Part shown: piece after piece, positions 1 through 64,000 of the stretch
How the letters are laid out: every line of letters starts with the position of its first letter
Position numbering within the stretch: position 1 is the stretch's first letter
From: Gaertneriomyces semiglobifer
Taxonomy: Eukaryota; Chytridiomycota; Chytridiomycetes; Spizellomycetales; Spizellomycetaceae
DNA length: 64,000 bases
Assembly (NCBI GenBank): GCA_025558075.1
Contig: JAHLKF010000003.1
Location: 186,001 to 250,000, forward strand
Reading direction: 5' to 3'
Made by a program: the position numbers and the translations under genes
Notes under the pieces: model-generated
What the model saw: the letters and a program-made list of their open reading frames with translations, nothing else
Databases searched by the model: none
What the model was told of the DNA's origin: nothing

Positions 1-1018
1 CGAACAAACGTTAGCTGGAGGCCCGCCGATGTAAGGCCGCCTGAGCCCGACGTGCTTACCTTCAACGCCGAGATCGTCCGCAATGGTCTGAAGTAGTTGC
101 GGCGCGTGCTTAGATTCATTGGGTCCTGCCGCTTCGACGTTTCCGTTCAATCTGTCAAGTAGTATGTTCAGCAAGCAAGACGGTGCATTGATACCACAGT
201 GGGGTGCCTTACTCCTTGGAAGCGGCGGAAGTAATGATAGGAGTAAGCTGATCCTCCTTGTTGAACTTGAAGCCATCATTGACGCCGCGATCCAAATGGA
301 TGGCAAGAGTAGGAATTCGCAGAATGGGTCTGGTCAGAGGCGGAATCAGCGTATGCGCTCAGTATCATAGAGCGATGGTTAACGTACCGGTTGATGCGCG
401 TGAGTCGGTGTTCGTATGATCCATCGGCGTTCTTGACCAGTACTCGTCCGGCAATCCTGTAAGCAAGCCGATCAACGTAAGTGGGTGAAGAGTCCTTACT
501 AACATCATGCGTAACTTACCCAAGATCACGATCGAACCATGTATGCCTAATGACATTGAATACTGAATTAGAAACTAGCATACCAGATGCAGCCAATCAG
601 TCACTAGTAATCACCATAAACCGCCACCGTATGTCTCCACTCCAACCTGCGTGTAACCGCCCTGCTCTTTCTTTGAGTGAGGCTTAACCTACAAGATCAA
701 AGTCGATTAGCCAAAACACACCCTCAAGGTGAGAGTTTGACAGGAAATGTGACATGCCTTCAAGCAGGGAGAATCGGTGTGAGCACCCACAACGGCGAAA
801 CCATTTCCGCTCTTGTACTTGCCGCCAACCGCAAACGCAGTTATAGCACTCTTGTTCCTGGTGAAAAAGTATTTCCCCGCTGGGCGCAGAAATCCGGCCC
901 AGTTGTCACGCTCAGAAATTTCCTCGAAACCGGCAGCAAGCAACCGGCTACGGACTGAATCTACAGCATGGAATGGAGACGGGGATGCGTTCACAAAGTC
1001 TAGAAAATCTGCTGCCGA
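1..1018 (-). CDS. APE4: Aspartyl aminopeptidase (M18), 3' truncated at the window edge
   Basis: Cytosolic or vacuolar metallo-aminopeptidase of family M18 that removes N-terminal Asp/Glu. Six exons were read on the minus strand: 1018-758, 688-615, 546-520, 456-388, 329-213 and 151-60. A further exon from about 14 may run off the window. Family landmarks appear in order: [20 protein letters not shown] (zinc-ligand His), [35 protein letters not shown] and NGNVEAAGP. The reading phase is kept across every junction. The first intron (757-689) starts with GC instead of GT: GCATGT after AAG is the only donor that joins CLK to the expected VKP. The exon with the start codon was not resolved; the family N-terminus is only a few residues longer than the first exon here. 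The C-terminal part lies outside the window. Confidence 0.93.
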
Positions 1019-2593
1019 CTGATGTTGCGTTGATAGAGGCGTAGATGAGTATTTCAGGCGAGTGGCATGGGTGGTGGTTGCACGGCCAACAGTGCGAATG
1101 GCGATAACAGGAGGAAGACAACAGACGAAGGGGGACAGGCGCAGAAATGGAGACTGTTAACATTCTGTATCATATCAAGGACCGGAATCTTCCAAATTAA
1201 AGTGCTGTAACTTACCATTGCAAAAAAACGTGCCTTCTCTTACGGTTTTAGTTTGCAAGATCTGGAGTGTGTCCAGTTGACAACGCGGTGTACAAAAATG
1301 TTGGACGCTCGACCAATAATGCCTTTAACAGAAATTTTACTATCGGGAACAATAACCTGTAGTTTATCCAAGGAGATCTACGTTTGATTGGATTGCTGTT
1401 GGTTGTGAGCTCCTGTCATATTCGTGGTAGAATTCCGGGGCAGGAGTGTTGACATCTTTCTTAAGGGCCACTCCAAGCGGCAGTCCAGATATGTACTATC
1501 TAGGTTTGAGCAGACGGGATGAATAAGTATTACAAGCGCAAGTGTATTTGCCGGAGTAGCTTGGAGACGGAAGCCTGACAGCACCATGTGCGCACTCCTG
1601 GTTTGATGGACTTAAAATATGATTTCCACTCGGCTAGGCAGTAGAGCCTGTTCGGATTCGTCACTTTGAGGCAGATTATGCAAGGAAGAAGCGAACGATG
1701 ATACGACTTGTTGTCGCAACAACCACCGCTCATAATTGGCGATAGAACCAGAATCTTAAATGATATGTTACAGGGCCAAGAGGATCGATTCACCAACCGG
1801 TGCCGTCGGAGCGCTCGCTTCCATTTGTTCGGACGATAGTTGGTAACCGTTTGCGGAATGCTCCTTGCTTGCTCCGCAGGTCCTACAGACCTGCTCCATA
1901 GCTGATTGTAGTGCATGCCATCATGTTCAGCATTTTTGACCGCATTACTACTGATAACTTCTCGCTCCCTCCACTTCTTGGTCAATTCGCGGAATAGTTG
2001 GTCTCGGCTCAGATCACAATTAAGAACGCACACATGAGACCTTGATAAATCGCCGTCTCCTAGCCGTCTGGTCTGGCTTAACACAATGGCTCCTGTGAAA
2101 TCCCGCGTATATTCGTCTGCACTCAGCGCGCTCGGGAAAGCGAAATCAAGTACATATCGCACAGCAACATTCCTACTCTTCCTTCAGTACGCCAGCACGC
2201 ACTTTTACATGGTCGAGCCTCTCGATCGTTGCCCAAAAAGATGTCTGTCTTCGGTTATCAGCATTCCGTCGACGAGGAAATCCGCGCGCGCAGTCGCTTA
2301 CCTAATCTAACTCCGCTTAATGCCTTGACTCAAGTCAAGTGAGTCAGGACATTTGAAGCCAGCTCAACATTTTCTCTTCTGTCAAGAAGCAGCATAGGAA
2401 CGGAGAGGTTGTGAGCGTCTACAAGCAGAAAGGCGGAAGGCGGACAGTGAACTACAGCATTCCCGCAGTCTTGGAGGCTTGACGGACGGACGAGGCCGGT
2501 TGGAATTGAAATCTAAGAGCGTCACGCGGTTTTGGCAGAGATCATTTTGGGGTCGTGTTGCCAGATGCGAGCAGGTTCCGTGTAGAAAGAAAC
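1019..2593. other. Intergenic or unresolved, divergent between APE4 and the LAGLIDADG gene
   Basis: About 1.6 kb with no gene I can recognise. It must hold the first exon and promoter of the aminopeptidase on the minus strand and the promoter of the plus-strand gene at 2594. A minus-strand open frame at 2162-1530 is 210 codons long, but it begins with GTG and shows no motif. It could be an exon of an unknown gene or a chance frame. Confidence 0.5.
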
Positions 2594-5102
2594 ATGATCA
2601 ACCGTGGGTTTCGGTTCCTCTTACCGGTCAGCGCACGATGTCGGAGGCCGCAGCGCTGCCTAGATTTTCGGTTCTTGAGCACTTCAAGCTCAGATGGGAG
2701 TTCCTCGCGCGAATGGAAAGCGACGGACCCACGACGGGAACAAGTACGCTTGCACTTGCAGAAGGAGCTTGACAAGTTAAAGGAAATGTTGGGACCAAAT
2801 CTGCCAGATAAGGAGACCATGCAGCGGCTATTGGAGGAGTATAAGCGAAAGCAAATGGCTGAGAAGAGGGCACGAAGGCCACCGAAATCAAAAGAGAAGA
2901 TAAAGTACGCAGCCCAATACGTTGTGCGAGAACGATTGATATTTTTCTGACGCGTTTCTTTGGCATGTCAGGTACGACTGGGAGCCTAAGAAGTCGCCAG
3001 CGGCAATTCGACGAGATCTGATGTACGCGCGCATCAAAGAGGCTAAGCGCGCTGGGCGCGCTGGGCGCGCGAGTACCAAATCCTCCCATTGGCTCGGTAG
3101 AGGCAGCAAGAAGTCAAAGCTCCAACGAGAGGCGTTAAAAACCGGTTCTGATCCATCGTCCCAGGAGAGCTTGTCGATTGACTCCACCAGGAGCTCCCAC
3201 AATTTCACGAAAGAACACAGCCAGCTGCATGACCAGAACTCGCGGTCTGCCTACACTCGTGAGGCAACCACCGTGAGCGCTTGGGCGCAAAAGTCCAAAT
3301 CAACTAAACGGGATGTAACATCGGATTACCCAGCGCGTGGCTGGAAGGAGAACTCAAGGAGTTTCCCGAGAAATGAAACAGCATCTCGTGGCTGGAAAGC
3401 CAAATCAAGCTTCGACAAGTCAACAATAGGGAGATCTGGAACCGATTATCCCTCGGGCTCTAGGACTTACGTGACCAGGGCTCACGCAACAACGCGCATG
3501 CAGAAAGGTGTCCCCGAAGTTCCAGCTTTCGCCCCTACTGTTCCATCAAAGACTCGCAATGCTAGTTCAAATAAGTCTGTGTTTCCGCCTCGAGTTCTCC
3601 AGGAGACTGACGACCAGATAACATTCGAAACTGCTTATACCCATCGGCAGTTAGGTCGGCGAAAAAAGAAAGAGAAGAAACCGCCAAAACCTCCGCGAAC
3701 TACACCGAAGCTTCTCCCCTGGCAACGAAGACTCTCGTGCCCTATACACGAACTGGACCCACTTACCGTTGAGAAGCCGTTCTATTTGTGCTTCTCAAAG
3801 ATGACGGAGAATTTTGCGGATCCTAATCGCTTCGTACAGTGGATTGGTGGGCTGAATGACGGCTGTGGCAAGATATATTTTGACCGTGCTGGTGACTGGC
3901 CGAGGCACGTTTGGGAAATCATTGTTCACGAGCGGGATGTTTCGATTGCGTACTATTTAAAGATGATGATGCGGTATAGCACTGTACGAAAGCTTCCGAA
4001 CAATTTGCTGGCGTGGAGAATGTACGACCCCAAAGGTCTACTACGTATGGCACGCATGGTGCAAGGGCAGTGTCGCTCACCCGAGAGACAGGCGGAGCTG
4101 AAGCAGTTATGCGCAGAACTCGGTCATCCCGAGCTCTACGTTCCGCCAGTGCCGCTTGTTCAAGCGCAGCGCCATAGCATGTGGTTATCTGGCTTTTTTG
4201 AAGCCCGTGGACGGTTCCGCGTTGACGAAAAGACTGCCACTGCTTTTGCTGAGATCGTGTGGCATGAACCCAAGTTCTTGCATGAGATCAAAAAAAATTG
4301 GGGTTATGGGAAGGTTGTGAGAGCTGAGGCACCACCGAATGCCGGAACTGTCCAGTTTTACCAAACGGGGGAATGCCGACGATGGACGGAGGTGGATGCC
4401 AATGGAAATGCGATTGCAACTGACGCGGATTTGCTTCGGGACCCTCAGTCTTCGGTGCATCTTGCCGAGAGAGCTGCAGAAAGCCTCAGTGCTGAACCAT
4501 ACGTGTACAAATTGGTCTTTGACGAACCGTCCAGTATTGGCAAGCTACAAAAATATTTATCCGGGCACGGATTCAAGGGTTCGCTTGCGATTGATTTGGT
4601 GCGTTGGAACCGTACAGTGTTGTTCTACGATCGCGGTTATCATATTGGAAAGGGTACCCGGAAAGGTCCTTTCAAGCTTGCCCGGCTCATTGGGAACCTC
4701 AATACTCGTCTACCTGCTACTCCCGCGAGTGTGTCCCTAAGTTGGGATGCTGAGGGGGGCGAGGCCACGCGACCCGACGAGCCACAGGATGAAACCGGCT
4801 GGATCCAGCAGGTGGATGAGGAGCGCTGGTTGCGGACTACTGGGAGGGTCAAACCTCTCCTCGGAGAGCCCGGGTACGTTCCCCCAGACCCAAATGAACC
4901 GGTTCCTGCTCAGTTGACCAAGAAGCAAAAGCGTGCATTGAAAAGGCAACGTCAGCGAGAAGAAAAGAAGCTACGGGAAATGTCCAGGGAGAGGAAAGTT
5001 CTATTGCAATATCTCAATAGGTTGCGACAGGAAAGTTCTCCAACCATGCGAACCGAAGAAGGTTTGGGTGTTCAGTCATCTTCAGATAGCACAAATACAT
5101 AG
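2594..5102 (+). CDS. Nucleus-encoded mitochondrial double-LAGLIDADG protein with degenerate catalytic sites
   Basis: Exons 2594-2904 and 2972-5102; 813 aa. The N-terminus is Arg-rich and lacks acidic residues for about 20 aa (MINRGFRFLLPVSARCRR), like a mitochondrial presequence. Residues about 60-100 are a charged helix. Residues 130-340 are low-complexity (Ser/Lys/Arg, with repeated RGWK units). From about 355 comes a double LAGLIDADG homing-endonuclease-like region: motif 1 WIGGLNDGCGKIYF (core 395-403, bases 3843-3869) and motif 2 WLSGFFEARGRF (core 509-517, bases 4185-4211). In active enzymes the eighth residue of each motif is Asp or Glu; here it is Cys and Arg. The fold seems kept and the nuclease site lost, as in LAGLIDADG maturases that help splice group I introns. 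The C-terminus is a basic coiled segment. A role in mitochondrial RNA splicing is my inference. Confidence 0.8.
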
Positions 5103-5160
5103 TCAGCTTAGCATTTATTAGGTAGAGTCATTGTACATCAGCATATTTATTTCACTCTTC

Positions 5161-7207
5161 TTAAGCTGCATTATCTCCGACTTTCATCTCACCGATAGTA
5201 TCGCACACTTTGAGAGTTCTCAAGTATGACTCCCATTCTTCATCCTCCTCTTCTTTGGAGTACATTTTGAAAGATAGAACTTTAAAGATTCGAACGAGGC
5301 GTCCATTGATGAAGCGGAAGCGACCCCATTCTCCTGGGTGTTTGGGCAACCGCCGCGTACGAAGATTTGTTGGGATAAAGACAGATACGAGAACACCCAA
5401 CGAGGTGAAAGCCAAGATCCAGTGAAAGTTAAGATCGTACACGTGCAAAAGGTCGGGCTTTAAGCGGACCACCTCAGATTTGTAAACGGCATTGAATATC
5501 AAGCCTCCACCGACGCCGGCAATTGCCCAAGCGGTAAGAATCACTCCGTGGGTGGCGCCAACATTCTTGCTTCCGAATTGATCGGCAAGGAATGCGGGAA
5601 TAAGACCGAAACCTCCTCCATCTAGAATGCAAGGCAAACATAGTTAGGGAGAGAAGCTCATGCACGCGCGGCCACGTGAGTGCACTCACAAAAGAAGGCA
5701 ATTACGAAGGCCGCAAGAAGTGTTACTGCATACGTCTGGTCGCCAATGGCTTTGGGAAGAATCGCCAAGAAGATGGTCTGCATCACGAGAGAAATCACGA
5801 AGAAGATTTTCCGCTGCTTGAAATAGTCAGATAGACCAGGAAGGACCAGACGTCCTAGTAGATTGCAACCGCCCAGAATACTATTAATGTTCGCTGCGGT
5901 GTCACTGTCCTTGCGTAGCTGGTTCGAGACGATGGATTGGATTTTCGAAATGATCAACAATCCCGTAATTTCGTTACACTAATGAAGGATCGAGTTAGGA
6001 TATGGGTTAAATGAAGCCTGCCCAGAAATACTTACGAAAAACATAATGTACATTAGAATGTACTCTGGTGATGTCAACGATTTTGAGAGTGACATCGCAA
6101 ATGCACTGGCTGCAGGAAGTGGAGTAGCGACATTTACGACGGTGCGCTCTTTATTGGTCTCCTTATCGTCGGCATTGACGGTTTTGGAAGACTCGTTGTC
6201 CGATAGTTGAGAGGTCGGAGTGGTACTTTCAAACTTTTCCGCGCCTTTGATGGTATCGATATTGACACCCTTGACTTGGTATCCGGGCGGTGGCATTCGC
6301 AAGACAAACGACGCCAGGACCATCAGCACAAAGTAACAGGAGCCCAAGATGATAAATGTCGCTGGTACGCCCAAGTTCTTTATTCCCGTGATCGCATAGG
6401 TTGAGCCAATTAGCGCCTTCTGGGTGTAGGGGGAGAAGATAGACCCAGCGCCAAAGGCACAGACAGCAGCACCCGCGGCAATGCCTCGAAGATCAGGACA
6501 CCATTTCTGTAAAGGGCTGACCGGCGCAATGTACGAGATTCCCAAACCAGCGCCGCCAACAAAGCCGTATCCAAAAAAGACGAGAGGCATGGCTTTCACG
6601 TGAACACCAAGCGCCGTGAGTAAGTTACCAGCGTAGAACAAGGTGGCACCGAGCAAAGCGCCTTTGAAAGGTCCGTTCCTGCGCGCATGAGCCGGTGATT
6701 AGAAGAACGGCCGGTAGTTGACTCGCCGGTGGTCAGGACACCTACCTCTCCAACCATGGACCAAGGAAGGCCGCCGTCACGCCGAAACAAGCTGACAGTA
6801 AGTAAGTCAGCAACGTCCTTCCCAGCTCAACAAGCATAAATTTGCAGGATACACACCTACTGCGACAAAGAATACATTACTAGAGATCCCACGGTCTACA
6901 GCGACCGATTTGCCGTCCACTTTCACGACATTCGGACCATATATTTGGCGTTCAATGGGAAGGTTGAACCCGGAGAAGGCGTACAGACTGCCGCAACAGA
7001 TCTATCATCAAGAAAGTCAGCGTGGTCCGAGAGCCCGAAATCAAAGGCAAAATATACCTGAATCAGGACAGCAGCCGGCATAAGGAAGTACCGGTTGAAC
7101 CTCAAGACATTCGGAATGAGCCATTCTTCTCGGTCCAGCTGGCTTTGACTTCGTACATAGGTAGTGCTAGAATAATGCCATTTTACGAGGTTGATGAGGG
7201 AAGACAT
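5161..7207 (-). CDS. MFS transporter, oxalate:formate antiporter / monocarboxylate-like
   Basis: Six exons on the minus strand: 7207-7058, 7001-6857, 6791-6746, 6678-6036, 5978-5690 and 5621-5161; 577 aa, phase kept throughout. A multi-pass membrane protein of the major facilitator superfamily. OFA-family signatures are present: a Gly-rich helix followed by SPLQKWCPDLRGIAAG (the loop 4/5 motif with the conserved KW..D.RG), and FFYGGGFGLIPAFLAD in the second half. A long hydrophilic loop (ESTTPTSQLSDNESSK region) separates the two six-helix halves. The family moves small organic anions such as oxalate, formate or monocarboxylates; the substrate cannot be told from sequence. The start is the first ATG in the open exon; a further upstream exon is not excluded. 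Confidence 0.85.
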
Positions 7208-7964
7208 GACTGAAATGTGGCCAGTTGGGAAGGGCCTGTAGATGGCGAATAGATATTCCACCAGAACCACAAGCAACTAGCGGCAATGTCTACACCATCA
7301 ACCTTGTCGATGGCGGGGATCCGCAGCGGCGAGCCGGACCCAGTTTATATAGATCGAACAGGTAGATCAAGCCTCATGGATTCTTCCATTTCTCGTTTTC
7401 GTTTGGCACACCATGACGCCCGTGCAGCACCGCTTGCACACCTGGTGCGGCTCTTCCGTGATGTACGACAGCGTGTAGCAGCCATGCCTGTCCGAAGATC
7501 CACAGATGGAATTGGAAGGAGGGAACATACGCTCCGAACCGCAGGCGGGGGACATGGACAGGAGGCGGGCCCTCCGGTGCGGATTCGTTAAGTTAAACGA
7601 CGCCCTTTTGGTTCGACGTGACGCGTGGGGTGTTCAAAAATGCCTTCCGCAAAACGAAACCGGAACTTTGTGAGGCGCCGGCAGATGTGCAGCGAAGGCT
7701 GCTGAGGCCTGTTTTGGCAGTAATTGCACGTCAACGGCACTCCAGCACTGGCAGGCACCCACCAGGTGGGTTGCCCCTGCAATTTGCAGTGCAGTCCGAA
7801 GCAGGTGTGCTCTCTGTGCACCCATACGAGTAATTGAATCATCGCTATCAGACAAGTGTTGCCGTCTTTGGTCAGCTTCTTGTATTTAGAGACCCATCAC
7901 TACACTCTATCTATCTCGTTTAAATGTAATTCATCACTGGACAACGGATAGGCGCCGAGTTAAA
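7208..7964. other. Intergenic or unresolved; Cys-rich minus-strand frames
   Basis: No gene recognised. Two minus-strand open frames carry zinc-ribbon-like Cys pairs: 7842-7588 (CNYCQNRPQQPSLHICRR) and 7555-7367 (SPACGSERMF, then VCKRCCTG). They could be exons of one small zinc-binding protein, but I could not join them with convincing splice sites. Confidence 0.35.
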
Positions 7965-8333
7965 TTAACGGATTGTCCGTGCCATCCAATACCAGATTCC
8001 TATATTCGCAATCTCACAGATCCAACTAGGGACTCCGAGGATCTGCGATGAAAGTGAATTGAGGGTGTAGCAAAGAACACTCCAATTGCCATGCGACATA
8101 ATCTCGCTGGCTCCCCAAATTGTATTCATGAACAGCAGAACGCCGAATGCACTCCGCGTTGCTCTACCATGACCCTGAGCACCAGTCATGCGACGAATGG
8201 CTTCTTTGAAAGTAATTCCAAGGAGTGCAATCCCGACGGCAGCCAGAGTACGGCGGGTACCGCTGTCAATCTCGATCTCGAACAGTAGGCAGGCTCGGAA
8301 TACCGTCAACGCCCAAACGTTCCAATGGATCAA
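7965..8333 (-). CDS. Possible last exon of an unknown membrane protein
   Basis: A minus-strand frame of about 122 codons ending in a stop at 7965. It is rich in hydrophobic runs that look like about four membrane segments (TLAAVGIALLGITF, AFGVLLFMNTIWGASEIM, ANIGIWYWM). It starts without ATG, and the frame stays open upstream to about 8380, so it is probably an internal or terminal exon. A possible acceptor (TGTCAG) lies near 8390. I could not find a convincing first exon and do not recognise the family. A chance hydrophobic frame is the alternative. Confidence 0.35.
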   Translation of the reverse strand: MIHWNVWALTVFRACLLFEIEIDSGTRRTLAAVGIALLGITFKEAIRRMTGAQGHGRATRSAFGVLLFMNTIWGASEIMSHGNWSVLCYTLNSLSSQILGVPSWICEIANIGIWYWMARTIR

Positions 8334-8982
8334 TGTGCCGAGTACGAGCGAGCGAGACCCATAACTGAACGATCGTTTAGGCGACCTGACATTGGCACAG
8401 ACGAGCAGACACTGAACTACAGGCAGAATAATGATACTATTAACGATTCTATGGTACGCAAGAAGACGACAAACTCAACTCTATACCTGTTGTTTCAGAT
8501 AGGAATAGTGCCGACAAAGCGCTTCGCTTTGTGAGCGTAGCACCCCACCAACCGAAGCATACTCTAAACGGATCTTAAAGTAAATGGCAACTCGGAAGGA
8601 CGGTTTGATGCTTCACAGTTGGCTTACGCTGATACTCCCACCACTGCTGTTTGCACAGTGCATATTACGGACATCTTCCTAGTGCTATTCCTGTCCTGGT
8701 TTTCGTTCGGCTAATTTAAAACCTCAGGTTTCCACGCGTGGAAGTGTTCGAAATGAGCGCGACAACATATAGTTAACTAACTAATACCGGCATTACGTTA
8801 TGAGATCGGGTAGATGGCGCTGTTATGAGATGGCGCTACAGAGGTGCAGATAAACGCCGCTAGCTACAACTAGAGTACTACATAAAGGGGACTATGATAC
8901 AATGCCGAAGTGCAATCAGCAGCTTCGTTCGCACAGGGGCCAAAAATGGCTGACACCACGTTCCGAGCGGATATTGAGGCTA
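8334..8982. other. Unresolved stretch upstream of the membrane-protein exon
   Basis: About 650 bases without a recognisable gene. It may hold the missing 5' exons of the membrane-protein frame at 7965-8333. It also contains the 3' flank of the P450 gene. Confidence 0.4.
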
Positions 8983-10556
8983 TCAGACTCTCTCAATGTC
9001 GACGATAACGCCGTTTGCCGGCTTCCATGTGATTCCTAAGCGTCTTTCAACCTTTCTGCCGATGTCGATATATCGATACTTCGCCAGTACCATTCCCAAC
9101 ACAACCTTAATCTCCGCGAGCGCCATTTTCTGTCCTATGCAGTTATGAGGACCGGCAAGGAAAGGCAGATAAGTTCCTGGCGTCGGCGTGTAACCTTTCT
9201 CAGAAAGCCAGCGGTCCGGAATGAACTGATCTCCGTTTGGAAAGTGGACCTGGTGCTGAACGCCAGGGCTCAATATAATCAGGGTGCCCTTGGGAACACT
9301 GTAGCCGAGAATATTAGTATCCTTCAATACTGTTCGGGAGGTTATCGGTGCGGGAGGTATGAGTCGGAGCGATTCCTTTACGACAGCCGACATGTAGTCG
9401 CCTCCCCAAAGGTCTTCGCCGTTGCTCTGGCGAGTATGGATTTCCTGCCTCAGCTTTTCTTGAAATTCGGGATGCGTGGCCAAGAGGTGAATCGTCCAAC
9501 TGAGGGCCACACTGCTAGTCTCGTGACCTGCTGCGAGGAACGTCATCACTTGACCTTCAAGCTCTTCGGCGGACATCTTGTCAGGGGACGTTTCATTCTC
9601 TTTCAGAAGAATATTGAGCAAGTTATTCTTGATATCAGCATCCTCGGTTTTCGTGTCGGTCGCTGAAAGGAATTTTCTGCCGTCGTCGACAAGTCCACGG
9701 CAGGTTTCGGTGATGACTTGATGGCCTTCATTCCATTCCTTGTTCCTTTGGGTAGGCAACCTACGGATCCAGGGAAGGTAGTACTCTAGAATGGTGATCA
9801 TGCTCGACCCCAGCTGGCCCATCATTGTGTTGTAAACTTTGAAAAGCTTCGAGTCGTTTTTGGAAACAGCGTTGAAATCATATCCGAACCCTGCTCGGCC
9901 AATGATATCAAGACTGGCTCGAGACATTTCCTCATGAATATCCAGAGTGACCCTCTTGTCGCCACTGTCCTCCAACTCCTTTTCCCATTTAGCGCAGAGT
10001 TCCTGTGCACTGCGCATGAAAAGAGGCGTCAGAGTAGCAATGTGGCGTGGAGCGAACACTGGGGTTAGCAGCTTGCGCTGACGCTTATGAACATCGTTCA
10101 CCACGGTCAGGAGCCCGACTCCCAAGAGCTTTTGTAAAGTTGAGGTGTTCATGCCTTCCTTGCCGAACACGCCATTCTGGTGATTGACCACAGCCATTAC
10201 CACCTTTGGGTCCGTGACTAATATCCTTGGGCGGTTCAGCGAACCATAATAACGGACGATCGGGCCATACTGCGAGTTGATTTGGTCAAAAAGGTGCTCA
10301 ATCTCGAGGGAAAGTGATTTCTAGTCAGGATCCATACCTTTTTGGTCCACTCCAGTTGCGGTTTGACTGCCTCTTCCTTAATGATGGTCTTGAGGTTACC
10401 CATCAGGGTAAAGGGATTACATGATGGACCCGGCACATTACGCAGGGGTGAGATCAGAAACGGATGGATGAGCACTTTGTAAATGCCATAGAAGAGAACA
10501 GCCGCTACAACATAAGTTGCAGCTGAGAAAGTGGAAAGCAGTGCCAGGATAGCCAT
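8983..10556 (-). CDS. Cytochrome P450 monooxygenase
   Basis: Exons 10556-10338 and 10302-8983; 512 aa, the usual size for a microsomal P450. An N-terminal hydrophobic anchor (ALLSTFSAATYVVAAVLFYG) is followed by a Pro-rich hinge (NVPGPSC). Hallmarks are the I-helix oxygen-binding motif AAGHETSS, the K-helix ExxR (KESLRLIPP), a PERF-like QFIPDRW segment, and the heme-binding loop FLAGPHNCIGQ with Cys461 as thiolate ligand. It should be ER-bound and need a CPR reductase; the substrate is unknown. It has the general look of fungal CYP4/CYP5-like enzymes. The intron is only 35 nt (10337-10303) but is needed to keep the frame. Confidence 0.95.
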
Positions 10557-11178
10557 CGTTTTCTGTCGTCGCTGGGTTCCGGCGAAGGCAGTTCAGTCGA
10601 AGCGGCTCCTTATAAACGCGTCAAACAAAATCTTGGCATCGAGAAAATATTTGACGAACATGCCACGTTGCAACTTGCGGATGCTGCCCATGCGCACGCA
10701 GGCATCCTTGGGGCAGGGTAGAGTATATCAGCTTCAGGGAGTCGGAGCGCAAGCTTGTCGATTCGCATTTCTCTGTTGTGCGAGGGTGGTATTGGAGCGG
10801 GCCAACGGGGTGTACGTCAGGCGGTCACTGCTCCGTAATGATGAAGCCTGCGACAAGGTATCCAGCACCACAGGACATCTAACAGCAGCCATCTCTGCAT
10901 TCAATCCGATCCTTCTCCCTGTTCTCTTCCGTCCATTAACCCGCTGAACCATCAACTAAACTGTCAATTGTCAAACGGTTGTTAAGTTTTGTTATCGATA
11001 TCGCGGGGAAGTTGGGATTTTTGTTTTTGTTTTTGCGACTTGGAATTTAACAGCGCTTGCGTCCGTTCGACTCGTACATATACATATCTCCACGGTACGG
11101 CGGAAGGACTAGGAATCTGGTATTGGAGGAGTGGAGGCAAGAGGAAGAAACAGTAACCTATAGCGACATCTTGCCAAA
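10557..11178. promoter_or_regulatory. Divergent intergenic region P450 / SPB1
   Basis: 622 bases between two divergent start codons, so it should hold both promoters. No coding feature recognised. A run of T-rich repeats (TTTTTGTTTTTG) lies about 150 bases upstream of SPB1. Confidence 0.5.
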
Positions 11179-13790
11179 ATGGGTGTCAAGAAAAAGTACG
11201 CCAAGGGGCGTTTGGACAAGTACTACCATATGGCCAAGGAGCAGGGGTACCGTGCCCGTTCCGCTTTCAAACTGATCCAGTTGAACAAAAAGTACAACTT
11301 TCTTGAGCGAGCGAAATGCCTTGTCGATCTTTGTGCGGCCCCTGGTGGTTGGTTGCAGGTGGCTTCCAAATACATGCCTAAACCCAACATTATTATTGGT
11401 CTCGATCTCGCCCCTATCAAACCTATACCCGGAGTGATAACACATGTGGAAGATATCACAACTCAGAAATGCCGGGCAACTCTAAAGGGCGAATTGAAAA
11501 CGTGGAAAGTGGATGTGTTTTTGCACGACGGTGCACCCAATGTCGGTACTTCTTGGTTACAGGATGCGTTCACGCAGTCAGAGCTTGTGCTTGCATCGTT
11601 GAAGCTTGCTACAGAGTTTCTGGTCCCCGGCGGTGTCTTTGTCACAAAAGTTTTCAGATCAAAGGATTACAACAAATTGATGTGGGTCTTCAACCAATTA
11701 TTCACAAAAGTCGAGGCGACAAAACCTGCATCGTCCCGTAACGTTTCTGCCGAAATTTTCGTTGTTTGTCGCGACTTCATTGCTCCTAAAAAGGTTGATC
11801 CTCGTCTTCTGGATGCAAAATACGTCTTCAAAGAGGTGGATGACACTCCCGATGCGGAAATGGATGACAAGAAGCGAAAGGAAAGGCAAGGTGCCTTGCT
11901 GAATGACCTTTTCCATCCTGAAAAGCGGAGAAGGCACAGAACAGGTTATGCGGATGGTGATTATACGCTGAATGTGGAAACCAGCATTGCCGACTTCGTC
12001 AAAGGACCGGATTTCCTCTCTGTGCTGACTACCTCGAATAGGTTGCGTTTTGATAAAGACGAATTTGGCGGAGACATGCTTCGACATCCGCTGACCACCG
12101 AAGAAATCAAAAGTTGTTGCGAAGACTTGAAAGTTCTTGGGAAGAAGGATTTCAAGGATTTGTTGAAATGGCGTGAGGCAATCCGACTTGACTTAGGACT
12201 GGAGCAGAAGAAGGAGACTGAAGCTGTTCCCGAGGAAGCGAAAGAGGAAACAGAGGAATCATTGATGGAGAAGCTTGATGCTGAAGCCAAGGCCGCCGCT
12301 GCTAAGCTGAAGCGCGAGAAGCGGAAAGCGCGTGAAAGAAAGGCCAAGCAACTGGTCAAGCTTCGTTTCGGGATGCAAACTGCTGATGATATTGGTCTTG
12401 AAGCGAGTGAAGCGGGCGGACTAGGTATGGATGACGAGGCTTTGTTTAAATTGAACGGATTGACGTCTGGCATCAAAGTACCAGCGCCCGCGACTACACA
12501 CATGGACATCAGTAGTGACGAAGATGACCTGGAATCCGGGTCAGACGAAGATGAGGAGTCCGATTATGCGAGTGCATACGACTCTGATGACGATGTCGAG
12601 CAGAAGGTGGATCACTTAGAAAGTGAACTGGACGGGTTGTATCAGGCATTCAAAGAGCGGCAGCTTCAGCGCGATCCGCGCGCTTTGGTCAAACAAAAGA
12701 AGCTGGACAAAAAGGCTCACAAGTCGTCTCAAGCTTTCGAGGAATGGTATGGTGTGGAATACGAAAAGAAGAGGAAGAGGTCGGCAAGCAGTGGGGAGGA
12801 CTCGGATGCTTCAGGATCCGACGACAGTGATAGTGACGCTGCATCCGTCGATGAAGATTCGAAACCAGCACTGTCGAAGCGTGCAAAAGTGTTCTTTGAT
12901 AACCCATTGTTCAAGAAATTGGACGCCCCCAGTGATGCAAACGGCAGTGCGAAAACGGTATCCAAAGTTGGACTGTTTGCCGAAGAGATGGACACTGCAT
13001 GGAGCGACAGCGATGACGAGGACGCTGTTCCGCAAGCGGTCGGGGGCAAAGTGGGGAAAGGAAAAACGAATGTGGCCGTCGCGAATGACGACGAGGATGA
13101 AGACAGCGACTTTGATGTTGTACCTGCAGCGCTCGATGGAGATGGAACACCTGCTGATAAGTTTGCTATTACAACCGCCGAGGCGTACACCTTGGCGCAG
13201 CGGATGATCTCTAAATCGGGTAAACGCGATCTTCTTGATGGCTCATTCAACCGCTATACTTTTAACGACCCTGAGAACATCCCGTCATGGTAAGTTTCAC
13301 TGAGACTGCAAGCAACAGGCTCCCGCACTAACCATTGCATGGCTGTGATAGGTTTGTTGAGGATGAAGGTCGTCATAACAAACCAAGGATGCCCGTTACC
13401 AAAGAGGCCGTAACGCACATGAGAGACCGCATGCGCGCCCTTGATGCACGCCCCATTAAAAAGGTAGCCGAGGCAAAGTTCCGGAAGCAAATGCGGTTGC
13501 AGCGGAGAATAGAAAAGATGCAGAAAAAGGCCGCAAACGTTATGGAGGACGAAGGAGGCGAGCTGACAGAAAAGGCGAAACTCACTCAAATCGCCAAGAT
13601 GGTGAAGAAGGCCAAGGGCAAAGTTGAGAAGAAAAAGGTCGAGGTTGTTGTTGCAAAAGGTGCGAACCGAGGCAACAAAGGACGGCCGAAGGGTATCAAA
13701 GGCCGCTACAAGATGGTGGACGGCCGTATGAAAAAGGATATGCGAGCAGCCAAGCGCTTGGCTAAGAAGACCAAGAAGAAGCGCTCATAA
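11179..13790 (+). CDS. SPB1: Spb1, 2'-O-methyltransferase for 27S pre-rRNA
   Basis: Exons 11179-13289 and 13352-13790; 849 aa, close to the yeast length. A nucleolar enzyme that methylates the A-loop guanosine of large-subunit rRNA and is needed for 60S maturation. The N-terminal FtsJ/RrmJ methyltransferase domain starts [16 protein letters not shown], with SAM motif [11 protein letters not shown] at residues 50-60. The middle is charged and acidic ([15 protein letters not shown]), and the C-terminal Spb1_C region is strongly basic ([20 protein letters not shown]). The intron has a clear ACTAAC branch site. It converges on RSM22, with 148 bases between the stop codons. Confidence 0.98.
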
Positions 13791-13938
13791 TCTTTTTCTT
13801 TGTTTCCAAATATTTAATATATATATTTGTCTTGCGTATCCCTTTTTGACGCTACCTGTTTCTGTGAGCGCTAAGGCCCAGCAAGTAATAGTAATTAAAT
13901 AGGCAGTCTACTTCCTGCCTCCATACCTACACTACGCG

Positions 13939-15429
13939 CTACCGAACAAATCTGTCTGCGACGTGCTCATGATCATCCAAATCACCATCGTCCTCCTCTT
14001 CGGCAACATGTGTGCCTTCACGTACAATAACTTTACTTGAGGATTTATACGGCCATAGGTCACCCCAATGACTTTTTCGGGCTGCTAGATATGCCTCTTT
14101 ACCTCCCTTGGCCTTGCTTACTACCGTGCGCTCGATTTTCCCACTTGTGCCACACCAATCCAAAATGACATGCCCGCCGTTCTTCTTCGGTGGTGCTATC
14201 AGGCGTGGAAAAGCAAACGACTTTTCAGGTATGGTCGACGGTGAAGAGGAATTCTGTAAATGGCCACGGCGAAGAATGACAAAGGAAAACTTGATGTCTT
14301 CATGATCCTGCTTACACTGCTTGGTGGTAAGCATATGCGTGTTGCGAAGAACCTTTTGGGAGAAGTGGCACCAGGTCTTGTGGGTAATTAAAGGGCAAGT
14401 CTGCATGTGAGGGCATGGTGCAACAATATGGGCCCCGGTCTTCGTCTCCGTTATTTTGAGCTCATCCTTAATGGCAGTGGTGGATTCTTCAACTTGGTTC
14501 TCATGGTCGAGGATCCACTGCCTAGCATCAGTGATGTACTTGGAACCAGCTGGCGTCCCTCGATCAACCAATACTAAGATGTCTCCTGTATGTTCCCATA
14601 ATGTTTTTACAGTAGATTGTCGTATGGCATCGGTTGTCAGATCAGAAAGGGCGAAGTTGGCAATGACCAGGTCTGCTTTAGTCGTGTTGGGTAATGGTGA
14701 CGACGGCAAAAATCGCCTCGTCTGCAAACTGCGCAGAGTTATGCCCTCCTTGGACGCCAGTCGCTCGCTGATGCCCAGCATCGGTTCAGATATGTCAATT
14801 GCCACATTTTGCTCAACAGAATCCGGCCATACCCGGTTCACTGCCCACAGCGCAGTCCCCGGACCACTGGCGAAATCCAGAACACTCTTGGGGCTAAAGG
14901 TTGGTATTCGTTTCTCTAATTGCTTCAGTACGTTCCAAAGTGCTGCATACGTCGGTCCAGTTCTTGCCGCAAGGAATGCAAGGGATTCGATATCACCATA
15001 GTGTATTGTGTGCGGATCAATTAGGGGAACAATCTCTCCAGTCTGTTTCGTATACTTTGTCAATTTTGCTGCCGAGCCTGTTGAACGCAAGGAGGTCTGA
15101 ATACGGGTAACCGACCTCTTCAACTGTTTTCTGTTGACCCCTCTTAACTCGCCAGTTATGGCATCCACTATCTCAGCTGGTAGGCTGACCTGACCGATAT
15201 AGTTCCGACTGAACAGGGTTTCCGGGGTAAAGCGCTTTTGTCGAGCGGAAATCTCCTCGTGCCCGTGCACTTCATCATTCTGCGTAACTTCATCTGTGAT
15301 GGAATTCGTAGTAGCTGCTACGGGCTCACTCGCAAGAGCGGACAGACCCCTCGCGCGGAGCGCACATGGCACTGAGAAAGTCGTAGATGTGTGCCGCACT
15401 GCAACCGACCGAAGCAGAAACGAAGGCAT
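13939..15429 (-). CDS. RSM22: Rsm22/METTL17 mitochondrial small-subunit assembly factor
   Basis: Single exon, 496 aa. A mitochondrial protein of the Rsm22 (METTL17) family, needed for assembly or translation of the mitochondrial small ribosomal subunit. The first about 30 residues are Arg/Ser/Thr-rich, like a transit peptide. The methyltransferase-like fold has motif I VLDFASGPGTAL at 183-194. The family Cys cluster is present: CPHMQTCPL (Cys339, Cys345), WCHFSQ (Cys354) and Cys372, which in relatives bind a 4Fe-4S cluster. Whether it still methylates RNA is unclear for the whole family. Confidence 0.93.
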   Translation of the reverse strand: MPSFLLRSVAVRHTSTTFSVPCALRARGLSALASEPVAATTNSITDEVTQNDEVHGHEEISARQKRFTPETLFSRNYIGQVSLPAEIVDAITGELRGVNRKQLKRSVTRIQTSLRSTGSAAKLTKYTKQTGEIVPLIDPHTIHYGDIESLAFLAARTGPTYAALWNVLKQLEKRIPTFSPKSVLDFASGPGTALWAVNRVWPDSVEQNVAIDISEPMLGISERLASKEGITLRSLQTRRFLPSSPLPNTTKADLVIANFALSDLTTDAIRQSTVKTLWEHTGDILVLVDRGTPAGSKYITDARQWILDHENQVEESTTAIKDELKITETKTGAHIVAPCPHMQTCPLITHKTWCHFSQKVLRNTHMLTTKQCKQDHEDIKFSFVILRRGHLQNSSSPSTIPEKSFAFPRLIAPPKKNGGHVILDWCGTSGKIERTVVSKAKGGKEAYLAARKSHWGDLWPYKSSSKVIVREGTHVAEEEDDGDLDDHEHVADRFVR

Positions 15430-15733
15430 TGTTCACCCTTATGCTCGGGTTGCTTTTCGGTGCCGTCGTTAAGTTCGCCCTCTGACTCTTGCTGTGACCC
15501 AGGCAAAGGGGTGGTCCTTCTTGTGACGGAAATCCAAAACGACTCTTGTCCTTCAGCGGTTCCCTTGAGCACTTGCTTGTTACCTAGTGATGGAATTGCT
15601 CAATGGGTAACGTTTAACGATTGTGGGGTACGTTCAAGGACGAACACGTAAAAAAGTTGGGCCTTGTTATTTTATTTTTGCTCTTTGAGCACCACAAACG
15701 GCGGATACGAGAAAGAATACGAGGAGGCATGAG
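15430..15733. promoter_or_regulatory. Divergent promoter region RSM22 / F-box gene
   Basis: 304 bases between divergent start codons. No open frame of note and no repeat. A T-rich stretch lies just before the plus-strand gene. Confidence 0.45.
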
Positions 15734-17229
15734 ATGGGCATCGTTCACCAAGCCAAGAAGGGACGGAGGAGGAGCGTGCGGCCAGTAGGCTCTGCACGCA
15801 CTGGGCCGCCTGTTCTGCCACTGGAGTTGTTGCAAGCCATCCTCCTGCAGCTGGATCTATGCTCGCTCTGCAAGGCTCTGCGAGTCTGCAGAACTTGGCA
15901 GGCATTGGCAAGTCCTACATTTTGGCGATTATACGCCCAGAAACACTATCCCGCGGCATTTCATCCCTCTGTCCTCACTCCGCAGCGCACTTTTAAAGTG
16001 GTGCTACAGCACCATTGGAAGAATATCACCCAGTTCGTATACAATTACTATGGTCTTCCAGACGGGGTCAGTCTTGGATCTAACGTGATCATGAGCGTTG
16101 ACGGCGAGCGAGTGCTCATTGGTGGAATGGAGAGTTTGCTCCATGATGGAATGGATAGAGGTTGCTTGCTGGTCAGACGCACCTCTGATTGGCGGGGTGA
16201 AGTGAAGCATGGTGGATATCACATTGAGAGGCTCGCACATTGTGGTACGTGGAAATACCAGCGAGTTCATTGGTGGTGCCATTCCTCAGATGACCTTACA
16301 TAGGCTCGTATGTGTTTCATCTGCCGCCCAATGCATCATCCGTCAAGCTTACATCCCTTACCAATCCCTTATGGATTTCGCGCATTCCGTCTCCACCAGG
16401 AGTGCGACCTACATCTCTTCTTGTTCATCAAAGTGCGCTTTACATTGGGGCAACCGACGGGTCCGTTAAGGCCTACACGTTTGCCGAGAATCACGCCTTC
16501 TCGAGTGCACACGTATTTCGCAACCATGCAGGATCTATTTCATGCCTAGCAGCAGATGAAAGCGGGAGCTTGCTGGTTTCTGCAAGCGACGACGCGACTA
16601 TCTGCGTACGGGACCTTGCGTTGGAAGCGGCAGGCGGAACGGTCACTGCTGTGATCAGGAACGTAGTTGCAGGGAATCTGGACGTCCGCGGCAAGCTGAT
16701 AGCTTATGCAGACAAGAGGAAAATGCGAGTCGTCGTTTGGGATGCCGCAAGCAGGCAAGTCGTGTTGAATTTGCCGTGGAAGGTGCTTGAATGCGGTGAG
16801 AGCGCCTCACCAGCTACCGCGTCGGAGCAGAGAAACATGTCTAGCCTAGTTGTTCGACTTTCGAACCAATACCTTCTTGTTGCCAACAATGCGACACTTC
16901 ACTTCTTTCCCTTGATCGGCGGGCGTCAGACTCAGCCGTTACGCTTCCCTACAAATATCGTGTCCGTATCGCTCATCAATGAGAAATTGGTGGTATTAAC
17001 ATCACCTGGAACATGTCACACCTACACATTCACCGCACGGGGTGATTTGCAGACCGAGGCAGATAGAATGCTGGCGGAAGCAGAAGCTAACTCCATCGTG
17101 GACTCAGAACTAGGCACACCAATGGTAGGAGAAGAGGAGGGCGACTGGGACAGCGAAGGTAGCGAGTTGGGCTATGGTGATTACGGTGCTGGGTTTGTAC
17201 CGAGAGGCAAGAAGTATTGGAGATGCTAG
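15734..17229 (+). CDS. F-box protein with WD40-like repeats
   Basis: Exons 15734-16244 and 16304-17229; 478 aa. The N-terminal F-box (about residues 27-70: VLPLELLQAILLQLDL, then LRVCRTWQALASPTFW) suggests a substrate adaptor of an SCF ubiquitin ligase. Beta-propeller-like repeats follow, the clearest being AGSISCLAADESGSLLVSAS followed by DDATICVRDL. Later repeats are degenerate. The C-terminus is acidic and Gly-rich. A second acceptor (CCTCAG at 16289) would bring a stop codon into frame, so the acceptor at 16303 was used. The substrate is unknown. Confidence 0.8.
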
Positions 17230-18703
17230 TTCTCGGCATGGAGTTAGCTATGCGCTCTTTTCGAGTAGCAGATCCCGATTGCTGAACTTTTGCCGGCGAT
17301 CGCCTGCTGGCTCGGAGGCTGTCTGACAAAACGGAAGATGAGTGATACCGCCCTTGCAAACTCATCGTGTTTCTGAATCCGCCTCAAGAAGTATGCAAGG
17401 GTCTTGGTGGCATTCCGAATGAATGCTGATTGTGGGTTCCATTAGCGCTGACGGTAGTGTTCCGGCATGGTTCCGCTGTCGACATTCTGGCGTTGAGACC
17501 GATGGCATGGAGCGGGCTGGTAACCACGACAGGCGCAATGCCATGTAGGAGCTAGAGTTAGCTAGCGCTGATAGTCATGTAGTCGCAACAGTTTTTTTGG
17601 TTGAGGAAACGTTACTAGTAATCGACGCGACTTCCCAGCTTCCCTTCCTAAAAAGTTCAATGATTTGAAACCAAGAATGCAACTCGAGTAGCACTGTTTG
17701 TTAAGCGCCATGGACAGCATCGATATGTCAACCTCGCAGGTCACTCCATTTCAGCGCAGAGGTTAGTGGCATGCATTTGCACCGAATGGTTAATTTGTAG
17801 GGTGCATTGCTGATAGAACACTGCTCAAACCCATTGAATTGTAGTGTACGAACTTTGTGCGCAGGTAACCTTTGTTCCATATAACTTCTCCTCACATTCT
17901 GTATGTCTGATGCTGCCTTTGTAGATCCCACCGGGTAAGAACTCACTTCGTTACACATAACTTTGGGGACCTCTACCTAATGAGTGGTCGGTGGCAGGTT
18001 ATTTCTCAACGTACAAGGAGATTAGTGATGCATTGAAGAGCTCTCCGCGCGCAGGTAGCATGGTCGTTAGCGGTAATCCGTTGGCAATATGATCTCACCT
18101 GTAAAGGGGCTCTGATCAGTTGGACAAGCCTTGAAGAAGAACCCTTTTGCTCCGGTAACTTGATGATTTGTTCGCCTTTATCTGCCGCAGGGATTATTGA
18201 AGCAAGAGTTCTCGACCCACAGACTGTACCTTGCCATAGGGTCATCTCATCAGACTACCGTATCGGCGGGTTCTTTGGGTAATGCGATTAAATCGCTCGT
18301 GCGGTTTTCCAGTGGGCTTACTGATATTGATGTCTTTCTTACAGCCAATGGGCCAAGGGTTCAAATGTTGACAGAAAGCACGAGCTGCTCAGGCAGGAGG
18401 TAGGACCACTCTCAGTACTACAATTGGGCAAGCTCTGCAGTTCCTCATCGGCACTGGCACAGGGCGTCTTATTCGCGGATGATGGATGCCTTCCCGCCAG
18501 CGCACGAACCGAGCTCCTGTTCAGGGCTTTCGTTCTTTGAACATCTCAGGGCCAGAGAAACCGACTAGTTGGACGCCTATATACATCAGTCGGACAAGCA
18601 TAGTTTACCATGTTCATAATGTTTTTGGCCAGCGATGGTTCGCGGCGTGGTTCCTGATTTCGTGTTCACGAAGGACAACGCCTACTTAAAATAACACAGC
18701 GCC
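17230..18703. other. Unassigned 1.5 kb stretch
   Basis: No gene recognised on either strand; only frames shorter than about 80 codons. One plus-strand frame at 18197-18403 faintly recalls the start of Rad9/Hus1-like clamp proteins, but the match is too weak to call. It may hold a small intron-rich gene or be intergenic. Confidence 0.4.
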
Positions 18704-19372
18704 ATGTGGATCCCGCAGGCCTTCCTGAAGACTGATGCGACAGCCATAATCAATCATATTCGATCCAATTCCTTTGGTATCGTCACAGCTGTCTTGCCTG
18801 GAGAAACTGTTCCTTCAGCAGTTCACCTCCCGTGCTTACTGACCACCCACGCTAGCTCAACCGGAACCAGGCTTGAGAGTTCCAGCTTCCGGCCGGAAGA
18901 TCATGCGGTGATAACTCATTTGGCAGCAGCCAACCCGCTTGCCAAGCTCCCCGATGGCCACGAGGTCCTAGTCATCTTTCCGGGACCACACGCATACGTC
19001 TCGCCGAGCACTTACAGTGACCCATCTCGCTCAGTCCCCACATGGAACTACACAGCAGTGCATCTCTACGGCCGTATCAAACGCATCCCAGTAGATCATG
19101 ACGATGCTAAAAAAGTGATGCGTAGCTTGATTCAAGAGTATGACCCAGCATGGCTCGATAAGCATGACACGGTGGTTTCGGAAAGTTACAAAAATGCCAT
19201 GATCAAAGGGGTTGTGGTTTGGCAGATCTTGCTGGAAAGAGTGGAGGGCCAGTGGAAGCTGAGTCAGAATAAGCCTGAATCCGAAAGGGTTGCCATTGAA
19301 GAGAAACTTAGACAAGAAGGGCATCACGATGTCGCTGAACTGATGCAGCAGGAGCGTATCAATGGAGCATGA
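18704..19372 (+). CDS. PaiB-like FMN-binding split-barrel protein
   Basis: Single exon, 222 aa, about the size of bacterial PaiB proteins. The family was first described as a negative regulator of sporulation and protease genes in Bacillus and has a flavin-reductase-like split barrel. Visible family features are an N-terminal FGIVTA strand, the HLPCLL segment, ITHLAAANP (bacterial GHMARANP), FPGPHAYVSP and VPTWNYTAVHLYG. The C-terminal half (IKGVVVWQILLERVEGQWKL) matches the bacterial tail. Its role in fungi is not established; it is probably a flavin-dependent enzyme or a stress protein. The intron-free, bacterial-type gene in an intron-rich region could reflect old horizontal transfer (inference). 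Confidence 0.88.
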   Translation: MWIPQAFLKTDATAIINHIRSNSFGIVTAVLPGETVPSAVHLPCLLTTHASSTGTRLESSSFRPEDHAVITHLAAANPLAKLPDGHEVLVIFPGPHAYVSPSTYSDPSRSVPTWNYTAVHLYGRIKRIPVDHDDAKKVMRSLIQEYDPAWLDKHDTVVSESYKNAMIKGVVVWQILLERVEGQWKLSQNKPESERVAIEEKLRQEGHHDVAELMQQERINGA

Positions 19373-19752
19373 CAACGGCGATGGAATAGAAGCCGACTGC
19401 ACGTTGACTTCCGCCGTACGTTACCCGGGTTTCACATACCTATCAGGTGGCAGCAGTTTGATAATAATGCCGCTTACCCTGAGCCCGAAGTTCATCAGTT
19501 TTGTAGTGTACAATGTCGATTTTGGCAGTGGGTGGTAGGTGAAGTATTCTTCACTACTCCCTTGCGTTGTATTCTCTTTGATTACCGGCGAACAAGCGGT
19601 CGAGCTGGTTGAATAGGAACGCTTGACAGGTGCTACTAGATAATTTACTCGGGCAGACCGTTTTCTTTGGGAATTCATATTTGTGGCAGATGGCCGCAGG
19701 TCAGCACGACTGCGGTAATTACTCTATGCTAATATCTACAAGTAGCGGATAC
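19373..19752. other. Intergenic, convergent PaiB-like / AspRS
   Basis: 380 bases between two convergent stop codons; 3' flanks only, no feature recognised. A minus-strand frame at 19678-19421 has no motif. Confidence 0.5.
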
Positions 19753-21816
19753 CTATATATCTCCGCGCTCTTCTCTAATTCTGAGGTGGTACTCGGATAA
19801 CGTCGCGTCGCTCACGCTAGATGGGCTTTCGACAAACAAATCCCCTCCCGACAATTTGGGAAACGCAATGACGTCCCTGATGCTCTCCGTGTCACATAGT
19901 ATCGACATCAATCTGTCGAATCCAAGGGCAATCCCGCCGTGCGGCGGACAGCCAAAGCGCAGGGCATCCAGCAGATGCCCAAAGTCGCTCGTAATCTTGT
20001 CTTCCGGTAAGCGTAAAATTTTGGAGAAGATGTAGCGCTGCAGGCGCGGGTCATGCACCCGGATGGATCCACCTCCAATCTCCTGTCCATTAAGTACTAG
20101 GTCATAATGTTGACCGATGACTTTTCCCGGATCCGTCTGCAATAGGCTGACCTGATCTGCAATTGGTGCTGTGAACGGATGGTGAGTAGCCTCAAACGCA
20201 CTGGCTTCCAGGTTTGTCTCCGGCGATGTGGTAGGAGTGAATAGAGGGAAGGAGTGTACCCAAAGAAACTTGAGTTGTCTGTCAACGTTCAGCTTCCCTA
20301 CATCAGCAAGCGCTCTGGCTACGAGAAGTCTGGCGCGACCTGCGATCGTATGAGGACCGGCAAGCGCTGCAGTACGTCGGCTGAGCACCACCATGTCGCC
20401 CGGCTGAACTCCACCCAACCTTTCATCTACAAACTGAGTAACTTGGCTGTCATGCGGTAACTTGGCTCTTTGAAGCCAGTGCACAGCTTCAGGTACGCGA
20501 ATAAATAGAAGATCCTGAGGCTCCACCTTGCTTCCATAGTGCGGAAATGTCTCCTTCGTGACTGACAACCGTAGCTTCTTTGCCTCTTTATCTGAGAAAT
20601 GGCGCGCGCCGTTCTTGACATTGAATGCCTCAACAGTCTGTCCACTGCCAGCAAGCTCGGGTAGAACATCCGAAAGATCCGCAATCTCCATGCCAAACCT
20701 CATGTCAGGTTTGTCAGAACCATATCTACTCATGGCCTCAGTGTATGTCATTCGCGGGAAAGGAGGGTTGATGTCAACGCGTGCAACTTCTCTCCAAAGC
20801 TGCTGGACCAATCCTTCCATCAAGGACATCACATCTTCCATTCCAACAAAACTCATCTCTACGTCAATCTGTGTGAACTCTGGCTGCCGATCTGCCCCTA
20901 AAGATTCGTCCCTAAAGCATCGCGCTATTTGATAATATTTATCTATTCCACCTGACATCAAGACTTGCTTGTACTGTTGCGGGCTCTGTGGCAATGCATA
21001 AAACTGGCCCTTCTGTCGCGTAGGAACCAAAAACTCTCGCGCGCCTTCAGGTGTGCTCTTGAATAGGTATGGCGTCTCAACTTCCACAAATCCCTGACTG
21101 TTCAAACAATTTCTGACTGTGTGCGCCGCTAGTGACCGCTTCCTAATATGGTCTTGCAAAGGATTCTGCCGTAGATCCACATATCTGTACTTCAGGCGCG
21201 TTTCTTGTGACGGTGGTTTGGCGCGCGGGGATGTCGAGAAGGGGAGAGGGTCGGCTGGGTTCAGAACTTCGATCGAGTCCAAGACCACTTCTACTTCCCC
21301 CGTCGGTAAGGCGGTGTTTATAGCTTCTTGAGGACGTGTTCGTACAATTCCCTTGGCACAGACGATCGACTCGGGCGTTATGGCTAGTAAGTGATCTCGT
21401 AGTCTGATATTTTCGCTATCCATGTCGGCCGGCAGTTCCAACACAAGTTGCGTAATTCCATGAGCATCTCTTACTGGTAGAAAGACCATTCCCGCTCCGA
21501 TTTTGCGAGGGTTTAGTGCCCACCCACATAAGACCACTGTTTTCCCAACATCCGAACCATTCAGCTGCCCGCAGTGATGCGTGCGCTGTGCACCCGCGCC
21601 GATGTAAATCTGTTCCGGCCAATTTGAACCCTCTGTGGATGCGGTATGCGTTTTTCTAGACGATTGTATGCGAACCGGACTCCGTACAGCTTGGACACGA
21701 TCTGTGACATCGAGAAACCTCGTCACTGACCGGAAATTTCTTGAATGGCACCTGGAACCACAACTGATTTGCAACCAGTGGCCAAATATGGTTCTCGGTG
21801 TTCGTTGCAATGCCAT
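19753..21816 (-). CDS. MSD1: Mitochondrial aspartyl-tRNA synthetase
   Basis: Single exon, 687 aa. A class II synthetase of the bacterial/organellar AspRS type, which charges mitochondrial tRNA-Asp. The first about 70 residues are basic and low in acids, consistent with a mitochondrial presequence. The anticodon-binding OB fold follows (VGKTVVLCGWALNPRK), then class II motif 2 (FRDESLGADRQPEFTQID) and the bacterial-type insertion domain. Motif 3 lies near the C-terminus (GIALGFDRLMSILC). The last residues (LHLRIREE-type tail) fit the family. It is divergent from CDC14. Confidence 0.97.
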   Translation of the reverse strand: MALQRTPRTIFGHWLQISCGSRCHSRNFRSVTRFLDVTDRVQAVRSPVRIQSSRKTHTASTEGSNWPEQIYIGAGAQRTHHCGQLNGSDVGKTVVLCGWALNPRKIGAGMVFLPVRDAHGITQLVLELPADMDSENIRLRDHLLAITPESIVCAKGIVRTRPQEAINTALPTGEVEVVLDSIEVLNPADPLPFSTSPRAKPPSQETRLKYRYVDLRQNPLQDHIRKRSLAAHTVRNCLNSQGFVEVETPYLFKSTPEGAREFLVPTRQKGQFYALPQSPQQYKQVLMSGGIDKYYQIARCFRDESLGADRQPEFTQIDVEMSFVGMEDVMSLMEGLVQQLWREVARVDINPPFPRMTYTEAMSRYGSDKPDMRFGMEIADLSDVLPELAGSGQTVEAFNVKNGARHFSDKEAKKLRLSVTKETFPHYGSKVEPQDLLFIRVPEAVHWLQRAKLPHDSQVTQFVDERLGGVQPGDMVVLSRRTAALAGPHTIAGRARLLVARALADVGKLNVDRQLKFLWVHSFPLFTPTTSPETNLEASAFEATHHPFTAPIADQVSLLQTDPGKVIGQHYDLVLNGQEIGGGSIRVHDPRLQRYIFSKILRLPEDKITSDFGHLLDALRFGCPPHGGIALGFDRLMSILCDTESIRDVIAFPKLSGGDLFVESPSSVSDATLSEYHLRIREERGDI

Positions 21817-22283
21817 GGCAGTGGCGAATTCTTAGATGGGTGGTCGTCGTCGTCGTGGTGCGCTGGTTGATGGGAAACTGTTGAGCAAGTTCCTTGAACT
21901 CCTGTTGATTATGCACGTGTGCGCACGTGAATGCACATGGGAAGTCACATGACATCACATGGTTAATCTCAGGGCGTCAATGGAGGGTGAAGATATAACG
22001 ACGGTATGTAATGCATCCACCAAGTGAACTGTGAGCAACCATGTCGGAGAGACTCTACAATTTTTGTCTCGCTGTGCATTTAATATCCTCCCCATAGCTG
22101 CTGGGCCTGCGTGAAGTCCTCCCAGCTGTGTTCCGCGCTGAGACATACTTTCCAGAACGGAATGGCCGGTAACTGCGTGCTAGTGATGGCGGCACTTGTC
22201 CCAGCCTGAACAGCAGCGGGATCATATCATATTCATGATTATCATGTCCATCTCGGGAAACAGTGTCGTGGTCAAAACTCCAG
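21817..22283. promoter_or_regulatory. Divergent promoter region AspRS / CDC14
   Basis: 467 bases between divergent start codons. Short GT/CAC-rich stretches (CACGTGTGCGCACGTG near 21913) and a CGTCGTCGTCGTGG run near 21846 are visible. No coding feature. Confidence 0.45.
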
Positions 22284-23392
22284 ATGTTTTTAGCCGATCC
22301 TCCGCGGAGCCACGACGCGTTGAATTCTGCAAACGCTTTCGACCGACCGCATTTGGCTTTGAGCATCTTGACTGCGAAAGATATGTTGACGCAAGCCAGT
22401 GCGCAATCCGCAGAGCAGGATATCTCCTTAGAAACTCAAGCAAAGGATGACTACGGCATCGTGTACATGAACTTGGACCTCTGGCTCGAGAAGGTACTTT
22501 GACTGCACACGCCCCGCCAATGCTGTCCTAATGTCCTTCCTTAGATCAAGTCACAAGATAAATCTACTCGACGAAGCGGTTTTTTAGCTATCCGGCACTA
22601 TCTGACTCGGTTGGATGGATCCGAATGCCAGCTTTTCTGCAAAGTCGAACGTGACCGAGGGTGTAGTTTGCTTCATACAATCTTGAACATTCTGCGCCCT
22701 GGTGCAAGAGAACATGCGAACGATACCGACGCGGCACTGGCCTTTGATGTGCTGCATGGACTATTGCTTTTTCATCTCGAATCCAAGCTCAAACTAGGCG
22801 AACTGGGTTTTGCGGTACGGACTCCTGCTGACTTTGATGGCATCCGCGTACGAGTACCTGAATTCATGCAGATCTTAGCATCTTACATGACGTCCGCAAA
22901 TGAAACTCTGGTACAACATGCGCTAGAAACAATGCAGGCGGCCATTGTAGATTCGGCGCCCAACATTCAAGTAAGTAGACTGAGTTGAAGAGACACCTGT
23001 CTGGGCTCGACTCTAAACGTACCTCGCCGTTGAGCAGATTTTGGAATCTAAGGGATATCTTGAAAAAGTATGTCATCTCCTACGTAACAGCAAAACAGCA
23101 GAGACTGTGAGGTGTGTTCTCCTGCGCCGCTTCTCACCCATATCATAATGTTCTAACGTCTCAATCTCATGCTCTCGACAGACACAAGTGCATTGAACTC
23201 CTCACAATATACGTTTCGCCCGATCTCGGTGCTTTGCCCCAGCAGCAAGGGACCCCCGCCAATAACACGCTTTCCAAGCAGATGCCGGCCTCAAAAACTC
23301 CAGCGTATGTCCTGCGAAGGCAACATCTAACGGATCTCGTCGGACGGCGCTTTGTGGACAGATTGTGCAAGCTCATACCCAAGCAAAACTAG
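22284..23392 (+). CDS. CDC14: Cdc14, septation initiation network component (not the phosphatase)
   Basis: Four exons: 22284-22493, 22545-22970, 23038-23111 and 23182-23392; 306 aa. It is homologous to fission yeast Cdc14, the partner of the kinase Sid1 in the septation initiation network, acting at the spindle pole body. It is helical and has no catalytic site. Recognisable family blocks are GFLAIRHYLTRLDGSE, LHTILNILRPG, LASYMTSANETLVQHALE and, near the end, HKCIELLTIYVSPDLGALP. The start is the first ATG in the exon frame. It converges on eRF1, 242 bases away. Confidence 0.88.
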
Positions 23393-23634
23393 AATTGAGG
23401 TTGCAAAACAAAGAAATAGAGTGCCGTTTCGGTCGGCTGTAACACGTGAGAATTCCTAAACTAGCTAACCTAGCTACGGAGATTTTCTCCCGCTAGAGTG
23501 CACGCCTAGCACTTCCCGTAGAGCAATAGGCCTTAGTTGAAGGGCCGTTTCCTGCGAAACAAGCGCACTACACTACATGCACCACATGGTAGCTGGCGGC
23601 ACGCGCCATGTCGTATGTCAGCTCCGCAAAATGC

Positions 23635-24927
23635 TTAATCGCTGAGATACTCATCATCAGAGTCGTAAGTCATCTGCTGGAAGTCGACCTTGTATCGCAG
23701 AAGTCCTCCGATACCACCGAATCCCTTCACAAACTGCGAGCCTTCCTGTGATTTGTTCGTGATGTACTCAAGGGTGGCACCAAAATCTTTGTACTTTTCC
23801 GTGAACCATTCCAAAAGCGGCATCTTCTCAACTGTCTCCAAGTCTGTCTGCGTCGCACTGTCCCGGAAGTTGTCTTGATTCTTTTCCTGCTCGTTGGTAA
23901 GATGCTTCACAAACTCCTCTCCAGTCTGTGGGTTCTTAAGGACATATCGAGTGATATCAAGGTCTTCCCATACAATCAACGTCTCTACTGCTCCTAGGTC
24001 CAGTGCCTTCAATGTGTCGTCGATTCCGAAGCAGTATTTACCAGTGTCCTGAGAAATCTCATCAAAGTACTTCTGGATCAACTTCTTTTCTTGAATGAAC
24101 TTGACATTCTGAAGCACTTCTCCGCAAAGCTCAATCGCCTGATTGAAACCGTTCTCTCCACCATATGAAACGTCCACGACTTTGATGATTTTCGCCTGGA
24201 GACGTTGGTCAAGAAGGTCAGACTGAGACAAATCGGTCTTGAAATCAGCAGAACCGGCGAGCACAAGACCAGCAACGTTGACTTTGTCGTTGGAGATGAA
24301 GAATTGTACAGCCAATTCTGCGACTTTCCGGACATAGTTGTGACGCTTCTCTTCACGCAAACGGGCGAAACGAAGGGCAGATTGACCACCACGACCGTGC
24401 TTCTTTGGCAGATCAACTTGCACTTTGTGGATGATGTCGCGCGTGTTCCCGGCTAATGTTCCGAACAAAGAACCGTGACCATCCATTACAATAAAGCCGA
24501 ATTTTGAATCTGACTCCAGTAGTTCCGACAAGGCTTCCGTGTGAAACTTGTTATCACACAAGTAAAGCGAAGTGTTGATAGGTTTGAATGGCTCGAAATC
24601 AATGTTAACCTTCTTCTCCTTTCCTTCATCAGTGATCACCGTCCCGCAAAACACTACAAGTCCATTTGGGGGCACTTTGCTGTAGAGCTTCAACCGTTGT
24701 TGAGTGGATGTGATAGCGGAGAGCACAGAGAGTCGGTTTACACGGGATTTAATGTTGGATGCGGTACCATATTCATCTGCCAACATCTTGGCAACTCGTG
24801 AAATTTGATCCTTTGGCGGAATAATCAGCGAGATCATAGAGGTACCGTTACCGCGAGCGGCCTCGAGACTCTTAATAAGTCTCTTGATCTTCCAAAGCTC
24901 CACATTCTTATCGGCGTCGTCTGCCAT
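23635..24927 (-). CDS. SUP45: Translation termination factor eRF1
   Basis: Single exon, 430 aa. It recognises all three stop codons in the ribosomal A site and triggers peptide release with eRF3. Key motifs are intact: TASNIKS (NIKS 58-61) and YLCDNKF (122-128) for stop-codon reading, and GGQ (180-182) for hydrolysis. The C-terminal eRF3-binding domain is full length with an acidic end ([10 protein letters not shown]). Intact decoding motifs fit the standard nuclear code, as do the TAA, TAG and TGA stops used by neighbouring genes. Confidence 0.99.
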
Positions 24928-25291
24928 CTAAAACGAAGCACAACCGAGACCGCCGGTTAGTATCGGAGTTCTCTTCCGACTCGAAGCAAACACCTGCCCC
25001 GAAGGACAACCACACGTTACCTTGTGATTCTATATGCTACGCCGAACTGTCTAGCAGAATAACTTATCCGCCGTGGTCCCCTCGTCGCTATTCTTCGCGG
25101 CTGCCAAAAGCAAAAGGCCACGGTTTGAAAAATGACTTACATGACTGTGCCGCCGCGAGGATTCGTCAAAGAAACTCGATTTTGGCAAAACAGAACAACC
25201 AAAAGGCAGAGGCACATACCCCCCCCCCCCCCCCCCCCCCCCCCCCAGTTCTCTCGGCTTGCAAGTCCCGGACTTTCACAACGAACGAACG
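24928..25291. promoter_or_regulatory. Bidirectional promoter region eRF1 / RPB10
   Basis: 364 bases between the eRF1 and RPB10 start codons, which point away from each other. It contains a 28-base cytosine run at 25219-25246, starting 45 bases after the midpoint toward RPB10. No coding feature. Confidence 0.55.
25219..25246. repeat. Poly(C) homopolymer, 28 bases
   Basis: An uninterrupted run of 28 C on the plus strand (28 G on the minus strand), ending 45 bases before the RPB10 start codon and about 290 bases upstream of the eRF1 start. No other homopolymer in the window is close to this length. It can form G-quadruplex or i-motif structures and is expected to vary in length. Confidence 0.95.
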
Positions 25292-25626
25292 ATGATCATT
25301 CCAGTAAGATGCTTCAGGTAGGGGTCAAGGTATTGCGAGGGCTTTTGTGTGGTCGCTAACCGTACCGATGAAAATGGTATAGCTGTGGAAAGGTGGTTGG
25401 AGACAAGTGGGAGAAGTATCTGGAGCTACTGCAACAAGACTACACTGAGGGTGAAGCCCTTACGGAGCTTGGGTTGAAGCGTTATTGCTGCAGAAGAATG
25501 GTGTTGACGCATGTCGACCTGATTGAGAAACTGCTACAGTAAGCTCTTGCTGTTCTTCACAAGCACGGGAGAGGCAATTCTTATTTGTTTTCCCACAGCT
25601 TTGGTAAGAACATCCGCCGAGGGTGA
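25292..25626 (+). CDS. RPB10: RNA polymerase subunit Rpb10 (ABC10-beta)
   Basis: Three small exons: 25292-25317, 25383-25538 and 25599-25626; 69 aa, the family size. A shared subunit of RNA polymerases I, II and III that binds one zinc ion. It starts [18 protein letters not shown], with zinc ligands Cys7, Cys10, Cys44 and Cys45 ([20 protein letters not shown]). The C-terminal nine residues, HFGKNIRRG, differ from the usual Tyr-Asn-Pro-Leu-Glu type ending, so the last splice site is less sure than the rest. It is divergent from eRF1. Confidence 0.95.
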
Positions 25627-25808
25627 GCGACCCTTTGGTTTGGGAAGGCGTCGGCAACCCGTATTCTGTAGAGCAGACGCAGATATTTATTTTATGTCAC
25701 AATTCGATCCGTTTGGGGCTCTCTCTGTAAATAAAGATGCATTAAAGATGAACAAGTCACCATAGCTTTTCAGTATCTCATAATCTATTCCATGTTTTTT
25801 TGGTGAGA

Positions 25809-26528
25809 ATGGTTCTGATCGTTGACAGTGCGTGTGAATCGAGCTTTTCATCAGACCGCACAGTCAAAGTTAGTGAAAACGTTTCCTGTTCCAAAATCCA
25901 GTGTCGAACTCACCATCGCCGTATGACAAACATCACATCAACAACAACAAAAGTGGTACGACGCTATCTTCCTCATCTAGCTCTCAAGGTTCACCCGGAC
26001 AGGTTTCCGCACCACCCTCAGATCAGTCAAGCCAACTCGGAAAACCTGAAATTGCTGAATGAGGTAGTTGCAGACTGGTTTCCTGTCAAAGGGATTGCAT
26101 CAGAGAACTTTGAAAAGGATGGAGACGTGAACTTGCGGATAGAGTTCTGGTGTAGCGCTGCCTTAAAACAGGAGAGTACGCAGGAACTCGAGCAGACGCA
26201 TATCCTATGTTCACATCATCTCAGTTCCCGACCTGCCACCAAAGCACCGTCACCCAACGCTTCAAGCTTCCCAATGAGACACCTATACCTGGCACAATCT
26301 TTTATGTCGCTTTATAGCAAACTTGCAATTCCCACAAAAGATGCGGACGTAGCACACATGCATGAAGCACTATCAAAGCTTGGACCCAAACGAAGCAGTC
26401 TTAAAGATAGAGCCAAGACGCAGATGAGACATGGCGAAAGACGTGGCATGCGGCGGGATTTTGAGAACGCTCTTAAGCAGAACATGAATTTTATTGATAC
26501 CCTCAGCCGGGGAAGAGGGAGCGAATGA
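25809..26528 (+). CDS. J-domain-like HPD protein (TCAIM/DUF4460-like), putative
   Basis: A frame of 239 codons from the first ATG (25809); an internal in-frame ATG at 25923 is an alternative start. The region RRYLPHLALKVHPDRF, then NSENLKLLNEVV, resembles the J-like domain of TCAIM-type (DUF4460) mitochondrial proteins, which carry an HPD motif and a 'sequential NE(x)L..LN' pattern. The C-terminal part is basic and helical (KLGPKRSSLKDRAKTQMRHG). It is much shorter than animal TCAIM, so it is either only that domain or an incomplete model with an unrecognised 5' exon. Function unknown; by analogy it may act with mitochondrial Hsp70. Confidence 0.6.
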   Translation: MVLIVDSACESSFSSDRTVKVSENVSCSKIQCRTHHRRMTNITSTTTKVVRRYLPHLALKVHPDRFPHHPQISQANSENLKLLNEVVADWFPVKGIASENFEKDGDVNLRIEFWCSAALKQESTQELEQTHILCSHHLSSRPATKAPSPNASSFPMRHLYLAQSFMSLYSKLAIPTKDADVAHMHEALSKLGPKRSSLKDRAKTQMRHGERRGMRRDFENALKQNMNFIDTLSRGRGSE

Positions 26529-26912
26529 GAGTGAAATAGTGTGTATACGCCAATAAAGAAGCGTCAGCCATCGGCGGTAAATTATGTGATTATGTATTGG
26601 GTCTCCTGCGATATAGACATTCCACCACCTTGCCCGTAATACAGGTAGTGAATAGCGAAGAAGGCATGCTGAGCAAGGCACTATGCATGAGACGTACTGC
26701 TGCACTGCACTCGGCTTTGGAAGTGCCAACTTGACCGCCGCTTCTTAGGTGTAACCTACAATGGCCGATTTCTCACTTCTCAAGAGTCTCGTTGGGGCCG
26801 TGCAGGTTTACCGTAGAGGGCGTTCTTCAGGGCGCGACTGGCAAAGACCGTGAGGCCACTGCATGTAGCGTAGAGTTAGCCAAGCACTTAGCGCAAAGAC
26901 GTGTCATACCAC
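26529..26912. other. Intergenic, convergent HPD gene / WNK kinase
   Basis: 384 bases between convergent stop codons. 3' flanks only; no feature recognised. Confidence 0.5.
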
Positions 26913-28951
26913 TTACAGGCTCGACCAATCCTCGTCATGTAACTCTCTCATATCCCCAACGGTCATGATGTCCTGATTCTTCAATTTTCCCAGCCATTCA
27001 TTTGCCTTTTCCACACCACGGTTGGTTGCGAGTGCCGTTTCCATAACCAATTCCTCGATAGGTCTGTCATCAGTGTACTCTGTCGAAATGTATCGGTCAA
27101 CCTGCTCATATCCAATAATAGATGGTAGCAACAAACCTTTATGCGGGAAGTCTAGGAATTCCTCACTCTTTGCCTCCTGTAAGGAAGATTTTCGAAACAA
27201 CCCGGAGTCTGTAGTAGTCGCATTGTCATCCTCTGTTGAGGTCTGCGTGCCATCACCTTGAGATAGCTGCACTTGCTGCTGCGAAACGCTGTTGGTTCTC
27301 GTTGCCCATCCTTGCTGCCTTGATTCCTCTCGATTCTTGTCCTCTTCCGGTGATGGTTTGTTCATCTCTCGCAATATCCGGTTGATCTCTCCGGTAATCA
27401 GATGCTGATACTTTGCAGGAAGCACCTGCTCTTGGATCATTTCATTGACGACCTCCTCAGCGGTATCAGTGTCCACGTTGAACTCGAATTTGACAGAAAG
27501 CTTGTCCATTCCCTTGAATACCACTTGCATCGTCAAATGCGTCTTGTTCTCAGTCATGACCAGCACAACCTCGGGTTCCAGCGCCAAAAAAGGATGCTCA
27601 ATGATTTGCTGAGCACTGAGCCGATCGTGCTCGTTACCGATGCAGTTGTTGATAAGGTCAAGTACTTCAGGGTCTGTTACGCGACTTAAACACTCTGGTT
27701 TGATCCCCTTCATTTCCCATTCGTCAGAATCATCGAGGGAAAAGCGCCGGAATTTCACCTCACCTGTGATACTTTCTTATATATCTGTGCTGCATTTTTG
27801 CATTCATTATACGGGTACTCTCCAGTAACCTAACAGCAACATATGAACAGATGATCATGTAAGTTAGTCGAAATATTCTTGCTTACCATTTCGAGCAATG
27901 CCATTCCGAACGCGTAAATGTCGACCTTCTCGCTGTATCCTTTTTCCTCGTACATCTCCTACGAAAGTGGGCCAACCGGTTGGTGGTGATGGCCAGCCCT
28001 GCGAAAGCGGGCTTCAGTGCACCTACCGGTGCCATAAACTCTGGTGTGCCTATTACGGTATACTTTTTCCCCAACTTCATTTTGGCAGTTCCCATATCAC
28101 CGATCTTCACTTCGCCGTGTGCGCCATTTATGAAAATGTTGTCGCACTAAGAAACAAAAATTAGTTGACTATATTGTACAAGTTTGCCTCGTCATATGGA
28201 CCCACTTTGATATCACGATGAATGATTGGCGGATCATGCGAATGCAGATACGATAACCCTTTCAGAATTTGCCGTGCCCAACGTTTCACGATTTTCATAT
28301 TGGGTATCTGGAGTTTGCGAATGTATCTGTAATCACCCGGTATCAACGATGCGACCGCGTACTCGACGAAAGGCAGTGGACATACTCTCGGAGAGTGCCT
28401 GATGTCATAAGTTCAGTGATGAACACGAACTCTGTATTGTTGTACCAGCAATCGTGAAATTGAATGATGTTGGGATGTCGAACTCGCTTCAGAATTTCAA
28501 TTTCCTCACTGAGCTCCATAAACTCTGCTTTAGTGGTCTAGAAAAAACTCTCGCTCATGAGGATTGAGAAAGCGACGCGCGTTATTGCAACTGCGAGTAC
28601 CTGACATGTATTCCAAGCAACCTCGTAACCTTCCTCTCTGTCGATGGCCTTATATACAACCTTATACGCCCCTTTGCCTAAGAGCTGATTCAACTGCAAG
28701 CAAAACCGTGGAATTAGAGCTACGGACAAAACCTTGTCCGACAAGCACTTTGCATATACCTTTGCATACCGTCCATTTGGGCTAGTCTCGATGACCCGCT
28801 CTTGATCGCCACGCGAGTCTTGTTGATTCAACTGCATTGGTGGGACAATGTCACCGGCTCCTCCATACGGCGAACCATATAACTCTGGTGATGTAATTCC
28901 CCCCATGAGATCCAACATTTGCTGTGAATGCTGACGCACGTGATGCGCCAT
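26913..28951 (-). CDS. WNK-family protein kinase with OSR1-like C-terminal domain
   Basis: Eight exons: 28951-28760, 28693-28601, 28537-28386, 28326-28206, 28146-28027, 27958-27887, 27829-27764 and 27707-26913; 536 aa, phase kept. WNK hallmark: the usual beta-3 lysine is absent (EVAWN, residues 91-95) and a lysine sits in the glycine loop instead (GKGAYKVV, Lys75). The catalytic loop is HRDIKCDN (182-189). The metal site reads DMG (203-205) instead of [16 protein letters not shown] and IYKKVSQGIKPE are typical of WNKs. A C-terminal OSR_C-like domain follows ([20 protein letters not shown]), then a Gln/Ser linker and a conserved-looking tail ([15 protein letters not shown]). WNKs sense chloride or osmotic state in animals and plants; here the role is inferred. 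An upstream exon may exist, since an acceptor (TTGCAG) lies just before the chosen ATG. Confidence 0.93.
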
Positions 28952-29811
28952 ATGGGTGTAAGGTCTGCGCTCGTCTTCTGCAAGACAGCTATGACACCAC
29001 AACAGTACACCACTCTACACCAGCTTGAAAGCAAGCAATAACAAGGAAGTAATGTGAACGCAGTTGTACTATATATGACTTGATTGCCGGTATACGTCGA
29101 TAATTCCAGAGAGCACGGATACAAGGTAACGGTCCATCAACTCGGCCAAGAAGAAGGACAAGGGTCCTGGGTATCGTCGGCAGATGTCTTGAACACGTTC
29201 CACTGCGTGACACTTGTACTAGCTTCTTCACTTCCCAATTCTATCGACAGGAAGCGCTCAGAACCGTTGCTGTGGCAAAAAAGATAGGATCCTCAAGCAG
29301 ATGACGATTGCGGTATTGCGCCAGAGGGGAACAGGAGAGGCTGCACGGCTCTCAAATGCAAAGGGGTGGCAGGCGAGGCAGTATTGCGCGACGGATGCGA
29401 AAGCTGCTTGGCACGTGTTGCCGCCAGACTGTGCCGATGAGTTTTCTCCAAGGTGAGGCCGCTCACCAGGCTTTGACGATTGATAGGTTGCCTTCCACTT
29501 TGCTCAGTCGTTCTTCCTCCCACCTTGTGCACGCTGGTCGCTTGCTGGTAGCTGTCGCTCAAGCCCCCACCGGTTCTGGTCTCGCTCTTTCTCTCTCTCT
29601 CTCTGTCTAGTAAAAGTCTGTTGCCTTGCTGGCTGCTCAAGCGAGGAAACGAGGAAATGGGCTGGCCTTGCGAACCCAGCTAGTGCTAGGGTTATGTAAT
29701 TTAAGGCGTGGCTTAGGGGGAGAGACTACTGTTTTGTCATTTGGAGGACATTTATTAGCAGCAAAGATAAAGCCCAAGAATGAACTACAGGGCCCGAATA
29801 CACAAGGCATA
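28952..29811. promoter_or_regulatory. Divergent region WNK / Air-like gene
   Basis: 860 bases between divergent start codons. It may hold a 5' exon of the kinase on the minus strand and a 5' UTR with intron for the plus-strand gene (an acceptor CTACAG lies at 29785-29790). A (CT)7 run sits at 29591-29604. Frames here show no motif. Confidence 0.45.
29591..29604 (+). repeat. CT microsatellite
   Basis: Seven perfect CT units inside a longer pyrimidine-rich tract (about 29578-29608), about 200 bases upstream of the zinc-knuckle gene. It may be part of the promoter or of a 5' UTR intron. Confidence 0.8.
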
Positions 29812-31696
29812 ATGCCATACGATGAGGACGAGGACGACGATTATGGCTATGACCAGCAAGCGTATGAGGACGAGATCTACGGGTCAAGTAATTTGAACCG
29901 CTCTGACGATGGGAACAGTTCGAGCGGGAGCAGTATCGGGAGTGATGATGAAGATGCCCTAGCGCAAGTTCATTACTCCCATTCGTTTCGATTTGAGGGA
30001 CAGCCACACAATAATGATGATGAGGATGCGGAGAGTAATGCCAGTGGTTTGCAGGATGGGGCCAACAATGAACTACTTCCGGAAGACGTGTTAGGAAAGC
30101 GCGATGCTGATACCCTTATTGAAGTTGATGACATTTCGGACTCGGAGGAAGAACGGAACGAACTCCATGTGTCCGACAACAAGAAAGCGAAAGCGAATAG
30201 CAGTAAAATGAGAGTAGTGACGATGAAATCAGTTGAACCCGTGGCCGAGGTAGAGCTGGAGGAATTAGTAGGCGCGGGCGATGAGGGCCCGCAAGTATCA
30301 CGATACTTCATGGAGGTCCCAGATATCTTTTGCTTTTTCTGCAGGAAGATGGGGCATACCGCGAAGAATTGCTCGGAGCGGGTATGTTCCTGGTTCAGTC
30401 TCAAATTCACTGCTCTTTTGCTAACACGGAACTAGGAGATGGAATGTTATCTATGTCACTCTGATCACGATCCTATAAGGTGTAAGCTTTCAAACTTCTG
30501 TTACCGTTGCCTTAAACGTGGTCACATGAGTGGTGATTGCATGGAACCGGCTGCTCCATTGGATCGGTGTTCCTTTTGCGACGGATTTCACTCTGCGTTG
30601 GTTCGTAACAAACGCCGTCCATTTGTGCAGCTTCGTGCATTAAATTTGAGCCTCTTTTGTCCCTCGCACCAATCAGCGTTGCCCCACCATATGGCGTCAG
30701 TATATCTATACCCCGCTGGATCCATCAATTCCTCCTCTATCGCGAAAACAAATAGAAGAAAAGGTTAACATCTTTTGCTATCAATGCGCAGAACCAGACC
30801 ACTTCGGCGATCATTGCACGCATCCGCCCGGTTACGGTCATATGGGAGGGTCACGTAAGCGACCTCCAAAGCTGACGGCCTTCAACAACAGCAGCTTGGA
30901 GCAGCATTACCACTTTGAAAGGATTAGAGCGTTCAACGAAGGCGCCGAAAGCTATGTACCACCGTCTAGGAGCGATTGGGATAAGAGAAACATGCAAAGA
31001 AATGGCGGCAGTCCCATGGTTATGAGCGGCAGTGGGAGGCATATCAGGTTTGGAAGTGAAAGTCCCAGACGTAGGAGTTTACGGGATCACAGTCCAAGAC
31101 GGTCGGGCAGCTCGCCTCATGACCGTCAGGATTCTTTCGGGCCTACCCGAGGTGCATCCAACCGTGGTAGAGATCGAGGAGACAGAAGACGAGATAGCCG
31201 ATCGCAGTCACCAGATCTAAGAGATGTTATAGCTGCGAGAAGATCAACAGACCATCGACGAGACGAGTTTTACAATGATTTCTTCGGGACTAATTCAGAC
31301 AGTAGAGGTGACCCTTTGCGCGATGACCGACCCCGGTCGAGGAATCACAGGCCTCCATCACCATCGTCGCACATCCGCCGGAAAACGGATGCGTATACAG
31401 GACCGGTGCGGCGAAATTCAGAGAGAGATCGGTATGACCCGTACAGTAGGAGTCAGTCAGGGCATGCAAAGCCTGGATCGCGATATGACCGGAGTGACAG
31501 AGGCTCCAACTCGTACAATGAGTCTTCTGGGGAGAGTAGGTCCGCTAGCGCAGGGAGCATGAGGACAGTTGCCGGGCAAACGCGTTTTGCCCACAACACT
31601 CCAACGCCTGCTGGTAGCGGCAGAGGTTTTGGGCCAAAGTATGATGGTGGATATGGAGGGGCCATTAAAAGTACGGGTCCCTCACGAAGAAGGTGA
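29812..31696 (+). CDS. AIR1: Air1/2-like zinc-knuckle RNA-binding protein (TRAMP complex)
   Basis: Exons 29812-30381, 30436-30600 and 30677-31696; 584 aa. The acidic N-terminal half is followed by five CCHC-type knuckles: CFFCRKMGHTAKNC, CYLCHSDHDPIRC, CYRCLKRGHMSGDC, CSFCDGFHSALRC and CYQCAEPDHFGDHC. Five knuckles with this spacing match Air1/Air2, the RNA-binding subunits that guide the Trf4 poly(A) polymerase and the Mtr4 helicase to nuclear RNAs for exosome decay. The C-terminal about 250 residues are Arg/Ser/Asp-rich (RRSLRDHSPRRSGSS) and longer than in yeast, like splicing-factor RS tails. A nuclear location is expected. ZCCHC7-type is an equivalent name. Confidence 0.85.
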
Positions 31697-32438
31697 TGCA
31701 CCGGGAGACTCAAAGTCGAATGTACATATATATAAAGTGTAATATTTAAGATCATGTTCATTTCAAGATAATGAAGAACCCATCGCACGATCATTTCTCA
31801 AAGCTCTAGACAATCATTTGGAATGAAACATCTGATAAGCTCTGAATCATATCCACCCAAACTTTCTTCACCACATCTAGAATTGTGACCAGCGCTCAGC
31901 TTCCTCACCGTCTTACAACGTTCATGTACACACCATTCGTGAATAAGAGATCGTCCGTTGATGTTTTTCTGTTCAGAACGCGCGCGTTGCATTGACGTAA
32001 ACGACATGACGTTGGAACAGGATTTTATCAGCTCGCAATTGACAGAGATTAAATTTTATTAAGCGAAAGAAAAGGATCTAGCCTCCCAGATTTGGATTCC
32101 TGGAGCAGCTAGATTGTAGGATCGCAAGGAAGCAGAAGAACAAGTAGCATCAAATAAGGAGTTACAAAGTTATTCACGCTTCTGCCCCCCGCAAGCTGTC
32201 ATTGGATTGCAGGCCCCGTGCGGTTTGGCTTGAACAGGAACTGCCAGTCGCTTCAGCCAGCTTTGGAACCGTTTTGGGTCTAGCGATAGTGTATGTACCT
32301 TAGAAAGTATCACGAGCTTTCCCTCCACCTCACGGCGTATCAGAGTCTCGTGAACGACGCTTCTGCGCAGTAGACAGAGCAGCTATAGTGTTAGCATCAC
32401 TGCACCCCGTCTAATTACATGCCATCGGTGATCGCATA
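31697..32438. other. Intergenic upstream of the arrestin gene
   Basis: 742 bases; no gene recognised. It holds the 3' flank of the Air-like gene (an ATATATATAA-type AT-rich segment near 31726) and the promoter of the arrestin gene. Confidence 0.5.
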
Positions 32439-35252
32439 ATGGCGTTCGTCAACAGTCTCATCAGCATGGCACAGGAACGCCAACGGGATCTTCATCACAA
32501 GCTCAGCTCAAGCACGTTTGGTGCCTTCACAGACTCTTCCAGCTATGGCACCAGCCCTCCAAAAGCTCCACCAGCAACTCCAGCGGGACTGGCAAAGGCA
32601 TCTTCCAACATGAACTTTAACCCGATACCTACCTCTCCTGGGAGATGCTCAAAGCTAAAGATCAACGTCCTGCTGGATTCCACCATTTATGCCGCCGGCG
32701 GCAACTTGCACGGCCGACTGGAGGTCGTTTCCTCAAGCAACCGCAGTCTTAAACTGGGAGAAATTGCGGTAGAGCTGAATGGATTTGAAGGTGAGTTGGG
32801 AATATGCTATAACACGTGTTGGAACCCAAGCATTAACCAAACGATGTCGAAACAGAGGTTGCCGACAAGGATTACGGCAGAAGTCAATCTTTTCTCTCAG
32901 CGCGTATTGTATTTCAGGGCGAGCGTACTCCGCCATCCAATGCCGTTAGAGGCCCTTCGGAGAATGGATATTGGCAAGCGAACAAAGGCAAAACCACCTT
33001 TCCATTTGCTTTCCGTCTACCCGACGATGCTCCCAGTTCGTACGCCTTTCAGTCAATTTCGAGCCTGCGATATGTCGTGACAGGGTAGGATCATGTTTCC
33101 ATCCTGTCTCATTTGTTTATTCCCACTGAAATGCCTTCTTACCGTTTTAGCGTGGTGCAATATCAAATGAACGGCAAGAACGACAGCTTGTTCAGGTCAA
33201 AAGAAGCTTTCGTCGTCGAAAACTGGAAAACCAATCGCCGCGATGTCACCGACGATCCGGTGCGCGCTCGAAATCATCGGAAGGTGTGGTTTGGAGGAGC
33301 CGGAGAGGTTCACATTGAGGGTACAGTGCAGAAATCCTTCTTTTGTTCAGGAAGTGATGTGTATGTCCAGTTACGAGTTCGCAATGACTCGAGACGGCGT
33401 GTAAGTAAACAGCAAGCCTGTACCACTCCTGTTACCTTCCATGGCAAGCTATTTACTCACTTTGGATGCAGGTACAAGGCATTAAGCTTGCGCTTGCCCG
33501 ACGTTTGTTGATGTTGCGAGAAGGAGCTGGTGACTCGTCCAACGATTTCAAAATCGTGACTGAGACGGTTTCGGAGACCAGTTTCAAGGAGAAAGACTTC
33601 ATCTTTGATCCTGGAGAAGAGAGATCCAATATCTTGAACATTCATATTCCGCGATTCATTCGCACCGTCCGCAACACGGCCCTCGCAGAAGTGTCGTGCC
33701 GGATAGTCATTTCGCTCAGTTTGGGGGCTTTGAACAAGCCTCTGGCCATTGAGTTGCCTATCAACGTCTGTCATTCCGCTTCCCTCTTACCACCTCCAAC
33801 ATTGAACACACTCGAGAACCTTCATCCACAACATTACAACGTGATATCTGATGACCCTGACGTTGATACCCCTCCGCGGAGTACTCGCAAGCGTGAGAAA
33901 AACTGGAAGGCAACACTACGTGCACGATCGGCCTCGCCTCCGCGAACAGTACGAGCCAGTAATCTGTTGTCGCCTCCGACTCCAAAAGGACGACCTTTGC
34001 CCTGGTCGGATGATGAAGGAGACGTGGAAGAGTTTGTTGCCAAGCGGAAGATGCAAACAGGAAAGTCAGGCTATCTTTCTCCGGCGGGCCCTTCACCAGC
34101 TGCAGGAACACTGTTGCGCGATCTCCCTCCCAACTCACCAGCCACGGCTACTTTGCGCGGCATTCCCACCAAAGGCAACATTGTGAAATCACCTCCGATT
34201 GGTAAGCTGGATGCTTGGTTAGACTGCTTGAGTGGCCTTACTTACTTTACCTGTAGGCCCAGCTGCCCCGGTATCATATGTGGCCGCTGCTGAGCGTAGC
34301 AAGTACATCTCACGAACCTCGATCTTCTTGGATGTGCCAACAAGCCCAAATCAAGAGACTATTACCCCAACATCTCCGCAAAACTGGGGAGCGCAAAGTC
34401 CAAGCGCCCTGGATCCGCTCAAATTGCCAAGCCCAGTGCTCACTGGAACACGTCGACCCAGTTCACCTGCGGTCTTCAAGCTCGCAAAGTCAGGGTTTTA
34501 CGATCCACCACCGCCATCATCTCGCCACAGTAGCCCATTAGCAAGCCCTTTGAGTTCCTCTCCGACTTACAGCCCGCCGATGAGGCAAACGCGACCCCTT
34601 CCAAACATTCCGCCCACCGATGATCACGTCCCAATTCAATACCGCACTGCGTCCCCGCCTTTGAAGCCTCGTCCTGCCAATTACGTGCCACTAGTAAATC
34701 GAGAAAACAAACCACTACCCGACCCGCGACGTCCAATTTTGTCTGACGGTGGCAAGCTTGATTTACCGCCACCCAAAGCTAATAGAGCATCGGCAAGGTT
34801 TTCGGCTGCATCGCATATCTCCGCGATTGAAAGCTTGGAGAACAACTTTTTGGATGTGGATTTCGATTTTGGTTCAGGTTTCATGGGAGGTAAGGATGAT
34901 AAGGGGTTAAGGCTGTAAGCTCAACTTCCTGGCTAGTATTCTGACTTCATTCGCTAGACGGTGCCCTCCAATTTCCAAATAGCGGTGGTGATGCAGGAAA
35001 ATCAAAGACGGGGCTGAAGCACCGTGGTGCTTCAAAGGAAAATCTTCGGCCAGGACTCTCCCCTTCACAGCCGATATCTATGGCAAAACCGGGCTTAGCG
35101 CCGAATTTGACGAGTACCATATCTCCCAAAGGCATGTCACCACGACTTTCAGAATGTAAGTGTACTTCCTGTCAGAAGATCTGGGCCCGCTTTAACGTTT
35201 GCGGTTTTTAACAGATCTCGCCAAATACTCTCAAGCGAGTGGGTTGCGGTGA
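32439..35252 (+). CDS. Alpha-arrestin (arrestin-related trafficking adaptor)
   Basis: Seven exons: 32439-32790, 32856-33084, 33151-33400, 33472-34201, 34257-34889, 34958-35155 and 35215-35252; 809 aa. The N-terminal half has an arrestin fold: LKINVLLDSTIYAAGGNLHG, then LGEIAVELNGFE (arrestin_N), TTFPFAFRLPDDAPSSY, VVQYQMNG and LALARRLLMLREG (arrestin_C). The C-terminal about 400 residues are Ser/Pro-rich and disordered (PPPPSSRHSSPLASPLSSSP). Alpha-arrestins bring ubiquitin ligases to membrane transporters for endocytosis. I see no clear PPxY motif, so partner recruitment may differ. The last exon encodes only 12 residues. Confidence 0.85.
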
Positions 35253-35599
35253 TACGTTTCATTATGGTACATTACTTGCCATTGCAATTAGTAGCAATTT
35301 CTCACGCAATTCCCAAAGACGTGCTTCGATAGGTTAATGCGGAACAAATACATTAATATTGGTCTATGAGTTATCCAGACACAAGAGTTAACATATCTAA
35401 TATCGCCTGCAACTCTATGACAAATCCCGCACTGTGAATGAACTCTCCGGCAGTCCATATGGAGTAATTGAAGGTAAACAGTTCAAATCAGGTGGGAATG
35501 GCAATGTAAGTTGCCCTATCCTTCTCCACTGGCTGCGGGCGTACCATCCATCTCATAGGAATTCCTCCATTTGATCAGTTTTTAGAGGGCAGAGGACCC
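35253..35599. other. Intergenic, convergent arrestin / PFN4
   Basis: 347 bases between convergent stop codons; AT-rich 3' flanks, nothing else seen. Confidence 0.5.
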
Positions 35600-35986
35600 T
35601 CATTTATTCTTCTTCCGCAGATACTCTGCCAATTTTTCTACGGCTTCAGCACATATGCTTGCAAACATCTTGGCGTTGTAAGTTCCCAAAATGTAATACT
35701 GACTCGTCTTGGCAATGACCACCCCACATCTATCGTCATTTTTTGCATAGACGGCGACTTGATCTGCTCTGATCACACGAAAATCTTGGTCCAGTACTGT
35801 TAAGCCGGGGTCCAGGGTCCGTACTTCCCTCGGGTTTGCGAAAGCATTTTGAATTTGACCCCATTCCTGAGAGGACATCCAGAATTTTTGAGACTTTGCT
35901 TTTACTGCCCCATCTTTGATGCGAATGATTGCTGCCTGATCGACATGTTTCGTAGCAAGCAAGGCTTCGTCAATGAACGAGTTCAT
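35600..35986 (-). CDS. PFN4: Profilin-4-like protein
   Basis: Single exon, 128 aa, the size of profilins. The sequence follows profilin-4 more than classical actin profilin: LLATKHVDQAAIIRIKDG at the start, IRADQVAVYAKND in the middle, GVVIAKTSQYYILGTY, and a FASICAEAVEKLAEYLRKK end. Profilin-4 occurs mainly in organisms with motile cilia and is testis-enriched in mammals; it binds lipid and has weak or no actin binding. In this window it lies about 2.3 kb from the dynein-arm assembly gene DNAAF1. A role in zoospore flagellum or basal-body biology is an inference. Confidence 0.88.
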   Translation of the reverse strand: MNSFIDEALLATKHVDQAAIIRIKDGAVKAKSQKFWMSSQEWGQIQNAFANPREVRTLDPGLTVLDQDFRVIRADQVAVYAKNDDRCGVVIAKTSQYYILGTYNAKMFASICAEAVEKLAEYLRKKNK

Positions 35987-36686
35987 CAGTTAGTGCTTGC
36001 GACTCGATGCGCGGAGAAAGCCCAACGCGTAATTGTCCATGTTCAAGCGCTAATCAAGATCAAGTGCTGACGTTTTATTTAATCGGTTCGCTACGAAGAC
36101 GTGAGAACGCGGAGGGGTTGAACTACGCAGCCTGAGGAAGATGGGCTATCATATCATAGGATGAAGTGGATATTGGAGCAATTAAGCCATCGTCTCCCTA
36201 GAACGATGCTTCATGGGATAATTCTACGCTCTCCGCGGACGAAGTACGAGACCTAGTGCAGCGATTGGGTTCGTTCGCTTGACGCCCGGTACTTTCCAAG
36301 CTCGAGTAGCCTTCCAGCGTTTGTATGGTTGGCCAGCTCGAAACACTCGACACACGCACTCGCCCAGGTTCCACTATTTTTGACTTCCATCCGCGAAGCT
36401 GTGTGAATTCGACGTGGGGTGAACACCCTTCTACTGGTTGTCGCGCGTTTCCTTCAGCTCAAACCAATATAAGGTGTCTCCTGACGCATCCAACACAGAT
36501 GGTGAACACATCAGCTTGGCAGGAGGCTCAGGCGCTGTAATGCTGTATTAGCAAGTAGCAGCTTTTGGTAGCGCCTTCGCCTGGGTTGCTCGCCCCATCC
36601 ATTGAGTAACGTGTGCGAATTTCCGTAACGAATATAAATTACAAGAGAAAGGCCAATTTCTCTGACTTCATGGCTCGGCAGGAATC
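35987..36686. other. Intergenic between PFN4 and IMP4
   Basis: 700 bases, with no gene recognised; both neighbours are on the minus strand, so this is the PFN4 promoter and the IMP4 3' flank. A plus-strand 71-codon frame at 36325 has no motif. Confidence 0.5.
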
Positions 36687-37953
36687 TTACATAAAGTCCC
36701 GTTTCTTGGCTGTGCGTTGGTATGGTCGGAAGACCCATTCTGTATCCGCCTCTGTCAGCTCCACCGTTCCCAGCTTGATCTCATATACTGAAGGAAAAGG
36801 AATGAGATATTTTCACCATTGGCAACCAACAGATGTAACTTACATCTCATCTCGAACCGCGGGCCAACCTCTGCCAGCTGCACCTCGTTTCCAACCTTGT
36901 AGTACACATGATGCCTAGTAAACCAAATTAAGTACGCGGGAGACCACAATCTCCGCCATTGCGATAAACGTACCTAAATGAGATGAAATCGCTGTCATTT
37001 GAAAATGTCATTACTCGTTTGCTGTCTTCTTTCGGCACCGGGAACAGATATTTTAGAACGTTTTGCACCTAAGAGCTGGTTAGGACGGGCTTTCAGGGTG
37101 CAGACGACACGATGATACATACTCGGTTACCAAGATTTGAGTTGAAATTGTGGAAGATAAGGTGAGGGTATTGTTCAGACACCGTGCCGCGGTCCGGGAT
37201 GTCATGCCGCAAAACAACATTGTGGAGCGTGAAGTACGCTGTTGGGCCGTACGGGAAATGGCACACAACCATTCCATCTAAACAATGCCAATTAAGTCCA
37301 AATTCAGGGGAAACTAGGACAGCCATGTTTCACAAGCGTACCAGGTTGACCGCGGTGTTCGTGCAGAATGACAAGGTCTGTTGCTTCGTTGTTGCGGCAA
37401 GCCTCTACAATGTCCTTTAAAACGTAGTTACCACGGTTCACTCGTTGCGAATTGGGCAGCATCAGCCGTATTTCCTAACAATTGAGGGTAAGATAGTAGA
37501 ACAAGATTGCACGGGCAGAGCCAAGTACAAACTTTTGCGAACTGCTGCAGGCGGCTGCTGGGATCTCTGGATGTTGTGACAAGGATCTTCGGATCGTGCA
37601 CACCCGCTTGGGCGTATTCATCATCAATATGTGTGGTTGGGACTATAGTCCAAACACTGGGTGAGATTGTCATACGAGTTACGCTATGTGCCTGGAAATA
37701 CCATACCATTCTGATTCTCATCAAAGTGAAGCTCTTTTTGCAATGCATGTGCCTCTTTCCGCAGGTCACCAGGAATCGGCTTACCAGCTGTACAATAGTC
37801 AATACGCATAGTCAGTAGTGTGCGCAAGTTATTTCACATACATTCTATTGCTTCTCGCAACTGCTGCTTGCGCTCATATATTTGACGGTCTTTCGTCTCA
37901 AGCGCCTTTCGGTACAAATATTCCCGGCGAAGGCGGGTTTGGCGACGAATCAT
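36687..37953 (-). CDS. IMP4: Imp4, U3 snoRNP Brix-domain protein
   Basis: Eight exons: 37953-37842, 37787-37707, 37642-37533, 37474-37342, 37277-37123, 37068-36974, 36914-36844 and 36787-36687; 285 aa (yeast 290). A nucleolar component of the small-subunit processome that helps pair U3 snoRNA with pre-rRNA. Family blocks in order: [114 protein letters not shown] and [13 protein letters not shown]. Phase is kept at all seven junctions. It is divergent from DNAAF1. Confidence 0.97.
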
Positions 37954-38270
37954 GTTGCCGTTACGCAGAAAATCAGATGTGGTTCGTCCGGATAGGTAGC
38001 AGCAGGTTTGAACGTCGCAAAAGGAAATGTAATGACGAGAGGGTTGTTCGGGGTGACTCGTTCAGACAGAGCAGGCCAAAGTCGCAGTACAGGTAAGACA
38101 AAAGCGTTCACCAGGAGACACAAAGGGAGACAACGACGTGACGGCAGCAGGCGTTCCGCAGTGGGAGTTGTTGGGTTGTATTAGAAGTTCACGGTTTTCT
38201 CAAAACATGCTCAAAATCGCTGCATTTCGTCCAAACAAAAAATACTTCAGACTTTTACGTTATCGATAGA
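37954..38270. promoter_or_regulatory. Bidirectional promoter IMP4 / DNAAF1
   Basis: 317 bases between divergent start codons. No coding feature or repeat of note; it drives a housekeeping gene on one side and a cilium gene on the other. Confidence 0.5.
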
Positions 38271-40493
38271 ATGGCGGAGAACACGTCAGTTTCCCAACGC
38301 GTCGTCGCTGGTTCTTTCAAAAAAGCTTCAATTCAAAGCAGACTGCGAGGAACCATCCCAGGATTATTACTACTTTCAAAAGCGTATGCGCCAATGTTGA
38401 CTGCAACAGAAAGTCAAGGAGCTACTCAGGAGTGGCCGTTGCGGCCTCGCCCGTTTGGCCGGAATGCGAAAGAAGTCGATGAGAAAGGGTGGGCACTGAG
38501 GTTGTTCAAATATTGGCTATCGGTAGTTTTCTTATTCCATTCGTGATGGCGCTTAGCAACACTTTGATGACTGTCAAGTACATTCAACAACTATGCCGAG
38601 AACAAAAGTTGTACTCGACGCCTGAACTGAATGACAAGCTTTACCTGCATTACAAAGGTAGGATGGCGGCCAAAAATCAGAATCTTCGATTGGTTTCATA
38701 ACCTTTGGAAATAGGTTTTGCCAAGATTGAAAATTTGGATTTGTACACCGGAGTCAAATCCTTATGGCTCGAGGGAAATGGTATTTCCACGATTGAGAAC
38801 CTCGAGAAGCTGTTGGAATTGCGCTGTTTATTTCTCGCTCAAAATTGCATCGACACCATTGAGCATTTGGAAGCGCTTCAAGAGCTGGATACTTTGAGCC
38901 TGAACAACAATTTGATCAGACGAATTGATAACCTCTCGTGCTTGCCGAAGCTTAAGACGCTGCAGTTGACGCACAACTTTTTGAAAACATGCGATGATGT
39001 CGCACATCTGGCAGACTGCCCGTCCATTACCATACTGGATTTATCACACAATAAGATTGAAGACGCTGATATTCTCAATGTACTGGAACGAATGCCAAAT
39101 TTGGTGAGAACTTTGTAGAGCGAATTTCCCCTCTCAACTAAAGAGCTCATTCATCGCGTCGTGCGCAGGCCGTTCTTAATCTTATGTCCAACCCAGTGAC
39201 GTCCAAAATTCCCAACTATCGTAGAACACTTATTTCAAGGATCAAGAGTCTCACGTACCTTGATGACAGACCTGTCTTCGACAATGAAAGGCTTGCAGTT
39301 GAGGCCTGGTAGGGATCAACATTATCGCCGTCGCCGTTCAGGCGGATCAACTAATTACATGACATTCTTGGTAAAGGGCACGCGGAGGTGTGCAAGCAGA
39401 GAGAGCAGAGCGTCAACGGCAAAGAAATGCAGAACATGAGGAACATGAGAGGAGCTTTCGCGGTATGCATGCATTGAGTTCCATTTCGATTTCCACGGGC
39501 CTCACCGTCCTATTTGGTGTAGGACTGTTGGAATTGCAGGAAAATGCCAGGCGACGCCGGCGGGAGCGTGGAGAGGTGGAAGAAGAGGCGGTGTACTCGG
39601 AAGAATTGGAAGGCTTGCGCCATGAAATGCTTGAGAAGATAAACACGACGGATGAATCCCAAATTTCGCCGGTGTCCCTAAGTGATTCTCAAGAGGATGT
39701 TAATCAAGAGCATATTGATGTAGCTTTGGATGCACCCATTCGGTCCTTCCGAGAAATGACGACATCCGGCCATCGAATTGTTGCGGAGGATCATGCGGGC
39801 AACGTCGATGCAGCACAGATCACTAACACCTTTGACGACTGCGAAATCCCGGATTTGGAAAATGCGGCGGATGAGCTGCAACCGCGTGAGAATACCGCTG
39901 GGCAGTATGGCTGGGCTACAACCAGAGACAAGCTTGCGGCAAAGACCGGCTTTGCTCGAGTGGAGGAAATAGGCGACAGTCTCCCGCCGACTGACAATGG
40001 TGCTGAGTGCGACGACCATCGCGCCACCAGCACTGGTAACGCAATACTTGAAAGCGACGAGGGCGCGTCTAAGCCAGCGCAGCGGCCCTCAGGCAACTAT
40101 AGGATGCGCATTGAAGAGATCAACGACGAGGACAAGGATACTACTGTTGACTCTTTACCGAAGCTGCCTGATTCTGTGCTGTCAGATCACCTAAGCGAGC
40201 GCAAGAGCTCCCGAACGCCGACAATGGACAATACCCTATTAGCTTTTGATCAAGCAGCGACGTCGAATGTTGAACTGGTAATCCCTGCACCCAGCGGGCA
40301 CTCTGTTCCGAAAGGACGCGTCCTTGCTTCACGAAAGTTGATCGAAGAAGTAAACGCAACGCTGGATGATCCCTTGTCGAATGCGATGTCAACGGATCTG
40401 GATTCAATGGTGGAGATGGAAATTGATCAAATAACTGATGAATCAGGGCATCCTCCTGCTGCACCAGGGGGCATCCGCCCAGCTTGGATATAA
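38271..40493 (+). CDS. DNAAF1: Dynein axonemal assembly factor 1 (LRRC50/ODA7)
   Basis: Six exons: 38271-38488, 38557-38657, 38715-39103, 39169-39308, 39377-39462 and 39523-40493; 634 aa. A cytoplasmic factor that preassembles axonemal dynein arms. After a variable N-terminus come [20 protein letters not shown] and [18 protein letters not shown], then about six leucine-rich repeats ([74 protein letters not shown]). The LRR cap ([20 protein letters not shown]) and the [13 protein letters not shown] segment follow. The rest is acidic and disordered. The intron 39463-39522 is 60 nt and free of stops, so its retention would keep the frame. Presence implies motile flagella with dynein arms. Confidence 0.95.
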
Positions 40494-40586
40494 CGTTGTT
40501 CAGACAGTCTCGTAGCAGAGAATAAATTAATCAGCATATGGCTCTATCTAATGTGTGAATATGTACAACGATGGGACTAGGGCAAA

Positions 40587-43500
40587 TCAAGCCGCCAAGA
40601 AGTGGCTGAGGCTCTCCACTCTTTCCATTAGCAAGTCCTTTTCAAGTGTAGCCATATCAGTTTGGCTGAGAGCGGCCTTGACAATACCATGTATGCGGCG
40701 GCATAAATCCAGACACCTCGCGTCTGTACGAATGAACCGTCTCAATGTTTCATCACCGGAAATCAAACGCACAAAAGTTCGGGTGTTGGTTGACAGATCC
40801 GCACACGGTGCCGAAATCCGAGCTAACAATGTTTGGAGAGTACCCTCAGTGATAAATCGGAACGCCAACATGAGTTGAACACAAAGCTCTTCGCATCGCT
40901 ATTGAATTGCGGGCATAAGCGCGCGTCCGCTGCAGGCAATTTGACACTACACTCACCATTAAATAGCTAGAGTTGTCAATGCCAAGCTCCACAATTCCGA
41001 GTACACACGAGGATAAAGCGGCGGACACCTCCGGTTCGGCAGTCAGCTTGTCGGACGCTACCTCACGCCATGCCACCAGCGCCGAAGCAACCCCATAGAA
41101 AGCATCGATGGGCAGCACACTCATTCTCAATATGGAACCGTATAAGGAAAATGCAAGCGAGAGATGAGCTGGTTGGCGAGCTAGGCAGGTGAGCATGCAC
41201 GTAACCACCGCTACTCGACGGGACCAGTATTGTCCGACAGGCACAGTGCCTGACGAAACTCGATATCGCAATAAATCGTCCACAGACAGTATGGTGTGAG
41301 GAACCATGGTACTTCGGTGAGCCTGCAGTGCCGTGAGCTCTGAAGACGTGACTCCCACGGCACCTACTGTCACCATAAAACTGGTAAATGCTTCCTCTGA
41401 CAGTCCGAGCCCATTATATCTTTGCCGGTCCAGAATTATCTGCAGAGCATAACAAACTGTGTCCACATGCATCGTGGGATGACAAAGGCATGTCGCCAGT
41501 CCGCGCACCAACTTTTCCGACCACTGTGGAAGGTAGAACAGCATGGAAAGTGCATTCCTTTGTGTCGTAGACCCTAGAGTAATAAAAGGCCCAAAGAAAG
41601 AACCCTTGCTCGTAAGAGTGTGGAAGAATGGGGACAGCGATGCGTCCAATCCAGATAAGAACTTGAGGTCATTATGGATCGCACATGCATTGACCCTCAA
41701 CGCATACGACAATATAGAAATGATATCCTCAGTGTATTCCAGGTCTGTCGTCTTCAACTGCCACAATTTTTTTGGAAGAGATAGCAACCAACGACAAGCG
41801 GATCGGCGATTGGTTTCATTGCGAGTGGCGGAAAATGTCCCACGGTATCGACTTTGATCCTGACACTTCAAGATCTCGGCTATGAATGCACAGGCACTTT
41901 TTGAAATCGCAGGGTTGGCGATTGTGCTCATTGAGTCGACAAAGGCGCCGAAGAGTTGCGAGCTTCGCTCAGCATCGAAGCTATTCAGAAACGCCCACAC
42001 GACAGGATAGATGGCTTGAATCTGTCCGGCATTCAGATCGGAAATTTTCACATGCTGTGAGTCGCCCGCGGAAGCGCCGTTGCGGCTGCTGCCCTTGAAA
42101 ATATTCTCAATGTACTCCAGCATAAGGTCCCGCCAACTAACCGTTGACGACGTATCATCTTCCCCAGCAAGCAAAAATTGTGATAGTAGCTCGCAGAAGA
42201 GAATGTTCATGTCTTGTAATACAATATCAACCTGCTTGTCCTTCATTGCGAAGTTTCCGCTTCCGAAAGGGAAGTGCACCAGCAAATGTTTATTGATCGT
42301 TTTTAACCAGCTCCGCACCCAACCATTCTCCATCTCCGTAAGTCGGTTCTCCACCAGCAGTATTCTCCACAATAAGCTCATCGATTTCAATACAATATGT
42401 AGCAGAGAGAGATTCGGAGACATCGTAATGCGGCCAGCAGTGAAAACATTAGCTGAGCCTTCCAACCATAAATCGATCAAGACAGGCATGAGCGTATCCA
42501 CCAAGGACGTAAGATTTTTGACGTTGGTGAAGTCCGAAGCTCTAACACCATTTTCAGGCATCACTGCAGCGCCGTTTGGAATCTCCATTCTCAAACGGCC
42601 CTGATCCTTTGATTGCGTGGGAGCCGCAGTTTCAGCGGATCTGAAAACGGAACTCAGGGTTGCTGAAGAAGTGTCCGCGTCCAAAGAAAATCGACCTATC
42701 AAGAGCCGCCCAGAGTCTCCCGAATCTTTCCACGACAACGATGATTCCTCATCACACTTATCGCCACTAGGCCGTAAGGTACCATAACCGCGGAAAAACC
42801 ACCATTTGTCATCACCAATGCCCAACAAACGAACCAAATATGTATGCAAGCTTTCAAGAACTTCTCCTCGTGATTTAGCACTGCCCATCCGACTTGTCGG
42901 GTTCACTACAAGTGCAGCACCAGTTCCTGAGCTCAGTGGACCCTTTGATTCTCGATGGGATGTCATCATGCCCAAGTAATTGGGAATAATCTTATCGGCA
43001 TACGCAATGACCAGATCCGGATATCGGACTTGCCAAAGGTTTAAAAACCTCAAGCCATCCAAGCGAACATCTTCCGATATGTGGGTCATGGCTGAGCACG
43101 TGTAAGCGATTGCCAACGACATGAATGGCCGCACATGATCCTCGGACAATGTTGGACAGACGTCTTCTAACAGTAAAAGTGCTACCTTGCGAACTCCACC
43201 ATCGTCATCTATGGTGAGCTTACAGACACTCTCAAAGAACGCGCTAAGTTGGGCACTCAAAGCATCCGGATGTCGACCGAACAAGTCCCTCAAGCCGATG
43301 ACAGCATCCTTTCGTACTTGTGCACTATAATGACGTAGGTGGACCAGTAGATCTTTCAAGCCCTGATTTTTACTGTTGACAGCCTCTCCATTATTCTTGT
43401 TCTCAGAGATACTTTGTGATGGAACAACAATAGCTGAACAAAACCAGAATGTTTAGGACGCTGCGTACCCAACTCGTCCGATACACACTGCGGCTGGACA

Positions 43501-43707
43501 GTACCATGAGACTTGAAGGATGTTTCTGTATGATTTTCAGCAGCAGGCTTTTTTTTGCCTACTTTGAGCTTGGCTTTCTTTTGATAGTCAAAACCAATGC
43601 CGTCAGCCCAATGAAACACGTACGAACGGAAAAGTGATGCTGCGCCTATGCCGTACCTTGCTGTCCTCCGACTTTATCTTCTTCTTTCTCGTCGCCTTAG
43701 GCATCGT
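40587..43707 (-). CDS. IPI1: Ipi1/TEX10, Rix1-complex pre-60S factor
   Basis: Exons 43707-43657, 43577-43505, 43433-40957 and 40898-40587; 970 aa, TEX10-sized and much longer than yeast Ipi1. A nuclear HEAT-repeat protein of the Rix1 complex, needed for ITS2 processing and 60S export. The conserved start MPKATRKKKKIKSEDSK is followed by KAKLKVGKKKP and TETSFKSHAIVVPSQSIS, then LLVHLRHYSAQVRKDAVIGL. It runs head to tail into helical repeats to the C-terminus. The second exon uses an AAAG acceptor. It converges on DNAAF1, with 93 bases between stop codons. Confidence 0.92.
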
Positions 43708-43975
43708 CTACAGTTCCTACTGCCGGTTTACGTGCCACTAACTTGTTTTTGAGGAATTGTCAGTTCTGAGGACAAAAGCAAACATTTTATTTCAGAATAC
43801 ATGACTGTGCCATGCATAAATTTCATAGTTGCAAATGTGCTGCAGCGTCGTGTTCGCGACGTTTAAACGCCGAAGGAAGGCGGGGTCCAGTTTTCTCGAC
43901 GATAGGATGGTGGTTGGTTGCGTTCGGATGATCGACGGGTTAGTGACGGCGCTGGGTTCGGTTCAGTAACACTGC

Positions 43976-44733
43976 ATGCGAAGGGGCATTTACTCCGGGA
44001 CAATGATTTGTGGACGGATGATACGATGGTCGGCTACGGTGGACGTAATGCGGATCCCAGCTAAGAACACACGTGGATCAAGACGGTCGTTTTTCTCTTT
44101 GCCTAAATTTCCGGATATCCTTTCCGATGCTCCTAGTTCACTGATGTCAAAGAAGTACACTGAGCGACGGCAACTCGGCTACTCGCCGGTTCAGATGTTC
44201 AACCTGGTGGCCGACATTGACAATTACCATCACTTCGTTCCGTGGTGCGCGAGCTCCACAGTATTCACATCACGGTATATAGACAATGAGTCAGAACCGC
44301 ACTTGAGATCGAGGACTATGTTAGCGGAACTTGGGGTCGGGTTTAAAGCTTTTAATGAGCGGTACACGAGTGAGGTAACATGTGTGCCGTACTCGACGGT
44401 CAAGGTACGCTCGTATATGCGTCTGATTTCACGGAGTTACGAGGCACTCACTCATGCTGTAATTAGGCCGTGGCTTCCAATTCTCAACTGTTCAAAATTC
44501 TCATCAATGAATGGCATTTCCTTCCGCATCCCGACAATCCCCGGATGAGTCTTGTCAACTTTCATATTGACTTCGAGTTCAAATCAATCATATATGCTCA
44601 GATGTCTACTGCCTTCTTTGAGCAAGTTAGTCAAGCAATGGTGGAGGCCTTTGAAAGGAGAGCCCGTCATGTATACGGATTACCAGCGGGAGTTAGCAAG
44701 TTGTTGATGGTCGACGGAAAAGCAGTGAGTTGA
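43976..44733 (+). CDS. COQ10: Coq10, mitochondrial coenzyme Q-binding START protein
   Basis: Exons 43976-44404 and 44467-44733; 231 aa. A mitochondrial inner-membrane lipid chaperone that binds ubiquinone and supports respiration. The N-terminal about 55 residues are basic and Ser/Arg-rich (presequence). The polyketide-cyclase/START domain shows YTERRQLGYSPVQMFNLVAD, DNYHHFVPWCASS, FKAFNERYTSEV, WHFLPHPDNP and VNFHIDFEFKS; the order and spacing match Coq10. It is divergent from IPI1 (268 bases). Confidence 0.94.
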
Positions 44734-44886
44734 TTGGGAGCTAGGTAGATCCATAGAACTAACGTTAGAGGCGTTGATTAGCACCATTATGCGATGCTCA
44801 AATATTTCACTTGGGTGTCAAGAGTAGAAACCTGTATGGCTAAAGTTGGGGATGTAATATATATACACAAGAGGCCTCGTTTCCCT

Positions 44887-46113
44887 TCATGCCTTCTTTC
44901 GGCTTTTGGAGAAAACTGGACTTTCTGGATCAAGTATAGTTTCCCGACATCTAATCAATTCCATTTGGATTCTAGTCTGGAATTCACCAAAAACTCTCCC
45001 AAAGTCCATTACGGTCACCATCGGCTGAAGCGACCAGTAGGTAGCGAATTCTTCGAAACAATAGCCTGAATACAATGAAATTCGTCAGTTCGGCATAATG
45101 AGCCCCGATCCAGATTACTTACAGTAGAACTCCATGAAGACCTCTCTCGACGTTCCAAAGGTATACAGGAAATGTTGCAACTGCCGGGTTCGCAATAGTT
45201 GTAACGCGAAATCAGTAATATTGATCCCAACTATGGCGAAAGAGAACCACGCGGTGGGATGGTGAGAAAGCGCCAGAACCCTTCTCACAGAATCTGGATA
45301 AATCTTGGCATAATAATGGAGATTGTCGAGCCCCAGCATGCCCATTCCTCGAAAATCGGTTGCCGGATCTTTTCCTTGAAATCCAATCTTCTGCCACTGA
45401 TCAGAGATTCGAGATACTAATCGTTCATTACGCGCTAGAAGATCCCACAACTCGAGTAATTTCTCTTCATGAAGCGTATTGGTCGGGTCGTACTTGGTAG
45501 CCGCGCGGGCGTTCAAGTCATGCACTAGCCGATGGGACGAGATGATAGTACTCATGCACTGACGCAGCAGAAGCGCTTGCGGAGTGTCCGGAGCGCCACC
45601 GTTAGGAAATCCTTTCTTGCTAAGAACGATTCCAAGCGGTTCATCAAGGTGGCTGTCACGGGCCTCTAGCAGCCGCCGCACCTCCGTTAAACTTGTCGAG
45701 TACAGTAAGCAGCGGTCGATACGGAAGACCAAAGCGGCCCGCGCATTTGCCATCTGCTTGAAGGACTCGAGTTCCTTGGCCCCTGCATCCTTGTCTGTAA
45801 CAAGTCCTTTTGCAGCGGCAGCAGCAGCAGCGCCCGAATCTGCACTTCTTTGACTTGCAAGCTCTCGCAGTTCATGTCCATAGGCGGCACCTTCAAGTGC
45901 CCGTTGCTGAGACGCTTTGACGGCCTGGTCGCATATGCGATACAGTTCTGAAGTGCCTGTTAACTGTCGATAAATCCACTTAAAGAGTTTGTAGAACCAA
46001 CTCAGGATCGGCGATTGGTATATTTGGGTGAGCACAAGTCTGCCAATGCCATGAGAATAATCAAAGAACATGGGAATGTAGACCGGCCGACCGAAAATCC
46101 ATTGCAGCACCAT
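44887..46113 (-). CDS. ELMO-domain protein (ELMOD-like ARF/ARL GAP)
   Basis: Exons 46113-45123 and 45065-44887; 389 aa. The ELMO domain (about residues 200-350) contains LLELWDLLARNERLVSRISD, QWQKIGFQGKDPATDFRGMG, LGLDNLHYYAKIYPD and WFSFAIVGINITDF. ELMOD proteins are GTPase-activating proteins for ARL2 and other ARF-family GTPases through an invariant Arg; the Arg in DFRGMG is in the expected place. The N-terminal region is helical with an Ala run (AAAAAAAK). The C-terminal FMEFYCYCFEEFATYW matches the family end, which supports the last intron. Confidence 0.92.
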
Positions 46114-46247
46114 GATCGTAGGTACGTCGTAGCTGGCAGCTCAGCTTTGCGGGCTCTCCATCCAGTCGTTTCTCCTTTACGCGCAAAGCCTCTGGAAATC
46201 AAGATGCTCGTTGGGAATGCTTAAGTGTTGGCGGTGAGATACTAAAC

Positions 46248-46740
46248 ATGGTGACCCAAGATACACTCAAAGTTGGAGATGCCCCGCCTACCAAGACCAC
46301 TCGAGCGAAATGCTGGGCTGCAAGGGATACGTACTTCGCTTGTTTGGACGACCACAATCTGTGGTTGCAAGGTCTGAGACCTCAAACACATGAAGAGATT
46401 ATCGCTTTGGACGCTAAGCGCCCGATCATACGTTCCGAGTCAGATAGGAGCCTTACCAAAAAGGAGCGTGAAGATCTGTATATATGTCGGAAGATGAAGG
46501 AAATGTTTGATCAGAGTTGTTTGCCGAGCTGGGTGAGTTAACATGGCAGTGTATGCGAGGTCTACGAGATCACCTTTACTGACCTATGAGATCCTGTAGG
46601 TAAACCATTTCAGTCTGTTGCGCGTGAAGGATCTCCAAACAAAGTACTTGAGAGAGAAGCTAGAAAAGGATGAAAAGGAACGAGAAGCAGCCGGCAGTGG
46701 ATTCTGGGAGAAAGTGCAAGCAAAGCCGGCATCAGCGTAG
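46248..46740 (+). CDS. COA6: Coa6-like cytochrome c oxidase assembly factor
   Basis: Exons 46248-46532 and 46600-46740; 141 aa. A small intermembrane-space twin-Cys protein that helps deliver copper to Cox2. Cys22 and Cys32 form a CX9C pair (CWAARDTYFAC), and Cys80 and Cys91 a CX10C pair (CRKMKEMFDQSC). LPSWVNHFSLLRVKDLQTKY follows, as in Coa6. A coiled basic C-terminus is present. The segment between the pairs is longer than usual. It is divergent from the ELMO gene (134 bases). Confidence 0.88.
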
Positions 46741-47143
46741 TTATGAAAGAGACGCAGACACTCAGAGTTTGTTGGATATATGGCAATCGAGAGAGCCAAG
46801 CCGCGCGCACTGTAGCAAAATTCATACTCAATAAATATTTGTACGCTTGGGTTGGAAGGTTGAGATTGGACGGAATCTGCATTGCATATTGAATTCCGAT
46901 GATGTGTAATGTGGGACGCACTATCACGGCATGCCTAGTCCCTGGTGACCACAAGTCACCCGCGGAGGCATAATCGACATCAAAACTGTGATGGCCCAAG
47001 CTACATTTCCTCATGTTCGTCCCCATCTCATCATCGCATCCCAGTTGGGAAGCTTTTGATAATCCCATCACCCAGAGGTTGACGCCGGCAAAAGGTAGTA
47101 GCACGGCAAGTCATATCGCGTCTTGTATGGCCCGACTGCGCTT
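46741..47143. other. Intergenic, convergent COA6 / GID8
   Basis: 403 bases between convergent stop codons. A minus-strand 164-codon frame (47104-46610) largely overlaps COA6 on the opposite strand and has no motif; treated as chance. Confidence 0.5.
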
Positions 47144-48186
47144 CTAGTTAGGGGCTTCCAACTCTGCCGTGACAAGGTTCTTAATTTTTGGAAATGAAAC
47201 CTTTTCTTCCAGTTGATTCTGAAAATGTGATCATCAAAGATGTCATTCTCATGACTCTATCATTCAGAATACTATCCAAGACGTACCTGGGCCCAAACCA
47301 GCATTCGTAGTAACCCCGGCAATTTCGGGTCCTTCTCTTGACATTGGGCAGTCAGAATGGCAGAGTTCAGTTCACTGGCAAGTTTCTGCCTTTGGCTTTG
47401 CTCAAGCAGGTACGATACGGGACTTTGTTGCATGTTTTCGAAAGCCAAGAGCGCCATTGTGCGCTCAAGTTCTTCCAGGAACTCGGGATTCGTTAAGCCA
47501 AGGGGTGCCAGCTCTTCCGACGCAAACTCTAATGCAGTGGATATATGGTTGTTGCGAATGAGCTCGATAAGACGCTGTAATTGGAGATGGAAATACAGGC
47601 GAGGGTTGGTATCTAGAATCTTTCATACCACTACAGTTAGCTGACTCAGTAGGCACGAGTAGCAAGGCTTCAAGAACCCTCGTACCTCAGGATCCAGGTC
47701 ATTTACTCTCTCGATGGCGTTCTCAATATGACCTTCTTCAATCGCATTTCGAATCGTCATGCGGTCCTCAATGCTAGCCAATTCAATCCCGGGATGAAGC
47801 CCGCTTTCTCTGCTGAACTTCTCCGCTGCATCCTTGTACCCCTCAATTACCAGATAATTCATTATAAGCTTATTCAGATCTTGTTTGCTGATTTTGACCT
47901 GCGACAGTCGGTTTTGCCAATCTTTCAGTGGAATCTCAACCTTCAGAAAAGTAGTTAGGCAGATGTCCCTTTGACCTTTGTGAACTTCTGCCTGCGCCCG
48001 CAGACCAATTACCTTCTTGCCGCTGTTCTGACCCGACTGTGTAGATTCAATTGGAGCGCGTGAATTGGTGGTCGATGACGGTGGAGGAGGGGCGCCGAAG
48101 GAAAGAATGCGGAGGGACTACGTTTAGTTCCTTTGAATAATGGAGAGATACGTATTTGGGGCCAACTGTGCACGGCGACGTACCAT
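47144..48186 (-). CDS. GID8: Gid8/TWA1, LisH-CTLH-CRA subunit of the GID/CTLH ubiquitin ligase
   Basis: Five exons: 48186-48184, 48117-48013, 47940-47686, 47619-47287 and 47218-47144; 256 aa. The scaffold subunit of the GID/CTLH E3 ligase, which degrades gluconeogenic enzymes in yeast. LisH (NKLIMNYLVIEGYKDAAEKF), CTLH (RNAIEEGHIENAIERVNDLD, then QRLIELIRNNHISTALEFA) and CRA (ERTMALLAFENMQQSPVSYL) follow one another. The C-terminus ends KVSFPKIKNLVTAELEAP. Exon 1 contributes only the ATG, directly followed by a GTACGT donor; the next exon opens SLRILSFGAPPPP and has no upstream ATG. Confidence 0.93.
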
Positions 48187-48464
48187 TGTGAGCCTGTGAT
48201 TCACACTAGTCGTATAGTTTGGCAGATTTGAAAAGCAGGAGACGAAGAGTGACCCGGGTGGGCACGTTGATTAGCAGCAGCTATACAATAATACAAGGAG
48301 GCGTTTGGTTCTCTGCAGCCGGTGGTATCTGCGCTCGAGTCGTTTGAGGCGAGTTTGACCAAACCAGACGTGTTCCTACTTCGCGCTATGACTGTGGTCC
48401 GTTTTTTGAGTTTTTCGAAAGGACAACTGCGAATGGTGGATTTCCACCAGGTTCATTTGCCGCT

Positions 48465-49574
48465 ATGACTCTGCGATCTCAGCATACCTACACGGCAGTT
48501 CCTACAGGTGTCATACCGGTACCATCCGCTTCACCACCTACGCTTGCGCCACTGGTAAATGCCGGGACCGCTTCTGCAGCTGCCGCTGTGGCATCATCGG
48601 CGACATGGGATACGTTAAGACGGCAAGCACGACAACTGGAAAACGACATTGATGGAAAGCTCGTTCAGTACTCGAGAATAGGAAACGCCACTCCTTCCGG
48701 CGTCTCGTCGTACGCTGGCGCATCGAGAATAGGTACTCCTACTCATGGGTTTCCTGGAGCAAATGCAATAGAATTGGAGTTAGAGGACCTACTGAAGAAA
48801 GTGAGTTGCAATGTTTCTCTTGTCAGCTACGCTTACTGACAGTGTATTGATTGTTTCCATAGCTGACTTCAGTAGTGAACCAGATGTCAAACTGCCTTGA
48901 TAATATGGCAAACTCTATGGCGCCAAACCCGTCAATGATGCATCATTTGCAACGTCATAGAGACATCTTGTTCGACTACTCCAAAGATTTTCGCAAAACC
49001 AAGGTGCGCTTCGTCTGTAACCCGATTCATGTGAAAACTGCAGATGTTCACATCGCAGAATATCTAGGCTCACATCGCGGCAATGCAAGATCACGCACAG
49101 TTGCTCGGTTCAGTGCGACACGACGTAAAGTGAGCACTGTTATTGTTAGATTCCTTCCGTAAGAGTGCTGACTCTTTGTTTTCCTGGCAGCTCGTACAAG
49201 TCATCAGCGGGTATGAACACGCAGGATTATCTCTTGAGTGAAAGGGGTCGAATAGATGGGACACACCACATGGCTGATGAAATATTGGACAATGCATATG
49301 CTATGCGAGCCGATTTACATGATCAACGAGGGTTCTTGCGGCAGGCACGAGGACGGATGACGGGGGTTCTAGGTATTTCACTTATGCTCGTTGACTGTTT
49401 CCAACACCTACGACTCTGGACGCTAATGGTTTGAGCACAGCACAATTCCCACTGGTAAATAACCTGATATCGAAGATAAATACTCGCCGAAGACGGGACT
49501 CACTGATCATGGCTGGAGTCATAAGCTTCTGCACATGCTTTTTGTTGTGGTATTTCTTGAGCAGATTTATATAG
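48465..49574 (+). CDS. GOS1: Golgi SNARE Gos1/GS28
   Basis: Five exons: 48465-48800, 48863-49003, 49068-49129, 49191-49372 and 49441-49574; 284 aa. A Qb-SNARE for transport within the Golgi. TWDTLRRQARQLENDIDGKL starts the N-terminal helical domain. The SNARE motif runs through IDGTHHMADEILDNAYAMRA and LHDQRGFLRQARGRM to the linker INTRRRRDSL. A single C-terminal membrane anchor (IMAGVISFCTCFLLWYFLSR) follows. All junctions keep phase. It converges on the thioesterase gene, 56 bases away. Confidence 0.95.
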
Positions 49575-49630
49575 AGTATGAAAGTGCTGCAGAGTCGCTG
49601 TTTCTATGCTTACTAAAACGCTATGGATAC

Positions 49631-50552
49631 TCACGACGGTCTAAATTTACTGGCAAGCGCCAAAAGAGCCTGTCGCGGACTGACAAAGATTCCGGTCGCC
49701 TCCACATAGAGCTTAGTACCGTCAATGCTCTCGATCTTTGCCTCGCCAAACGCCTTTCTCCCATCGAGCTTGGACAATTTGGAGCGCATCACGATGAACT
49801 GGTCGCTCTCCACGGGCTTACGGTAGTTGACATTAAGGTTGACTGTGAAGCCAGTCTGGTAGGGGAGCGAAGGTATGGTCTGGATAACGGCCATTGTCAA
49901 AAGCGGTCTTGGGTCCGACAGGTATCAGGAGGTACTTACCGAGCGCGCGATCATCTCGTCCATTAAAGTGGCCAAGACTCCTCCATGCACAATCTTGTCA
50001 TGACCACACAGGCGGTCTCCAACGTGAAGGACTGCGATGCACTCCGTCATATCCTTGTTGTGGAAGAGCACGGGCCTGAGAGCGAACTGGTGGAGGGTGA
50101 GATTATGCTCTCACGGTGCAAAACTGTGCAACGAGTACCTTGCCCTTCCCGCGAAGCGTCCCTGCTGTGAAGTTACGATGCAATCGCCCGCCGCTCAAAT
50201 AGTCGTACGGGTCGACCTCTTTCCATGATGGGTCCTTCCGCAAGGCCTTCACAAATTCATGGCTATCCCTCTCTTCTGTAAGCAATTCTCGATGCACTTC
50301 CTCCTCGTGATCCCCTGCAGCTGAGAACACATCGTCCGATGGACTGAGCATCTGGTAGGTTACCGCGGATGACGCTCCAGCAGTGGCAACCAAAGCTAGC
50401 GCGAACCGTCCCCTTGAGCGTCTGGCTTGCGGGACAACGGTGGCTGCATAGCATCGGGAGGCGGTTTGAGGCATAACGCGCGACCAGCCAGCCGTAAGAT
50501 TACGCCGCCCAGCGTTCAACGCTCTAGAAATCAGCATGGTACCCGTGAACAT
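49631..50552 (-). CDS. Mitochondrial hotdog-fold (4HBT/THEM4-like) thioesterase
   Basis: Exons 50552-50139, 50086-49940 and 49879-49631; 269 aa. The N-terminal about 60 residues are Arg/Ala-rich (presequence), then a hydrophobic stretch (FALALVATAGASSAVTYQML). The hotdog domain shows HVGDRLCGHDKIVHGGVLAT followed by LMDE (the HGG..ATL.DE core of the THEM family) and VNLNVNYRKPVESDQF, then the closing strands LDGRKAFGEAKIES and YVEATGIFV. It probably hydrolyses acyl-CoA in mitochondria; the chain length is unknown. Fungal homologues are usually annotated only as thioesterase superfamily. Confidence 0.85.
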
Positions 50553-50830
50553 GAGATCTATTCAATTCAATCTACGTCTATGCAAGACCTGTCTCTCGAT
50601 TCTCTACTCGTTGACGACCGAACGATGGCCTTCGAATTCGATTCGCAGCCGAAAATGTCGTTCGCAAATTCGAATTCGGGTAAACCATTCACCGCGTTAG
50701 ATTTACTTATCGATACACGATTGTATATTCCGCCCTGCGACGAGTTCGTCGACGACACGCAGAGGCCCAGGCAGCAGACGGATATCAAAGATCCGTCGCA
50801 CGCAACGCTACGCAAAGCAGGAAGCGAACC

Positions 50831-52189
50831 ATGATACGATTCACATTGATATCCCGAGCCGGAGACGGCTTACCGCTAGTTGCGACAATGGAGTCTCAGC
50901 GCGTAAGTGTCAACCTTTGCTACCTACCAGGTTTTACAGGAACTTATCGGACTCGATCAGGATGAAGAGGAAATAGCAGCTCATAAGAAAATGTCCAAAT
51001 CAATAATCAAAATACTCGGTCCGGAAGGCTCACTGACGGGCCGACAGGCAGTTGCGCAAGATGCTGGGTCTATATCGGCTGATGAGTTTACATTTCACTA
51101 CATCAACGATTCTGGAATTATCTTCCTTGCTCTATGTCACCATCGTTACCCTCGCGTACTGGCATTCGCCTTTTTGGATGAGCTTGTCAATGCCTTTCTA
51201 GCGGAGCTAACTGGAGCCGGCGCTCAAAACACCCGTGTGAATGCTGTTAGGCGACCATACAGCTTCATTCGTTTCGGTAAGCAGCTTGATAACCAAGTGC
51301 AATTGCAATCTTCCATGTCTAACATTACTGTAGAGCCTACCATTCAATCTATCAAGAAACGTTATGAGAATACCCACCGCCTGAGACCGAATGGAGATCT
51401 TGCTGACCTCTCAGCCAGGGTAACCAATATTCCTGTGTACCAAGTAACGGATGTCCTGGGCCCGTCAGTTTCAATTACCAGTGGTATGCACGTTTCATGA
51501 GTGAGGGCCATTATGTGTTGCCATTAATACTTTACAGAGTCGTTTCACAGCTTCTCACCGCTACAAGGCCTGCCGTCACTTCGCATACCATCCATACCTG
51601 GGCTCAGTCGGAGCCAAACAGCCACCTCACGCGTACATCAACTTCCGCAAGCGTACAACAGCAGAGCTCTCATATATCTATTTTCTGCGGTTTCGTTGAT
51701 TGACCTTGTCTACCTTTTCGGACCTTGGCTATTTCCTGTCCTGCGGACGTCGTTGTGGACAGAAGGACTTTTGAGATTTGCTTTGGGGTTACTTGCGCCG
51801 GTAGTGTTCCTGGTGGTGAGTCATTCTGATTTCAGTTACCCTTTGACGAGATGCGTATCTAACGCGCGCGATAGGCTTATAAACACCACAATTCTGCCGG
51901 ACCACCAGAACTGAGCAACCGGATAGCTGACGTAGTCACCACTCATACTGTTCTGACATTGATCGAATTATTGTTCACTGCGGTATGCAAAGCACCACCA
52001 GCGGATGCTTTGGTGACGACTTCGACCATTGCTGCAGTTACTGCGTATTTGTCTTCCTGGTGCGTGCCATTACCTATCGTGGCATTGAAGGCGGCGTATG
52101 TCCTAGTAGCTACTGTGGCTGTCACGGGTCAGAATGTACAGTTGTGGATTAGGAAATGGCGAAGTAGGAAGGGACGGCATTCAGATTAA
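50831..52189 (+). CDS. Longin-domain membrane protein, SEC22A/C-like
   Basis: Five exons: 50831-50902, 50940-51276, 51334-51483, 51538-51815 and 51875-52189; 383 aa. The longin domain opens MIRFTLISRAGDGLPLVATM and includes FTFHYINDSGIIFLALC and YPRVLAFAFLDELVNAFLAE. RPYSFIRF then joins EPTIQSIKKRYENTHRL, as in animal SEC22A/SEC22C. The C-terminal half has about four hydrophobic segments (YLFSAVSLIDLVYLFGPWLF, LLRFALGLLAPVVFLV, ALVTTSTIAAVTAYLSSW, ALKAAYVLVATVAVTG) and no SNARE motif, again like SEC22A/C and unlike SEC22B/yeast Sec22. It probably acts in early secretory traffic. The first intron is only 37 nt. Confidence 0.82.
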
Positions 52190-52739
52190 AGGCAAATGAC
52201 ATGGCATACAGCCGAAATATGAACTTTATAACGGGCTATGTGAAATGGATTGAGGTTTACTGGAGGTGTATATGTCCTGTACGTAAACCTGGCAACGCGG
52301 GCGGCTTCTCTACAGCCTGATCATCTGACGCAAGGAATAAATGCAAATAATAACGAAGAAAAGTAGATACCTATACATGGTCATCAAAGCTTGCCGCGCA
52401 TTGAAGGCTAATGAGGAAGCAGATCAGCAAGCATCGGCGCTCATTCCATCTCGTAGGTGCCAACGAGGCCTTTATATTGCCCCAGCGGACAATTGGCGGG
52501 CAGAATGTCCTCGAGCCCGGACGGTCCATCTATGACGGATCATTGTACCCACTCTAGTAAACGAGGGAGGAGTTGCTCGTTGAATTGTGGCCATTGCATT
52601 CGGCTGCTGCCCCATGGCGTCGTTTTTGCTGAATGTTTCTCGTAACCGGGGAGGTCCCCTCGGATGCTTACGTACAACTCCGCAAACGCGACCACTTTCG
52701 CAACTTCCGCGGAGAACGGTACGAGGGTCAAGTTCAACG
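52190..52739. other. Intergenic, SEC22-like / CFAP119-like
   Basis: 550 bases, with no gene recognised. Both neighbours are on the plus strand. The frame of the CFAP119-like gene is open upstream of its first ATG to about 52587, so a longer first exon or upstream exon is possible. Confidence 0.45.
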
Positions 52740-54361
52740 ATGTCCTCCCCACTGTCCCCACCAACAGTCCGATTTCCCTCCTTCCCGGCGCTAAGTAAAA
52801 CCAATGATTCCGACTCTCATGGACGATCTGCGGCGACCCCATCTGATTATTCAGGTCTCGCCCTGAGCCGCGAAAATGCAGAGAAGCTTTTGCATGCGAT
52901 AGAACGATCAGATATGGGGCAGGCTCTGTAAGTGTAGGTCGTCATCAGGTTCTCAATCTTCAATTTGGTAGTAAATGCCTTACCACTTGATATTAGAGAG
53001 TTGCTACGAAAGGCTCTCGGATTGCGTGCACAGCCTCCTCCGCTTGCAACTTTCGTCGATGCTATCGAACCTTTCAACACTAGTCCTTCAGAAGAAGATC
53101 TCATTGCTCAAGATGATATGCTTGCGCGATACATGGTGGATCTGTTTGAGGATATCAAGCGGATGGATCTTCCCGCTTGGCAGTGGGCGGTGTGGATAAC
53201 GGTAATGTTCGAATCTCACAAGGCATATATAGGTAAGCAGACACAGTGCCTGCCTGCCTCAATGATATTCTGAATGGTATTGATGAGAGCTTTCTGATGG
53301 CAATTCATCAAAGCTCAAGTGCACCAAAAGCACCTCGATCCTACACCAGAAGCGTTCCTCGAAACTTTCATGAACATACTTGTGGAGCACAATTATGGCA
53401 AATATTCGTGCCGACCGTTCACCAGACAGGAGTGCACAGCATTTCTTGATTGTATTTCAGAGAGGTACAGCTGAAGTTTGTTGATTCACGATTGCTCGGT
53501 GACTTCCATTCTGAGCGTTCAATGCAGCTACGGCAAGCATGTAAAGCTGCTGACGTACGTATTCAGCAAACCGCAAGATATAGACACATCAAATGTGGAG
53601 CAGCCTTATGAAACACCAGACAGAGTCCTCGTGGATGATGATAAAACTGTAGCGTTTGTCAGCCAACCGCTATCGAAAGCCATTCCGGCTGAGAAATGGG
53701 ACGACTGGTGTCGCGCACAGGAAGAGGAAAAACGGCTGGAGCAAGAACGTATTGAGGTACGTTGCGTTAGGCGCGTGAACGAGCATTAGTAGTAATGTTA
53801 TTTCTCAACCCAGCAAGCCAAGCGTGACGCTCGCCAAGCGGCCGAAGCCGCCGAGGCACAGCAAGCGGCAGAGGCGGCGGCTGCGAATGGTAAGGCACAT
53901 GAGGCACGCGTAGAAGGTGAGCTTTCTATTGTTTGTACTTAGTATGGAGATATTCGTTGACGTTGGTACTCCTTGAAGGACCGTCGGTACCCCAGATGCC
54001 GACATTGCAGCCACGGCATCTGCCGATGTTACCGGATCTGCCTCCACAGTATTTGTTGCCGCTCGCAAGTTCGCCAACCACTAGCGTAAATGCATCAGAT
54101 CAAACGGAAGTTCCTATGCCGTCCACTATAGCCCAAATATTATCCCACACCTTAGAGCAACATATTACACAATTGGCGACAAGTTTTGAAGCCCTGATGG
54201 ACCAACAATTGACCGACATGCAAGCCATTTTAGATTTCAAGGAAGTAGAGAAGAAAGCAAAAGGCGAGGTGAAGAACAAAGAAGACAAGATCAAAGCGAA
54301 AAGTGCGAAAAGCGCACGAGGGAAAGAAGCAACGACGTCTTCGCGAAAAAAAAGTCCGTAG
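52740..54361 (+). CDS. CFAP119: CFAP119 (CCDC189)-like ciliary protein, putative
   Basis: Six exons: 52740-52927, 52997-53232, 53314-53464, 53528-53756, 53814-53916 and 53979-54361; 429 aa, phase kept. The conserved-looking core is YMVDLFEDIKRMDLPAWQWA, VWITVMFESHKAYI, EAFLETFMNILVEHNYGKYS, then HVKLLTYVFSKPQD, followed by an Ala/Glu/Gln helix and a Lys-rich tail. By my reading this is the CFAP119/CCDC189 family of cilium proteins, known from Chlamydomonas FAP119 and mammalian sperm, but I cannot confirm this without a search. It is tail-to-tail with the axonemal gene DRC9, 69 bases between stop codons, which supports a flagellar role. Confidence 0.6.
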
Positions 54362-54430
54362 TTCTCCTGGGCTGTCTTAAAAGGGTACATGAAGTACATA
54401 ACTGGATCCCGCCGTGCATGGTCGTCATAG

Positions 54431-56022
54431 TTATTTCTTGGGAGGAGCTTTGGCTTTCTTGCCCTTCGCCGACCCAGGCGCTTTACCTTTGCCTTTGCCC
54501 TTCCCCTTCTTGGCCTTTGCAGATTTTGACGCCATCTGCAAGAGAACAAATTAGCTGGCGTGCCATTTGAGGCGTATTTCACTCATATTAACTGACCTTC
54601 TCTTGTAATCGTCGCTTGTACCATCTCTGAATGCGAGTTGCAGCAAGGTCGCGCTGGCGCTCCACTCGCTGCCGCTCAGCTTCTTGTTGCTTATTTGTGC
54701 GATCTTCATCCACTACCTTTTCCAACTCTTCGTAAGCGTTCAGAAGCTCCTCAAACTTGTCAAGATCCTGACTTCTTCGCTGTTTCAACGCCTCTAATTC
54801 TGCGGTTTTGGCTTCCGTGTCCTCTTCGTACTTTGTCATCCAATCTTGAATCTGCTTCTCAAGATTTTCTCTTTGGCGAGTCAGGAAATCAACAATCTTA
54901 TCATGTGCCTTCTGTTCTTGTTCAAGTTTCTTCGTCAGCAGCTCCTTCTCCTCCAAAAGGGTAACTTCCTGATGCTGGCAACGTTGTCTAACGCTGTTTT
55001 CATGCGCTTTGGTTTCTTTCTTAATGTATTTCTGCTCTGATGTTGTCAAAATATTTATTTCTTGGATGGTATCCTTCAGCTGTTGAATGACTTGTGCGCG
55101 ATCGTTTGTTTCGTCCTGAAGAAGTTTCTTTTCACTGGACAAATCTTTTTGTAGAGCCTTCAGTCGGCGGGACGCTTCCTGCTCTCTAATAAATAATATA
55201 AGCACAGTCATACTGGGTGAAACAATTGGACACTCAAGCATGTCTTCTCACTTGTGAATGGTATCTTGTAGGATGTTGCGCTTTTTATATTCTTCGTTGA
55301 CAGTTGTCATCAAGCTATTGAAACGGTGCTCTCGTAATTCTCGTATTGTCTTCCCGATTAAAGCTTGTAATGCGCTGCGTTCCTGTTGCACTTTCAAGAG
55401 GTTCTTGGCAACATTGGGATGCGCCTTCAGGTTATTGGCGAGCACTGTAAATATGTAGAATTAGCAATTTTCGCATGTGCCTTAGTACAGCTTCCTGCTT
55501 CTACGCACTTGCGGGAGTTATGACCACGACCCTAACCTTGTGTAGTCTGCTTCAATTCTGAGACAACATCGAGAATGGCCACTTGTCCTTCTTTGAATTT
55601 AGTTTTGTTTGGCAGCTTCTTCAATTGCTCTTGCTCATGCACTAGTTGCTCGTACCGAGCCTCAAGTGCCTTTTGATCTTTGAGTATTCTAGTTATTCGC
55701 TCACCGGCCTTCATGATAAAGGATTAGTGCTCTACCAAAGTCTAATACCCCAATGGCAACGTAAACTCACTGGCTTACTCTCGCTTTTACCGCCTACCGG
55801 CGTACCGCCACTAATGTCCGCCAGCACAGCAAGTTGCTCTAATGCGTCTTCAAAGACTGCAATGTACGACTGGGCCTTACCGGCCGGTAGGATCATTGCA
55901 GCGGGATCCCACGAACCATCATGCAAGCCAGGGGCCATGGTTTTATTAGGATCGCCCGGAACGAAGTTCCGATCAAGAGAATGCCCTGGGAGAGCCGGAA
56001 GAGGTGAAGTCCCGGTTAACAT
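54431..56022 (-). CDS. DRC9: Dynein regulatory complex subunit 9 (IQCG)
   Basis: Five exons: 56022-55771, 55708-55537, 55444-55252, 55185-54597 and 54535-54431; 436 aa, the length of animal IQCG (about 443). An axonemal nexin-dynein regulatory complex subunit that controls ciliary beating. Almost the whole protein is coiled coil. Family-like stretches are TIRELREHRFNSLMTTVNEE, YKKRNILQDTIHKEQE, KDTIQEINILTTSEQKYIKK, QIQDWMTKYEEDTEAKTAEL and KVVDEDRTNKQQEAE. An IQ motif for calmodulin follows (LAATRIQRWYKRRL). The C-terminal tail is Lys/Gly/Pro-rich (KGKGKGKGKAPG). Confidence 0.92.
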
Positions 56023-56172
56023 TGAAGTTCTGGACGTTATGCTGGGGTCTCGAGGCGTTCATTTCGTCGAATCTGGGCTGCGTCAAAACGCGCGAGCGGT
56101 GCTTATCCAATGGCTTATGTCAACCACACGTTTATAGATCTATTATATGATGCTCAAATTGCAAACGCAGAC

Positions 56173-58980
56173 TCAAGCCCAGGCGGTTTCTGTTCCTACA
56201 AGTTCAACTCTCTCAGAGTTGCCTCCGCGCTTTGTGATGCGCCCAATTTCGTAAACTTCCTCCCCAGCTTCCTTCAACAATTGTGATACCTCTTTCACAT
56301 TGTCGGGACTGACAACCAGAACCATACCAATACCGCAGTTGAAAGTCCGAGCAAGCTCAGCTGCATCGGAAGGTTTAGTTTCATGGAACGTATATGGAAC
56401 AGGCAAGACCACGACTTACCATCCGCGATAGAGCCGGCATGCTTCACCCATCTAAACATTGGTGGCAACGGCCACTTTGATGCATCGACTGTAACGTTGA
56501 AGTTGTCGGGTAACACGCGAGGAATATTCTCCGGGAAACCTCCGCCAGTGATGTGCGCCATAGCCTTGATCAGCCCCTTGCGAATAGCGGGGAGAAGCTG
56601 TCGCACGTAAATGCGTGTTGGTGTCAGCAAAGCTTCGCCCAAGGTTTGCCCAGGCTTGGGCGGGGTGAATGGACATGGTGAGTTATAATCGAGATTGGCT
56701 CGCGAGATAACATGTCGCACGAGCGAAAACCCGTTAGAATGCACCCCAGACGATGAAAGGCCAATGAGAACATCATTCTCCACAATGGTATCAAGTTTTG
56801 GTAGAACCTCGCTGCGATCAACTGCTCCGACTACGAAACCGGCCAAGTCATAGTCGCCTAAGTCATTCGAGTTAGAATATTATAGCAATGAAGAATTGAA
56901 CAAGGCGGCAGACGATCGTACCAGGTTTATAGATGCCAGGCATTTCCGCGGTTTCTCCTCCGACCAGGGCGCATCCGGCATCAGAGCAACCAGCGGCAAT
57001 GCCGGCGACAACATCACGCGCAACATCAACCTCCAACTTGCTGGTTGCATAATAGTCCAAGAAGAACAACGGTTCGGCGCCCTGAACAATAACGTCGTTC
57101 ACGCTCATTGCAACCAAGTCAATGCCAATGGTGTCATGCTTGTTCACAGCCTGCGCAATCATAAGTTTGGTGCCAACACCATCGGTACCCGAGACCAGGA
57201 CTGGATCGCTGTAGCCGGCAGCCTTAAGGTCAAACAAACCGCCAAATCCACCTAACTCGGCATCAGTGCCAGTTCTCCGTGTAGCCTTCACGAGCGGTTT
57301 GATTTTTTCAACTAAAAGGTTGCCAGCGTCAATGTCAACTCCAGCCTGAGCATAGGTTGCCCCCGACTGCTTTTGCTTAGATATCCATGTCATTGCGCGA
57401 TGTCCGATGTCTTTGCGGTATTGTGCGCCGTCGAACTTGATCAGCGGTACTTGCGCATTTGCGATGGACAATGCTTCTTTCAGATCCGAGGCAACCGCGG
57501 TAACAGCGAGGACGCGACCGCCGGACGTACATAGCTTTCCGTCGCGGAGAGATGTGCCAGCGTGGAAGATGGTCACGCCTATGCGGAAGTCAGTCGGCTA
57601 CATTTCAACATCACAATCATGTTATAGGCCGAAACATACCGTCCGGTACAGACGTCAGTGTGATCTCCTGGCCTTTCTGATAAGTGCCGGGGTATCCTTT
57701 TGCCGCGAGGACAACGGTTGCAGCGGCGGCAGGCTTAAAGATGACGTTAACCGAGTCTAGACGTGTTTCAGCAGCTGCTAGCATGATTTCAAAGAGGTCG
57801 GAAGACTCATCCAGTAGCGGGAGAACAACTTGCGTCTCCGGGTCACCAAATCGGGCGTTGAATTCCAAAACTTTAGGCCCTGACGGGGTAAGCATCAGCC
57901 CGGCGTAGAGGACACCAACAAACGGATGTCCGTCGCGACGCATTCCATCAACGGTGGGCAACAGAACTGTACGCTTGACTTCAGCAGCAAGTTCTGGGGT
58001 GAAAATGGGCGCAGGTGCATACGCTCCCATTCCACCAGTGTTCGGTCCCTTGTCACCATCAAACGCGCGTTTGTGATCTTGAGCAGCTGGCATTGGTACA
58101 ACTGTGTAGCCGTCCGTAAACGCCAACACGCTCACTTCTTCGCCTGTAAGACGCTCCTCAATTACAACCTCATTTCCGGCTTGACCAAATACAGAATCGA
58201 CCATAATGGAGGAAAGGCCCTCGACGGCCTCCTTTTTCGTTTCTGGAAGTAGAACGCCTTTCCCTGCGGCAAGACCGGAAGCTTTGATGACCAAATCACC
58301 TGAAAAGCTCTCCACGTAAGATTTTGCCTTGTTGAAGTCAGTGAAAACCTCGTATGCTGCAGTTGGGATGCGATGTTTCTTCATGAAGTCTTTAGAGAAA
58401 GCCTTGGATCCCTCAAGTCGCGCAGCCTCCTTGGAGGGGCCAAAGCAGGGAATTCCGACTCTTTTGAAAGCTGCTTGAATGCCATCTACAAGAGGTTGCT
58501 CCGGTCCGGGCACGACGAGTTGAACAGAGTTTGCCAAGGCGAAGCTCACTAGACCCTCAAAGTTGACGCCAGCGTCGAGAGCAACATTTTTGACTTTCGG
58601 GCCTAACGTCTCGGTACCTCCGTTCCCTTGATTTGCACCAAAAGAGAACACAAGAGTTTAGAGACCAACGCCAGCAAAAGCCAGCAAGCAACATGAACCA
58701 CCGCAGCTCAGCGCGCCTTTCCCTTCAAAGAGCGTTAAGTTGCTCAATTCAGAGGAGCCAGTGAACGAAGGAGGGAATCATGCCCTCTTAGCAGGCTAAT
58801 TTCTCCATCTCTCCTTCTCACACTCGCCTCCATTTTGGCTTTCGCTTGGCGGGGTTATGATGCATTGTAGTGCTTACCGGGTGCGACAAAGATCGTCCCG
58901 ACGCGTGAAGATTTGGACAATGCCCAAGCGATGGCATGCTCTCTTCCCCCCGAACCAACAAGAAGAACGTTGGCCGACAT
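56173..58980 (-). CDS. ADE5,7: Bifunctional GARS-AIRS purine biosynthesis enzyme
   Basis: Five exons: 58980-58878, 58626-57640, 57578-56922, 56857-56420 and 56360-56173; 790 aa. Residues 1-430 are phosphoribosylamine-glycine ligase ([35 protein letters not shown]-grasp [48 protein letters not shown]). Residues about 450-790 are phosphoribosylformylglycinamidine cyclo-ligase ([57 protein letters not shown]). It carries out steps 2 and 5 of de novo purine synthesis in the cytosol. The two-domain fusion is the fungal form (animals add GART). The first intron is 251 nt, the longest in the window. Confidence 0.97.
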
Positions 58981-59969
58981 TGTTTTTTGACTAGATAGCC
59001 GCAAGGGGCCTGGTGATCAGGACTTTACGTTAGACGCTAGTTTGGAAAGAAGATAATATCACATCCTACCCGCGTAATTCAAATGATGGCCTCAAAGAAT
59101 CAGAAATCAGACAGCTGGAATCAAGTTTCCTCTTCTCGTTCGTTGCCCTGTTGAAGATAGCCGTCACTAATAACAACTGGCCACCTTCTCCCACGCTGCT
59201 TTCGCATTTCGTAGGCCTCAAACTCGCAACGCAAAAAGAAAGTCGCTGATGGGCGAGATCTTGGACCCTAACCCCAAAACCCCGACAACGCGCGTTGACA
59301 TTTGCAGGTTAAGAGTTAAACGTGATTTGGAAAAGGCTGCCTATGTCAGCAGGTAGGTCTGCAGGAATTAAGAGGATTTGGATATGGGAGCGGTGGATCA
59401 CTCTAGACGGAATGCGTTATTGGCGGAAGAAAGTTCGTGTGAACCGTCATGGAACCCCTGCAGATACGGCGACAGGCTTGCTGGGTGAACAATCGACAGT
59501 CTAATGTCTGTACAGAGCTTGGTGTTCCATGTGACCGTACCCTTCGATCAGCACAGCAAACATGCATGGGCGCGGCCTACCCTTCTCTGCGGCAAGAACG
59601 CTCTCCTATTTCTAACCCTGGGGAAGCTGGACAAGATGCTTAGTCGGCGGAAAGGTTTAGATCAGGTTGACTTCGGGTTCCGCTACAGGTAGCAATTGTC
59701 ATGCGCATTTGTAGTGGTTTACAAACTCGGTGACCCTCTGGTTCATTGCACCTGGCGCCCGCATTTTACTGCATGTTTATGTCGGGAAGCTACTTGTCGA
59801 CTTTCCACCCGCTGCACCACGAGCTGTCTTCAGTCTCTGTGCGGTAATTGGACGTGTAAACGGAAGAAAGGCGTTTGATATAGTCAAATTGGCTCTTTAC
59901 GTTACGATGTAGCCATCACCTACATACCCTACCAACCTGAACATTCTTTTCTACATGAGTCTAAGGTTG
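58981..59969. other. Unassigned stretch between ADE5,7 and the vezatin-like gene
   Basis: About 1 kb with no recognised gene. Plus-strand frames near 59249 (MGEILDPNPKTPTTRVDICR), 59504-59690 and 59730-59912 (KLLVDFPPAAPRAVFSLC) look more protein-like than chance and could be exons of one small intron-rich gene. I could not join them with consistent phase or name a family. Confidence 0.4.
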
Positions 59970-61957
59970 CTATGGTGTAACCTCATTGGTGCCGCGCCGT
60001 TTTATAAGAGCCCTGCCTGCTATAACGCTACGCAGCTCATTGACCATTTCGGAGCGGTGGACTTGTGCGTGTCTACTTTGTTGCTCCAGAGCACGCTCCT
60101 GCGCACGGCGCTGAATTCTCTCCGCTCTGGACAATTTCTAGCAAGAAATATTAGCATTCTTTCCCCAGGCGCACGCGTTAGATACAAAGCCTCTTACGTA
60201 CCTTCAATTCTTGGTATTCGTCAGCCAGATCCTGTGCACCACCTTCATAAACCTCCTCTTCTTCTAGGTCCGCAAATCCACCATAAGGATCAGATGAAGC
60301 ATCGTGCACTCCTAACCGTTGCGTGTAATAATTGAGATCCCAAGTCCGCTCAAGCTCGGGGATGTCCGCATCAGCTTCACTTGACACGACGGCACCTGAC
60401 AACAGCGCCTCCAGCTCCAATCTGGCAGCTGCCAGCTGCGCTTCGACGGATTTGACGGACATACTGAGTTTATCAAAATCAGCCAAAGCGGTTGCTGTGT
60501 CATCCAGAGGATGCTGTGCCTCGCCCACGTCCTCGCAAAACAGTTTTAGGCGCAGGTGCAATTCTTGCAGCTGGTAGCCAACACTTGTGGCGGACTTGTA
60601 GAATGCATGTGATGCGCGAGTTCCATGAGCGCTTTCCCCCTCGGTGCGCGCTAGTGGCAAGATGCCCAGCTCTGCATTTAAAGCATTCCTCAGAGTTATT
60701 CTTTGAGTATGGTGCTTCGTCGTGATAGACGTGAGTATCTCGATCAAGATATGCCACGGCGTGGTGTTGCCGATACGACCTACTTGCGCAATTAATAATA
60801 TTTGGTTGAGAAATTCCACCACTCGAGTTCTCCAACGTTCGAAGTCGTCCTTCAGTGATCGCAATGATAGCTGCTCCGCCTCTGCTTGGGCACCTTCAGT
60901 TGCGGGACTAGGTGGTCTACTGGGGTGTTCATCTCCCATAACGGGGCTCAATTGGTATAGGGATTTCGTGGCAGTATCCAACGCATCCTGCGAGCATTTC
61001 AGCGCATCACGAGTGACGGCCCGTAATATGAGGCACCGGCGAGCTTCCGATGAATGTTCAATACGTGTGATTGGTGGAAGCTTTGCTGACCTAAATCCTG
61101 AGCCTACCCGATTAGACAGCGCCAATGCGTACGGCTGGAGAGTAAGCACTCACAGGCGGTATCCACGTGCCACCAACTCAATTTCTTGTATCATACGTAT
61201 AGCTTTCCTCAGTGATGCATCCAAGTCATACGTAGAATGTAAAAAATTATCAAGTGCGGAAAGGGAGTGATTGAAGCGGCGGGATAGGTTAGCCCTTCCC
61301 TGCACATCGGAATCATTATTAGAATGCCTTGATGACACGTCGAAGAAGAACCAGTGCTCACGCTTACCATCAGCGCAGATGAGCCTAGTAAAAACGGTGC
61401 GGCTAATAACAGATAGCACACTGGTCTCCACCCACTGAGAATATGAGAGCTCCAAATGCCACGAAGCCCGACAACAGCAGTAACGAGTGAAACGCCAATC
61501 AAGGTAGTGACGTTCCATAATTCAGGATGGGGAGGAATCGGCGGGATAGTCAGAGGCTTGTTCTCCGATGATCGAAGATGTTGAATGAGGAAAGTGTAAA
61601 CATGCTCTTTGTATGCTGAAACTAGGTCTGCTTCCGCGGGTGCAGGTGCTGGATAGAACAGTAACTGCAAATGCCGTTGGGACGTAGAAATTAGGTGGAT
61701 CCTGACAGTCATTTACGATAACAACAAGCTCTCACATAAATATATCCATGCAATTTAGATATAATGGTCGCCCAGCGTGATGGCTTTTGCTCCCGCGCCG
61801 TCGTTTGCTCGGGTTCGAGCTCTGGCGGGGTGTCCTCTGCAAATTCTTGTTCGAGTGTTAGCCGCATTGCCCAAACAGTAATGTCTCATCCCATCTCCGA
61901 CTTACCACTCAGATAATCGCCCAGAGGCGTCCCAGCAAATACGACTACCTCGTTCAT
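59970..61957 (-). CDS. Vezatin-like / myosin-binding membrane protein
   Basis: Six exons: 61957-61906, 61836-61736, 61664-61368, 61299-61154, 61090-60202 and 60137-59970; 550 aa, phase kept. Two membrane segments are predicted near residues 101-119 and 132-149. After them comes LSALDNFLHSTYDLDASLRK, then AIRMIQEIELVARGYRL and RRCLILRAVTRDAL, the pattern of the vezatin / Inp2 myosin-binding family (LxxF...S..LD...RKA+R+IQE.E...RG). A long helical region and an EYQELK..AQERALEQQSRH coiled coil close the protein. Relatives anchor myosins at membranes (junctions in animals, peroxisomes for yeast Inp2). The target membrane here is unknown. Confidence 0.75.
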
Positions 61958-62147
61958 TGTACTCTTTTAGTCCGAACCCGAAGGATACTTTCATTGGACC
62001 GCCATCGGGAGCTGTTGAAATTCTTGCGGAACAGAGTCGCCCTGGTTAACGCGCGTTCTCATCACCCACCAGCTACCATCAGCGAGCAACTCTTAAGCCG
62101 ACGCTCGTTTTTCTTTGCATTGGACGTTAAGTTTTACGGTTGTCGCA

Positions 62148-63060
62148 ATGTCTGGCATAGTCTCTCGATCGTCGCCTAGAAGTAAGCCATCTATTCTGGA
62201 AAGGAACCTAACCAAAGGAAGAAATAATGAGGTATTTCAGTGAGCTTGCACCTTCAGTCACATCCATGGCTTATTTCCCAACTCGAAGGTTAGCTTATCG
62301 GCATTCGCTTTCCTCTTTGCGGAAACTCTGAGTTACTCCACAAAGAAGAGCAGCGGAATACAGGACATGGAAAAGAAGTAGGGCCTCCAATAGCAATCTT
62401 TCTCTCCAAATACCTCGCCGTCCGCATTAATATCAATGCAACGTCAAAAGACTATCGGACATAGGCTATCGAGTTGGAATCCGGTTTCTTGAACTGATTA
62501 TATATCGTGACCGGCCGAACCGCCGCGATACTCGACTATTACAAGTGTTGTCGTTTATACATACAACGTTGTGGAAAACCCTCTTCGGAAGACCAGCTGA
62601 TTCATTAGAACGCGGGACTGATAATGAAGATGAATGTAAGAGCTTTGATGCCATAACTGATCCGTGCAACCGACTAATTTGGGTTGGCTACAGATATGAT
62701 CTCCGACAATGAACCTATGATTCAGAAATTTGTTGCGGTGCCAAAAGAGATGTCACAACTGTCATGTGGAGCATTTATGGCAGGGATTGTAGATGCGGTC
62801 TTACAAGGGAGCGGATTTGTAAGGCCATTGCAAGGTTTCTACCGTTGTGACTGCAAGATAGCTAACGACGTTCCTAGCCTGCGCGAGTGAGTGCCCATGC
62901 GACTGGAACAGACGCATTTCCTCTCCGAACCACCATTTTGATGAAATTTGACCGGGCAGGTAAGAGTGTTCAATGCTTTGCGTGGGTAAAGGAAATGGAT
63001 TCATATTTTGGGGCTTTGGCAGTGTTAGTCCGGGAAAAAGCGAGCGAAGGAGCACGATAG
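62148..63060 (+). CDS. TRS31: TRAPP complex subunit Trs31 (TRAPPC5)
   Basis: Six short exons: 62148-62231, 62289-62377, 62451-62635, 62694-62818, 62878-62959 and 63023-63060; 200 aa, the family size. A Bet3-fold core subunit of TRAPP, the Rab1/Ypt1 exchange factor for ER-Golgi traffic. Family blocks across the junctions: SILERNLTKGRNNEVSLSAF, AFLFAETLSYSTK, DIGYRVGIRFLELI, RLLQVLSFIHTTLWKTLFGR, DNEPMIQKFVAVPKEMSQLS, FMAGIVDAVLQGSGFPARVS and FPLRTTILMKFDRAV. No single exon exceeds 62 codons, so simple open-frame scans miss the gene. It is divergent from the vezatin-like gene (190 bases). Confidence 0.95.
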
Positions 63061-64000
63061 CTCCCCAACTGATCTGCTGATAATCGGACTCTAATGATAT
63101 TGCGCACGAGTTGTGCACTAGTCTCAACGTGTCCGTCGCGGTGTACGGCTTTTGTACCCGCCTTGCCCAGCGTACCGCTCGCGTTCATGTACACTGATTC
63201 ACGCTTCCTTCATGTCTCCCACAACGGAGCCATTCTTTGTGGTAAACAAGTGGAGCTAAGCGATCGGGCTACAATGAGAGTGTTGCGCTCTCATGGTCAA
63301 GTACACTGGCACAAGCAGTCTGTGTTGCTGAATAGTCAATGGAGACCACCTGAGGTGCACCACCTTGCCCAATCAGATGGACTGAAGAAACGTGTGTGAT
63401 ACTTTCATCACATCCTGCACTGGTACAAACCAGCCTCCACATAACCGATTGCCACTCGCTCCATCGTGGCGTGGCCGGGCTTTCCTTGAAAGTCTCAACT
63501 TTGCAAATCTTCTGTTAATATCCTGTGCACCTGTTGGTACCTCACTCTCCATTCGTAGCACGACACTCACTACCTGAAGCGATGTATTAACGGCTGGAAG
63601 CGGCCAAGTCAACCTTTCCGCCTGGTAACTGATAAGCCAGGTAATTGATCCACGAGCCGGAAAAAGCACGGCTCTTGCGAAATGAAGTGGGTCCTCGCGT
63701 AGTATTGTATCTTCCCAAAGGGACATCCCATGGCACATCGTCACAGCGGTCCGCGAGCTAGCTCTGACTGCCCTACATTGGCTGCGGACACAGCTGGACC
63801 GAATTTATTGCTTCCCAGGCTGTTGGGCGGCTCGCGATTGCGATCAACTTGAAGAGCGCCCATACCCCATCTTTTCCGCTTCCTCACCATTCGGAGGCTT
63901 AATGGGCGTCCGAATGACTGAAAGACTTAGGAGAGTCCCATTGACGGGAATCGCGGGATGTCGTGAAGCACCGATCGTTGGCCGTCAGATTGAAACAATG
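63061..64000. other. Unassigned right edge of the window
   Basis: About 0.9 kb with no recognised gene. A minus-strand frame at 63744-63373 (MTMCHGMSLWEDTILREDPL, then ARAVLFPARGSITWLISYQA) is the best candidate for an exon of a gene entering from the right, but no family is recognisable and no splice partner was found. Confidence 0.35.

What the first reader, a model, noticed from the sequence alone, without database searches (positions are those of the whole stretch)
2594..5102. Nuclear, mitochondria-targeted LAGLIDADG protein with both catalytic acids lost
Seen: a spliced gene with an Arg-rich presequence-like N-terminus and two LAGLIDADG-type motifs (395-403 and 509-517) whose catalytic positions are Cys and Arg instead of Asp/Glu. 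Known: LAGLIDADG maturases can lose cleavage and keep RNA binding, and mitochondrial group I introns need such helpers; most are encoded inside the introns. Inference: a homing endonuclease moved to the nucleus and was domesticated as a splicing factor for mitochondrial introns.
Basis: partly seen in the sequence, partly recalled or inferred. Interest (0 to 1): 0.82.

Follow-up and report, generated by a model that had tools for sequence, protein, structure and literature searches.

The report
Nuclear-encoded dead LAGLIDADG protein, chytrid fungus
A nuclear gene, probably of a chytrid fungus, encodes a protein folded like a DNA-cutting homing enzyme that has lost both cutting residues, and it may now work in mitochondria as a helper for splicing introns.

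The parts
2594..2904 (+). exon 1 (residues 1-104, codon 104 split)
   Evidence: open frame from ATG; splice junction restores the frame; no orthologue support for this part
2594..2713 (+). presequence-like N-terminus (residues 1-40: 8 Arg, 0 Lys, 2 Asp, 1 Glu)
   Evidence: helical moment reached by 192 of 2000 shuffles, so weak
2905..2971 (+). 67-nt intron, GT..AG, CTGAC branch-like site at 2947
   Evidence: no transcript evidence available
2972..5102 (+). exon 2, to stop codon TAG
   Evidence: 720-codon open frame
2973..3692 (+). low-conservation basic linker (residues 105-344)
   Evidence: no significant alignment to orthologues before residue 318
3741..4715 (+). degenerate two-motif LAGLIDADG domain (residues 361-685)
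3843..3869 (+). LAGLIDADG motif 1, IGGLNDGCG (residues 395-403); catalytic position Cys402 at 3864-3866
4185..4211 (+). LAGLIDADG motif 2, LSGFFEARG (residues 509-517); catalytic position Arg516 at 4206-4208
4341..4496 (+). variable insert inside the second half-domain (residues 561-612)
   Evidence: 6 of 52 positions invariant in 3 sequences
4728..4910 (+). conserved C-terminal block of unknown kind (residues 690-750)
   Evidence: 37 of 61 positions invariant in 3 sequences; no Pfam family; only a chance-level PDB match (E 3.5)
4911..5099 (+). basic C-terminal tail (residues 751-813)
   Evidence: 6 of 20 invariant over residues 751-770

Best explanation
A LAGLIDADG protein, whose ancestor was most likely an organellar intron-encoded endonuclease/maturase, became a nuclear gene in a common ancestor of this fungus and Spizellomyces. 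It has a basic presequence-like N-terminus, a long linker and a conserved C-terminal block. Both catalytic acids are gone (Cys or Ala; Arg) while the fold and the motif-helix glycines are kept, so it should no longer cut DNA by the usual acidic metal site but can keep a nucleic-acid-binding surface. I infer that it is imported into mitochondria and binds degenerate group I introns in trans, holding the ribozyme folded so that it can splice, much as the bI3 maturase does for its own intron. Shown here: fold, motif positions, acid loss shared by 3 of 3 proteins, nuclear coding. Inferred: organellar ancestry, loss of cutting, import, RNA binding, splicing.
For: LAGLIDADG fold by profile and by structure. 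Of the model-2 superpositions shown, two maturases are near the top, with I-AniI at 21% and bI3 maturase at 18% identity against about 13-16% for most I-OnuI types. Acids lost in 3 of 3. Half-domain 1 has 62 of 109 invariant positions. Basic N-termini in 3 of 3. S. punctatus has short, A+U-rich group I introns that do not splice in vitro, 3 of 15 recognised by standard models (PMC8971849 section 16); a survey counts 4 HEG-bearing introns in its one Spizellomycetales strain (PMC7487136 section 6). Precedents: OTP51, a nuclear plastid splicing factor with LAGLIDADG motifs lacking the endonuclease residues (PMC2758277 and PMC8393795 passages); bI3 maturase (PMC2813881 passages).
Against: No direct evidence of import, RNA binding or splicing. 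N-terminal signals are weak: 192, 50 and 23 of 2000 shuffles reach the moment of the window protein, P0001 and P0002, and 6 of 33 long ORFs in the window pass the same charge rule. bI3 maturase binds a peripheral helix, and the derived S. punctatus introns occasionally lack peripheral domains, so the binding mode would have to differ. Rhizophydium brooksianum has similar derived introns, yet no orthologue outside Spizellomyces was found, though whether its nuclear genome is in that database is unknown. The species' own mitochondrial genome was not found. The C-terminal block is unexplained.
Confidence: 0.5

Rival explanations
1. A mitochondrial RNA-binding protein with another task: a lineage-specific mitoribosomal or ribosome-assembly protein, an mRNA stability or translation factor, or a helper in the mitochondrial tRNA editing reported for S. 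punctatus.
For: Very basic protein (pI about 10) with a conserved C-terminal block and basic tail that maturases in my searches do not share. tRNA editing in S. punctatus mitochondria is named in the title of a reference listed by PMC7272585.
Against: The precedents for LAGLIDADG proteins without endonuclease activity in organelles that I met in the passages read are splicing factors. Searches combining mitoribosome with LAGLIDADG or homing endonuclease gave no such ribosomal protein in the listings, and the PDB sequence searches listed none.
Confidence: 0.28
2. A DNA-binding protein: a regulator or architectural protein of mitochondrial or nuclear DNA that kept the LAGLIDADG DNA-binding surface without cutting, as in the bacterial transcription factor WhiA.
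Against: WhiA has an extra DNA-binding domain (recalled); no known DNA-binding domain was found by Pfam here. The basic N-termini lean towards mitochondria, weakly.
Confidence: 0.13
3. Still an active nuclease, cutting by another set of residues.
For: The domain is intact in outline; conserved acidic residues exist elsewhere, for example in the motif contexts LND and FFEA.
Against: [quoted passage not shown]
Confidence: 0.05
4. A decaying nuclear insertion of a mitochondrial homing endonuclease gene, without function.
For: Such an insertion with active-site mutations is reported for Ustilago maydis, there of GIY-YIG type (PMC7593156: abstract and section headings).
Against: Orthologue 46% identical over 427 residues with the frame open; conserved blocks beside a freely diverging insert (62 of 109 and 37 of 61 against 6 of 52 invariant); single copy at E up to 1.
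Confidence: 0.04

Closest known systems
SPPG_08533 of Spizellomyces punctatus (P0001) and SpCBS45565_g07480 of Spizellomyces sp. 'palustris' (P0002)
   Same: Likely orthologues: 46% over 427 residues and 44% over 488 residues, non-acidic at both catalytic positions, same C-terminal block.
   Different: 610 and 615 residues against 813; N-terminal part not alignable; named only uncharacterized or hypothetical.
bI3 LAGLIDADG maturase of yeast (2ab5)
   Different: Mitochondrially encoded inside its intron (recalled); first motif keeps the acid; no C-terminal block seen in the match.
I-AniI (1p8k), bifunctional homing endonuclease and group I intron splicing factor
   Different: Catalytically active, intron-encoded (title; the rest recalled).
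OTP51 (Arabidopsis, nuclear PPR protein with two LAGLIDADG motifs)
   Same: Nuclear gene, two motifs, endonuclease residues missing, organelle-directed precedent.
   Different: Has PPR repeats and serves a plastid group II intron; here no PPR family was found and group I introns are the proposed target. No sequence comparison with OTP51 was run.
Mrs1 (yeast)
   Same: Nucleic-acid-cleaving ancestor that became a group I intron splicing factor and no longer cleaves.
   Different: RuvC-type resolvase ancestry, not LAGLIDADG.

Membership tests
LAGLIDADG superfamily (fold and two motifs) | Two alpha-beta-beta-alpha-beta-beta-alpha halves, each starting with a LAGLIDADG helix | tested here: met
   Profile match to 5gkk E 1.2e-5; profile match to P0003 2.3e-6 with both motifs aligned; Foldseek rows shown all LAGLIDADG for both models; Z to 13.9. 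Models have low confidence (pLDDT 42 and 51), and P0003 was in the alignment of model 2.
Pfam LAGLIDADG_1 / LAGLIDADG_2 | Score over the curated cut-off | tested here: not met
   No Pfam family at E up to 10 for the window protein, none for P0001 and P0002.
Active LAGLIDADG homing endonuclease | Acidic residue at the catalytic position of both motifs | tested here: not met
   C, A, A and R, R, R in 3 of 3 proteins.
Homing endonuclease gene | Lies in a self-splicing intron or intein, or homes | tested here: not met
   Stand-alone nuclear gene with a 67-nt GT..AG intron; no Rfam match in the window and no group I intron match at E up to 1 in the assembly.
Group I intron maturase / splicing factor | Binds group I intron RNA and promotes splicing | not testable with these tools
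   Needs biochemistry or genetics; only the fold and precedents speak for it.
OTP51-type splicing factor | PPR repeats joined to LAGLIDADG motifs | tested here: not met
   No Pfam family, PPR included, at E up to 10.
Nuclear-encoded mitochondrial protein | Mitochondrial presequence and import | tested here: inconclusive
   Basic N-termini in 3 of 3, moments reached by 192, 50 and 23 of 2000 shuffles; 6 of 33 long ORFs pass the same charge rule.

The most novel reading that the evidence does not exclude
A nuclear, general trans-acting LAGLIDADG maturase of chytrid mitochondria: one domesticated dead homing endonuclease that keeps a whole set of shrunken group I introns splicing, and so allowed those introns to lose their own proteins and peripheral RNA. 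It would be a fungal counterpart of plant OTP51, arisen separately.
Probability: 0.33. Interest if true: 0.8.

Novelty: new variant of a known kind. Interest (0 to 1): 0.6.

Why it matters
Mitochondrial group I introns of some chytrids are so reduced that standard models miss most of them, and they do not splice in vitro. In what I read, nothing said which protein splices them. A conserved nuclear LAGLIDADG protein without catalytic acids in such a lineage is a concrete candidate. If right, it shows a homing endonuclease taken over by a fungal nucleus as a splicing factor, and it makes the question of how ribozymes shrink once a protein supports them directly testable in S. punctatus.

Tried and rejected
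Led nowhere: Pfam and NCBIfam scans of the protein and its orthologues, no family. Own-genome searches for cox1, LAGLIDADG_2, LAGLIDADG_1, group I introns and Proton_antipo_M (ND2/4/5), 0 matches each: the assembly seems to hold no mitochondrial genome. tRNA and Rfam scans of the window, nothing. C-terminal piece against the PDB, one match at E 3.5, taken as chance. The other rows of the profile searches of the PDB were four unrelated chains (E 0.89-1.2) and, beside 4yit, three antibody chains (E 0.65-0.69).

Considered and rejected: my recollection that the Neurospora mitoribosomal protein mL108 is LAGLIDADG-like; the paper gives it a thioredoxin-like fold (PMC7560712 passages). Recent insertion or pseudogene, on conservation. 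Retained nuclease, on the acids.

Full report
WHAT IS THERE. The gene lies on the + strand at 2594-5102 of the window, on a 1.35 Mb contig of a 20.9 Mb assembly. Two open frames joined across a 67-nt GT..AG intron give 813 residues. On the minus strand nearby lie an M18 aminopeptidase fragment (over the Pfam cut-off) and an MFS-like transporter (below the cut-off), an ordinary nuclear setting.

ARE THE ACIDS REALLY LOST. The residue at the eighth motif position is C, A, A in motif 1 and R, R, R in motif 2 in the window protein, S. punctatus and S. 'palustris'. Glycines of both motif helices are invariant in the three. So helix packing is kept and the acidic site is not. In the bI3 maturase match the second motif reads FFEAK, a similar change.

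IS IT KEPT BY SELECTION. The two Spizellomyces proteins are 84.6% identical; the window protein is 46% identical to one over 427 residues and 44% to the other over 488. Invariant positions: 62 of 109 in the first half-domain, 23 of 55 and 30 of 73 in the two pieces of the second, 37 of 61 in the C-terminal block, but 6 of 52 in the insert at residues 561-612. No significant alignment starts before residue 318. DNA of the orthologues was not available, so dN/dS was not computed. The C-terminal block has no known relative here and is the least explained part. One copy was found in the genome at E up to 1.

WHERE DOES IT WORK. All three N-termini are basic and poor in acids, but their amphipathic moments are only moderately unusual (192, 50 and 23 of 2000 shuffles reach them), and 6 of 33 long ORFs in the window pass the charge rule, among them this gene's own alternative start. 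Import into mitochondria is plausible, not shown.

WHAT DOES IT DO. LAGLIDADG proteins of organelles with a documented job beside or instead of cutting act in splicing in the passages I read: bI3 maturase, I-AniI (title of 1p8k), OTP51. S. [quoted passage not shown] A survey counts 4 HEG-bearing introns in its single Spizellomycetales strain (which strain I did not see), so most of the 15 may lack their own protein if it is the same species. Against this: Rhizophydium brooksianum has similar introns, and no orthologue from it surfaced; and the bI3 maturase binds a peripheral helix, which such reduced introns may lack. For the window's own species the mitochondrial genome is missing. A splicing factor acting in trans is my first choice at 0.5; another mitochondrial RNA role comes next at 0.28.

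NOVELTY. Searches of an open-access library brought up plant OTP51 and the Ustilago insertion, but no fungal nuclear LAGLIDADG splicing factor in the listings and passages I saw. The locus name SPPG_08533 is in no paper of that library. The family carries no name beyond uncharacterized or hypothetical. I file it as a new variant of a known kind: a dead LAGLIDADG protein as in OTP51 and bI3 maturase, but nuclear, fungal, without PPR repeats and with its own C-terminal block.

Noticed in passing
4728-4910 (+): C-terminal block, residues 690-750, is as conserved as the fold (37 of 61 invariant) and matches nothing known here.
   Followed up: partly
whole assembly G000: No mitochondrial genome found: 0 matches for cox1, Proton_antipo_M (ND2/4/5), LAGLIDADG_1, LAGLIDADG_2 and group I introns.
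   Followed up: partly
707-1156 (-): Fragment of an M18 aminopeptidase gene (Peptidase_M18, E 4.4e-29), probably one exon.
   Followed up: no
5161-7276 (-): MFS-like transporter in several exons; the 5979-6698 piece matches MFS_1 at E 9.9e-5, below the curated cut-off.
   Followed up: no
3049-3070 (+): Short in-frame repeat giving AGRAGRA in the linker.
   Followed up: no
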